Source: Acephala macrosclerotiorum (lineage: Eukaryota; Ascomycota; Leotiomycetes; Helotiales; Mollisiaceae). Taken from it: DNA of 64,000 nucleotides. Shown here one piece after another: positions 1 through 64,000 of the stretch. Positions within the stretch are counted from its first letter, which is position 1. Each line of letters begins with the position of its first letter. The notes under the pieces were generated by a model. It made no database searches. It was not told the origin of the DNA and saw only the letters and a program-made list of their open reading frames with translations. The translations under genes were made by a program, and so were the position numbers. Location of the stretch: positions 1 through 64,000 of the forward strand of contig MU119426.1 in assembly GCA_014904845.1 (NCBI GenBank), written 5' to 3'.

Positions 1-90
1 AAAGGAGGAGGGGAATGTAAAGGAGGAGGGGAATGTAAAGGAGGAGGGGAATGTAAAGGAGGAGGGGAATGTAAAGGAGGAGGGGAATGT
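1..90. repeat. 18-bp tandem repeat, five copies
   Basis: Five identical head-to-tail copies of AAAGGAGGAGGGGAATGT start at 1, 19, 37, 55 and 73. The sixth unit decays after AAAGG at 91. The unit is purine-rich on this strand. The array runs off the window edge, so the copy number is a minimum. Confidence 0.97.
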
Positions 91-1340
91 AAAGGGTGGG
101 CTTGTTTCTACTTTTCAGGCTCAAATATATCGCTATTTTAGGGGAAGGTAGCATACATACATAGCTACTTGTAGAATCAAGTAGAATTTTCTTCTTGGTA
201 TTAGTTCTCGAGATATTCATGCTTTTATCATGCGATTCAATGCAGAAGGGCGCAGTCTCGGGATGGCAGAATCAAGGGTTGGGTCCCTAAAAGGATCGTC
301 ACAGCAAATCTTTTATAGTTCTTCAAAGGGGCGATTTTATATCGATTTGTATTTGTAAATACAAAGGTTGAAATGTTGTTGAAATAACGCGAAATTGATT
401 ATTAATCAAATTATTTAAAAACTTGAATGTCTTTAGACAATACGCTCTAATTATATGATAAAATTGGGGTTCACATGAGCTAAATAATGGTGTTTTAGGC
501 CATAATTTCACAAGTTGCCTGCCTAGGAATTTGAAAGTGCTATAGTATCAAATAAATTCGAAGAATATGACGATTTTGAGGCTTATTAAGCTGGGAGAAA
601 TAGCCTTATTTTGCATATAATAAGTTCGTTCCCTATATTATTCATTTACTAGAGATTTGACGTTTTTCTCGAGTTTTCTCTCGTAGGATTAAGGAATGGG
701 GCGTTTTGATACTATTGATTCTATTCACTTCTGCATGGTTGCCTCAGGTATCTATACCTAACAAAATGATACTATGTATTTTGGTGTAGAAAACGCATTG
801 GGAAAAAATGAGTGAAGATTTTGGAAGCATTTCAGGCGGAATGTGCCGCGAAAAGGTTGAGAGTAATGCCAGGTTGAGTGTAGCGATTACGTCGCCTAAT
901 TGCTGCCAGTGACAAAATTGGCCAAGGTGGTCTGTGCTCACAATTGTTTTGAGGCGAAGGAAACCGATTTTGCAAGCGACTGTGCGAAGCGCGAAGAGAA
1001 ATGGATTGTCGTGCACGGATGCACGCTATAATAGCCGGACATATGACGCGGCCGAGACTCCACTATTGTTCTGAGTTGAAGCCCCTTCCTTCTCTCAAAC
1101 GACAGAGAGGGATCATCTTTCTTGAGTGCAGCTTGATCAGAAGAAGCCCCGGCTGTTACTGAGCCCTAGGTACTCAGAGCTCAATCTAGTAGGAGACGAT
1201 GCTCAAGCTCAAATTGCTGCACGGGAGTTAAGGATGACTGCTTCCGCCCGGTTTTCCCCTCATCTCATCCCCAAGTCTTGATTACTCCTGTCACATTATT
1301 GCTTTTCATCCTTGTGTTCTGACGTCGATCCGCGGATGCA
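91..1340. other. Intergenic, no gene supported
   Basis: Moderately AT-rich sequence between the tandem repeat and the first hydrolase. The longest ORFs (62 and 90 codons, minus strand) have no recognisable domain and no flanking splice signals. I see no RNA gene or mobile element here. Confidence 0.6.
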
Positions 1341-2491
1341 ATGGCTCCAAGTCCAGAGGCTCTCGTTCAGCGTTCCTACTTCTATGTTGGAGGAGAATAT
1401 GTGAAGACGCCTGCAGGTACCATCTGTGAGAATCAGATGTACGTTGAAAGACTCTTGCCCGCGGATGTCACAAAGCCATATCCTATTGTCTTCATTCACG
1501 GCGGAGCTCAAACAGGCACAGTAGTCCTTTTTCCTTGTCATTTCATTTTCAATTGCTAACATGATCCTAGAATTGGCTGAATAAACCAGATGGCGGTGGC
1601 GGGTGGGCATCATGGTTCCTTGATCATGGATATGAAGTCTACATTGTAGATCAAGTGCATACAGGTCGCTCGGCATGGTCTCCCAAAAGCGCTTTCCCAC
1701 AGACTGTGGCACCTGTGGAATACATCCAGCGACATTTTACTGCAACAAAGAATTATCCTCTTTGGCCTCAAGCACATGATCATGCGCAATGGCCTGGGGT
1801 ACGTCCGGGCGCTGTTTCAACCTATGAAATCTGCTGACAAGAGCAGACGGGAATGATGGGTGACCCAGTCTTCGATGCATACTATGCCTCCCAAGCCCAA
1901 CTCCTAGCAGATCCGGTCGAACAAGAACGAACAATGCGTCTAGCAGGCATTGCATTATTAGACAAGATCGGCGCATCAATTCTAATCACGCATTCAAGAG
2001 GCGGACTTCATGGCTGGGCCTGGGCAGATGCAAGACCAGCTCTTGTCAAGGCACTCATTCAAGTCGAACCTCGAGGACCGCCATTCTACGAAGCAGTGTT
2101 CTCGAAGAAGTTTGTGCGGCCGTGGGGATTGACTTCGATTCCGTTGACTTATGATCCGCCGCCTGAGGATGAGAAAGCTCCATTGACGACGGAGATTTTA
2201 CGAGCGAGCTCAGAGGAGGAGGTGGATTGTTATTTGCAAGAGGAGCCTGCGAGGCAGCTTGTTAACTTGAAAAGCATTCCAATCTTGGTTGCGACGGGTG
2301 CAGCGAGTTATCATGCTACTTATGATCACAGTATTGTTGCATTTCTGGAGCAAGCTGGGTGTGAGAAAGTGGAACATATGAAGCTGGCGGATCTCGGGAT
2401 ACATGGAAATGGCCATATGCTTTTTCTGGAGAAAAATAGTGACGAGATCGCGGAAGCTTTGGATAGCTGGATCGTGAATACCTTCAGATGA
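1341..2491 (+). CDS. Alpha/beta hydrolase (esterase/lipase-like), 350 aa
   Basis: Predicted serine hydrolase of the alpha/beta fold; substrate unknown. Exons are 1341-1520, 1571-1798 and 1847-2491; introns are 50 and 48 bp with GT-AG ends and branch-like GCTAAC and CTGAC. All three exons join in phase. Motifs: the oxyanion-hole segment VFIHGG near residues 51-55, the nucleophile elbow THSRGG with Ser about 186, and a C-terminal GNGHMLF with the likely catalytic His about 326. The segment between (QVHTGRSAW) resembles fungal hydrolases related to bacterial secreted esterases. No convincing signal peptide at the N-terminus, so a cytosolic enzyme is likely. The ATG at 1341 starts the first in-frame stretch reaching the oxyanion motif. 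The fold is well supported; the reaction is not. Confidence 0.88.
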
Positions 2492-2816
2492 GGATAAACA
2501 TTTACAATTGAGAATTCAGACGATGTAAGAAGAGTTGGTGGGGCGGATTGACTCTGATGCTGCAGCACTGTGTACTCCAAAGCATAGGCCCGATTGGTCT
2601 AGAATTCCAGGATCCCGTAAATATCGAAACAAGAATCAATTTTCTTCTCCCATGTCTTCAAGCAAAAAGAAATACCTCCCAAAATAACTGTGCTCAGGGG
2701 TAATTGTTGACCCTAGCCCAACTCGCTTCACTGGCCCCAGCTCCGATCGGCGCACATCAAAAGCTTCAACACTCTCTCCGTCATCCCATCTCTGAAACGC
2801 GTCCACCACCACAACA

Positions 2817-4245
2817 ATGCCCCTCATCACCCCGCGTCGCGCAGTCCTGCTGCTCTGCATCGCAGCATGCAGCGTCTACGCCGTCGCAGAAAAACACTCG
2901 AGCTCAGTTGCTGCAATGAGCATGCCGGAGATTGAGGAGCAGTTGCAGGTTCGTCGCGTGCCCACTTATCCCAATATCAAATGTCCACCTGCTAACGTCA
3001 CCACCAAATATGCAGGAATGCCCATTAATACAAGACCTCAACGCCTACAAACTCGCAACCTCTCCCCAAACCTCCTCCCTCACCTCCCGCATCTTCTCCG
3101 TCCTCTTTCCCGGCTCCCCAGCCATCAACGCCCTTCTAGCCACACTCTACATCTCCGGTCCTCCTAATTTCCTCCTCGCATTATGTCCGCCGAACATCGA
3201 TCCCTCTTCCCTCTCTGTTATGGTGGCGTTCGCAGTCGGAGGTTTGTTGGGTGACACGTTGTTCCATTTGTTGCCAGAGATCTTTTTGGGAGAGGACAGT
3301 CATGATAAGGTGAGGTTTGTGATGGTTGAACCGAATAGGAATTTGTTGTTGGGTGTGGCAATTATGGTGGGGTTTGTTACTTTTGTTGCTATGGATAAGG
3401 GGTTGAGGATTGCTACTGGTGGGGAGGGACATGAACATAGCCATGGGCATGAGAAGGAGAGCGTGGAAGTGGTGAAGAAGGTTGGTAGTAGTTCTGCTTT
3501 GGATGAGAGTCCTACGGAAAGTACGAGGTTGCGGAAGAAGGATACATCTACAAATGGAACTGCGAAACTCGAACTCGTGAAAGAGCAATCCGAGAAAGAG
3601 AAAGAGATCAACGCCAGCGTCAAACTAGCAGGCTACCTGAACCTCATGTTCGTCCCCCTCTTCCTCTCTTCCATTCGGGATATGACTAATGAGTTATTCA
3701 ACAGCGCCGATTTTACGCATAATATCACGGATGGATTAGCCATGTCGGCCTCCTTCTACACCTCCCCCGCCATCGGCGCCACAACAACAGTAGCAGTCTT
3801 CTTCCACGAAATCCCCCACGAAGTAGGAGATTTCGCCCTCTTAATCCAATCCGGATTCTCTAAACGCCAAGCAATGGGCGCGCAATTCGTTACTGCGCTT
3901 GGTGCTCTTCTTGGTACATTGATTGGTATTGCGATCCAGGAATACGGTGGTAGTGGGCAAGGGGGAGAGGGAGGCAGATTTGAGGGTTTGGCAGGAACAA
4001 GTTTGAGTTGGGGAGATCTCTTGTTGCCGTTTACGGCGGGGACGTTCCTTTATGTGGGGACCGTGGCGGTTATTCCCGAATTGTTGGAGACGGGGAAAGA
4101 TAAAAGCAAGGAGTTGTGGAAGACGGCACAGCAATTTGTTGCCATGGCGGCGGGGGCGGGCATCATGCTTTAGTAAGTGGAGTGAAGTGGTGATGTTGTT
4201 TTGGTGATTATTTACTGACTTTTGAATAGCATCTCTTGGTCATAG
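2817..4245 (+). CDS. YKE4: ZIP-family zinc transporter, Ke4/YKE4 type, 434 aa
   Basis: Membrane zinc transporter of the ZIP (SLC39) family. Relatives of this type (yeast Yke4, animal SLC39A7) sit in the ER or secretory pathway and move zinc to the cytosol. Exons: 2817-2948, 3016-4172 and 4230-4245. Introns are 67 and 57 bp; the last one (GTAAGT...TACTGACT...TAG) moves the stop from 4173 to 4245 and adds a short YISWS tail. The N-terminus has a signal-peptide-like segment (VLLLCIAACSVYAVA). A His-rich loop GHEHSHGHE lies near residue 180. Family signatures HNITDG (from about 279) and HEIPHE (308-313) contain the metal-binding residues of the two central helices. If the last intron is not spliced the protein ends four or five residues earlier with little effect. 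Confidence 0.92.
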
Positions 4246-5737
4246 ATAGATGAATAGATTTAGACGGCATATAACGGGGGGTATTGATAGTGTATAATTA
4301 TGGAAGGGCGGCGTATGTATTAGATACGGGAGGCTTTGGCAGAAACGAGATGTTAAAATGGAGTTGGGTAAGAGCTGCCATGAGTGCTTAGCTATTTCTC
4401 TAATTCTCCTCTCTCCCTCTCTCGAGAGTCCATATTGACGACTACCAGAATAGAGCGCGATTCAATAGAATTCCATACCCCCTTGAAGCGCTCAGCGCGA
4501 TGGCGGATGTCTTCGAGCAAACCATATCCACCAACTTCAGGAAGACGGTCTTGGACCATATATCAGGATCTGTTGCTCGTCGAAGACGCTGTTCACTTGC
4601 ACGATTTTCCATTCTCTCGGCCAGTTGCCGTCGTTTCCTTTGTTGCACATTGCAAGTCAAAATCCCCAATCCTATGGTGCTCAGGATTTGCAGTTTTTGC
4701 AAGGGCTTGCAGGCCTGTGCTTGAGGACCCCGGTCCTGATGAGGGTTTCTTGCTGCATTCTTTTAGCTTAAGATTCCTATCGAGGCTCTGAGCAGTCTTT
4801 GATCCTCCATACTTTTCTCAAGTCAGGCATTTGGGTAGGTCTAACGAGTTGTTTTTGTTTTCTAGTCCAAGGTTGTATTTGCCTATCCTGCTGAATCGCA
4901 CCTTCCCATCTGCCGTCGAGGCCATTGCTTCGCTTTCCGAGCTTTGGTCAGTAGGAGCTCCATCACCTCATCTGCTTCGCCTAGAATCTACCAGTCGAGT
5001 TCTAGCTCGTAGGATTGTGAGTAGCGTACCAAAATCACCAGCAAAGATGCCATGAATGGCGTCAGTTTCGTTAGTTCTTTCTGCAACCTCGGTTTTTGAA
5101 GCAGCTTTCTTCCCACATTAGGCACATCGGACGAAACTCGTCCTTCTCGTAACCTGATTCCTTCTTTCACGATTTATTTGATCGCAAAACCATGGAGGAC
5201 AACGCAAGCAATAGGCTCTCTGCCCGCAGTCCCATCCGGTGAGACTCAGAACCCCTAATACCCACCGTCTTCGCTCTAACATCGGTTTCTAGTCCAGACG
5301 CCAATTGTCGATAAAGTTTTCCGACTTGTGCATTCTTGGTTCGCTCCCACAAGGAAACGGAGATGAGTGGCCATACCAGCTCAAGAAGCGGGAGCTACCG
5401 TTCTTCGGACCATGCGGCCTTCAAGGCTCTAGAGCGCGCGAGGTTGAATCATCCATTAGTGGCATTGATATTTGGACTGTGGAAGCTGCTCTTTTACCTC
5501 TGCGTTTGGACATCTTCTCTTTTGACCTGTTCGATCTGTTGGCTAAAACACGCTGAGACTTCTGATTGTGTTCGTTCAGCAGAACTTCACGGCCAATTGC
5601 AGTGAGATTTCTGGGAGTCTTCGCTCCTAGATCTCAATGAGTATTCACGGCTAGACCTCAGGGAGATCCAAGGGAGACCTCGAGGAATTTGTGTCTCTGT
5701 CTCTACAATCCCTCGCGACCGAACCCAAAGACTCACG
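4246..5737. other. Intergenic, no gene supported
   Basis: Several overlapping short ORFs lie here in different frames. The best is an 80-codon stretch from the ATG at 5362 with a central hydrophobic segment (PLVALIFGLWKLLFYLCVW). It has no recognised domain and no consistent exon structure, so I do not call a gene. A degraded gene is possible. Confidence 0.5.
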
Positions 5738-8462
5738 ATGTCCGAGTTAGACGAGACTTACCGCCACTCGGAGGAGGTGATCGAGAGGTGCATCATTGAG
5801 CAGATCGAAGCCAATCCACAATTCTCATTCAGAAAGCCGAGCACCATAGAAAGAATCGCCAGAGAATTGGCGTGGGAATGTCGTGGATCGTAAGTAATAC
5901 CCATGATGTTTCGAGCTTCTAAACTGACGATGCGCTTCAGGAAACATATGGCAAGACTAAGACTAAACATCATCGCTAATGCTAAGCCATATCTTCGGGA
6001 CCGCGATATTGATGACAATTGGTTCAAATTCTGGTGTGGCAGGTGGTCGCACGATCAGGTCTATGAGCGAGCATTCGAAGCTATCAAGCCGGATCTTGAA
6101 ACGAACGATACTGCTCGAAAATTCTTCTTCTGGGTCCTCATTGAAGGAATCAATGGGAAGTGTGCACTGCTGGATGTGCTGAGGTCGAGTTCCCCAACCG
6201 CCGACTGGAGCAGTCCAGCTACCCTTGAAGAGCAAGCGAAGATGCTAAGTATCGCTTGTGGAGGGTTCATTGCCATCAACGAATGGAACCGCGTCCACAC
6301 GGTTTATATGCACCCTAATGTGCGGAATTTCCTTCTTCGCGACGACAGGTGGAGGGAGCTTTGTGGCAAGAATGGTGCAAGTCTCATATATGGACAAGTG
6401 CACGCATCTCTAGCTGCCTCTTGTGCGACCTACGTCATGACTGCTTACCATGAACTAGATGGTATACCATGTCCCGGCGATGATAGCATGGACCAACATA
6501 TGCAGAAATGGCCCATGTTAGAATACGCCGGCAACAACGTCGCCCGCCACATCAGAGAAGCAGGAGCGAACTTGGCTATACACTGGATCGTTATCAGCAA
6601 GCTGCTTCTGGGCGATTCGTACTCGTTCGGCCAGTGCCAATGCATCCTTCAAATCCAGTCAGCTTCGAGGAATCCTGAGCGTCGTCAAGGCTGGAGCCAG
6701 CGTTTTCCGAAGGGAGTATCGCCACTTGTATATGCAGCATCTGAAGGTCTTTACTTCGTCGTCCGCAACCTCATAGAAGTTGGCGCGGAGGTCAGACTTG
6801 AGGACTCGGGTACTGATGGACGGACAGCTCTAGCCGCTGCTGCCAACAACGGTCATCCAGAAATTGTCAAATATCTCATTGGCAGAGGGGCCAACTGCCG
6901 TGTACGAGATCCCATGATGGACACCCCCTTAGCTCTTGCTGCCGCACAAGGTCATCAAGAAGTCGTCGAGGTCCTACTGCAAGCAGGTGTAAACCCCAAC
7001 TCAGCAGCACTTGATGGTACGACAGCAGCAATCATTGCAGCAAGCAACGGACACGCGAGCATCGTCGAGAGATTGTTGTTGCATAAAGTTGTCCAGGTCG
7101 TTCCTGGGGCTGCGGACAAGAGTGGCGAGATGATACTGAGCCATATTGTCCGCCTCTCTGACCAAAGCTTCGAGATGGTCAACTTGCTCCAGAGATATAC
7201 CCCTCGACTTCAGACCGCCCTCGCGAGACTTCCATGCAAAGCTGCTCTCAATCGTGCTATTTTCAGCACAAGTTTGACAAATCCACTTCGCCAGATAGAA
7301 GCCTTTCAGAATCCTGAGCAGTTCTTGAGAGACCAGGATTCGATCACCCTGGTAGCATACATGCCCGCAGAATTTCGCCGACAGTACCAACTTGGCGAGA
7401 GTATCAATTTTGGTTCATTTAGCAGATGTTTCAGGGCCATTGATCGACTTACAGGAAGGACCTGCGCCGTCAAAGCTTCTCGAGTTGGCAGAACTACAGG
7501 AGGAACTCCGTGGAGTAGAGATAACAGATACCGACTCGAGAAGGAAGAACTGAACTTCTTGAAGAAGTTCAACCACCCGAATGTGAGCTCTTTGCAGAAC
7601 TTTATAGACGCGCATCGATACGTGTTCATGATTTTCGAGCTCGCCGACCGTGATCTGTTCGATCACTTCCAGAAAATTCGAATGTCTGAAGACCAAGTCC
7701 GAGAGATGATGAAGCAGTTGGTTGAAGGAGTGAAATACCTAGTAAGCACTCTTCACGAACCAATTTTCGATGAGCTAATCGTCTATAGCACGAAAATAAT
7801 GTCATCCACTGTGATTTGAAGCCAGCGAACATCCTTGTGTTTGGTAATGGAGCTACTTTCAAGCTCACCGATCTTGGCAACTCGCAACAGGTGATTCCAG
7901 GCTCTGGAGAGCAGAAGTTGATTCCGCATTGCTCGGGAACACGTTGCTGTAAGAATTTTCTCGATCAATGAATATCTCTAGCATAGATGCTAATTGTTTT
8001 ATAGACGCATCCCCTGAAGCCAATAAGAGCTTTGAAAAGCGGAGAGCTGGGAGAAAGGCCCAACCCATCCAAGGGCCTCCTTGCGATGTCTACTCTCTAG
8101 GTTGTATTCTTTTCGAAGCCTTTGCTAGGAAGTATGAGTGGGACCAGCTTGAAAGCAAATATCCGGGACCACTCAATAGCAAGCAGGACAAAATTGATGC
8201 TTGGAACGCTGCCTTGTGCCGACTCGACCAACTCGAAGAGACTCGAGATGAGACAAAATTCCAGTACTGGGCGCATCTGCCTGTTCGGGTAGAGAATCTA
8301 GTTAGGGTCATGCTCAAAGAGAAAGCGAAGGAAAGAGCCACAATCAAGCAATGCGAGCGCAGTCTCTGGATGCGTACCGATTCTTCAGATTGCATGACCA
8401 AAGAGGAACACGACGAGCTTTTGGGATATCTTCCCCGCTCCGATATGCCCGAGGACTACTAG
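5738..8462 (+). CDS. Ankyrin-repeat protein kinase with NLR-like winged-helix region, 856 aa to first stop
   Basis: Likely cytosolic signalling protein; partner unknown. Exons: 5738-5889, 5941-7741, 7789-7948 and 8005-8462, with introns of 51, 47 and 56 bp, all in phase. Residues about 110-250 (FFFWVL..., ACGGFIAI, MHPNVRNFLL) resemble the winged-helix segment that follows the NACHT domain in fungal NLR-type proteins, but no NACHT P-loop precedes it. Ankyrin repeats occupy about 309-420 (GRTALAAAANNGHPEIVKYL and two more). A protein kinase domain follows: a glycine-rich loop near 535, AVKAS with the likely ATP-binding Lys about 562, HCDLKPAN with catalytic Asp about 660, and DLG instead of DFG at about 679. 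The frame stays open beyond the TAG at 8460 (see next entry). The ATG at 5738 is inferred from splice phase. Confidence 0.8.
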
Positions 8463-9221
8463 GAAGAGTGGAACATTCAAGTCGGCTGTATGAAGGCTTT
8501 CGATCAGGACGAGAAACTCTTCCAATACATGCTAGAGATGCTACGATACTACTTCGAACAGATGGTCCTAGGCATGTATGATCCTTTACAATGGGGCTGG
8601 TCTATTCAAGCTGTTTGGAACGGATACCCGCGTATATGCAAGAACAACCCTGAGAGCGAGCATCCATTCGGACTCAACGCATGCAAATGGTGCGATTGGC
8701 TTCTCACTCCCGATATCAAAGCCGCCATGATCTCCGAGAAGACACAGGATCAGCACGATATCCTTTTGTTAGAACAGATGTTGAAAGAGAAGAAGGCGAA
8801 AAAGGAAGAGAAGAGACAACGGCAACTGGCTCAGGAAGCCGAGGAAATAGAGGTGGCAAAATACGAGAACCTGAGAGAGCGGATGATAGCGGTCGCCTTG
8901 GAGGAGACTTCGAAGAACAAGAAAAAGCTGGAGGAGGAGGAGCTGCGAGTTTGCGCGATGGAGGAAAAGATTGATGAAGAAATGAGTGCCTTGGAAATGC
9001 TTACCGAGATGCAGGAAAGAGAAACCCGGGAGACGAAGACTGAGAGGAAGAGGTCAAGGTCACGAGAGAAGAGAAGGTCGAGGTCAGGAGGAGGGAAAGG
9101 TACGAACGAGAAGAAAGATAAGAAGTGGAGCATGAGAGATCAAAGTCGGCAGGCGCGAAAGAAGCAGCATAAGAAGGGAAGCTTCAGAAAAAGATGGAAG
9201 GAATTGTTCCATACCGAATAG
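8463..9221 (+). pseudogene. In-frame continuation of the ankyrin-kinase gene after a TAG codon
   Basis: The reading frame of the kinase gene continues for 252 codons after the TAG at 8460-8462, to the stop at 9219-9221. The first ATG is at 8490, only 28 bp downstream, so a separate gene with its own promoter is unlikely. The segment reads as normal protein: a folded part (MLEMLRYYFEQMVLGMYD, CKWCDWLL), then a long charged coiled coil (about 8760-9030), then a basic Arg/Ser-rich tail (SRSREKRRSRSGG) that could act as a nuclear signal. The simplest reading is one ancestral gene of about 1,109 codons with a CAG-to-TAG nonsense change. Translational readthrough or an undetected short intron are alternatives; I found no GT-AG intron that removes the TAG and keeps this frame. 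Confidence 0.65.
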
Positions 9222-9661
9222 ATAGTCAGGCATTCATCGTGTAAAATTGGAATGTTCTTGGAACAAGGAGAAACTTGGGGGAATGGGAGTTCTCTTCGGG
9301 AATCGGCATTGGAGGAGGCAAGACCTTTAGATATGAAGGAGAACTTGAAATGAAAACACTGTAAAGACATCTAATGGCGTTGCTCTTCCTCGTGAAGAAC
9401 TGACTCAATTCGTGATACAATACAAAACAACGTTTCTTCTCTCTAATCTCTGATGATAGCCCATGCCCAGCCCCCGAGCAGGAAACGAGATCCTCACGGG
9501 TTCATGATGCGAGCAATACTTCTTATCTGAAAAACACCAGACAACCACTGGGGGAATCTCTCCCACACTAAGATCTGAGCTCATCCACACCCTCTGCAAC
9601 CTCGCTCCCCCAACCCAACCTAGCCCCTTCATCCCCATCATACCATATGGATCGTTGATCG
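9222..9661. other. Short convergent intergenic region
   Basis: Space between the end of the + strand kinase gene and the end of the - strand proline-rich gene. It probably contains both 3' UTRs. No further feature seen. Confidence 0.5.
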
Positions 9662-10318
9662 CTATTTCTTTCTTCGATCCCTATTCAAACCACTATGCAT
9701 CCGGTACTCGCTTGGCCCTGGGAAAATAATTCGCTGATTGGCGGCCAAAGGCTCCGGCAATGGATAGTTATGTGGGACTCTGGGACAAGGGTATAGGTGT
9801 CGCATGTCGAGCTTTGAGGGCTGTTGTGTGGTAGTTGATGTGCTTGACTGCTTTGGGTCCTGGATTCGGGCTACGGCTTGGTCTGTAGAATCCGTTGTGT
9901 CTTCAGGTAGAAGAGGAGGGGTTGGTAAGCGAATGTGATCGAGATCTGCTTCAAGGGCTGTAAAAGGTCCTTCTTCTGCTGGCTCTCGGGCCTCTGGATG
10001 ATGGCCATGAGTTGGTTGCGCAGCATGCATAGATGTTTCGGTAGAGACTGGGGATGATGACGCTGCTTGCTCACTGGGTGTAGACGGTGGCTGTTCTGCT
10101 TGCTGTCGAGCTCCAGCACGCTCTACAGGCGGGTCATATCTGCCGTGTAACGATACGGGAAGGCCATGACGGGACCGACGGGCTACTTCCATCCCCAACA
10201 TGTATCGTTGCATAGCTGGACTAGGCTCTGGTGGTGGGGATGGTGATATGCGACCGAATACCAAGTAATCTCGCTCTCTGGGTAGCCTTCTGCTCGTGGA
10301 AATGGGGGATAAATGGAT
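9662..10318 (-). CDS. Unknown proline-rich protein, 5' end unresolved
   Basis: I do not recognise this protein. The open frame has no ATG at its upstream edge. The first in-frame ATG is at 10213, but coding-like sequence (RRLPRERDYLVFG, then SPSPPPEPSP) continues upstream to about 10318, where ...ATCCCAG gives a possible splice acceptor. A first exon further upstream is therefore likely but I could not place its start. The protein is low-complexity and hydrophilic: Ser/Pro/Gln-rich in the middle, ending in a conserved-looking basic tail (SEYRMHSGLNRDRRKK). No signal peptide or membrane helix is seen. Confidence 0.5.
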   Translation of the reverse strand: MHLSPISTSRRLPRERDYLVFGRISPSPPPEPSPAMQRYMLGMEVARRSRHGLPVSLHGRYDPPVERAGARQQAEQPPSTPSEQAASSSPVSTETSMHAAQPTHGHHPEAREPAEEGPFTALEADLDHIRLPTPPLLPEDTTDSTDQAVARIQDPKQSSTSTTTQQPSKLDMRHLYPCPRVPHNYPLPEPLAANQRIIFPGPSEYRMHSGLNRDRRKK

Positions 10319-12229
10319 CTGGGATCAATAGTCGAAGAGAATTATGGTCGGCGAAGTATCCAACTAGGATTTCGCTCGGTTATTTATGCTCCCGCCATGA
10401 AGGACCAATAGGAATGGCTTTTATGGGCATTCTCCCCTTCGCTGAGAGAGGGCTTTGCGGCGAGCAAGTTTTTAAGCCCAGAGAAGTTCGGGCAAGAATC
10501 CACTGGCACTGTTCCAAACCTCTTTGGAGCAGGTATAGCAGTATGCAGCCGTAATCAGTGACAAAAGGCACCCAGAACCCTAGCCCAGCTCTCCTGCTTT
10601 ATTGCAAGTTCTCCCAACATCAATTTGGCGCAAAACGCAGGATCGAACGCCGCGAAGTAGTGGTTTCGGGGTTCAGTCGCTGCATTGCTACTTGAGCGTC
10701 GTTTGCAGGTGGCTTTTCGATTCGTTCGGGTGCCTATCCATTCTGTATCCTTTCCCTTGCATATTGGTTCTCTCCCAGCTGATATTTCTTCTCGATTCTT
10801 ATGCGGAGTATGCAACTTCGAGAGGTGTTGAATAGGAATATTCGCTAGGTCGACAAAGCTTGGAGCTGTCTCCTGCTCCATCCAGCTCTCATCTAATTGT
10901 GGTAGAAGCTTCGCAAAGAGAAGATCAAATCGGCATTGCGCAGAAGTTTGCGATATGTGTTGCTAAAGGTAAGGAGAAGGAGGATGAGGCTGTAACACTG
11001 TTCATCCCGAGCTCGACCCTCGAAGTCGGCTGCCAAGGGGTGCTGAGTCAGCATCAACATCGCGGTTTGCAATCTTTCCTTCGTTCAGTCCTGCTAACGC
11101 TCCGACATAACTCCGTTCAAACTCGCAGATCTCCATCACACTATACTGTGAGATAATTTTCCCACGATCCACGAAAAGGCTCCGGCGCATAGACCGTATA
11201 GTCGCAATTCTTCAGAGCATCGCGGTCCTAGTTTCAACACGCGCCTGGCATACTACTTGTTCCTAGGTGGAGGGTCGCAAGAGAAGGAGGCTAGCAGCGA
11301 CAGAGGCGTGCTGAAAGTCGTGACTTAGGCTGAATATAGATCAGGCAATGCTCCTGCAATAATGGAGACAGTCCAAATCTCCATTCCTGGTTGAAGTCTA
11401 GAGCTCCCCCCCCCAAAAGAGGGCAGCTCGCAAAGCTCTGTGTTGTTCTCGTACATCTTCTTGGAACATTTCTTCCACTTTGACTTTATTACTCTTTCGT
11501 CTCTCATTTCTTTCGAGCTTCAATGTGGTCAGCTCCTCGACGATTTGAGGGGCGGGATTATGACTGCAGCAAGGCATTATGATCACAACGCTCCCGCCCA
11601 AGTCCGGAGTTCCCGAGCTTCCTTCTGCGGACCCATAACCATTTGAGGAGTTCAAGTCGATGCTGAGAATCTATATCGAAAACTCGAAGCTTGTCTCCGC
11701 AGTTCGTTGGTCAGATGGCGTGTCTCGAAGTCTCAATGTTGACCTTCAAGGGGAGGGAATTTCATCGGCATCCCAATGATCCAATCAGAGAGTAACATTC
11801 ATCATATCCGAGAAAGTAGACTAGTGTTCTTTTCATTTCTTGCCACGAGGGTAATTCTCACTTGTTTATACAATCGTTCGGCGACTTTCGATAGGGAGAA
11901 TATCAATCTCTAATAATAACGGGGTAAACGAGGCTCAACCGCAGCACTTCCAAACCTGCGTCCTTTGCCCACTTAGCCTATCGCCTTGCATTTCCTCAAC
12001 ATCTTAGAACAGAACATTACTAGGATCATTTTACATGCTAGTCACGCATGATTTTGTCAGTGCCACCATATCATTCGTCAACCCTTGGTCAGAAGGAACA
12101 GTAAGCGTATGCAGGTTCGGCCCCCAAGCATCAGCACGAACAAAACACACCGAACCTACATGCTTCCAACCAACCATCACCGCAACACAATGCTCTCAAC
12201 AGTTCCGGCCCTTGTAGATCTTCGGCACC
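10319..12229. other. Long intergenic region, no gene supported
   Basis: About 1.9 kb with only short ORFs in conflicting frames. A 108-codon minus-strand ORF ending near 10555 has no recognisable domain or splice pattern. A first exon of the proline-rich gene may lie near 10320-10480. Confidence 0.5.
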
Positions 12230-12230
12230 T

Positions 12231-12238
12231 TATATATA
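12231..12238 (+). promoter_or_regulatory. TATA-like box of the dehydrogenase gene
   Basis: TATATATA lies 55 bp before the ATG at 12294, followed by CA-rich sequence typical of fungal transcription starts and leaders. Position and sequence fit a core promoter; there is no functional evidence. Confidence 0.4.
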
Positions 12239-12293
12239 CAAATACAGCACGGTAGCATCAGCTTCACCTCGTTCACACATCAAATCAGCAACA

Positions 12294-13452
12294 ATGTCCT
12301 TCATTAAATCCATCTTCTGCAATGGGTTGAAACCCGATACCTTACCAGCCGACCTCTCCTTCGAAGGCCAAAATGTCCTCATCACTGGCGCGACAAGCGG
12401 TCTAGGTCTCGAAGCAACAATCCATTACCTCAACCATGGCGCAAATGCCACCATCACAGCCCGGAATCTAGCGAAAGGCGAGACGGCAAAGGAGGAGATC
12501 AAAAACCGGACAGGGAAGAGCGTTGATGTTATGGTGTTGGACATGGATACCTTTGCTGGAGTAAATTCCTTCGTAAAGACTTTAAAAGCAGAAGACAAAC
12601 CCTGGGATATCATCCTCCTCGTACGTCACTCCTCTCCCCTTCCCACGTTCCCAATCCCTAACAACCAAACCCAGAACTGCGGCGTCCAAGATTTCATCTA
12701 CAAAACCTCCCCACAAGGCTGGTTCACAAACATCCAAGTAAACGTCCTCAGCACCACCCTCCTTGGCCTCCTCCTAATCCAATGGCTCCGCTCCCGACCC
12801 ACTCAATCGCATCTCATCTTCACGGGCTCTGGCTCGCATTGGGAAGTCGATTTGAGTAAATGGCCGGAAGAGGATGTGTTGAGGTATTGGAGTAAAGAGG
12901 AGAATTTCGTGGATGGGAGGGAGAGTTATGGGGTTAGTAAGTTGATGTTGCATTATTGTGTCAATGAGATGGCGAGGGTTGCAGCGAGTGATGGGAAGTG
13001 AGTCCCTTTTTTCATGGTCGTTTTCACATGTATATGCTGATCTGGATAGAATCTCGCCAGTGGTAAATTCCGTTTGCCCGGGCATCGTTCATACAGGAAT
13101 AGCACGCAGTTTTGGTGGCGGTGGTCTCGTTCAGTCTTACATAGCTTGGGCATACATGTCGGTTGCTCTCAAAGCAGTACCTGCAGATGTGGGTTCGAGA
13201 AGTCTGGTTGTGGCTGGGAAGATGGGGCCAGAGGAGCATGGAAAGTTTCATAGGCCGTATTTGACGGATGAGGAGTATGCTAAGTGAGTAGCTCTGAGAG
13301 TGTTGATGAGGTTATTGCTAATGAAGTGAAGGGTATCCGCGCCATTCTTTGAGTCGGAGGAGGGCAAGAGGTTTCAGGCAGAAGTTTGGAAGGAGGTCCT
13401 TGAAATTCTCGCAGAGGCCGAGCCAGAAGTTTCGAAAATCGCGAAAAGGTAG
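12294..13452 (+). CDS. Short-chain dehydrogenase/reductase, 334 aa
   Basis: NAD(P)-dependent oxidoreductase of the classical SDR fold; substrate unknown. Exons: 12294-12620, 12675-12997, 13050-13283 and 13332-13452; introns are 54, 52 and 48 bp, all GT-AG and in phase. The Rossmann nucleotide-binding motif TGATSGLG is at residues 31-38. The catalytic Ser region is FTGSGS (about 159-163), and the catalytic pair is Tyr194 and Lys198 in SYGVSK. The motif that is usually NNAG reads LNCG at 109-112, a conservative oddity. The tail after PG (...PGIVHTGIARSF) follows the family pattern. Similar fungal enzymes often sit in secondary metabolism, but no cluster partner is evident here. Confidence 0.9.
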
Positions 13453-14467
13453 AAATCGTCTTGAATCTCCTAAAATTGTTTACTTTGAGGTTGGTTCAGG
13501 TTCCTTTCTGCTGTACATAAAGTCTTCTAACACACTACCACTCAATAACCTCTTCCACAACCTGGTGCACCTGACTCAACTCTTCACTCACATGGCCCAG
13601 CCTCAAATACTTCAATCTCGCCTTCCTCCCCACTGGATCGAAGTTAGGGTCCACATTCGATATCCTCGCCGAGTCCGGTACGTCGGCACAACATCTCACT
13701 TCTCCCAATCCCGCTTCCTCAATTTGCACCACTTTTTCAGCAACCGTGGCTGTCAAGAACGAGTTCCAAATCCCTTCTTGAAGCTGTGCCGACTTCCACA
13801 ACGCTATTGCTTTCCGACGCACGAAGGGATCCCGACATCGAGCTGTGACTTCATACAGAGGGCCGATGACTCCCATATCAAGTGTAAATTGAGGTATCCC
13901 AGCGTTCGACTCAAGAATATCCGCAGCGAGGTTCACGATCTTCTCGTACATCGGACAGAATTCATCCCACACCATTTGGTCATCGAACCTCGATCTTTCA
14001 ATCTTCAGGGATGTATACCCAACATCTCTTAATATCTGCAACATCCCCGCTCCCTTCCTCTCGTTTTCGGAGAATTTAGAGCAGTGGATGGAGAGGAAAG
14101 ACTCGAATGACGCGGACCACGAATCAATGATCGCAAGAGACTCGTTTTGCCAAACATTGAACAGGTCGTTGAAGTTAGGTGATGTATAAGACATTCCTAG
14201 CTCGTGCAAAGTGTGCGAGCAGCGATTCCAGTTGAAGATGAAATGGTCGCGTGCTTGGGCGAGGGTTGATAATGTGCTGGGCATAGGGAAGCCACGGCGC
14301 GACTTGGAGGTTCGTTCGTGAAGGTCCCACTGGTGGCCACCGACCATCTTAAGGGCTGTGAGTGAGGACAGAGAAGGGCAGGGATCAACGTACCTGTGAG
14401 ACTGAGAACTCGAGACGGAGGAAGAGGTCTTCCATCGCAGGAGTTGGCACGTATGGATTATTTGCTA

Positions 14468-15525
14468 AGGCCCCACCCCTCACCTTGGGCCACCCCCTGC
14501 TTTGGGCCACCTTTTACACCAAAAACGCCGATTTTGGACCTTTATTATTTTTTACGAATAATTAATAAAAATAAAAAGTATTTAATAAATAATATATTTT
14601 AAGCTTAAAACATAATCGTAAAATTTCGCTTTTTTTATTTAAAACTTTTTAAATTTTTTAATTAAATCTCGAAACTCGAAAAAAAAAGTCCCATATAATT
14701 TATATACATTTTTAAATTTTTAAATTCTTTTAAATAACTTTTGTAATTATTATTATATTATAATAAAAATTTACATTTCTATTCTTTATATTAGTGCACT
14801 ACTGTGGTGGGGCTATATGCTCTCTCTTCAAAAATCCTTGTAAATAGCTAGTTTCGAGAGCAGTGCTGGTCACGTGTCTTCTAGTACATAAGGAGCTTTC
14901 GCTCACCATAGACTAATCAACAACCCTTTCTACTTCTACTCTGACTGATTGATTGATTGATTTACGGATTACGGATTACTTCGAATGAGTCTAGCCCACT
15001 GGCTAAGACGAACTGACCTACGGTTGGGCCTTTTTGCTTTGTGCTCCATTGCTTTTCTACACTACTAGTCGCGCAATATTTAAAAATTTCTATTAATAGT
15101 AACTTTTTTATTAATAATAATAAAAACTTCCATATAAAAAATTTATATGGGAATTTTTTAAAATTTAATAGAAACCAAACTAATTAGTAACTTTTTATAA
15201 AACTTTCTAATTTGAATTTTTATTTAATAAATTAAAATTTTTATTAAAAAAATCTTTTATTGGCGGATATTATAAAAAGTTATTAAAGTTTAAAAAAGTT
15301 TAAAATTAATATACATTTTTTTCCAAGTTTAATTAAAAAATATTACGTAATTTAAATTTAAAAAAAAAATTAGTAAATTTTTTAGTTTTTATATAAAAAA
15401 TATAATTTTTTGATTTTAAGTATTTTTAATAATTATTCGTAGAAATAATAAAGGTTAAAAATCGGTGTTTTTGGTGTAAAAGGTGGCCCAAAGCAGGGGG
15501 TGGCCCAAGGTGAGGGGTGGGGCCT
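14468..15525. mobile_element. Inverted-repeat DNA transposon with TA target duplication, 1,058 bp
   Basis: The ends are inverted repeats: the outer 59 bp (starting AGGCCCCACCCCTCACC) are identical in both, and similarity continues to about 95 bp with transitions. It is flanked by TA at 14466-14467 and 15526-15527. The TA duplication fits Tc1/mariner-like insertion. The interior is extremely AT-rich and has no ORF; it may be a RIP-degraded or non-autonomous (MITE-like) copy. A 259-bp solo LTR is nested inside (14803-15061), so the element itself was about 795 bp. It sits in the coding sequence of the zinc-cluster regulator. Confidence 0.9.
14803..15061 (+). mobile_element. Solo LTR, copy 1 (259 bp), nested
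   Basis: Begins TGTGGTGGGG and ends CTTTTCTACA (canonical TG...CA), flanked by the 4-bp duplication CTAC at 14799-14802 and 15062-15065. Two further copies of exactly 259 bp lie at 39332-39590 and 47136-47394. It contains an ATTGATTGATTGATT run and the motif TTACGGATTACGGATTAC. It is not AT-shifted like its surroundings, so it probably inserted after the host element was mutated. Confidence 0.88.
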
Positions 15526-16350
15526 TATTTCGAGAAAGTCGTGTGAATATTTCTCGTTCGCATCATCGTACTGCATTTCGGTGAGGATTTTGCTGCCACT
15601 TCTAATATGTGCAATAGCAGGACCATAGCTTCCTTGCATGCTCTGCCAATGTCAGCCGAGCTCAGGATATCGGAGGAAAATCGGTCACCTCAAAACATGC
15701 AAATAGACTACATGCCGCAAGGCAAACATCAGCACTTAGACGCTTCTTCCTCGAGACTGGATTCATTAAACTTTGAATGGCAAGACTATACTGCTGCAAA
15801 GCAAAACCGTCAAGACAATCGCGCTTATTGATTAAGCCATTATGAGTGACGAAGCGCTCATGAAGAGATCCCAAAGCGATGATCGCATGTCGGATGGCAG
15901 GCTCATAATGGCAGGTCTGGAGCATGAGTCGGTCCCAAATGCCTTCTCCGTAGAACCTTGAGAGCTGGGCTGCGGTTGTTTGGCGGAAGAAATGGAAGGA
16001 GCGAAGTTCGCGCTCGTTGCCAATGATTTCTGAGGAAGGCGAGCTGATGAGGACGATTGAAGTTGGAGGACTACATGATTTGTTGGAGCAAGAGTTGTCT
16101 ATATACTCATAGCCATCGCAGTTACGACCTGTCGAGACACATCTCATGCACGATGGACGTTCTTCCCCACATTTGACATGCCGTACTGTGGGGTATAAGC
16201 TTGATTCATCGATGGGTTGAGTCCTTACTTCTGGAGTCGGGTCAGCTTGTGCAATCATTCGAGTAGGGAAACTTACTTGCATGTTTTACAGCCCGATCTC
16301 GTCTTCGGTCTGTATGCTCGCTTTCTCTGTCCTTTCGCGACTCGAGGCAT

Positions 16351-16813
16351 CTTTCACGCTCAAGAGCTAGCTTAAGAACCAATTCAAGCTCTTGAAGTTA
16401 TTCCATTCTTTCTTTCAATTAATTCTTGGGATTTAAGTAATTACGATGACGACTGAAACTTTCTTGCGATTTTTGATGAATGAAACAAGTCGAAGGAGAA
16501 GGTGAGAAATGGTGGGGTCGACGAATACACAGACAGGGCTGTGCCGCCGAAGGCTTCGACGGCTAGGCCTGCACTACAGGGATGCTCGGCGCTACACTCG
16601 CTAAGGCTCAGGGGCTAGAGGCCCAATAATTCTCCGTCTGACGCCCGCGAAGCTTTTGTCCCTTCCATTCTGTTTTACAGCTCATTGGTACTGACAACCT
16701 CAGATTCCTGCTCCCAAAACTTTGTAAAATTTTCGGGCGGGCTCCATTACACCACGTTATTGATATCTCATTCGCCAAACTCCTGCAGACCACACACGTT
16801 TCTATAACACGTT
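16351..16813. other. Intergenic region between regulator and RTA1 gene
   Basis: It should contain the promoter and leader of the zinc-cluster gene (minus strand) and the 3' UTR of the RTA1 gene. No other feature is seen. Confidence 0.5.
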
Positions 16814-17930
16814 CTAAGCTCCCAAAACCTGCATATTCTCACCCAGATTCGAGCTCTCTCGATCCATCTTCGAGTACACTTGCTTAGTCTTCCTCTCCTT
16901 TCTGCCTGGAATATTGCTCTCCTTCCCCGGCATCACACGCCCCGGATGCACAGCATTCAAGAGCGCAAGAGCGAGCAACATTGGCAACGAATCGAGACAG
17001 TATTGGAAGGCTTCGTGGTTTGGGATCTTGCTGTTGAGTCCTTGAGAGTATTCGCAGAGTCGGAAAATGATTCGGATCTGCGCAAACAAGTGTCAGCGGG
17101 CGTCCTACCCAAGTGATAAGGCGAGGCACTTACAGTGATGAGGATCAAGACGGCGTAGAGTGTGTAAAGGAGAGGAAGAGGAGAGTTTGAGGTCTTGATC
17201 TGACTTCTCTCTGCAAGGTACGTGCGATGAAATTTGATAGCGAAGACGAAGAAAACTAAAATGAATGCTTGCTGAATCCCGACACCAGCCATGTAGATGT
17301 GCAGTCCTTTCAGGACATTGCTAGTCGACTCGTTGTTTCCGCTCGCAGATGCAGCCCCGTAGATCTGGATGATTAAAGCACTGTCTAATGTTAGTTGAGG
17401 AAGTGATCGAGATAGAGGTCTAGACGAACAAGATATCGAGAACCACGAAGAAAGTACCGAATCTCCAGGCGGGATCTTGAAGATCTTCGCTGTGGAGATG
17501 TAGTTCCATACCATCCTGCCCATAACCATGTACACGAATGCATTTGTGAAGAGTGGAGCAATCTGTTATTTTCAGTCAGTATCATGAACCTATACTAACA
17601 CCAGTACTGGAGGCAAGGAGATCGAAAACACTTACAAGAATCAAAATAAACCAAGCAGCATAGCTTCCGAAGTTCGTTGGGTTCTTGATGCTAATAACTC
17701 TGAAGATATAACAAATCGTTTGAGCAAGTCCAGACACGATGATGACCCAGCAATAAGCCTTTTTGTAGAGGATAGCTTGGATAATGTGGCCGATGGTGGT
17801 CAACGCGAAGAGAACCGTGAAGAAGTACGCAGCACCGACGTTGGGGCAAAAGTTCCATTGCGTGCCGTGTGCAGTGAGGTCTAAGAAGTTAGAGAAGATC
17901 GAGCTTTGGGAAGAATCTGATACTTGCCAT
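16814..17930 (-). CDS. RTA1-family multipass membrane protein, about 299 aa
   Basis: Fungal RTA1-like protein; the family includes yeast Rta1/Rsb1, linked to lipid export and 7-aminocholesterol resistance. Exons: 17930-17924 (only ATGGCAA), 17880-17636, 17562-17426, 17380-17134 and 17077-16814. Introns are 43, 73, 45 and 56 bp. The start ATG at 17930 is the one whose phase fits exon 2 (NLTAHGTQWNFCPNVG). Family signatures: MVMGRMVWNY in the middle and TIRIIFRLCEYSQG near the end; several hydrophobic helices. In exon 3 the helix that best fits the family (WRFGTFFVVLDILF) is in the -1 frame between 17466 and 17426, while the frame that joins to exon 4 gives a poor helix. This suggests a small indel or a sequence error. 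The C-terminus is hydrophilic and basic. Confidence 0.75.
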
Positions 17931-18805
17931 AGCAGGTTGAAGGCATTTTGATTAGTTCAATGCAGAATATCGTCGAGTTTCGAAAAAGGCACTGTAACAA
18001 AAGTTAAATAGATTTTGAAAGTAATCAAGTCTTTGACAATCGTAGTGTGAATGCTCCTGAAAGAAGACGAATATCCGTCTCTTATATCTTCCTCCTGCTC
18101 CTCGCCCATAAAACCCTCATCTCGCGGCCTCCACGTCAACACATGCTCGTAAGGGCCCTGTCACTCTTCGCTCCTACAAACTCAGCCTTGTCGCCGTCTC
18201 GCCTCTAAGCCATATTGAACAGGAGCCTCATTCGTATAACTAGCATCTAGGCATCCATTTCCACCCTCTCGGATCCTCATTCAATTGGTCGCTTCGTTCA
18301 CTGAAGATTGGTGAGTTCGGTTAGGCTTCGTCAGCCCCTGAAAATTGCTTTCGCTTGGTTCCACGGAATTTAGTGGATCAAGGCGCTATGGCTTGCAGCT
18401 GAAACTGATGGAGTGATTGGATGGTTCGTACGGACATCCTTGAAGGCGGGAGAATCTGACCCGCTTCTGTGCCCCGCCATCTTGACCACGACTTCGAAAT
18501 TGCAAGTTCATACCAAGATGAATCTTGATGTCCTTACGAGCAGGTTTGAGGCTTGTTTGACTTTCAAATATTGAGCATTGCCACAATTCTAAATTGGTTG
18601 CATGTTCCTGCAGAGTTACGAGGAAAATGCGAAGCCTCCGAGGTGGGGTAAATGAGACCTTGCTTTGAATATTCTTATATGTTCCTCTCTCGAGCTTCGA
18701 GAGCCTTTGGCCTCATACCAGACTGTCTCCACACTGTAATTACTGTATTATTTAAAATACTTCTCAAAATTTTGCTGCATCTCCGCTTTAACAAACTCGC
18801 ACATC
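17931..18805. other. Divergent intergenic region
   Basis: The region lies between the starts of the RTA1 gene (minus) and the glycine-rich gene (plus), so it should hold both promoters. Only short ORFs are present and no element was recognised. Confidence 0.5.
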
Positions 18806-19736
18806 ATGACCAACATGCGCCATCGTCGTCAGCAAAGTCTATCGTCAGAACCACAACCCACCCTCGCTAAATCAACCTCCCTCGATTATCACAACGAAGA
18901 CCTCCCCAGCTACCAAGAAGAAGACGTGGTTTTGGAAGATGAAAAGCAACTCCCCTCACCAACCCACGAAATTCTCCTCATCCCCTCAGAAGCAGACTGG
19001 TACCACGCAATCGCAACATCGGAACCGCATCCCCACCCTCCGCATTCAGAACACACAAAGTCTAATTCAAACCCTACTTTCCATCCCAAAGATCCCATCT
19101 CAGCCCTCCTCCTAGCAACAACAAGAACCGTAACTGGTGTTCTAGTTGGAACGGCAGATCTCACTGGTTTAAATCCAGCTTCTCAATCAGGAAGATCTCG
19201 AGCTCGAGCGAGGGGTGTACCAAGAATCCTCTCCGCAGCCATCCAGGCACCGCGAGACTATACATTAGCACTCGCCGAAGGCTTCCGAGAATCTCCCGCG
19301 TTGTATGGCGACACGATTCGCCCTGCGCCAGAGATCACAGGCTTCGGATCCGGGATGGCGGCTGCGGGGAAGGGACTTGGACTTGGGCTCTTCGATGGCT
19401 TATCGGGGGTTGTCTTGAAGCCAGTAGCGGGAGCGAAGACAGGTAAGTCATATATTTTTGAAGCAATGCTTCCTTTCCCTCTAGCATCATCAATTAAATC
19501 TATCGCAAGAAGACATACTGACTCGGTGTCCTGCAGGCGGAGTAGTAGGCTGCATGAAAGGAGTAGGTAAGGGAATAGGAGGACTGGTCCTAAATCCTTG
19601 TGCGGGAGCCTGTGGGGTGGCGGGGTATATGTTGGAAGGTGTGCATGTTGAATGTCGTAAAGTAGCTATTAAGACTCGGCGGTTAACGAGAAAGAGAGAG
19701 GAGATGGTGGAGGGTGATGTGAAGGGATTTCACTGA
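18806..19736 (+). CDS. Glycine-rich protein resembling the C-terminal part of fungal sterol-glucosyltransferase-type proteins, 278 aa
   Basis: Function unknown. Two exons, 18806-19442 and 19537-19736, with a 94-bp intron (GTAAGT...ACTGACT...CTGCAG). The first 80 residues are polar. From about residue 95 come hydrophobic and Gly-rich stretches: ISALLLATTRTVTGVLVGTA, then FGSGMAAAGKGLGLGLFDGL and MKGVGKGIGGLVLNPCAG. I recall similar glycine-patterned segments beside glycosyltransferase family 28 domains in fungal proteins, but no glycosyltransferase domain is present here. It is probably membrane-associated through these amphipathic glycine repeats; that is inference. Confidence 0.7.
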
Positions 19737-19779
19737 GATGAAAACCAGAAAGAGATGATATTCATGAATCATTCATACT

Positions 19780-19965
19780 CTATATACAATACATATATAC
19801 AACACACACCCTCTCCAAACGAACGCAACGCACACCACGCCCCACGCTATATACAAATATATACAAATATATACAAATATATACATATATACATATACAC
19901 ATAACATACACGCATCCACACCAAGGACGCACACGCAACATACACACCATACGCCAAAGGTAATT
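19780..19965. repeat. Low-complexity TATATACAAA microsatellite and CA-rich tract
   Basis: Direct repeats of TATATACAAA around 19850-19880, followed by alternating ATATACAT and CACA-rich sequence. It lies between two convergent genes and probably overlaps their 3' UTRs. Confidence 0.8.
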
Positions 19966-20097
19966 CGTTCTACAGTCATTCATCATCTACGGCCCAGAGG
20001 CATACGTTCTAGTATTTTTATAATTTCATAAACCATGCATGCACACTCGAAAATCAAGACTTTTCCCTTCCCTGAAAACACAACCACCAAAGCACCT

Positions 20098-23000
20098 CTA
20101 CGGCGCGAGAACCAAAGCCAACAATGCCATGCGGATATATAATCCATATCTCATCTAGTCATCTGTCAGTATACCATCCAAAATGGAGAAAGGGAATGAA
20201 GTTCACCTGTCTGAAATACGCTGCTCTCTGATCAAAATCCACCTCCTCCCCAATCTCCCTATTTCTCGGTAACGGATGCATAACAACCATTTGCTCCTTT
20301 GCATTCCTCAACGTCTTATTATCCACGATGAAGCTATCCTTCAACCTCTCATACTCATCCAAGTCCTCGAATCGCTCCTTCTGAACTCTGGTGCAGTAGA
20401 GGACATCACTGCGGGCGATGATCTCGGGTGTGAGCTCGGTAGATTCGACAATGAGCTGCCCAGGCTTAGATTTGATGATGTCCCGGATGTATGATGGGAT
20501 GGAGAGTGCCTTGGGGGAAACGAGCTGAATGTTGACGTCGTAGTGTTGAAGTAGCTTGACCAGGGAGTGAACGGTTCGTCCGTATTTGAGATCGCCAGTG
20601 AAGGTAATGGTCAAGCCGGTGACGGTGCCAAGCTCCTCTCGAATGGTGAACAAGTCGAGGAATGCCTGTGTAGGGTGCTCCTTGCTGCCATTGCCTCCGT
20701 TGAGAATTGGTACAGGGGAGAACTTGGCAGCAGTCTCAGCACTGCTCTCGTCAGGATGGCGGAGAACGATGGCATCGCCATAGCAGCCGAGAGTTCGAAT
20801 GGAGTCTGCCAAGGATTCGCCCTTCTGTGTACTGGAGTGGGTCGTCGCGATGGCGACAGTGCGACCACCAAGTCGTTGCATTGCTGCATCGAATGAAGCA
20901 GAGGTTCGTGTTGAGGGCTCGTAGAACATGGTCATCAGAACTCTACCCTTTAGGATCGACAGAACACCCTCGCGCTGCACACCTAGACGCATCTCCTGAG
21001 CGACAGTAAACAGCAAATGAAGATCCTGTCTATTGAACTGGTTCACAGAGATGACATGCTGGTTCTTCAACGGCGACTGTGCGAGAAGTGAGGCCAGGGA
21101 TGGAGAAATCGATGGCTGAGGGTACAACGCAGGTCCGAAATCGTCGGCGTTCGATCGCTGAGGTGATTGACTAGTACCATCCAGGAATCGTGATCGATTA
21201 GCAGCGCGCATAGCCGGACCACCGAGCATGGATTGGCGACGACCATGAAACCCAGGGGAGCTGTCTGATCTTGGACCAAGTGCAGGTGATCCAATTGCCT
21301 TCATGGGTGGCGACAGAGGGTTTTGGGGTAGGTGCGCATCGATCAAATGTGAAGACATGTCCTTGCCATCAGCCAGGTCGCAAGTAGGTTCGCCATCCAA
21401 GCAAGCAGTCTTGTCTTGGAAGATCACTCGTTGAACAGATCCATGCATCTTCTTCCCAACGAAAGGCGACCAGATATTTCCTGCAGTGAAGGTATACGAG
21501 CGGTCGATCTCGATCTCAACCGAGGCGCCAACTTGGTCATGAAGCTCAAAGATTTCCTTGGGGTTGTCGTGAAGTCGAGCTTTGATGTCGTCGACCGTGA
21601 GTCTTCCTTCTGCAACGGCCGTGAAGAGGAGTGGTAGGGTGTCGGCAATGCCAATTGCAGCATTCGGGGCTTGATTAGCAGCATGAGCTAGTTGGTATGG
21701 CAAGCTTCCGATAGAAAAGACATCGATGGTGCTCATATGCTCCCATAGGGCGTTCTGGTCCTCGGCGGTAGGCAGAAACTTGGCTTCAGGGAAGTCATCT
21801 TGGGACAAGAATAGAGAGTACACGGAAACATCACAGGTGACTCTCAGACCCTTCTCCTTTGACAACGCAATCAATTGTATATCATCCTTCGTGGTGACGC
21901 TGTTGACATGGATCTTTCTGCTGTGAAGACTGGCAAGAAGCAAGATTGAAGCGAGATCAGTCCTCTTCGCATCCGTCACAATTGGCTTGAAGCTTGGCCA
22001 CGCGCCGAAATGAGCTGTGACGGCAGCAACCTTGCTGATGTTGTCGTTGTCTGACAGATGATTGAATGGAATGAAGAGCGACCCAACTTCACCAGTGACA
22101 TGGCTGATTTGATCGGCATTGGCAGAAGTAGCTGCGACAGAAAAGTTGTAATCGCATCCAGCTTTCTTGGCGTTCTTCTGCGCTGTCTTCAATGCCCGTG
22201 CATCAGTCACCGAACCTTCAAGACCAAGAGGCATGATCCGGATCATGCTGAAACCAGACGCAATCGATGCCCGCGTCACAGTCTGGAAGTCGTGGCTACC
22301 AGCAACTGCGATACCAGGAACGAATGCAGCAATGTTAATCAGGCCTGGAAGGACCACGGTTCGGTGGCTAGTCTGGGCATCAATGGCACTGATCTCGAGG
22401 TCGAAGTGGCGTGCAATAGCCTCAATGAGAATTTTGGCATTCTTGACATTGGTAACCAACGGAGTTTGGTAGTCCACAGCCATTCGTCGAGTTCGGTAAC
22501 CCTTGCTCATGTAGTTTGCTGGTCGTCTGTAGCGATTGCTGGATGGCAGATTGATGTACAGATCAATCATGTTGTTGGAAAGATGCTGAGTCAAAGAGAA
22601 TTCCGACTTCTGGTCATCATCATCCTTGCCAAGAATCTCGAGGTATTGAACCGGAACGTCGTGCTCCTGCAAGAAATCGGCAGTACCAGCGGTGGCGAAT
22701 AACTTGTAGCCCATTCGGTTGAGCTTGGCGACAGATGGCAGCATCTCCTTTTTATCCTTGTAAGATCCAATTGAGAGTAGAATGTTGCGATTTGGAAGCT
22801 TGAAACCAGTGGAAATCAAGGCCTTGATGTAGGCTTCATACTTGTCGACACCGAAACAAGCAACTTCTCCAGTCGATGCCATCTCCACACCAAGGACCGG
22901 ATCGGCTCCAGACAAACGGGAGAAGCTGAACTGTGGCACCTTGACACCAACGCAGTTCGGGGGCAGTAGAGTAGGCGGGTATTCGACAAATGGAATGCCC

Positions 23001-26000
23001 ATGATAGCCTTGGTTGCCATCTCAATCAAATCAACTCCCATGACCTTCGAAACGAATGGGGTTGATCGAGATGCTCGAACGTTGCATTCAATGACCTTAA
23101 TATCATTGTCCTTTGCAATGAATTGAATGTTGAAAGGACCAGTAATGTTCAGGGCTTCACCAATCTTGCGAGTTGCTTCTTCGATTCGTTGGATAGTTGT
23201 CGGCTCGAGATCTTGAGGTGGGAGGATCAAGGTTGCATCACCAGAGTGAACTCCAGCATTTTCCACATGCTCTGAAATAAAGTGGCCAACCATTTTCTAA
23301 TGATAAGTTAGTAAATGTATGAGATTCGCGCTCAGAAGTCGGAAGTCCAGAATTCCAGGAAAGAAGATAATGGTGCGCGAAAGTCCGAAACTCCAGGAGT
23401 CCAGCAGTCCAGGAATTTGGACAGCGTCCAAAAAGGTCCAAAAAGGTCCAAAAAGAGGTTCCAGAACTGCCCTTAATCGAGCTTAGAGCTCGACTGGGCA
23501 GCTGTTGGAGCAGCCTTCGCAGCCTCAGCCTCCATCTTGAGATGGCGGACTGACTTGAGATGCTGGTTGTACTCGCCCAACTTGTCGCAGCCCCAGCTGC
23601 AGAGAGTACACACATGCGGCTTCGCAAGATACTCCTCCTTCTTGAGGTGATTGACCGAGCTATTATGCTTATCTAAGGCATACGCGCCATTAAGAGCTAC
23701 CTTGCAGAGTTCACAATAAAACTCCTTGCTCTCGACGGTTGCTCCTCGGCGCTTCTTATCCTGTTCCCGGAATTTTTCCGGATCCGCCGCTCGATACTCT
23801 CTTATTTGCTCAGTTTTCACGCCGACGAATTGCTTGGGATCGTTGGCCATACGCATTGCACGCTATTCCAAATTATACTCAGTCGTGGCGGCGTTTCGTT
23901 TCATCATCTTCTCGGCGTTAAGCTCCTCCAGCTCCTTTTCAGAAAGCTCATAGTTGCCAAGGATCGATTCATTGAGACAGCAATGCGAGCATAAGCCATC
24001 GTACTCCAGCGTGTTTCGATCCCAGAGACAAATATGGCCCATGCCATAGTCGTTGGCCTTGTTGACAGTTCGCATCGCCCAGAATATATAAGCGAAGGCA
24101 GCTTCTAGCGTGAGAAAAAGGAGGCGGATCTTGAGAACCAAGCCAGGAGACGGAAGATCAATCCAGCAGAGTAATCCCATGTGCTCAATACTGTAGCCCT
24201 CTTTAATCGACTTTTCGACGTAGGAAGGGAGATTGGATCCAGCACGATAGTCCGCAAAGCGATTTTTGACACCTTCGGTGGCGCTGGTTCCACTGCCTAT
24301 ATAGATACGAGGTCGACAATAGGCTTTTTCCAGCACCAGAAGGTGCACAGCCTAGCGCTTGGGGGTTCCCCTGATGATTGTTGGAAGGGTCTTGAAGTAC
24401 CGAATGGTGGGCGGCGTAGAAGCTTGTATGACCTCAAATAGGCCAGGGGCAAAGACAAGGGACACTGCCGAAGCCAGATTCTCCAAGACAGCTTGGCTGG
24501 GGATGTACTTCGTGTAGTGCGCCTGCTTTTGACTTGCTGGCGTACCGTTCAGAACGGTCTAGGTAATCAGCAACACCAGCTGGAGGAGAGTCTCTGCTTG
24601 GAACGCCATGATTCTACAACTATTAGCATTACATTGTCGCATCCATTAGAGTATAGAGACTTACGCTGAAATCGGTGCCACCGATTGTCCAGAAGAGAGA
24701 GCCCTTGGCTATGGAGGCATGGAAGGGAAATATCCAGCAGAAGAGACAATGCCTGGTTGTGAAGCCAGAGGAGAGAGGTACCCAGCAGAACAGCAGAAAG
24801 GAAACGGAGCAGCAGTGCTGGACGCGGAATTGTCGAAGCTTGGACACGGTCGAAGAGGCCAGCAAACAAAAAAAATGAAAGTCGCTGAGGCAAGCCATCC
24901 AGAAGGAAGGAAGGTCTATCAAGGGCAGGAACATCCGGTTAAGTTAGGGAGACGGGGAAAAGGAAAAACATTTACTCACACCACCCTGGGCAACAGCATC
25001 CATCTCAATCTCCTTGGCGTTCTCAATGTACTTGGTGATGACAACTGGATGTTCTCGTGAAACCTCGGCAGCTTGAGCAAGGTATGCTTCTAGATCAGCC
25101 TCAGAATAGACGGTGTTCATGGCTGCACCGGACAAAACGTAGGAGGGTCGAACCAAGACTGGATACGAGACCGTGTTGCAGAAAACCTTGGCATCTTCAA
25201 AGCTGGTCAACTCCTTCCATGTTGGCTGATCAACCTCGATTCTATCCAGCATACGAGAGAACTTGTATCTATTCTCAGCAGTATCGATCATTTCCGGCGA
25301 TGTACCTAGAACCTTGACATTGAGACGATGCAAGGGTAGTGCAATGTTGTTTGGCGTCTGTCCACCCATGGCGATGAGGACACCGCTTGAGCTCTCGAGT
25401 TGGTAGATGTCGAGAATGGTTTCCAAGTTGATGTTCTCGAAGTAAAGTCGGTCTGCTTCATCATAATCCGTACTGACGGTCTCGGGATTGTAGTTAACCA
25501 TGACGGTCTTGAATCCAGATTCACGGAGGGTTCTGATTGCCCGAACAGAGCACCAATCGAACTCGACGCTGCTGCCGATTCGATACTGTAGGTTCTCTAA
25601 GTCAGTATTGCCTAGAGAGGTGGAACGTAGGAGTCATGGTAATGTCTCAAAAGTACTTTTGAGACACTCGAAATAGGAGATAGAACTCCGAGAATTGGAG
25701 GACTTACGACGCCCGACCCCAAAACCATAACACCATGATCATTAAAGGTGATATCATTTTCAGATCCATTATATGTCAAGTAAAGATAATTCGTCCAAGC
25801 AGGGTACTCTGCAGCGACCGTATCAATCTGCTTGACGACGGGAACAATTCCAGCCTCGATTCTCAATCGGCGAACGGCCAATTCGTTCGAACTCCAGAAC
25901 TTGGCCAGCTGACGATCGCAGAAGCCAAGTTGCTTGGCTTGGCGCAGGAGGTTCATGCTGATGGTGCTTGCATTGTAGGTCGTCATCGTCTTGCCAAAGT

Positions 26001-29000
26001 CGCTCAGACCCTTCAGCCTGCTCAAGAACCACTTGTCAATCTTAGTCATTTCCCAGATCTTATCGACAGAGTACCCTGAATGCATGGCGTTGGCAATAGC
26101 GAAGAGACGTTGATCGGATGGTGTTTGGAGCTCGTCATCAATAGACATCAAGGCCTTTGTGTCATTGAAGCCGAGGTTGTGGAAGTCGATGGCACGAATT
26201 GCTTTTTGAATGGCTTCCTCGAAGGTCCTACCAATACTCATGACTTCACCTACACTTTTCATCGAGGATCCGAGCTGAGTGGAGACACGAGTGAACTTTT
26301 TCAAATCCCATCTGGGCATCTTGACCACAACGTAATCGAGTGAAGGCTCGAAGCAGGCGCATGTGACCTTGGTGACGGAGTTCGAAATCTTGTTCAGAGG
26401 GATACCTAGACCGAGCTTAGCGGCAATGAATGCCAAAGGGTACCCTGTAGCTTTCGATGCCAACGCTGAAGATCGAGATAATCTGGCATTGACTTCGATA
26501 ATACAGTACTCTCGAGAGAATGGGTTGAGAGCGTACTGGATGTTGCACTCTCCAACAACACCAAGATGTCTGATAACGTTGACTGCAGTAGTTCGAAGCA
26601 TGTTGTAGTCTTCATCAGAGAGCGTCTGAGATGGGGCAACAACGATAGAGTCGCCAGTATGGATTCCGAGAGGATCGAAGTTCTCCATATTACAAACAGT
26701 GATGCAGTTGTCTCGTGCATCTCGAACGACTTCGTACTCGATCTCCTTCCACCCTTTCATACTTCTTTCAATCAGGACCTGGGGACTCGCAGCAAATGCC
26801 TTGTTGCAGAGGTCAAACAGTTCCTTCTCGTTGTCTGCGAAACCACTGCCGAGTCCACCAAGAGCATATGCAGCTCGAACAATGACAGGGAAGCCGATGT
26901 TTTTCACGACACTCATGGCTTCGTCGATGTTGTTTGCAGAAGCAGACTTGGCACACTTCTCGCCAATCGATTCCATACTGCGGGCAAATAGTTCTCGGTC
27001 TTCAGTAGTGATGATGGTATCAATCGGAGTACCAAGGACCTTCACACCAAGCTCTTCAAATTCGTCCTTCAATTGAATGCCGACCTGCAATGCTGTCTGA
27101 CCACCAAAGGTGACATAGATTGCATCTGGACGCTCGTGGACAATAACCTTCCTCACGAACTCAGCTGTTACTGGCAAGAAGTAGACCTTGTCAGCCAATC
27201 CTTTGGATGTTTGAATGGTCGCGATGTTTGGGTTGATCAGAATAGTTGTCAAGCCCTCCTCCGTCAACGCTTTGAGGGCTTGACTTCCAGAGTAATCGAA
27301 TTCTCCAGCTTGACCAATACTAAGACCACCAGACCCTAAAACGAGAACCTAGAGATGAGTTAGCCAGAGTAAATATCGAGTCCAGATATAGTAAAAAGTC
27401 CGGGTCCACAAGTCCAAAAGGGTCCAAAAAGAGGTTCCAGGGTTAGAGATATGCCCCCAGTCGAGCTGAGAGCTCGACAAGGTAGCTGCCATCTCTATGT
27501 GACGCTTGCTCTTGAAGTGCCTTTTCAAAGTGCCACCTGGTCGAAAGCAACGTTGCAGAGAAGCAGTCGGAATAGATATCTAGCAGAGCAGCCAGCAAAG
27601 CAGCCAGCAGAGAATCCCTGGGTCTCCTCTGGGTCCAGAGTTCAGCTTGACGGTATCCAGGAAATTGATTCCAGATATCAAGTTAGCAATCTGTTCCACA
27701 GCAGATGTGAATCTTGAACTTGCAACCAGACAGCTGGGTAGTCGACAGCAACGTTCCGTCGACTCGATAGTATCCGTTGGCAGACTCTTGAAGTACTGTT
27801 ATATTGGGGGTGTAGCAGCTTGAAGGACATCGAAAAGTTCTAGAGCAAGAACCAGGGAAATTATCTAGGCAGCAGATCCATCCAGAGGGCAGGGGCGTCC
27901 AGTCGGGGCAAAAAGAAACACAACAACATTACCTTTTTAACATTGACCTTAGGGTGTAATCTCTCGGTTTCAGCGGCATCTCCGCCTGGGAATTTGACGG
28001 GTGCTGTGAGAACCTTGGTGTCCTTTAAGGAGTCCACAATCGTGTTGATGAAGACATCGAAGAGAAATTCAGTATCTCGTGGGCCAGGCGTGCTCTCAGG
28101 ATGGAATTGAACACTGAAGTAAGGTCTGCTGACATGGCGAATACCCTCGTTGCTACCATCATTGGCATTCACGAACAGCTCTGTCCACTCAGCCGGCAAG
28201 GTAGCTGTATCAACAGCGAAACCATGGTTCTGCGATGTGATGTGACATTTTCCAGTCAACATGTTGGTGCAGGGAATGTTGTGTCCACGATTTCCAAATT
28301 TCATCTTCAATGTGCTCGCGCCTGCAGCTCTAGCCAGCAGTTGATGACCTAGACAGATACCGAAGATGGGTGTGCGGTTCTCTTGCATGGCAGATGCAAT
28401 GTGATTGACGGTCTTGGCCATCATGGCAGGGTCACCAGGACCGTTGGAGATGAACAGTCCATCGTAGTCCTTACCAGCAAGGGCTGGGAAGTCGTAGTCC
28501 CATGGGCAGACAAGCACTTCTACGCCTCTTTTTACCAAGCAACGCAATTGATTGTATTTCAGTCCAACATCCAGGCACAATACACGTACGGGTCTACCAG
28601 ACGGGTGTTTCAAGGCAATCGAAGGATTTGGGGAATATAATTTTAGTTTGCGGATGGAGACTAAGTAGAAATGTTAGCCCAGAACTTTGGGCTATGCATG
28701 AGGACTCACCATCTGCGACGAGGTTCTGTGCATTGGGGTTCACCCAGTCGATTGTCTCGAAAAAAGATCGCCAGGACTCTGAGGTGATCGCAGATGTGCC
28801 ATTGGTAAGCTCATTCGACAAGCCGTTGGTGAGTGCCTGTTTCTGGACCAGCATGCGTCCAAGCATGCTTCCCTCCTCTCGAATTCTCTTAGTCAATGCT
28901 CTTGTATCCACACCATACATTGCAGGTATGCCTTGTTCCTTCAACCACGTCCCGAGGGAAGATGTTGCGAGGAAGTGTGAAAAGTCTTCGCCCGAGTAGG

Positions 29001-29337
29001 ATGCAGTGACTAGACCGGCGATATGGATCTGCGAGGACTCGAAATATGCTGGCAGATCTTTGAGGAGATCATCCATTGTCTCTCGCGAAGGTACACCATA
29101 GTTGCCCACCAAAGGGAACGTAATGACCAAGATTTGTCCACGGTAGGAGGGGTCGGTTATAGATTCAGGGTACCCCACCATACCAGTTTGGAATACCAAT
29201 TCTCCAGCAATGCTCTTCTCCGCTCCGAAGCTGTATCCCTGGTAAACGACGCCATCTTGGAGCTCAAGAGCAATTCGACCTTCGCCATCGTGTTGCGCCG
29301 TAACGGGGGGGTACACTGTGGCCATACTGGCGACCAT
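20098..29337 (-). CDS. URA2: Multifunctional CPSase / DHOase-like / aspartate transcarbamylase, 2,249 aa
   Basis: First two steps of de novo pyrimidine synthesis: glutamine to carbamoyl phosphate, then to carbamoyl aspartate. Exons: 29337-28710, 28660-27933, 27348-25708, 25585-24980, 23296-20207 and 20154-20098, all in phase. Order: glutaminase with nucleophile segment GICLGHQLL in exon 2; the two CPSase halves (exons 3, 4 and the start of 5); a DHOase-like domain whose metal-binding HxH position reads [10 protein letters not shown], so it is inactive as usual in fungi; ATCase with PSTRTSASF and HPTQAFLDL, ending [13 protein letters not shown]. Length fits yeast Ura2 (2,214 aa). Introns are 49, 584, 122, 1,683 and 52 bp; the two long ones are related mobile-looking units. 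An in-frame ATG at 29325 is an alternative start. Confidence 0.95.
23473..24609 (-). pseudogene. GIY-YIG nuclease-like ORF with two C2H2 zinc fingers, three in-frame TAGs
   Basis: One continuous frame of 378 codons from ATG 24609 to TAA 23473, interrupted only by TAG at 24561-24559, 24354-24352 and 23865-23863. Order: an N-terminal segment ([20 protein letters not shown]) with helical character; the GIY-YIG-like core ([20 protein letters not shown], then GVKNRFADY with the likely catalytic Arg); a segment with [21 protein letters not shown]; and two U1-type C2H2 fingers (FYCELC...H...H and HVCTLC...H...H). By family, GIY-YIG proteins nick DNA, and fingers of this type bind nucleic acid. Each TAG could be a former CAG. 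It is probably a recently inactivated copy; readthrough cannot be excluded. The homing idea is inference from its position. Confidence 0.75.
24614..24664 (-). other. Putative nested 51-bp intron upstream of the nuclease ORF
   Basis: On the minus strand GTAAGTCTCT at 24664 and GCTAATAGTTGTAG ending at 24614 form a complete small intron signature four bases before the ORF's ATG. It would sit in the leader of a transcript made from the element itself, suggesting an independent gene nested in the host intron. Confidence 0.45.
25586..25707 (-). other. 122-bp intron of the pyrimidine gene containing a 24-bp palindrome
   Basis: GTAAGT donor at 25707 and CTACAG acceptor at 25586. In its middle, 25643-25666 is a perfect self-complementary sequence (12-base arm TGTCTCAAAAGT and its complement). 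The RNA could form a hairpin inside the intron. Confidence 0.85.
27349..27932 (-). mobile_element. 584-bp intron: internally deleted relative of the nuclease intron
   Basis: Intron between the glutaminase and CPSase parts (donor GTAATG, acceptor CTCTAG). It shares with the 1,683-bp intron a 20-base identical stretch (27421-27440 versus 23445-23464), the nearby GAGCT.AGAGCTCGAC motif, and the 5' part. Read in the nuclease ORF frame it gives [18 protein letters not shown], matching [18 protein letters not shown], and near the end [16 protein letters not shown]...SSSQLD, matching the last zinc finger and C-terminus. The GIY-YIG core is missing and stops are present. It looks like a non-autonomous or decayed derivative. 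Confidence 0.75.
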
Positions 29338-31017
29338 TTCCCGGCGAAGCTGGGAGATAGAATTGGTACGGTGTGGTCGAGGCAATGGGTAGTGGGCAGC
29401 GCAACAGCAAGGTAGGTAGTGACGGTGAGGGAACAAAATAATGTAGAATAAATGTGTGCAGATTTGGGAAGTCGAAAATCCTCGGAGGGAAGGCGCAGCT
29501 GAGGGCAGTAGACGAAGAGCAAAGGCGGGACAGGGTTCCACGCGGGAAGGTGCGACGCAGAACCTCGAAAGCCACAGACAGTATGATTTGCTGCTGTTGT
29601 AGACTTTGTTGGCTCAGATCATTGAATTGCGTATGCTCTTCGGTGTACACAGTTAAGTGCAAGAGGAAGAGAGAGAGGATTTTCTTTTCTTGGTGGAGTT
29701 TTGCAACTTAGGGAAAAAATCCAGCGGAGAATCATTGTTCCAGCCGAGACTACTAAGCCGGGAATAGATATGTGCGGTCAGCGTTTTCAGGGGTCTCACC
29801 GTTCCCTCTGAAGCTTTCAAATCTTCATTGTCCTTCGGGTTGCCTCTGAGAATTGACGGTCTTTATATCTCCACCGTTGCTCTCGTCCTGATAGCAACGT
29901 CGAGGGTATCTTGTGTACTGAGTGAGGGGCAATCGCGGGAAACGCAAGGAAGGAAGCCTGCATAAAAACGGGTTCTAGCCTTGCATGGGGTTCTACCGCC
30001 TCGAAAACTCGATATTTTCAACATTCCAACACATTTTCTTGGTGTGTGTCATACAAAGAGAGATACTCGATTCAAGGAAGACCTAAGATTGTTACACAAG
30101 TACAAAATAGTTCGATCTCACACCGGTACACGTGGTTGGTGATGCAAAACGGAATTCTAGCCTTGCATCTGATCCTTGAAGATATTGAGAATACTCGACT
30201 CGAGATGAAATCAATGACAATGAGTCCAATTCATGCTAGCTGAGCTGCTCTCTTTCATCGAACGTCGAGAGAACGATGTATCCTAGAAACAGAAAGAACT
30301 TTTGCCATCCAAAACAATAGTTCGCTGATAAATCTTCGAATGGGTGGTCAGAAGGGTGCGCAACATAAAGTAGGCACACCATGGGTAGGTAGCCTTGCAT
30401 GTCAGCCTCGGCCCAGAAAGACTGCACCAGACAACACTCAATGGTTGCATCACAAGCAACCGAGCAGCCAAGAATTAGACTTCAAGATTCCCATAAAATA
30501 CTTGATGAATTCTCTGTCCTAGTCACATGCATTTCCCATCTCTCACTCCATCTACCCGGCGGTGTCAGCGGTGAGCTTGAGAGCGAGGCGTGTGAAGTTC
30601 CTATCCCTATGATTGGCCGTGTGTTTACTAGATCTGCATGTTGCAGCTGCACTTCAGGATTTTGTGTGCCACCAACGCGAGTCGAGGATGGATTCCTCAC
30701 TATTCTGGCCATATCAAAAGGTCATGTGCGCTCGACACCGATAAGCAGTTATCATTTTCAAAGAGAATCGTGAGGGTATTCCAGCTTTTTTCCTTTAATT
30801 ATTTGTTGTGATCGACGTGTCCGAGGATGAGCCATATTCGGAGTAATATTTATTTATTTACTACTTACTTCGCCGCCTCCAAGCCTTGTCTCGCATCGCA
30901 ATGTCTGATTTGAACATACACACCAACCACCACAGATAATTCTTGCCGGTTAGGGAGATTGGGAGCTGGAGGAGGAAAACGACTGGTTGGAATTTGGAAT
31001 TTCCATTTTACAACAAG
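29338..31017. other. Divergent intergenic region
   Basis: It holds the promoters of the pyrimidine gene (minus) and the channel gene (plus). The pyrimidine frame is open upstream to an ATG at 29541, which would add a 68-residue, poorly conserved N-terminus. The phrase CTAGCCTTGCAT or close variants occurs three times (near 29978, 30151, 30390). No gene seen. Confidence 0.5.
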
Positions 31018-34000
31018 ATGTTGTCTTCTCTGCTGCGGCCCAAGAAGCATCGTCAACACGTCGAAGAAGGCTCTGTTTTCTCCACGCCTTACGAGCAACG
31101 ACGACATGCCACTGCAGATTTCACGGAGGACGATGGCGAAGATGAAGAATCTGATGAGGACGACGAGGAGGAAGGAGAAGAGGATGTAGACGAAGAAGAT
31201 GGCGGAGAAGATTCTCCTCTCCTGCCTATCTTCTCTGCCGCACATCTTGGTACGGTTGCGAAAGCCTTCAATCAACTACCTGCTGACTCCAGAGTAGATG
31301 CCTTACCTGTATATAACCTTACGCATGCGATACGACTGATTGTCCTCCCACGAACCGAAACCACCCTGACCTGGGACCAACTTCGATCGCCCCAGGTCTC
31401 TCAATTCCTCGTTAAGCCTATGCAGCAACAGATTCGAACATCACACTTCTCTCGGGCGACACTGTATGCATTGATGGCCAATTGCTTGCAGTTCCAGAAA
31501 GAGAGCCAGGCAAATCCAGGAAATGCTGGCAACAGTCGGACGAGAGCTCTGGTCTGCGAGTTACTTGCGATCAAGCTGTTGAAGGAATACAATACCAGAG
31601 AGTTGATTGACGCTTTGTCGTACGACTTCTACCCATTGCAAGGGCTTTCTGCTCCTGCATCGCCAGTCAATGGGCAGAGCCGCCCCCGGCCTGTCGCTGC
31701 GCGCATATCGACGTTGGAAGTGGCCATTAGAGCATCTGCGAAACGTTTCATAGCCCATCCTCTCGTTGTACAACAACTCGAGGCTATCTGGGCTGGTACA
31801 ATCGTCTTCCACTCAGCAGCAGACAATCTTCATCGAAGACCACCAGAGCCGCAAATGCAAGAATATCGAAGGCATAATCAGAGTGCACCACTCTTGACGG
31901 TACCAGAACATGGTTACGGAACTGCAAATCGTGGCCATTCCTCGCCCGACAAGCAGCCACCATCCCCATCTCCACAATACACAACGCTAGTTCGCAGAAC
32001 GGTCACTCTCTACGACCCCCGAGATGCGTCGCTGTTCAAGCTCTCCCGACTGAGAGTGCCGCGCTACAGACAATTCTTCTCCACCTGTTCTCTTGCTATA
32101 CTGCTGGTACTTTTCATCGCTGTCTTGGCCCAACGCTCCACTGAAATCACTACCCTTGAGGTTGTATTTTGGTTCTGGAGCTTTGGGTTCATGCTTGATG
32201 AAGTGGTCGGGTTCAACGAGCAAGGCTTCAGCTTGTACATCATGAGCTTCTGGAATGCTTTTGATCTGGGAATACTGCTCCTGCTGACTATATACTATTG
32301 CATGCGTTTATACGGTCTTTTTCTAGTCAACGAGGGGAGAAGGGGGTGGAATAGTATGGCTTACGATGTCCTCGCCACGAATGCGATCCTTCTCTTCCCT
32401 CGGCTGTTCAGCGTGCTTGATCACTATCGATATTTCTCCCAGCTGTTGATTGCCTTTCGTCTGATGGCTATTGATCTCGTGGCAGTTTTTGTCCTAGTTC
32501 TTATTGCCTGCAGTGGCTTTTTCGTCGCATTCACACTCTCATTCGGCGAAGGACAATACGATGCAGCAGAAGTGGCATACAAAATCTTTCAAATCTTAAT
32601 GGGATTTACTCCGGCTGCGTGGGAAGCTTGGGAGACATATAATGGACTTGGAAGAGCTCTCCTCGTGCTCTTCCTGTTCATTTGTCACTTCCTGATTGTC
32701 ACCATCCTGATCACAGTCCTCACGAACTCGTTCATGGCAATCGTGTCGAATGCAGACCAAGAACATCAGTTTGTATTCGCCGTCAACACGATCAGCATGG
32801 TCAAGAACGATGCCCTCTTCTCCTACGTCGCTCCGAGCAACATCTTCGCCTGGGTTCTGACGCCTCTGAGGTTTTGCATGCCATTCCGGCTGTTTGTGAA
32901 GACGAACCGTACAATCATCAAGGCCTCGCATTTCCCTCTTCTTTTCGGTATATATATCTACGAGAGGATATTCCTTGCCAGGACTGTGTTCGACCCAACA
33001 GATCTCATCGAGAACAATCCAAAAGGCCGAAGAAGGATCATTTCATTCCAGGACACAAAGACTGCGCTGTTCAGTCCCAATGCGCGACTTCGGCAAGAAT
33101 CGATTGCTGGTTTCCAGAAGGACAAGGCTTTGGAGGAAGTTTTCAGACTCGCACCAAGACCAGAAACACTGCGAAGTACCAGGAGAAGTATCGAGCGTCG
33201 GCAGACACATAATGTTGTGAGTAATTGGATGGACCACAATAGCGGGGTTGCAAGCCCGCCTCAGGAGCAGGACCGATCAATTGTGGACAAACTAGAGATG
33301 AGACGGCAGGCCAGGAAAGCTACAATGATGAGGCATCGTGGAATCTCAGGCACTAGATCTGTCGCAAGCGATCCTGCCGAATTCATGTCCCACGGCGGAC
33401 TCGACTTTGGCGATCGTGAAGATGAGCCAGCAACTCCAGATGTCGGCGATCATTCAGATGAGGATGGAGATGATGAGTTGAACACCCACGATGACGATGA
33501 AGGGTTCACACTCGATAAAGACACGACTCGCAATCGAAGCCGGGAAACCAGCGCAGATGACAAAGGAAGCTATTTCGCCACGCCAACTCCTGCTCAAGTT
33601 CACGTTCCATCATCAACGTCCTCCCGAAAGCAACGCTTCGTCACAACATTTGCACCACCTACTTCTCCGCCCCGACGTCGAGGACATGATCGCAACATGT
33701 CAAGCAACACTATACTCTTCAACCCAATCTCCGACCGACAATCTTCTGCCTCACCACCCCGCTCTCGCCCCTTAACAGCAAAGCACCACTCGACTGCTAA
33801 CACGAGGACACACACCCCAACTGGACTAGGAACTCGCACACCAAGACATTCTATCTACACCCAAACCCAAGTCAAACCCCGCCCAATCATGCCAGCCCGA
33901 CAAAACGTCCAATCAGTACCCAACTTCAACCTTGACTCCCAACTCGCGACCGGCAGCCGCTCTCGCCACGTCCGACACCGAAGATCAAGCATGGACATGG

Positions 34001-34509
34001 GAATGTCTGAAATCGGACTCGACAACAACGCCCCAGGCATGCAGCTAGGCGCAGTACCCAGCTCCTTCGCAACCCAACTCGCAATGGCAACCGGTGGATT
34101 GAAAGCCTTTGGTGGCCGCGCGGAGGAGAAAGGCGAAGACACAGATGGTATGATGGGTCGTCTCATGCTAGCACGAATGAAAACCCTCGAAGAAGGATTC
34201 GCAGAAGTAGTGAAAGAATTCCGTGGTATGAGGACAGCTGGCAATAGTTCGGTCGAGAATGACGAGAATCAAAGTCCCAACAAACCTTTGAAAGGAAAGG
34301 GCAAAGAGAAAGTGAAGAGGGAGAAGAAGAAAAGTGGATTGGGAATGGTGAGGACAACGAGCGAGGTTGATTTCGCGAAGATGGATAGGGAAATAGAGAA
34401 GAAGGGGCAGAGGGAGGAGTTGAGGATGGGTGATGATGTTTTGACTGATAGAGATACCCCCGAAGGCGACATTATACGGAGATATATTTCGAAGGGAAGT
34501 TCGTTGTAG
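31018..34509 (+). CDS. YVC1: YVC1-type vacuolar TRP-like cation channel, 1,163 aa, intronless
   Basis: Fungal calcium-permeable channel of the vacuole membrane (TRPY family), releasing vacuolar calcium. Start chosen at the first ATG (31018, after AACAAG). An acidic Asp/Glu run lies at about 40-65. A conserved N-terminal domain follows (NLTHAIRLIVLP, LLAIKLLKEYNTRELIDAL). Transmembrane segments lie between about 353 and 578, starting FSTCSLAILLVLFIAVLAQ. The pore region (FQILMGFTPAAWEAW, about 525-540) precedes the last helix LLVLFLFICHFLIVTILI. The long C-terminus is disordered, acidic and Ser-rich, with a helical stretch near 1045 (RLMLARMKTLEEGFAEVV). It is longer than yeast Yvc1 (675 aa) but typical of filamentous fungi. 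No introns are needed. Confidence 0.93.
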   Translation: MLSSLLRPKKHRQHVEEGSVFSTPYEQRRHATADFTEDDGEDEESDEDDEEEGEEDVDEEDGGEDSPLLPIFSAAHLGTVAKAFNQLPADSRVDALPVYNLTHAIRLIVLPRTETTLTWDQLRSPQVSQFLVKPMQQQIRTSHFSRATLYALMANCLQFQKESQANPGNAGNSRTRALVCELLAIKLLKEYNTRELIDALSYDFYPLQGLSAPASPVNGQSRPRPVAARISTLEVAIRASAKRFIAHPLVVQQLEAIWAGTIVFHSAADNLHRRPPEPQMQEYRRHNQSAPLLTVPEHGYGTANRGHSSPDKQPPSPSPQYTTLVRRTVTLYDPRDASLFKLSRLRVPRYRQFFSTCSLAILLVLFIAVLAQRSTEITTLEVVFWFWSFGFMLDEVVGFNEQGFSLYIMSFWNAFDLGILLLLTIYYCMRLYGLFLVNEGRRGWNSMAYDVLATNAILLFPRLFSVLDHYRYFSQLLIAFRLMAIDLVAVFVLVLIACSGFFVAFTLSFGEGQYDAAEVAYKIFQILMGFTPAAWEAWETYNGLGRALLVLFLFICHFLIVTILITVLTNSFMAIVSNADQEHQFVFAVNTISMVKNDALFSYVAPSNIFAWVLTPLRFCMPFRLFVKTNRTIIKASHFPLLFGIYIYERIFLARTVFDPTDLIENNPKGRRRIISFQDTKTALFSPNARLRQESIAGFQKDKALEEVFRLAPRPETLRSTRRSIERRQTHNVVSNWMDHNSGVASPPQEQDRSIVDKLEMRRQARKATMMRHRGISGTRSVASDPAEFMSHGGLDFGDREDEPATPDVGDHSDEDGDDELNTHDDDEGFTLDKDTTRNRSRETSADDKGSYFATPTPAQVHVPSSTSSRKQRFVTTFAPPTSPPRRRGHDRNMSSNTILFNPISDRQSSASPPRSRPLTAKHHSTANTRTHTPTGLGTRTPRHSIYTQTQVKPRPIMPARQNVQSVPNFNLDSQLATGSRSRHVRHRRSSMDMGMSEIGLDNNAPGMQLGAVPSSFATQLAMATGGLKAFGGRAEEKGEDTDGMMGRLMLARMKTLEEGFAEVVKEFRGMRTAGNSSVENDENQSPNKPLKGKGKEKVKREKKKSGLGMVRTTSEVDFAKMDREIEKKGQREELRMGDDVLTDRDTPEGDIIRRYISKGSSL

Positions 34510-35566
34510 GGATTTTGGGGGAGTTCAAGGGATGCATATACATAAGAGATATTTGGGACTTGTATTTATGAATGTTGTAGTTTGTTCTGTTGGAATATAC
34601 CCCGTTATTTTTCGGCTTGCAGCCAGATCTCCAGATCTCCAGATATCTGAATTTTCTCGGCTATGGTGTCGATAGACTTTTATAGTGCATGATACAATGT
34701 CCAGGTAGTCGAACCTTGTTTCTAACTCTTTCTATTTGCCTATAACGCATCTGCCCTTTTAAATGTAGCGAGGCAGGGGGTTCCGGCTGGCACAGACCAG
34801 AAAATTACCGGAATGGGTTTAAACCCCCTTTCCCGCCCCCAGCCTCGCTACATTTAAAAGGGTAGATAAGTTGTATCTCCGATCGCTCGCATTGTCCCCG
34901 AAGGTTGGCGGAGATAGGTGGTCATGGAAGTCTTTACTTCTCAAACCTTCTTACGAATTTGACCTTCGCATGAATATGCTACACTGCACAAGAATGGATT
35001 AATGGGAAGCTTCACTAAAGAGCATTGGGAGAGGGCCTTCCTTGGCAAGAAGAGGATTCAGGGGTTTGTGAGAAATGGAGTGGGAAGGGGTGGTTGAAGC
35101 TACGGATTACAAAAGAAATAGAGTTGGGGAGCACATTTTCAAACCTTGAGGGGCAATTAGACGAGTACGGACTTCGGTGCGTACGTGGTCAGAAGGAGCA
35201 ATCCGACATCGAAAGATATTGAACGGGAAGTGGAGAGAAGCTCATGAGGTACGTGGCCTCCGATCTTACTAATCTCATCTGGCTTGCAATGAGAGAAAGC
35301 AACTGTGTAAACTCACGAGGCATCACTGTTAGAGATTCTGGACTGATGATCCCTCAGATGCACGTCTAAGTGGCGGCGGGTGAAACTCGTACAGAGATCA
35401 AGAAGAGACTTTTGTTCATTATTACAAACAGATATTATGTACTAAGAACTGGATGTGAAAATCACCTATACAGTGCCACGATTGGCCCTCAAGTCACCAA
35501 ATGAATGTCCCAAATTCCCTCCAGATGTTCGTGTACAGGATTTCCGATCTCATCATCACCCACTCA
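34510..35566. other. Intergenic region with one foldback element
   Basis: Apart from the inverted repeat at 34754-34862, only short ORFs without recognisable content. It contains the 3' ends of the channel gene and of the cysteine-rich gene. Confidence 0.5.
34754..34862. repeat. Foldback (MITE-like) element, 109 bp
   Basis: CCCTTTTAAATGTAGCGAGGC at 34754-34774 is perfectly complementary to 34842-34862. The interior holds a G-run and a C-run that can also pair, and GGGTTTAAACCC. No clear target duplication, so it could be a small foldback transposon or a strong transcribed hairpin. Confidence 0.75.
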
Positions 35567-36275
35567 CTACAGATCAAAAATACTCTGCACCAACCTATCA
35601 ACAAGACTCGGTGTAGAGCACCAAGTATACCACGTCCCATCATTCTCGCACTTTTCATTCTTCTCATCATAAGGACACCAATCACTCTTACTCTTGCCAC
35701 AATACGGCTGCTGCAAGACCGGACAAGTGGGTTTCGGCATAGCAGGCCAGTGACATTTCTGGTCTTTGTCGTTCCAGTACATGGGTTTCGGGCAGACGCA
35801 TTTGTTTTGGTCGCAAGAGTATTTTTGCTTGTCTTTGCAGACGGGGGGTTGTGGTGGGTACCTGAAATTGAGATGTCAGTATACTCTGAGGGTGGATGAA
35901 TATCCCAGGAGGATTGGGAGGTTGGCGGGGAAGAGAGAAGAGAGAAGAGGGAAAGGAGTGGGGAGGGCTTACTTTCCCTTCATCTTATCAGGCTCCTTGC
36001 CTTTCTCGCAGCACCAAGCAGAGTTGTAGCCGTTGTCCTCGCAGTAATCATTCTTCTGGTCTTCAAGACGTCAGCCGCCAGTTTCAAATGTCCCCGCGAT
36101 TGCCGGGCGATCACAGATCAGGTGGAAAGGGAAGACATCTTACCGTATGGACACCACTTATCTTTATCCTTCGAACAATATGGATTCTGCCTCTGGGGAC
36201 ACTGCAGCTGCGGTATAGGCTGATGGCAACACTTCTTCTTGTCGTTGTCCCAGGCCTTGTCGGGAGTACATTTAC

Positions 36276-36442
36276 TATAACAGTCCTCACCGCAAGATAT
36301 ACCACGGTCTCAGCGTAGTAGGTTTTGTCTGGAAAGTCTGTGTGTATTAGTGCGTCTAAAGAAAGAAAATCTCAAAAGAAAAAAACTATTTAAAGTAGAA
36401 TACTAAACTAAACTAATACTAGTCCACGTGACCATCCCAATA
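36276..36442 (+). repeat. Left LTR of the 12.4-kb element, 167 bp
   Basis: Starts TATAACAG and ends CATCCCAATA. The ancestral ends were probably TG...CA, as in the other LTR's CCCCAACA end. Compared with the right LTR, nearly all differences are transitions. The part next to the host gene keeps its C and G; the part next to the interior has G-to-A changes. Confidence 0.92.
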
Positions 36443-39331
36443 TTTCCCTTCTTAAAAAGTTCTCTCCGAGAAGCAACTAGTTACCAATCGTTTGCAACTA
36501 AAACAGTAATACTATTAGCGTTCTCAATGAGCCAAGTAACAATCCATCTCTAACTAGTATTATTTTCTTCATTTTTTCCATTTTTTTTATATTTTTTATT
36601 TTTTTTATTTTTTTTTATTTTTTTTATTTCTTTGATTATTTTTTTATTTCGTGTTTTTTCAATTTATATTATTTTTTTCGATTATAATATTTCTATTAAT
36701 TGTATTTTTTTTTTTTTAGTTTTAATATTTTTAATTATTATTTTATTTATTTTCGTTTTTTATAAAAATAGTAATTTTAACGATAAAATTTATAAATTGA
36801 TTATAAAAAATTAAATATTAAATTTAAAATTCTTCGAAAAATTAATAATTATAATAATTTTTTTTAAAGTTCGTATAATAAATTAAAGCGTTTTATAATA
36901 TAAATTTATTACTATTACGATTATATTATTAAATATCGAATTTATAAAAAAATTTAAATAATTAAATAATAATATTTTTAAAAAATATTATATTAAATTT
37001 ATAATTACAATTATAAATAAAAATAATATAAATTTTTATAATTAATAATAATTAATAATATATTTTTAGATTTTAATAAAAAAAAATAAAAAAAATTTAA
37101 AAATATTTTAATTCGAATTTTTTTTTAAATGTTTTATAAATTTTAAAAAAAATTTTCAAAAAAAATTTAAATTAAATATTATTAGAAATTTAATTAACGA
37201 TAATAAATTTTTTAATTAATAAATTAAAATTTTAAAAATAATAAATTTATATATTTTTTTATAATTAAAATAATAAAAAGTTTTTTTTAAAAAAAATCGT
37301 AATAATTTTAATAATTTTTATTATATTTCGAATATAATTTTTTTTTTAAATATAAATAAATTATATATATATATTTTTTTTTTATTATAAATTTTATATT
37401 CGTTTTTTAAATATATTTTATTTTCGTTATACTCGTGAATTTTATAAACTTTGTAATTAGTATATTCGAAATATAAATAATCGTCGATATTGCAAATATC
37501 GTATAATTTATTATTTTTATTTTTATTATTTTTATTTTTTTAAAATAATTAAAATTTAAAAAATTTAAACTAAAAAACGAATAAAAAATATTTATTTTTT
37601 TTATATTTATACTCGTAATATTTAAAACAAATAAAAATAAAATATTAATTTATAAAAATTTAATAATCGAACTTTTTATAATTTTTTTAATTATATTAAA
37701 AATATTTTTAAAAAACGATAATATTGATTTTTATTAAAATATTTTTATTTTAATAAAATTGATTAAAGATTTTAAAAAATCGATTTCGAATTTTAAGAAT
37801 TTTTAATCGTTTTTAAAAAAGTAATTTATAAAATTAAAAGTTTTTTTAAAAATAATAAATATAAATTCGTATTTATATTTTAAAACTTGAATTAAATAAT
37901 AGTATTTATTATTAACGAATTTGAAAAATAATTTAATATTCGATACGAAAACGATAATAATATTTCGATTAATATTTTAAACGATTTTAATTATTAAAAA
38001 TTCGAAATTGAAATTATAAAATAAATCGAATTTAAATTGAATTATTATAGTTTTTATTTTGTAAACGTAAATCGAAATAATTAATAAATTTTTTTTAATA
38101 AAAAACTTTATAAATAATAATTTTTTTTGAATTTTAATAAATATTTATAAAGTAATTTATTAAGTAATAAAATTGTAAATCGAAATATTAATATTTTATT
38201 TTTTATTTTTATTATTAAAAATAAATACGATTTTGAAATTATTATTAATATTAAAAAATTCGTAGAAATATTTATAAAAAAATACGATTTTTAAAAGTAT
38301 TAATTTATTAATATTATTATTTATTATTATATTTTTGTAATATTTAAAAAAAAATTATTAAATTAAATTCGAAATATATATTTTATATTATTTGTTTAAA
38401 TATAATATAAAACGTTAAAAATAAATTAAACGTTTTAAAATAAAATATATTAAAACTTTAAAAAACGAGTTTTAAAATTTTAAATTGTATATTATACAAA
38501 TAAAAAATTTTATTTAACGAATATTTTTATTGTCGATTAAAAATTAAAACGAGAAAATATTAATAAAAACGTAAATTATAATAAAAAAACATTTTATATT
38601 TTCATCGAAAAATAAAATTAAAAAAATGAAAATAATTTATTAAAAAAAAAATTTAATTATTTGTATTAATATAATTATAACGATATTTATTATACGTAAA
38701 ATATTTTATATTAATAATTTTTAAAAAGTATTAAATTCGATTATTTTTTATTTATTTATAGTATTATTTAAATTACGTTTAATATAATTTATAATAATTT
38801 ATAAAGTTTTATATTATTTATTATTTTTTTTTTTAATGTAAAACTTGTTTTATATAGTTTTATATAAAGTTATATTTTTAATTTCAAATATAAAATTTTT
38901 ATTATTATATTTACGATTTTTTTTTATTAATTTAATTTTATTATATATATATTTTTTCGATATAAACGTTAAAATTTTATTGATTTTTTTAATAAAATTT
39001 TTATGAAATTTTAATAATTATATTTGTTTTTAATAATTAATATTAAATTATTAATATTTTTATTGATTTTTTAAATAAATAAAATCGTATAACGATATTT
39101 GCAATTGGTAATATGTAAAATTTCGTAAAAATTATATAATTTTGAATAAAAATATAATTATAAATAATATTTTTAAAAAATTTTACGAAAGTTTTTTTTT
39201 GATATAAAGTAAATTTATTATAATATTTTTTTTAATTTTTTATTATTATATATTTAAAGAAGTTTATAATAAAAAATTCGAGAATATTATTAAAATTTAC
39301 GAAATATTTAATTAAATATAAAAATAAATAT

Positions 39332-39590
39332 TGTGATAAGACTATATGCTCTCTCTTTAAAAATCCTTGTAAATAGCTAGTTTCGAGAGCAGTACTGGTC
39401 ACGTGTCTTCTAGTACATAAGGAGCTTTCGCTCACTATAGACTAATCAACAACTTTTTCTATTTCTACTTTGATTGATTGATTGATTGATTTACGGATTA
39501 CGGATTACTTCGAATGAGTCTAGTCTACTGACTAAGACGAACTGATCTACGGTTGGGCCTTTTTGCTTTGTGCTCTATTGCTTTTCTACA
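39332..39590 (+). mobile_element. Solo LTR, copy 2 (259 bp)
   Basis: TGTGATAAGACT...CTTTTCTACA with 4-bp flanks ATAT at 39328-39331 and 39591-39594. It matches copy 1 over its full length but has several C-to-T and G-to-A changes (for example GATAAGACT for GGTGGGGCT), so it was exposed to RIP more than copies 1 and 3. Confidence 0.88.
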
Positions 39591-42500
39591 ATATATTTGA
39601 GTATTTTTTTTTTTTAAGTTTTAATAAAAGTTTAAATTTTTAATCGTGTTTTTATAAATTTTATTAAAGTATAAAAACTCGAAAATAATATTTTCGATTT
39701 CGAGAGTTTTTAAAATTTTTTATTAAAAGTATTTAAAATTATAAAACTCGATATTATAAAAAAGTAATATAGTATTAATATAATGTTTAAAATTTTTAAG
39801 AGTATAATAACAGAAATTAAAACAATAGAAAATAATAATAAAAATTATATCGAATAAAATTAATTTATTAAAATATTAAATAATATTATTTTAAATTTAA
39901 AATTATTATTATTTATTATTACGAGTTTTTTAAAACGCGTTTTATTATATTAATCGTTTGTTCGTAATATTAATAAATTTTATAAAATTTTCGATTTTAT
40001 TATAGTTTTTTTTTATTATTATTATTATTATTACAATAAATATTATTTTTATTTTAATTTTTATCGTTTTCGAGATTATTAACGTTATAAAAAAATTTAA
40101 AATTTGATTTAATATATTTTAAATACTCGAGAATCGAAAAAAGAAATATAATTTTTATTTAATTATCGATTTATAAATAAACGACAATTTAATTTTTTTA
40201 ATTTACGTATATTAAATATATTTTAAAAAAATTATTATCGAATTTGTATATTTTAAAAAAGTTTTTAATATAGTAATAAAAATAATAATAAAACGTTGTA
40301 TTTTTTATTTTAATTAATAATTTTTGAAATATTAATATTTATTTATAATATTATAAATAATATAAATATATTATTCGAATTTATTTTAATATACGAATTT
40401 TTTTATAATTATTTAATTTTCGTATAATAATAAAAATTACTCGTAAATTATAAAAATATTATTAATTATAAATTATTAAATAATAAAAAAGTTTTTAATT
40501 TAATTTTATAAAAATTTTTAAATTTTATTAAAAACGAATTTATTTTTAAATATATTTAATTAAACGTTATTATTTTCAAATTATAAAATAATAATAAAAA
40601 AAAATTTAATAAATAATAAAAATTTTAAAATTATTAATTTAAAAAAAATTTAATATAATACGAAATATATAAAAAATTTCGTTTATTTCGTTATATCGTT
40701 TTAAAATTTTTAAATATATTTAATTTCGTATATAAATTGTATTTTAATTATAAAAAAAAATAAAATTATTATTATTTTATAAATTGATTTAATAAAAACG
40801 AAAATAAATTTTATTGTCGATTTTAAAATAAATAATTATATTACGAAAAATTTCAAATACGAAAAAATAAATTTTATAATTTTATTAAATATTTATTATT
40901 TTTACGTAAAAAAAATTTAAATATAAAAAGTATTTAAAAATAATAAATCTATTATACGTATTATAATAAATTATAAAAATTATAATAAAATTATTGTAAA
41001 TAAAAGTTTTTATTTTAAAAAAAATAATAATTTTAAAATCGTTAATTTCGATTATTTTATTAAAAATTGAAAATATTTTATTAATAGTTTTAAAATTTTT
41101 ATAAATTTGTATTTTAAAATTTTAATTATTTGTTTAATACGTGTAATTATAAATTGCGAAAAAAATAAATTAAAAAAATTATTTAAAAATTTATATATAA
41201 AAAAATTTTCGTATTTATAGAAATTTTATTTATTATATATAATTTCGATTAAAAAAAATTTTAATATAAAAATAATAATATATCGTTATATTTAATAAAA
41301 TACGTAATCGAGTAAAAACGAATTATAAATAAATAAACGTATATATATTTAAATATAAATCGCGAAATTTGTAAATTTTTTTTAAAATTTAATATTAAAT
41401 TATTTTAAAGTATAATCGTTTGTATTTTAATATTATTACGAACGAAAAACTATTTTTTTAAAAATAGTTTATTATTTAATAATAATATAAATATTATTCG
41501 ATTTTAAATATTATTCGATTTTAAATTTTTAATTATTAATAAAATCGTTTTTTTTTTTTAAATTTTTTATTAGTTTTTAAATAATATTATAATAATTTTA
41601 TTATTTAATTTAATAAAAAACTTTTTTTAATTTTATTTTATTAATAAAACGTATTTTTTTAATAAGAATTTTTTCAATAATATAACGTTTTTTATTATTG
41701 ATTATAATTAGATTTAATTTCAATTAAAAATATTTATAAAAGTTTTTAAATATTAATTTAAAATATTCGATTGAAATAATAAAATAAATATTAATAAATT
41801 ACGAAAAAAATTTAAATTCGTAAAAAAAATTATTTTTAAATAAAATATTTTTTTTATATTTAATTTTAAACGATTTAAATTTATTAAAAAAAAATTTAAT
41901 ATAATTTTAAAAATAATATTTTTTTTTATATTTTTTATTAATTATAAAATATATATAATTATTGAAATTTAAAAAAATATAATATTAATTATAATATATT
42001 TTTATTTTCGTTTATATAAATTTTATTATATTTATAGTTTTTTTACGTAGATTTCTTCGATATTTAATATAATTTAAATTGATTATAAAATTAAAAAATA
42101 AATTTTTAATAATTTTATTATATAGTAATTTATAAAAAATATATATAAAAAATTAAATTATTTGTTTTATTTAATTATTTATAAAAAAATAATACGTAAT
42201 CGTAAAAATTAATTTAATTTATATTAAAAAAAATTTAAAATTATAATTTAAAATAAAAATATTAAAAAAGTTTTAATTATTTTAAATATTTTCGAAATAT
42301 ATAATCGTTTAATTTTTCGTAATTTAAATTTTTTTTTTGATTAAATATTAAATATATTTAATAGTTTTATAAACGAAAATAAAAATTATATTATTTTTTT
42401 TTTAAAATTTATATAAATTATTAAAAAAAGTTTTATAAAATATTCGATTAATTATAAAACTTTTTATAATAAAATATATTTTAATTTAATTTTGAAATAA

Positions 42501-45500
42501 ATAAAATAATTTAAAATGTATTTTAAAAGTTTTTATTTTATTTTAAAAAAAAAAAAATTTTTCGTAAAACGTAATAAATTTTATTAGTATTAATATAAAT
42601 TATATCGTCGTATATTATTTTAAAAAATTAAAAAAAATATTTTCAAGAAATATAAAGTTTTTTACGATTTTTATTTTAAAAAAAAAGTAATTTGAATTTT
42701 ATATTACAATAAAAATAATATAAAATTATAAAAAAATTATTTGAATTATTTTTTGTATATTTATAAATTTTAAAAAAAAAAAAAAAATCGAAAAAAATTT
42801 TTTGATAATAAATTTAAAGAAATTCGAATAAATATATAAAATTGAAATTAAAATATAATAATCGTTAAATAATTAAATTTAATATATCGCGAGAAATTTT
42901 AATAAAATATTTTCGATTTTAAATAAAAAAATTAATAAAATTATTGTAATTATTTGAGAAATTAATAAAAAAATTTTAAGATTTAATAAAAAAAATAAAA
43001 AAAAATTTAATTTAATAAAAAGTTTTTAAAGTAAAAAATTTAATTTATTAAAAAGTTTTTAAAGTAAAAAATTTAATTTATTAAAATTTATTAAAAATTT
43101 AAATATTAAAAACTTTAAAAGCGATTATATTATAATAATTTTCGAATAAATATCAACGTATTATATATAAATTAATTTTTTATATAATTAATTACAAGTT
43201 TAAATATATTAAATTTAAATAAAGTTTTATTTAAAAATTAAAAAATACTAAAAAAGAAATATAATAATTTAAAATTTAAAAAAAATGTTTTTAATTATTT
43301 ATAATAATATATTAATATTAATATATAATTTTTTTAATTAATAAATAATTTGTATATAATTTTAATATTTAAAAAAAAAATTATTAATTTACGAGTTTAT
43401 TTAAATATTTTAAAAAAATAAAATCGTTATTTTTAAACGTATTAATAATCGTACTATAATTAATATAAACGATTATATTATTATTATTTAAAAAATGTAA
43501 TAATTTTTAAAAATTTTAAATAAATGTATTTATTTTTAATTTCGTAGATTAATAATTTTATTTAATAAAATTTAAATTTTTTTAAAAAAAAAAATTAAAC
43601 TTTTAATATCGTTTTTATTTATTTAATATAATATAACGTTAAATTTGATTTTTTTATTATTATTTACGTATAAAATAAAAAGTTTTTTAAAATTAAAAAA
43701 AATTAATTAAAAGTATTTATATAAATAATTTTATAATATTTTTTATATATATTTAATATTATTTAATAATAGATTTTTTAATTCGTTTATGAACTCGATT
43801 AAATGTTTTTTAATATAATAATTTCGATTCGATTTTTAAATAAAGAATTTTTTAAAATCGCGTATTTTTAAAATTTAAAACGATTTAAAAATTATAATAA
43901 AATGTAAAACGAATTTTTAATAATAATTAAAAAAATTAAATTCGTATTCGAATTATTTTAAAATAATAAAAAATTATAAAATTTTAATTATTTCAATTTT
44001 TTTTTTATTATATTTAATTTAAAACGATTAATTTAATAATTTGACGTTTTTAATTTAAATTACGTAAAATAATATTTAATAAAAAAAAATATTATATTCG
44101 ATTTATAAAATAAATTAAAACAAATAAATAAATAATTAATATAAAATTTAATATTTTTAAAAAAAAAAAATTATTATTAATATAAATAAATACGAATTTT
44201 TAAAAGTATTTATTAAAAATTTATTTTATTTAATATTAAAAAAAATTTAAAAAAATAATTAGATTTATAATATTAATTATAAATTGTTTATATATATAAT
44301 AAAAAATTACGAAAACGATTTTTTAATAATTTTTAAAACGAATTTTTTATTAAAAAATTTTTTTAATTATATTAAAATAAAATAAAATAATTAATAAAAA
44401 TTTTCTCAAAAAAACTTTTTTAATAACGTTGATTTTATTAAAAAAATCGAGAATTTTATTCGTTTTAATATAATTTTTTTTTAATATTTCGAAAAAAACT
44501 TATTTTAAATTATTAAAATTAATATTTCTTTTAAAAGAAATCGATATTTTTATTTTATTATTTAAATTATTTAAATTAAATTTAAAAAAACGTATATTTT
44601 TTTTAAAAATTTAAATAATACGAATATAATATTTATTATTTCAAATTATAAATATATTTATTTAAAAAAAATTCAATAAAATTTTTTTAAATAAAATAAT
44701 AAAATAAAAATATTTATTTAAATTTTTTTTTTTTCGTATTTTTAATTATTAAAAATAAATTTTAAAATATTTTGATAAATTTAAAATAAATATTAATATT
44801 ATTAATATTATTAAAAGTTTTATTAAAATAATTTTAATTATTAAATATTTAAAAATATTACGTATAATATTAATTTACGAAAAAACGTTAATAAAATAAT
44901 TCGAAATACAAATTAAAAATTATATATATTATATTTTTACGTTAATTTGTTAATTTAAATTAATAATTATCGTTTTAACGATATAAATTTAAACGCGAAT
45001 TTTTTTTTTTTTAATTAAAATAAAAATTCGAATTTTCTTTTTTTAATATTTTAATTAATTGAAATTAATAACGTATTTTATTTATATAATATTTAAATAA
45101 TTATTTTTAAATATAATATTTAATAAAAAAATATTATAATTAAAAAATTTTATAATATAAAATTCGATTATAAATTAAAAAAATTTATTATTAAAAATTG
45201 AATAAATAAATAAATAAAATTATTTATTTATAATTCGAAATTTATATTAAAAAAATTAACGATTTTAAAAATTTTACGTAATATAATATCGAAATAAAAA
45301 ATATAAAATATATTTTTAATTATAAACGAAATATTAATATTAATATTCGAATATTTTTTAAAAAAAAAAAAAATTTTAATATATTAATTAATTACTAATA
45401 ATATTAACGACTTACTAATAGTGCGTACTATATAATAATTGTATATTTAAAACTTTGACGTCCAATAATAATCGATTAATAAATAGATTTAAACTAATAA

Positions 45501-47135
45501 AAATATTAAAACTTTCGACTTTCGACGATTGCAAATAATTGCGCGCGATTTTTATATAATTACATTTAATTAATTAAATCGCTTAATCTTTAAATATTTC
45601 AATTTAAACTTTTAATATTAAATAATATAATATAGTACAACGTAATACAATTACTCGTATATTTAATCGATATTTTTACGCGTATAAACTTTGTTTAAAT
45701 CGATTAATTTTACGATTAAATTTTAAATAATATTAATATTTTCAATTTTTATTTTTATTCATTTGTATAATTTATAAGACGATGAAAATTTATTAATCGA
45801 ATAAAGTGCGATCACTAGTTTACATATAAGTTTTAATGAAAAATATTAAAATTTAATAAGTTTTAATTTTATAATTTAATATTTTAATATGCGCTCAATA
45901 AATTTATTTAAAACTTTTATAATAAATTAAATAAATACTATAAATTGTAAATTTCAAATATTTAAATATTTAATTTTAAATTAATATTATTAGTAATATT
46001 TTAATATTATTAATATTAGATTAATACTATTAATACTAAATTAAAATAATCGATAATATTAATAATTGATTAAATTATTATTAAATTATTAATAGTATTA
46101 TTAACGTACGTATCTTTTGATAAAACGATTAATAAAAAATTTTTTTTTTAATATATATTAAAAAAAATTTATTAACGTTATTCGTATTACAAAAATAATT
46201 AAATAAATTTTTATTTAATATATCGAATAAATTAATAATAAATATAAAAATCGAAAACGAAAAAATAAAAAATTAAATATTTTTTATTATTTTATAATTT
46301 TTAATAATATTAATTAATAATATTAATTTTAAAATATTTTATTATATTATTATAATAATAAAATAAATAATATAAAAAATATTTAAAATAATAATAATAA
46401 AAATTTTATTAAAATATTTTAACGATTAATTTTAAAACGTTAATAAAAATCGATAAAATAAATAAAAAAATTAAATAATTTTTTTATTTTTATTACTATT
46501 TTTAAAATTATATAAATATTAAAAATCGATATAATTTAAATCGTAATAAATAATATAAAAATAATAAAATTTAAAAATAGAATTTAAATTTTCGTAAAAT
46601 CATTAAATAATAAATTTTTTTTTTTTTTCAATTTTTATATATAAAATTTATTTTATAATTAAATATTTTCGAATTATAAATTTAAATTTATTATTAAAAA
46701 TATATTTTATAGTATTTATTTTTATAAAATTATTATAAAAACGTATTATTAATTTAATAATTTAAAAATTAAAATTTTAATTTATAATTATACGAATTTT
46801 AAAAAAAATATTATTAAATTAAATACGAGTTTTATTTTTTATAGTAATAAATAAAACTAATAAAACGATTTTTTCGTTGTAAATTTAAAATATATAATTA
46901 AACGATTAATATAAAAAAAAAAAATTTTAATATTATTATATTTAATATTTTAAAATTTTAATTTAATAATTTAAAAAATATAAATTTTAAATTATTTTTC
47001 GATTTTTTATTATTTATTTATTTTTATTTATAAATAATATAAATAAAAAAAATTTCGTTTATTTTAAAATAATAAATTATATTTAAAACGTTCGAAAAAT
47101 TAACGATTATTTTCTCGTTATTTAATCGATAATAT

Positions 47136-47394
47136 TGTAGAAAAGCAATGGAGTACAAAGCAAAAAGGTCCAACCGTAGATCAGTTCGTCTTAGCCAGTG
47201 GGCTAGACTCATCCGAAGTAATCCGTAATCCGTAAATCAATCAATCAATCAGTCAGAGTAGAAGTAGAAAGGGTTGTTGATTAGTCTATAGTAAGCGAAA
47301 GCTCCTTATGTACTAGAAGATACGTGACCAGCACTGCTCTCGAAATTAGCTATTTACAAGGATTTTTGAAGAGAAAGCATATAGCCCCACCACA
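47136..47394 (-). mobile_element. Solo LTR, copy 3 (259 bp), inverted
   Basis: Opposite orientation to copies 1 and 2 (TGTAGAAAAG...CCCCACCACA on +), with ATAT flanks at 47132-47135 and 47395-47398. It is close to copy 1 in sequence. Because each copy has its own matching flanks, copies 2 and 3 are separate insertions and not the two LTRs of one element. Confidence 0.88.
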
Positions 47395-48479
47395 ATATAT
47401 ATTATTAATTTAAATTTTTTTAAAAACGAATTAAAAACTACGTAAAAATTTTAATCTCGTAAATAAAATATATTAAAAAAAAAATATCGACGATTATTTT
47501 TATTTCGTACGAAATTCGAATTTTAAATTCGACGATTCGTAAAATCATATTAATTATATTTTTATTATTTTCTAATAAAAAATTTTTTATATTTTAATAC
47601 AAATTATTTTCGTATATTTTTTTTTATATAATTTTAATAAAAACTATATTTTTCGTTTATTATTTTATTATATACGATTATATTTCGAGTAAATTAAAAA
47701 TAATTATTTTAAATATCGAAATTTAAATTTTTTCGTTATTTAAAAAATTTAATAAATAAATTGTTCGTTTACGAAAAATAATTTTTAAAAAATTTAATAA
47801 TTCGATAATATCTCGAAATTATTAAAAATTTTACGAAAATTCGCGTTTAAAAAAATCGAAAATTTAAAAGTAATTAAAAAATAATAATAATTAAAATAAA
47901 TTTTTAAAATATTTTAAACGTTCAAATAAATTATTAATAAAATTAAAAATTAAAAATTATAAAATTTGTTTTAATAAAAAGTTTTATATCGTTTATATAA
48001 ATATAGTTTTTAAATTAAATAATATATTCGATTTTATTAAATTTAATATAAATTTTTTTAAATAAAATTTATTTTAAATAATTTGTTTTTTTATTTTTAT
48101 AATATTAATAAAATATTTAAATTAAATCGATAAAATAGAAATATATAAAAATTCGAAATTAAAAAAATTTAAAATCGAAAAAAGAAAAATATTATTTAAT
48201 ATAAATTTAATAGAAATCGTTTATTCGATTTTTTTAATCGATTTTTATTAAAGTTTTTACGTTTAATTAATTTATTAAAATTATTTATTTATATTTATTA
48301 GTAATAAAAAACGATCGTAAAATAATAGAATTACGTTTATAATTATTGTATTTCGAAGTAACGTAGTAAATAAATCGTTCGTAGGAATTTAAAAATCGAT
48401 ATAAAATTACGTAAGTAATTACGTATAATTAAATTCGGCGATTTTTAAGAAATTCGATCGAAACGTGAAAATATTATTA

Positions 48480-48646
48480 TATAATAATCTTTACTACAAA
48501 ATATACTACAGTCTTAGTATAGTAAGTCTTATTTAATGAGTTTGTGTGTATTAGTGCGTTTAAAGAGAGAAGGTCTCAAGAGAGAGAAACTATCTAAGGT
48601 AGGATGCTAAGCTAAACTAGTGGTGGTCCACGTGACCACCCCAACA
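48480..48646 (+). repeat. Right LTR of the 12.4-kb element, 167 bp
   Basis: Starts TATAATAATC and ends CCACCCCAACA. Same length as the left LTR. Its inner half has C-to-T changes relative to the left copy and its outer half is GC-richer. Both copies contain TGTGTGTATTAGTGCGT and CCACGTGACCA. Confidence 0.92.
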
Positions 48647-48781
48647 TTCACACTTCTTTTGAGCGTCGTTGTAGACTTGTTCGCCTGGGCAGCTGGGAGC
48701 GGAGTTGCGGGACTCGACGCTAGGGTGGGCTGCAGTACCTAAGGCAAGGAGGGTGAGGGCGAAGATCGAGGTGAGTTGCAT

Positions 48782-51368
48782 GGTGATTGTGGGGGTTGGT
48801 TATGATTATGTTGTGGTAATTGTTGGCTTGAAAGATTGGATGTTGATGGCGACAGGGGAGATTGAGAAAGGAGTGAGAGGCTGTTTATATAGGCATTGGA
48901 GACTCATCACAGAAGGATTTTGAACTCATGACGAACCTCCTCGAGACTTCGACTACGTCTACGGCGCTAGAATGAGAATGCGCGAAGAGATGATCGACAT
49001 CAAACATACAGATACGAAGTGCCAACATCTATGATGTTCAAGCACGCATATACTTCAACCGTCTCTACTCTTTGACTTCTTAGCAAGATCAACTTATGAT
49101 CGTCATACTTTATTGGCTTCACAGACATCAGATTGGACGAGGCACTTCTTGAGTTGCTGTCCAGGCACGGAACCTTCCATCCTTGGGCCTCAGCTTCTCA
49201 ATGTCCTTAGGCTGACGGGACATTCTCAAATGAAGCAACCAACTGACAGACAAGGCATCCGCACTGGAAGGGTGTGATGCTAGACTGTCGGCCAGTGAGC
49301 TCTGAGAAGAGAGGAGCGGGATTGACCTTGAGCATCAACAAATTGCCTCTGAAAGACAAAGCAGCGAAGACCAAAATATCCAGGAGAACTTCTCCGACTA
49401 TCCTGTGCCAGAATTGATCCCAATACCCAGGAATTACGTTGGGAATAAGAGTATGAGGTTAAAACTAGGGCTTATGCTTACCCCACACCCAGCCCCAAGC
49501 CTTACCTAACAACTATCCACTGAGCATTGACCACACAGCACCCCTTCGAGGCTACAGCGGTACCTATTTCGTACGCCAAGATCCTCAGGGTCCAATTGAG
49601 ATCTTGGAAGATGACTATTCTGGCATGTGGGTTCCATTTGGGGAGGTTGAAATAACAGGATATCCTCCCTTCCCCACATGCGGCTTGAAAAGGCGTTTGA
49701 ATACGGACTTCAAAGGTCCCGTCGAAGTATAATTGGGATGAAAAGCCACGATGAGGGGATATCGAGTTGTATTGAGTTGTGTTGCATTCGTTTAGTGTTG
49801 AAGCTCCTTGGCAAAAGCGATCATCACTGGGGATCATCCACCCCGCATTTCCGGATCGGTACCCCGCCACTTAAGGATTGGACAGAACCTTCTGGGCAGA
49901 TTCATCGATCTACCTTGATGGGAATTTAACCTATCATGAGCATAGTCTTTGACGTTTTCGGAATAATAATGCAATACGACAGTGCGGGATCGACAGGCTG
50001 TTAGGTCCTGAAGGACCTGGGCTGGCTGAAATCTTGTCATCTGAAATGGACCCCGTAGGCCGTAACCTTTGAAAGGCTCAAGAGGCGATGCCTCACAACG
50101 GCTAGATGACTTTGACAATATGGTCCAAGAGACGATGTGACTTGAGAAAAGCAGTGCAACGTCGACATCATCTTGACAAGCAATCGGGCCTGCTGCTAGA
50201 TCCGAGAGAATTTTCAAATCCAAGGAAATGTTGAAAGTTACGCACTGTCTTCAAGCATAGAGGCTCCATACTAACTTTAGCGGGTGAGATTTGAGAGCCG
50301 ACTTGGAAGTTGATAGAGTTTAGTCCAGTTTTGGAAGCATCCAATGTCCATCTCGAGGCCATGCTTGAGCATGGGAAATCACATGTAGAATTCTTTTCCA
50401 TGTGTAACAGAAACTGGGGATTCGTTGAATTTGCAAAAAGGAACGATGAAGCAAGAATAGAAGAGTTTAAAGGAACATTGAGTACTCAAAAGTGCAAGAA
50501 CTAGGGTGCCTGAAGCTAAATTGGAATGAGGGGTTTCTTTGGGTTCTTGAAATACGATGACTGCATTGGATAAAATTCCGGACCTTTTAAATCCTCAAAT
50601 GGCAGTAGAGAAGTCGAATGAGGATCAATTGAACCTCCTCACTTCCCCTACGTGACTCCGAATTGATCTGCAGGGTTAGAAATTGTCCGTCATGTGAATT
50701 CTGAACATCAGCATCTCGATTCCCATGTTCGACCGAATGTGAAGCTGTAAGAGAAAACGTCAGAACTCATTCTGCTTCCTTGAAGACCAATCACCTCCCA
50801 AGCCGTCCTTGGTTTTGAGAGACGCTGGTAGGATGTCGAAGTTGATGATTGCCTTCACATTCCTTCAATCATATGGCGCTGCGTCTCAATAGTTTTTAAG
50901 AGTAAGGCCTCGATGCTGCACGAGCTATCCAGTCCGTTGAAGATAGGTTTTAGACCAGAATGTCGAGGAAACGGTATGAAAATCGAGACTTCGTATGGAA
51001 ACTTGTGTTGATTATTGATGAAGATGTTGAATCGTCCAACGGTGGGTGCTGGCTTTTATCATTTGGCGAACACGGAAGTCATTACCTTGGTTGCTCGAAA
51101 AGGAGGGCGGGATCCAAATCATAGGCACAAGGCATTGGCAGCGAGCCTCTCAAAACTTATGCAATGTTGAAGGATTTGATATCCTCCAGGTTTGGATGTC
51201 TCCTCAAAGTTCGTATGATGACGATCGCATCTCGCCTTGGTGCTTGGATTTGTCGGCCTTTGGAAAAACCCTAGATCGTCTTAATGTTGAGATGAGAGGC
51301 ACAGAAAGTCTTGGCATCTGAAAGCTCGAACATTGTCTTCTGCATTGTTCCTTCTTTTCTAAATAATT
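48782..51368. other. Intergenic region, no gene supported
   Basis: 2.6 kb of normal base composition with many short ORFs. The longest (129 codons, minus, ending near 49834; 122 codons, minus, ending 49502) show no recognisable motif. It begins with the promoter side of the cysteine-rich gene. Confidence 0.5.
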
Positions 51369-52222
51369 ATGGCGGAGGAACAAACACTTCGTCCTCGCGC
51401 TCGACCGATGGAGGTCCTGGTTCTCGGGCTCTGTCGAACAGCCACGATGTGTACGCTCTTCGCTCCTTTCAACAAAACCTGCTGACATCCGCCAGCAACC
51501 CAGAAAGCTCTCGAGAAACTCGGGTATGACAAAGTATACAACTATTCTGTCGCGGTGAAAACTCTTGGAGACCCAGACAAATGGATTGCGGCGCTCGAAG
51601 CAAAATTCGAAGGGAAGGGTGAACCATTTGGCAAAGAACAATGGGATGTCCTTCTTGGAGACTATAATGTTCGTTGTCGATCGCTCTTTCATTCCCGAGG
51701 TCCGCTCTCCTTATCTCCAAAACACCACTGACAAACAGACAAGGCAGTCAGAGACATCCCCGCCTCCTGCTTCGCACCAGAACCCATCGCCGCCTGTCCC
51801 GATGCGAAAATCATCGGTGATAAGATTATTCGAGTCTCGGTTCACATCCGTCAACGAAACGATCTAGGCGGTCAACAATGACCCCATCAATCGTCTCCAA
51901 CGGCTTCGGTATTCTGCGGCCAAGTTGATGGATCGCTTTTTCGAACTGTATTTCTACGGCTCCTTCCTTAAGTACGGAAAGAGAGTTTTCGAGGAGCATA
52001 ATGAGCGCGTGAAAGCGCTCGCAAAAGGGAGGATGCTGGTGGGAGCCGGTATGTGCATTTTTGGGGAAGGAGGTCCCTGAGAGCGATTTTCCGAAGGTGA
52101 ATGAGACCGCTGTTTGGAAGGAAACATTGAGGATTGGTGAGACTTGGGAGAGGGTTAAGAACGTTGGGGTGGTGATGAGTGTGGTACTTCCGGTGCTGGT
52201 TGGTGGGGTGGCGAGATGGTGA
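51369..52222 (+). pseudogene. Sulfotransferase-like (Sulfotransfer_4 type) pseudogene
   Basis: The start is intact: MEVLVLGLCRTATMS has the P-loop-like motif of this fungal family. A 45-bp intron then gives ALEKLGYDKVYNY, and a second intron leads to AVRDIPASCFAPEPIAACPD. After AKII the frame is lost: SVNETI and AVNNDPINRL are in another frame and separated by TAG at 51865-51867. A deletion after AKGRML shifts again before EPVCAFLGKEVPESDFPK, and the C-terminus ends GVARW at 52222. At least two frame breaks and one nonsense codon make it non-functional. Intact members of the family are about 250-300 aa P-loop proteins of uncertain substrate, often near secondary-metabolite genes. Confidence 0.8.
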
Positions 52223-53945
52223 GTTGCAAATTTGAAGAATCTTCCGAAAATTCCTGAGCCGAAAGAAGTGTGTCCTTCGTAATCGTCCTTCGAAATCGTC
52301 CTTTGTTAAGATGTGCAACAAAACCTCGCATTGACCAATGAGGATGCGTTCTCTAACCCTAAACCACTTTTAAGATGTGCAACAAAATCGAGTCGGCCAA
52401 TGAAAATATTCTATTTTACTCTCAGCACGTGAATGCATCAATTTCAGGTTGAGAAGCTATCCATGATAGGATATCCAAAATCGATTTAGAAACTCGATCT
52501 CCAGCAAATGTCGGACGCTGAGCTCGAAGGCGATATCAAAAAGCAGATACAGCTAACTCACGTGCAAGCGAGGAAATTCAAGATGAACAACAAAATCATA
52601 TGTCCCTAGATCTTAGTAATGTTCGCCCGGACGGTATCTAGTTGACTTGAAAGTAATCAAATATCGAAATATTTGTGAAATCCGCTCCTCAAAAATGTTC
52701 AGAAAATCCGCCCAGCAGATTTCGCCAGCAAATTGACGGTCCTCGCTTGTAGACCATCAGTTTCCACGTGCTGGATCGTTAATTTACTAGATGTGAATAT
52801 CTCTGATTTTAACACGACGCGCAACAAAGGTCGTTTTGACCAATGTAGGAGCTGGAATATGTGGGGTACACGTGAGGATGAGGATTCGAGAGAGGGTTGT
52901 TTGAATTTTGGGGAACGAGGCGACAGACCTAGGGTTAGAAACATCTAATAGAAAAGCATCGGGTGTTAAGGAAAGGTGTCTAGTTAGAAAGAGATGGTGG
53001 TTGAGAAGCGAGCTTGGAAAGGGGGACAACATGGAACGTATACGCGAGCTCCTGCCATTCCCCTTTCTTCCCCATCGATTGGATCACAGGTCTTTTGTTG
53101 CATATCGCACCTCAAACTCCGCTCAAATCATTTCTAAAATGTTTCAAATCGATTAAAATTCAATTCAATTCCTGCATATCTTTCATACGAATCACGTGCT
53201 GTTCCCTACCCCTCCCTCAGAAAGTTCCTTCCTTCTCTCCAGTATTGACGTTTTGTTTAAGGAGAAGTTTTGTGGCACATCGGATGCTTCCGGGGTTTCC
53301 GAGATCTTTGCATTGTGACGTAAGGGGATTTGTGAAGGTGAATGTGAATGTGGAGGAGAGGATGCGAGCGGGGTCTGGACGTCTAGCTTGAAATCTTGAA
53401 GAAAAGAGAGACGATTGTTGCGTTTCGCATCTTCCAGATGTTCCGAAAGTGTCAGAGAAAGTGAAAAGGGATGATGCGAAACGGGGGTGTTTGGGAATGC
53501 TCATGAATGTAGAGTCTTTGTTGCATATCGCGAGGCTGTGGGGAATCCGGGAACGCAGCCTAGGAATGAGTAATGTCTCTCCTGGAAATGCTTGTGACGA
53601 AGCAACTTTTTGGAAGAAAGGCTTGGGACTGGAGTCTGGATGTCTGAAGCCCGAATGGGAGATTGGGGTTGTGCATTTAGACGTCGAGGCTTCGGAGAAT
53701 ATCGACAATGACTTCACTTCTTTTGCTTTTGGCAGATGATATCATCCTCAAAGAAGCCCAGCAGATCTGATCGTGAGTTCCAGCTGAAATTGAGAGCACA
53801 AGTCGAGTAGAGCGTTGAATTGGAAATGAATGAGAAGGTCATGCTTTCACAGATTAGCTGGAACAGAAAAGTTCAGGTCATATTATACATTTTCGACATG
53901 AAAAGTCATCTCTATGTAGTTTACAAATCCTCCATCAACAATAAT
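52223..53945. other. Intergenic region with dispersed GATGTGCAACAAA motifs
   Basis: No gene supported. Two direct copies of TTAAGATGTGCAACAAAA followed by ...CCAATGA lie at about 52307 and 52369. A divergent copy (GACGCGCAACAAAGG, then GACCAATG) is at about 52815. An 11-bp inverted pair CGTTTCGCATC/GATGCGAAACG lies within 53417-53485. Confidence 0.5.
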
Positions 53946-54898
53946 TTATTTCATGAAGCCAGCCTTTCCGTCGCCGTCAGCATCTTTCTTTGGGTTCAAC
54001 TTGTCCATCAAGCTAGGCTTCTTCCTACTCTCAACAGATTCGAGACCAGCACCAGTTGTGCCAACACCAGCTCCGGTAGCAGCTCCATTGTGGTGGTGAC
54101 CAGTTGTGCCCGTGGTACCAGTGGTTGAGGCACCGGTTGAGCCCAAGTGAGAACCAGTGTGGCGACCCGACCGGGTAGAATCGTTCTCAGTCAAAGAAGT
54201 AGTACCTCGGGCGCCAGCACCTCCGAGAGTACCACCAACGGATCTTGGTTCACCACCGAAAGCGTCGGTGCGTTCCTCACGACCAGAAAGGTGTCCGCCT
54301 TGCCTCTTAAACTCGTCCATCGTCACAGCCGGGAGGGAAGAGGCGGTGTGATGCTTAGCCTCATTTTGGTGAACTTCATGGACCGGGACAGTGGTGTGAA
54401 CAACAGATGGTTGAACGGTCTCCTTCTGCACAACCGGCTGAATATTCTCATGCACATGATGATGAATATGTTCACCAGTAACGGTTGGAGCAGCGGCACT
54501 AGTGTGCTGCGTATCGCCAACTGTGCGGGTGTTTTTGAATTGGGCGGCTTCGGCGGTGAGCCTGTCTTTGACATGGGAGTCATTGCCGTGCTTGATGTTG
54601 CGGTGCTCAATGCCGCCCATTTGGTGGGTGTGTTGCTCGGGAAGGATCTCCTTGTCGGTGATGGGTTGGACGGAGGTGTGGTGGTGGTCTTGGTGGACTT
54701 CGCGGTCTACGGCTGTGGTAACAATTTCGTGGCGGGTGGGGGTGACGTGCTCTTGTTGGACGGCTGGGTTGACGGTCTGCGATGTTGTTCAGAGAATGAA
54801 ATAGTTGTGGTGACTGAGGAGCTTACCTCGTGAACAGTTGTGTCATGCTTTCCATCCTTAGAGAGGAAATTGCCAACTGCTGCCTTTGCCTTTTCCAT
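53946..54898 (-). CDS. Hydrophilic His/Gly-rich conserved fungal protein (annotated as 'allergen' in some fungi), 300 aa
   Basis: Function unknown; the sequence type is often labelled allergen-like in fungi and looks like a stress-type hydrophilic protein. Exons 54898-54827 and 54776-53946, with one 50-bp intron. It begins MEKAKAAVGNFLSKDGKHDT. The core has paired His-rich blocks (TPTRHEIVTTAVDREVHQDH, QPITDKEILPEQH, HIHHHVHENIQPVVQKETVQ). The C-terminal third is Gly/Thr low complexity (TGTTGTTGHHHNGAATG) ending KPSLMDKLNPKKDADGDGKA. No signal peptide or transmembrane helix. A related block occurs in the gene at 57138-60073. Confidence 0.85.
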
Positions 54899-57137
54899 TT
54901 TGATGTATTGATTTGTTTTTTTTTTGGTTTAGTACTTTGAAAAATCGGGGGTATCTTTGATATGGAGGGAAGAAGAGAACCTTTGAGCTGCGAAGCATAT
55001 TATAGCCATCGCTTAAGCTCACAGCAATTACGTAGCTAGCAGAACTCCCCGTGGCAGCGGGGTATGCGAAGGGTCTACATCATCAATGACGGTCTTCTCT
55101 GAAGCTTGCTGTCGAATGTGGTATGGTTATCTGAATCTCCAGCCTTGGTTTCCGCCGACTGAACAGCATAGGCATATGGGAGAGTGGCTGTGCAGACAAA
55201 AGCAATGGATTGGTGGGAATGGAGCTTGTATGGTGGGGCAAATGATGTCGAGGAGCTTCCTCACTTGAAGGGAGCTCCAAGATGGTCTAGACGGACATCG
55301 AGAAAAGATGCTGCTTCAGCTTGACATGAATGTGCCTCGGGCATACTGATGTCAAGCTTTTGCATGGGGTTTTGAATGCCATGTACCGGAAACCTGGTTC
55401 CCGGAGAGATGAGGGTCTTCATGAAGCTTGCAATGACTTGCGTGGTTGGCATACAGCGATGATGCGAAGGTCCTGTCACTAAAGCTCGGTACCCAATAGC
55501 TGAAGAGAACTGTTCCCAGCTTAGACGAATGCTTTGGAAGAAAGAGAAGATCAACGCGAGGATTTAAACGAAGGACATGAGACTTGTCTGCTTGAAGATT
55601 GAAGCTGCAAATCCTAAATCTCGAAGGAGCTTATTTCAGCTTGTCTTCATTCTTGAAGTTGCAACATGCCGACATCTCCAACGGCGCAGGATCATGAATC
55701 TAGAAGTACAGAATATTAGTGATCATTCTAAAATCGGATTCTCACCTATGTTAACTGCGTTTCCCAGCATGCAGGAAATCGAAGGTGCTGTTCACATCAT
55801 AGCTCAGTCGTCAGGACAAGCATCTCCGCTGCACGGCAAGTCGAGACAGAGACTTGACAGCTCACACCGTGTCAAACTTGCACCAAGACATCGAGCACGC
55901 GGGATAAAACGCGTTCGAGGGTGTAAATATCAGCCAACGCCCTCGATCACCGCCACAGCTGACCTCAAAAACATTGCGAGCCACGTCTGCAGCCTCTCAT
56001 CTAGATGCTCAGTCAATTAATCGCTACCTGTGATTCGAGATCTCGGTCGAATGGTGATGACGCTCCTTTGGTTCTAGATGCTTGAAATGGTTGGACACCG
56101 TGTTTCGTAGTTGGACGCGTCAAATTCTAGTTGTCGATGGTGTTGAGCTTGCTCTTTTGCTACGTCAGCGAAGCTCTTCGATGCACGATGTTGAACCAAA
56201 GTCGCGCTTGATCGCTTAAGAGGCTGAGCAATGGCTCCTATTTGTCCCAGCCCCGCTTCTAGTCTGAGCGGGAAGGAAGCCTTTCCCGCAAAAAGCACAG
56301 TTGTGTTTGATGCAGCCAGTGAGCACGCTGCACTATCGAGCCGTCGGGAAAGGTCCGGGCACAGTCCTCGGGTCCGGATCGGTTCATCTTAACGCCGAGC
56401 GAGCTGTACGTAGTAGAAGGAGTCCGTTGAAGCCGTGTCCGGAAGTGAAGCACGGCTTGGATCGACATCTCGAGATGCACGACAAGTGCCACAACGCCGC
56501 AGTTTCAGCCTGTATGTGTCTAGTGCTGCACGTATCTGAATTCCCTGCAAGGCTCAAATGTTTCAGGCTCGAATCTGGCGACACAGAGCGGTAGACGTCT
56601 TTGCTGGTGAGCTATACTCGGAAATGCCTTCAAACAAACTTTGAATTCCAGGGCACACGGGCTATAAAATCTCCGCACACAGCGGAAAGAAGAAATCAAA
56701 TCTTGGAAGCTGTCGATCGTTCCTAGTACCTGGATATGATTATATGACTGCTTGAAGATCTCTCGTAAACTCCACTGTCCCAACCAGAGTGGGAAAGAAT
56801 AGGCTCCCCCGAGGAACCCCTAGCAACTCGAGCTGTGCAAACAGACTCAAAAGGGGCAAACTCAGCTGCAGCCAGTCAGAGCGGAACGCGCTCGAGGACG
56901 CCGGGGGAAAATTCAACTCTCCTAACACAACCGCTGATCATGAAGACCTCAAGTCTCGTTCGCACCTCCATCGGAAATGGCATCATCAATTGAGAAATTC
57001 TCCGAAGATTGAGTCTTCTTTTCTTTTGTTCACTCGCTGGTCGTCGACAATTGCAGGCATTTCGTGGATCCCCCGCTCTCGCCTGGCGGCTGGACGCTGG
57101 GGTGAGACAGTCCCTGAGGCGATCACGATAGGTTACA
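54899..57137. other. Intergenic region, no gene supported
   Basis: Includes a pyrimidine-rich stretch just before the 54898 start (on the minus strand) and many short ORFs without recognised motifs. The open frame at 56789-57418 overlaps the next gene in another frame and is treated as chance. Confidence 0.5.
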
Positions 57138-60073
57138 ATGTCCAGGCTCAAGAATTTGTTCTTTGGCAGAGGAAGCGCCAGCAACCCGAACCTCAAAGGC
57201 CAATCCTACGAAAATACCGTTGCTCGAGATGCGCCGGTCAAGGGATCATATCCCGTTGCCGGCAATGGGCCCAATGTCTTGGAAGAGATCCAGCGGTCGC
57301 GGGCGAAGAGGGATCACCTTACAAGAAGACAATCAGCCGCCAGCAGCATCGCAGCAGCTCCGAATGTTCCACGATACCGCGGAGATGTTATCGAGCGACC
57401 GCGGACGGCGCCGAATGATGGGAAGCCGAAACCCTTTGGCGGCGTGAGCAGCAATGGAAATGCCAGCGGAGATGGCAGAACGCGGTCATTCTCGATGAAA
57501 TCAGCACCCAAATTCCTCAACAGCAGCAGACGAGACTCCCTCCGCAGTACTGCAGAACCTCCTCCCCCGGTACCGGCAATCAATACCCCTCCACGAAGTA
57601 CGACACCAAAACCTCCACACGATGTACAGACATACCAGCCAAGGAAAGGTGCAGAGGTGGAACAGTATAATGGTTTCACGCCTCCCTTTGCTCGTCACAT
57701 CCGAAGCGACTCCCATGCATCGCACAAGTCCTACGTCGATTTGCTCGAGGCACATTCGACTATCAGAGGATCTCGAGAGACATCGCGGCACAGGGCAAAG
57801 GCGTCTGGGGTGAGGAACTATGGAGAAGATGTCGCGGACCGCAACATGGTGAAATCAGATCGGGAACCCCGGCTGGATTTGAACTCCCCTGAATTCAGTT
57901 ACCTAAAAACTGTATATTCTCCCAAGGAACGGCTGGGAGTGATTCTAGATGGTGGCCACTCGAGGACTTCTTCCGCTTTGGGCCATGTTCTAGGCCATGA
58001 TGCTGATCCTAGTGACGACATTCAGTCTCACAACCGTCATCCAAAGGCTGCATCCATTCGATCCACCACTACTGCACCTAGACCTGGTGTGCCATCAAGG
58101 GTTGATTCCCCCTCGGTATACTCCTATGATGGTGACGATGATCGTCCCACAAATGGCGTTCGAGCCCGTGGCCAAAGAGGAAGAGCTCTTTCACCGTTGT
58201 CTACATCTTCGATTCATGGGTCAAGCATGCGTGAAACCTTTCGAAAATCTACGGCTACACCCGATCGAGGACGTCGAACCTTGAGAGAACCTCCTTCCGT
58301 TGCTTCGTCTTCGAAACAGTCTGCTCCCAAGTCTTACAAGCAAACTGCTTCGACGCCACGGGTAGCCTCTGTGCCAGAAAATCGTCAACCAGCAGCTGCC
58401 CCCAACACAGCTCCTTCGAGAGTGTTGAAAGAGCCTCCACCAGTTGCACCTCCTGTAGAATTACCACGAGCAAACCCCCCGACTCACGAAAGACGAGCTT
58501 CAAACTCGAGTGCAAAGCAGAGGCAGAGGACTATGTCTACAAGCAGCCAGACCACCACCACGTCCAATGGACACGCATCCAAGGGCAGCTATTCTGCATT
58601 TCCTACCAGTCCCAACTCGTCAATGACAACCAGATCGCCCACCAGCACAACCAACAAACGAGCAGGAATGCTAGTTGAGGAACGAAATGAACCGATAAGT
58701 CTGGAAGGAGTGGTGGACTTGATCAACACGGTGGATACAGATGTCACCGCTAAGACATTACCTGGTACATACCCACCTCCCATTCCCACTGTATCTATTC
58801 ATCGAGCTCGACCGAACATATCAAACACATCACATCCCTTGTCCACCATGTCGCAGTCATCAAGGCGTTCTGGACGTTCATCACACTACACAGCAACAGT
58901 CCTTTCCCCGCTTCATGTTTCACCACATGATATTATGCAGCCACCATCTTTCCCTTCTGAGAATTGGCCTCTTACCCCACCTCCAGAGAGTAGTCATGCG
59001 GCTGCTAATATGCGTCAATAGCCGTCACTCACGAACATGTCACCCCAACTCGACACGAAATCCGCGAAGAAAGAATCACTAGAGAGATCCATACACACGA
59101 TGTCTACCACCAAATCCTACCTGTTATCGAGACCGAGATACTTCCAACGAAGCATTACATCCCTTCTGAAGATGGAAAAGGCTTGACCAAGATTCCAGAG
59201 AGCGAGCCGCACAAGTACACGATACACACAGTGACCGGAAAGTCGAATGGTGACTGGCATATTTCGAAGGGTGCACGACCAAGAAACCAATCCCTCACGC
59301 AATCCATCTACTCACATACCAACATTGACGAAGATGACGGCGCTGAAGGTCCTGTCATCGGTCTCGCACGCGGCGAACCCACTACAAGATCTCGAGCAGG
59401 CTCTCGCGCATCAACCACCGCTGGTTCCCGATCAAAGAATATCCTCGAGCCAATTCTCTCCAGCAAAAAAGAATACATGGCCAAGGAAGGATACCCCAAG
59501 ACGGAATACGTATGGCGCCACCCTCCCGTCTTCGAAGATATCCACGGCAGAACACAACCTGTGTATATCGGTGCTGGACTTGGGGATATCAGTTCTCAAA
59601 ATGGATACCAAAGCGACTCGGACACCGCAGGCGCTGAGTTCGGTGCTGAGAGACAACCTGCTAAGGGCGAAGAGGGTCTTTTGTTCAGAGACAGTGGGTA
59701 TGGGAGTCGAGGCATGCTGCCGGGACTTGGCCAGAGTGCTCCCATGACTAGGTATCAAAACCCGAATGGACACACTGCTCCTGTTACCGGTCATCAGACG
59801 AACGGCTACCAGAAGAATAATTCTCATGCCAGAAAGAGCCCCGTGGAAATGAATGGGGACATAGTCGGTGATTTCGGTGAGAAGATCAGGCTAGGAAAAG
59901 TTCTCAATCACAACAAACAGATGAAACTGTCGGAAGGCGAGGCAACGAAGGCGTTGAGAAGGATGAAGGAACGCAGGAGGAGTAGTGCTGCGAGCGCTGC
60001 TAGCAAGGGTAAGGGCAAGGCTGTTGATGTGGGAGAGGTGGAGAAGGGCATGAATGGGTTGAACGTGAGATGA
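57138..60073 (+). CDS. Large disordered protein with a block related to the 53.9-kb gene, about 968 aa
   Basis: Function unknown. Exon 1 (from ATG 57138) encodes a long Ser/Pro/Arg-rich disordered region starting MSRLKNLFFGRGSASNPN, with SPEFSYLKTVYSP and VVDLINTVDTDVTAKTLPG as ordered islands. The acceptor ATATGCGTCAATAG ends at 59021. After it, in another frame, comes VTHEHVTPTRHEIREERI, then HQILPVIETEILPTKHYIP, matching the core block of the neighbouring 300-aa protein. The donor is uncertain: GTAGTC at 58990 gives a very short 32-bp intron in the right phase, and others upstream are possible. The rest is polar (KYTIHTVTGKSNGDWHI, PKTEYVWRHPPVFED) and ends with a basic helix (ALRRMKERRRSSAASAASKG). 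The combined architecture is well supported; the exact junction is not. Confidence 0.75.
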
Positions 60074-60700
60074 GATGAGATGAGTGTTTTTCTTCTGTTT
60101 TGATTTCAGCGTTGGTGTCTCGTCGGTCATTTATCACATCGCTCGCATGGCGGGACAGTTCTTTTGTTATACAGTGTTACTTTCAGTGGGAGATGGATTG
60201 TATATATGTGTGTCAGCATCATTACTGGAAAGTCTTTCATCGAAGCGCTTGGGGCATTCTATCTGTTCATCCTGCCGTTCGTGATCTCTCGATGTGCCTG
60301 GCTTTCTTGGAAATTGGGAGTTGTTCTCATGCCAGTTGTCAAAGTATCTTAGGGAAGGACATTGAAGAATCCTGTTGCACATCGCAAGCCCGCTGCCGCC
60401 GCTTCTCGTGCACTACGCAGTGGCGCCCCGCCGCCTCTTGTACCAGGTAGACCCCGCTTCCGCCTCCTGCCGCTCCCCGCGATGTGCAACAAAAATCTCA
60501 ACATCCCAACTATCAACAGCACTTTTGGGTGAGTCCACTGCCTCAGCTTCAATCCCACTGCACTAGAGGCTGCTCAGATTTGAAAATTTCCCGCGACAAT
60601 ACTGCGATCTTCCTCCCACCTCTTCCAACGCCACGACACAACACAAACATAACAACCATCCGCGCCGAGATAACGTCAAAGTTTTCGCGCGCACACGATG
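60074..60700. other. Intergenic region with a small inverted-repeat element
   Basis: Contains the element at 60373-60491 and otherwise only short, conflicting ORFs. Confidence 0.5.
60373..60491. repeat. MITE-like inverted repeat, 119 bp
   Basis: TGTTGCACATCGC at 60373-60385 is perfectly complementary to GCGATGTGCAACA at 60479-60491. The interior is GC-rich and C-rich on this strand (GCCCCGCCGCCTC). The end motif GATGTGCAACA also occurs twice near 52.3 kb. Confidence 0.65.
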
Positions 60701-61984
60701 ATGGATGATGGCAAGATCGAAGACTGGGAGATGAGATAGGATGGGAGAGTGTCAGCGAAGAGAAGATCCAAGAGCAGCCTAAGCTGGCAGCTCCGGCACA
60801 GGAAGCAGCTTAGTTGCAAAGCCTGGCTACGCAAGTCCAGCTAGATGCGCAAGTCCTAGACCCAGCCGCAGAGCGAGAAGACGCGCTTTCGCACCCTCTT
60901 AGAGTTGCGCGGGCACAAGATCGAAAGGTGAAGTACGAGATCGAGGCCGAAGAACGCACAGCCGTACTTCGGGACTTGCCTGCGTTCCAGCCCTCCTTGG
61001 GCGAGGAACGCGAGCCTGCTCGTCCAAAGACTGGCGTACCTCACAGACGAACGGAGGTCAAGATGGAACCTGCAACTGGAGCAGAGATAGCGATACGCGC
61101 CTCCGAGTCAGCGTCGCGAGTTAATGTCAGAGTTAAGGCGGAGAAAGAGAGAATTGATCAACTTCCTCTGATAGTGTCGCAACCTCACGATGCCTCTAAG
61201 CAGGTATCGCAGGCCAAGAACCTGAAGAAGGAGGATAGCATCGCTCCAGAGCAATCTCACACTCCTGCCTCCATTGCGAGACCTTCAACTGCACAGCAGA
61301 TTGAAAGTGAGCCAATGCGAAAGAAGCAGAAGATGGAAGAGAAGAGCCTTGTTCGAATTCCTGCCTTCAATGCGCCAGCTTCAACCTCCAAGGTTGAAGT
61401 TGAGCCAATGAGAAAGAAGCGGGAGGAGGAAAGCGTCGCTCCAATGCGATCTCACACTCCTGCCTCCATTGCGGGACCTTCAGCCTCTCAACAGGCTAGT
61501 CATCAGCAGCAGAGCAATGGAGGCAAGAAGCAGCAGCAACGGCGCCGACGCGGAGCCACCTCACGCGGTGGATCTTTCTTTAAGAATGCCCGCAATGACA
61601 GAACACATGGTGGTTTGGGATTACTTCCTAGACATGCCAATCAAGGATTTCAATCCTCGCAGGAGCTCCAACCCTCAGTGCCTTCACGACGAGAGTCAAG
61701 GCCAGAGGACAGAGTCCACGAGTCTTCTCACGACGACGAGAGCACCGGTACTTGCCGACAATGTGCTCGTCTCGACGATGAGGAATACGAGAAGCTCCAA
61801 AAACTTTATCATTCTTTCGGCTGTTGCGAGCCTCTCGATGATCACGAGGACCAATGTGAGAGAAAGAAGAGAGAGAAGACAGTACAGAGAGCGATCGCCT
61901 CAGTCTGATCGCTGCAGCTCTTATCGCCCGAGCGATCACAGATCGCGAAGCAGATCTCCTGCTCGAAACTCTCGAGATCATTAG
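60700..61984 (+). pseudogene. Charged, RS-rich hypothetical protein with frame breaks
   Basis: No recognised family. The main frame (60814-61908) has no ATG start. Upstream in frame is GWESVSEEKIQEQPKLAAPA, then TAG at 60811-60813 (a CAG would fit). A likely start, MDDGKIEDWE (60703), is in a different frame. Downstream, the main frame ends IASV at 61908, while an overlapping frame gives a convincing Arg/Ser tail (SYRPSDHRSRSRSPARNSRDH) ending 61984. Together this suggests an ancestral gene with two frame breaks and one nonsense change. An internal duplication (SHTPASIARPS and SHTPASIAGPS, each near EPMRKK) lies at 61250-61490. The tail resembles splicing-factor RS domains; that is only compositional. 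Confidence 0.55.
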
Positions 61985-62040
61985 GCACAGGCTGACAGAA
62001 TCAGATCTCGAGAGCATCGACACCCAGACTACCATCGTCA

Positions 62041-62721
62041 GCGTACTTCAAACCCTTGATCACAGTTTTTGGGCTCGAAAAGGCTCATTCAATTCGTCTA
62101 GTCGATCTCGAGGGTCATGGACTCTCTCCGACATCTGCAGACTCATTGGTATCATTGTCCATCTACACGGAAGGTGTCCTCGCACTTGCAGAGCATTCAC
62201 GTTTAGGGGACGCTATCATTATCGCTCACAGCTTAGGGTGCCTCATCGCTCTCAAGCTTGCAATTGAGCGCCCAGAACTTGTTTCCAAGCTCGTTCTCTT
62301 GGGTCCACTCCCATCGCCGTTTTCAGATATTGTTCGCGAGCGAGCTCAGACCGTGCGAAGGTCCGGAATGTCGACCGTTGCCGAAATATTTTCAAGCATC
62401 GGGATGTTCTCGAAGTCTAAGAGAGAAACCCCACTTGCGGTGGCTGCGGTTGGATCATCCCTACTCGAACAGGATACGGAAGGATACGCGAAGGGCTGTA
62501 TTGCGCTGGGAGAAGCTACGGAGGCTTTGCGTGTGCATGAGATCAAGGCGAAAACGATGATTATCACGGGAGACGAGGACAAAGTCTGTTCTCCTGAAGT
62601 GTTTGAAAATTATACAGGAATCATTCTTGGGTTGAAAGTGGCCGTCTTGCCAGAGGTTGGCCATTATCATTTATTGGAGGACTTGGAAGGGGTAGCGAGC
62701 GCTGTGGTTCCTTTCTTATGA
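62041..62721 (+). pseudogene. Alpha/beta hydrolase, N-terminally truncated
   Basis: The frame begins without an ATG (TACTTCAAACCCTTG...) and reads FGLEKAHSIRLVDLEGHGLS, then the nucleophile elbow AHSLGC with catalytic Ser. It continues LVLLGPLPSP, MIITGDEDKVCSPEV with the acid residue, and VGHYHLLED with the catalytic His. These match 3-oxoadipate enol-lactonase-like hydrolases. The usual first strand and oxyanion motif (HGxG) is absent: upstream sequence belongs to the RS-rich ORF, so the 5' part was lost or moved. An unseen upstream exon is possible but I found no candidate. Confidence 0.7.
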
Positions 62722-64000
62722 GGTTCTGATGGAATGGGAACCCTTTTAGTCTTCGAAAGGTCCAAGAGTGAATCTTTCCAATTCACTCGAGGTTGACTCG
62801 GGCTCGAGCGCAGCTGTTTGAGAGACCTTTTTTGGTGTAAATAGCTTAATGGGATGAGCTCGCATATTTCAAGGGTAACGACAGGACCCTGGTTCGAGTT
62901 TGTGGTCCTCTGGAACAGAGCGCGCTTGATCTCTCGCTGTGGACTGGCCTCGGGTCTTTATGGATTGGGACCGCCCCTTTTTTTATTTATTTCAAGCCTC
63001 GTATCGCTAAGATTGCCGGCGCCTTCAGGCAGCCAGTCAGGCGGCCAGTCAGGCGATATTTACGCCAACGAATCTTCCTTGTCTCGCGCATCGCGCATCG
63101 CGTTCCTTCTTCCAACTTATCGTCCTGATGGATTGTCTACGGGCTTATCTATGACTCAGATTAATATACGACTCTTCAAGCCATCATCTCATTACTCCGA
63201 ATCGTCGAATCCAATACACATCTAAACACGTCCCTCAATTCGGGCAACTCGACAATCCGACTTTCGAGGCTGCAGGTCCGCCAAGGCCCAACAATCCTTC
63301 GGCTAATTCAACTCACCTTTGCTCCGCAGATGGTGATCAGGGATCTGTCTGTGAAATTATCCTGGCGTCAATCTGATATGAGTTTCTCCTGACGTCGTGG
63401 TTCCAAGGCGGTTCCCGACTGTGGATGTCCAAAACAAATAAAACCATACGTGCAGAACTTCTTGCATTCAAGCTCGCTGCATCCATAAAGGCTTATCTTT
63501 TGAAGCATCAAAGATAAGTCGTGTTGTTCCACCTCAAAAGCCCGCTGGCTTTGCTCATTTGATGCCGGTCCCGAAAATGCAGGAAATTTCGACGGAAGAA
63601 CAAACTCCTGCATGAGGTAAGACTTCAATTTCCTCTTTTGATCCTCGAGAACACCCAGGCGCATTTACTCCGGGCTGAACCAGCAAACTCGCTGCATCGG
63701 GAAATTCTCGAAAGCTTGTGTGAGACAATGCCAACAGAATCTGCCGAGTGACATTCCGGGGAGCCTCAACTACCCGCTTTATTTACGCTTATCCATTGAT
63801 GTGCGATATTTAGAATTCAGTTAGATTCTGGTATCAGTCAATGGATATGATTGTAGAAGGGTTTACACAGAACATTCGCTCGAAAACTGGCATCTTTTGG
63901 ATGATATGCCTTCTAAACGACTTCTTAATCTGCTCGCCGACTCCGTGTCACCTCCTTTCCCGACGAACATATGAGTGACGCCACTCGTTCAACCTGAACT
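62722..64000. other. No gene supported to the window end
   Basis: Only short ORFs. A small direct repeat GGC.GCCAGTCAGGC occurs twice at about 63030-63053. Confidence 0.5.

Follow-up and report, generated by a model that had tools for sequence, protein, structure and literature searches.

Why does an intron in an essential pyrimidine gene of a fungal nuclear genome contain the reading frame of a nuclease, and could such an intron be a mobile element? The question is raised by the window, that is, the whole stretch of 64,000 nt from Acephala macrosclerotiorum (contig MU119426.1, positions 1 to 64,000) that was analysed here. A first-pass annotation had described a 1,683-bp GT-AG intron in the pyrimidine gene, next to ordinary introns of 43-122 bp, and had interpreted it as a homing-like element. 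The host gene and its introns are as follows:

20159..29337, minus strand: URA2/pyrABCN host gene, encoding a fused carbamoyl-phosphate synthase / aspartate carbamoyltransferase; ATG at 29337; assigned by Pfam on three exons and on the spliced model; coordinates given without an end beyond the last short intron
28709-28661, minus strand: first small intron of URA2, 49 bp
27349..27932, minus strand: URA2 intron i2, 584 bp, harbouring a decayed member of the nuclease family
25707-25586, minus strand: URA2 intron i3, 122 bp, without nuclease
23297..24979, minus strand: the "big" intron of URA2, 1,683 bp, GT-AG; splice signals read directly, and removal restores the conserved protein

A further short intron lies near the 3′ end of URA2. 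Both the CPSase and the ATCase domains of the product were recognised by Pfam, and the spliced model is one unbroken protein of 2,246 aa. Across the region compared, the 120 listed relatives (best 120 of 7,989 scored) are 83-96% identical; the nearest named relative among the matches listed belongs to a Mollisiaceae fungus (96% identity), which very probably places the host in the Helotiales. The big intron reads GTGAGT ... TTTACTAAC ... TTAG, and in its predicted splicing the upstream exon ends with EMDAVAQGG and the reading frame continues into the downstream exon. Hence, on its splice signals and the restored URA2 protein, the big intron of the pyrimidine gene is real, as had been claimed. 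The size range given for ordinary introns agrees with the 49-bp and 122-bp introns of URA2 but overlooked the 584-bp i2, with its relic of the same nuclease family. As a separate observation, i3 contains a perfect 24-base palindrome (window 25643-25666).

The following features were assigned within the big intron:

23473..24609, minus strand: GIY-YIG plus zinc-finger frame with stop, 378 codons, sense to URA2; ATG 24609, TAA 23475-23473; probably a recent pseudogene
24067..24354, minus strand: GIY-YIG-like nuclease core, codons 86-181; Tyr and Gly of the YIG motif, Arg and Glu retained, first-motif Tyr changed to His
23647..23721, minus strand: C2H2 zinc finger 1 of the zf-C2H2_jaz type (Pfam PF12171, E 7.5e-7; 29.6 bits against a cut-off of 22.6)
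23542..23616, minus strand: second C2H2-like finger (PF13894 E 0.055, PF00096 E 0.23), under every Pfam cut-off
24559..24561, minus strand: in-frame TAG at codon 17, where all 6 aligned relatives have Trp
24352..24354, minus strand: in-frame TAG at codon 86, where all 9 aligned relatives have Trp
23863..23865, minus strand: in-frame TAG at codon 249, where 11 of the 13 aligned relatives have Tyr
24614..24664, minus strand: candidate small intron in the element's leader, 51 bp, GTAAGT...GTTGTAG, ending four bases before the ATG; read directly
23476..23494, minus strand: C-terminal codons forming the near-palindrome GTCGAGCT-N3-AGCTCGAY, which tags the family at the DNA level, from a whole-genome pattern search

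The length previously given for the sense frame is exact from ATG to TAA, but the frame is not open: it contains three internal stops, all of them TAG, which had gone unmentioned. Moreover, the Tyr of the first motif, present in 10 of 10 aligned relatives, is His in the window copy. Because of the three stops and the lost catalytic Tyr, the window nuclease is probably dead, a pseudogene, contrary to the working state that had been implied. Its decay looks recent, as the frame (GC about 50%) matches the metagenome protein P0001 with 78% identity over 257 aa and zero frameshifts. Of the two C2H2 fingers claimed, one stands above its Pfam cut-off and the other does not. Repeat-induced point mutation (RIP) was considered as the origin of the stops and rejected, since by the thresholds in common use the dinucleotide indices fall short of usual RIP levels (TpA/ApT 0.75 in the intron, 0.37 in the exon and 0.76 in the window; the other index 1.43, 1.50 and 1.26, respectively).

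Upstream of the ATG, the 51-bp stretch in the leader may be a small intron of the element's own. Nuclear rDNA homing-endonuclease genes with spliceosomal introns inside are on record in the available part of PMC9548176. Also upstream of the ATG, a near-palindrome, ATCGGTGGCACCGAT (window 24671-24685), was noticed that recurs in the Hsp70 relic L002 (28 bases, 89%), possibly a binding site or hairpin.

The GIY-YIG character of the nuclease had been proposed from a GIY-YIG-like core. The structure modelled for the relative P0001 has a predicted beta-beta-alpha-beta-alpha core as in I-TevI, which this fold resembles, and the family has a predicted N-terminal helical part. Among aligned relatives the catalytic residues are retained for Tyr in 10/10 and 12/12, for Arg in 11/13 and for Glu in 16/17 cases, with P0001, the sequence modelled, as the sole Glu exception. 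Fold and aligned residues support the assignment to GIY-YIG, but Pfam does not recognise it and the window copy has His in the first motif: neither the window pieces nor six of the relatives gave a GIY-YIG match in a Pfam search at E ≤ 1, and a search of the genome with PF01541 found two other places, none of them a locus of this family. These data point to a family of GIY-YIG-like nucleases with zinc fingers that escapes recognition by Pfam. Elsewhere in the genome, C322:36064-36210 (L056) has a Pfam GIY-YIG match over the cut-off with one in-frame TGA; no match to the profile of the intron family was reported for it.

Other copies were sought in the genome with window pieces, P0001, P0007, P0013, P0014, P0022 and one relic piece as queries. 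Among the best candidates scored, which leaves more copies possible, matches at E ≤ 0.001 occurred on four contigs only: C225 (URA2, two introns), C7, C170 and C22. All of these matches lie in long introns, in sense orientation, of conserved genes (URA2 twice, SSB-type Hsp70, aconitase and Pumilio). The introns outside URA2 assigned to the family are:

C7:365232-366887 (L035), sense: relic in an SSB-type Hsp70 intron, 1,656 bp
C170, sense: relic in a Pumilio intron, 851 bp
C22:170679-171416 (L037), sense: relic in an aconitase intron, 738 bp
C210 (L038), sense: relic in a DED1 helicase intron, 381 bp; zinc-finger relic ending SSSKLD-stop
Second Hsp70 intron, sense: 308 bp; its tail, common with the first Hsp70 copy, scores above all 200 shuffles

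Thus, copies exist in introns of different genes, in total seven introns of 308-1,683 bp in five genes, all sense, and two genes have two copies each. CTAAC or CTAAT precedes the acceptor in all seven, and removal of the introns restores the DED1/DDX3X, aconitase, SSB1 and Pumilio proteins with no gaps at the junctions. The DED1 relic first appeared as weak matches on C210 (E 0.21 and 0.35) and proved real as a relic of the family, with a profile E of 2.6e-5. The relic in i2 has a DNA match of 76% over 87 columns, a protein match of E 9.9e-6 and a profile match of E 1.7e-6; a DNA search with the whole big intron matched only itself and i2. Core identity between the window copy and other loci is 36-37%. 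Judged by the profile and protein matches in other introns of the genome, the family is more than chance. All genome copies of the nuclease carry stops or are truncated, so that none is intact, and not one of the 22 metagenome relatives extends in full from the start to the zinc-finger end.

The codons of the conserved C-terminus, SSS(K/Q)LD, form a near-palindrome in the DNA that is retained even in decayed copies (23476-23494; 27460-27478; C210:51602-51620). At 0-1 mismatch, the 19-base tag GTCGAGCTCTAAGCTCGAC from the DED1 intron occurs at only three sites in 69.7 Mb, namely in DED1, the big intron and i2. At up to two mismatches there were 10 match lines, two of them the other strand of the same sites, against 6 for a backward control, and the five two-mismatch places have no family match better than E 1.3; therefore, only sites with 0-1 mismatch were used.

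Several copies are rearranged or decayed in their own ways. In the aconitase relic a core piece lies upstream of the N-terminal piece, hence the relic is rearranged. With this order, and with stretch 1296-1364 of L004 repeating 1756-1826 at 82%, it looks as if two former tandem copies had lost the middle. In the Hsp70 relic (L035), a TAG was noticed by eye in place of the FWAMR-motif Trp, which adds a third such replacement to the two of the window; this relic also has one TGA and one TAA elsewhere. Four further candidates were rejected. Matches on C119 (E 0.009) and C3 (E 0.043) involve the zinc-finger part only, and their long open frames look like zinc-finger proteins of other kinds; the profile match on C3 (E 3.4e-6) is likewise confined to the fingers. 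C11 (E 0.038) and C26 (E 0.34) were judged chance after reading the loci. Outside this genome, viral contigs gave zero DNA matches to the one family pattern used, 14 stretches in prokaryote genomes fitted the family pattern with 0 confirmed, and phage records held no match for the 162-aa core.

The presence or absence of the introns in relatives was compared for URA2 only, with breaks deduced from protein starts. Among the best 120 of 7,989 relatives scored in the first junction search, at least 21 predicted proteins (1,900 aa or longer, contigs of 8.5-118 kb) run unbroken across the sites of i2, i3 and the big intron. Their starts fall at residues 200-262, just where the first small intron has been passed, and for this reason they appear to be direct translations of genomic DNA; i2, i3 and the big intron would then be absent there. 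NCBI-annotated proteins are spliced by annotation, count as running through and are uninformative on introns. In a second search restricted to shorter proteins, 14 among the best 120 of 648 start exactly at M(V/I)GHFISEHV, the site of the big intron. In the pooled rows, breaks at this site were found in 14 of 57 proteins at ≥ 88% identity (13 starts plus P0161), in 1 of 133 at 80-88% and in 0 of 39 below, in a pool that is not random, as the length limits favour through-runners in one search and breaks in the other; it comprises 229 of 230 rows, P0177 having been dropped because the anchor motif is absent. Hence, the sites of the big intron and i2 are empty in many relatives, and both introns look gained. 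The contrary case raised by the first-pass annotation, an intron at the same place in all relatives with no other genomic copies, does not apply: the site is empty in many and other copies exist.

At the big site, P0161 seems to carry some 38 additional residues that contain no nuclease, and the frames of P0153 and P0166 look as though they had been entered from introns lying a few codons upstream; from these three cases, several closely spaced positions in the region may accept introns. The P0161 insertion was considered as a shrunken copy of the element and rejected, as it has no significant similarity (at least 273 of 500 shuffles reach the score). Changes of K[DN]G to QGG, CGG and others before the junction were likewise dismissed as insertion scars, the same changes occurring in many through-running proteins. 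The idea that conservation within URA2 peaks at the big and i2 sites was unsupported, neither site being unusually conserved. The site of i3, which has no nuclease, lies at the 95th percentile. Just before the i3 site, protein starts at MVLGSGV were seen in several near relatives, as if an intron were close by.

Taking these results together, we favour, with moderate confidence, the interpretation of a spliceosomal homing intron of the fungal nuclear genome that has decayed in this individual. The homing-like element originally claimed is supported by a family restricted to sense introns, by the empty URA2 sites and by the GIY-YIG-like fold, but not by a working copy. The unit would be an intron with its own splice signals plus a sense gene for a GIY-YIG endonuclease with C-terminal zinc finger(s). 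The nuclease, supplied by an intron-bearing allele or by a copy in another gene, would most likely cut an intron-free target in a conserved gene, and a nuclease with such a predicted fold is indeed expected to cut DNA. Repair from the intron-bearing copy would then insert the intron, and the zinc fingers may help in finding the target. As the host spliceosome would remove the intron from the mRNA, insertion into an essential gene should cost little, and only precise loss would rid the host of it. Different nuclease lineages would occupy different genes. Such homing would explain the sense orientation, the restriction to introns, the gain at sites empty in relatives, the divergent copies per gene and the decay after fixation.

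Alternatively, a mobile gene or small transposon might land anywhere and survive in introns only, the introns being older by another route and the GIY-YIG gene a later arrival; the outcome would resemble that of homing. The nuclease-free 122-bp i3, the spread of introns over several neighbouring positions around the big site, and the location of the big and i2 sites outside the most conserved parts of URA2 fit this scenario, as does P0161, which suggests that a gene-less small intron may exist at the big site in a near relative, although this insertion may equally be a copy stripped of its gene. Intergenic space should exceed intron space, yet no copies outside introns were found in the assembly at E ≤ 0.001; two genes have two copies each, and no mover of such a gene was found besides the nuclease. 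We therefore regard this scenario as rather unlikely. Introners occur as many similar copies per genome, whereas the fungal introns are few (seven), divergent, equipped with a nuclease gene and all located in conserved genes. They share with the introners of PMC9860276, as far as its available part describes them, that new spliceosomal introns arise from a mobile element. An introner-like DNA transposon with a GIY-YIG enzyme, making new introns at many sites by a route other than site-specific homing, would match the newly gained appearance of the URA2 introns and the tails common to copies in one gene, as if by local spread, but in view of the copies described it is improbable.

Could the frame be an ordinary nuclear pseudogene or host gene, immobile and nested in introns by chance? 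The three stops and lost catalytic residue of the window copy would agree with that, and so would the lack of a complete relative among the 22 seen. Seven introns in five genes, always sense, speak against it: the chance that five independent genes all lie in sense introns is (1/4)^5, about 0.001, if half of the genome were intron, and far lower with a realistic share, which makes this explanation very improbable. Group I introns of fungal mitochondria commonly carry GIY-YIG nucleases, and a mitochondrial group I or group II homing intron might have moved to the nucleus and become dependent on the spliceosome. Nevertheless, Rfam gave no group I or II match; for window 23200-28100 at E ≤ 1 it returned one chance lncRNA match and nothing else, and for loci L035-L038 nothing at the gathering score. 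With its zinc fingers, N-terminal helical part, GC content and non-recognition by the Pfam GIY-YIG models, the family makes a mitochondrial origin barely credible.

Returning to the spliceosomal homing intron, one might ask if the stops in the window copy are regulatory. As all three are TAG and two stand at invariant Trp codons, A-to-I editing of UAG to UGG in the sexual stage could switch the nuclease on only when the empty site of a mate is present. Botrytis is a member of the Helotiales. Such sexual-stage editing is known from Fusarium and Neurospora (available part of PMC4817773) and is reported absent in Botrytis cinerea (available part of PMC7306014). Considering this absence, that three TAG would arise by chance in about 1 in 27 cases if stops were equally likely, that the third stop replaces Tyr and that the first catalytic Tyr is His, we think editing highly unlikely.

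GIY-YIG homing endonucleases had been contrasted with spliceosomal introns as typical of group I introns in organelles and phage. This contrast is outdated: in the available part of PMC12768974 (Nat Microbiol, November 2025), spliceosomal introns with HNH, GIY-YIG and other nuclease genes, named shintrons, are described from mirusviruses, with GIY-YIG accounting for 132 of 334 nuclease genes. As described there, shintrons are, like the fungal introns, GT-AG spliceosomal introns of core genes with a GIY-YIG gene inside and no group I or II signature, but they are viral and mostly in virion genes, while the fungal introns occupy nuclear metabolic, chaperone, helicase and RNA-binding genes and zinc fingers are fused to their nuclease. 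The fungal introns, their splicing being predicted, hold a nuclease gene within GT-AG borders without group I or II signature, and at the URA2 sites the intron is both present and absent. In anatomy and distribution, judging from sequence, they look like shintrons. Group I introns of the I-TevI type also carry a GIY-YIG homing endonuclease but are removed by a ribozyme, in contrast to the predicted spliceosomal removal and absent Rfam match here. Inteins are excised from protein rather than RNA and have other nuclease families. Those of nuclear genes with a homing endonuclease (PRP8, VMA) likewise represent a selfish nuclease in fungal nuclear genes, according to the available part of PMC1508164. 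No report of introns of the present kind from a cellular genome was found in the open-access literature searched.

The origin of new spliceosomal introns is an old open question. The present results suggest that homing may have been one way in which ordinary spliceosomal introns, too, spread within a cellular genome. It is a tentative wider proposal, which we give nearly an even chance, that fungal nuclear genomes host self-propagating spliceosomal homing introns, moving between species and creating new introns in essential genes through nuclease-driven copying; such a lineage, concealed within introns, would have escaped gene annotation. If nuclease-driven homing inserts whole introns into conserved cellular genes, it would provide a testable route of intron gain. 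If true, patchy long introns in housekeeping genes would be explained, and the viral shintrons would be extended to cells.
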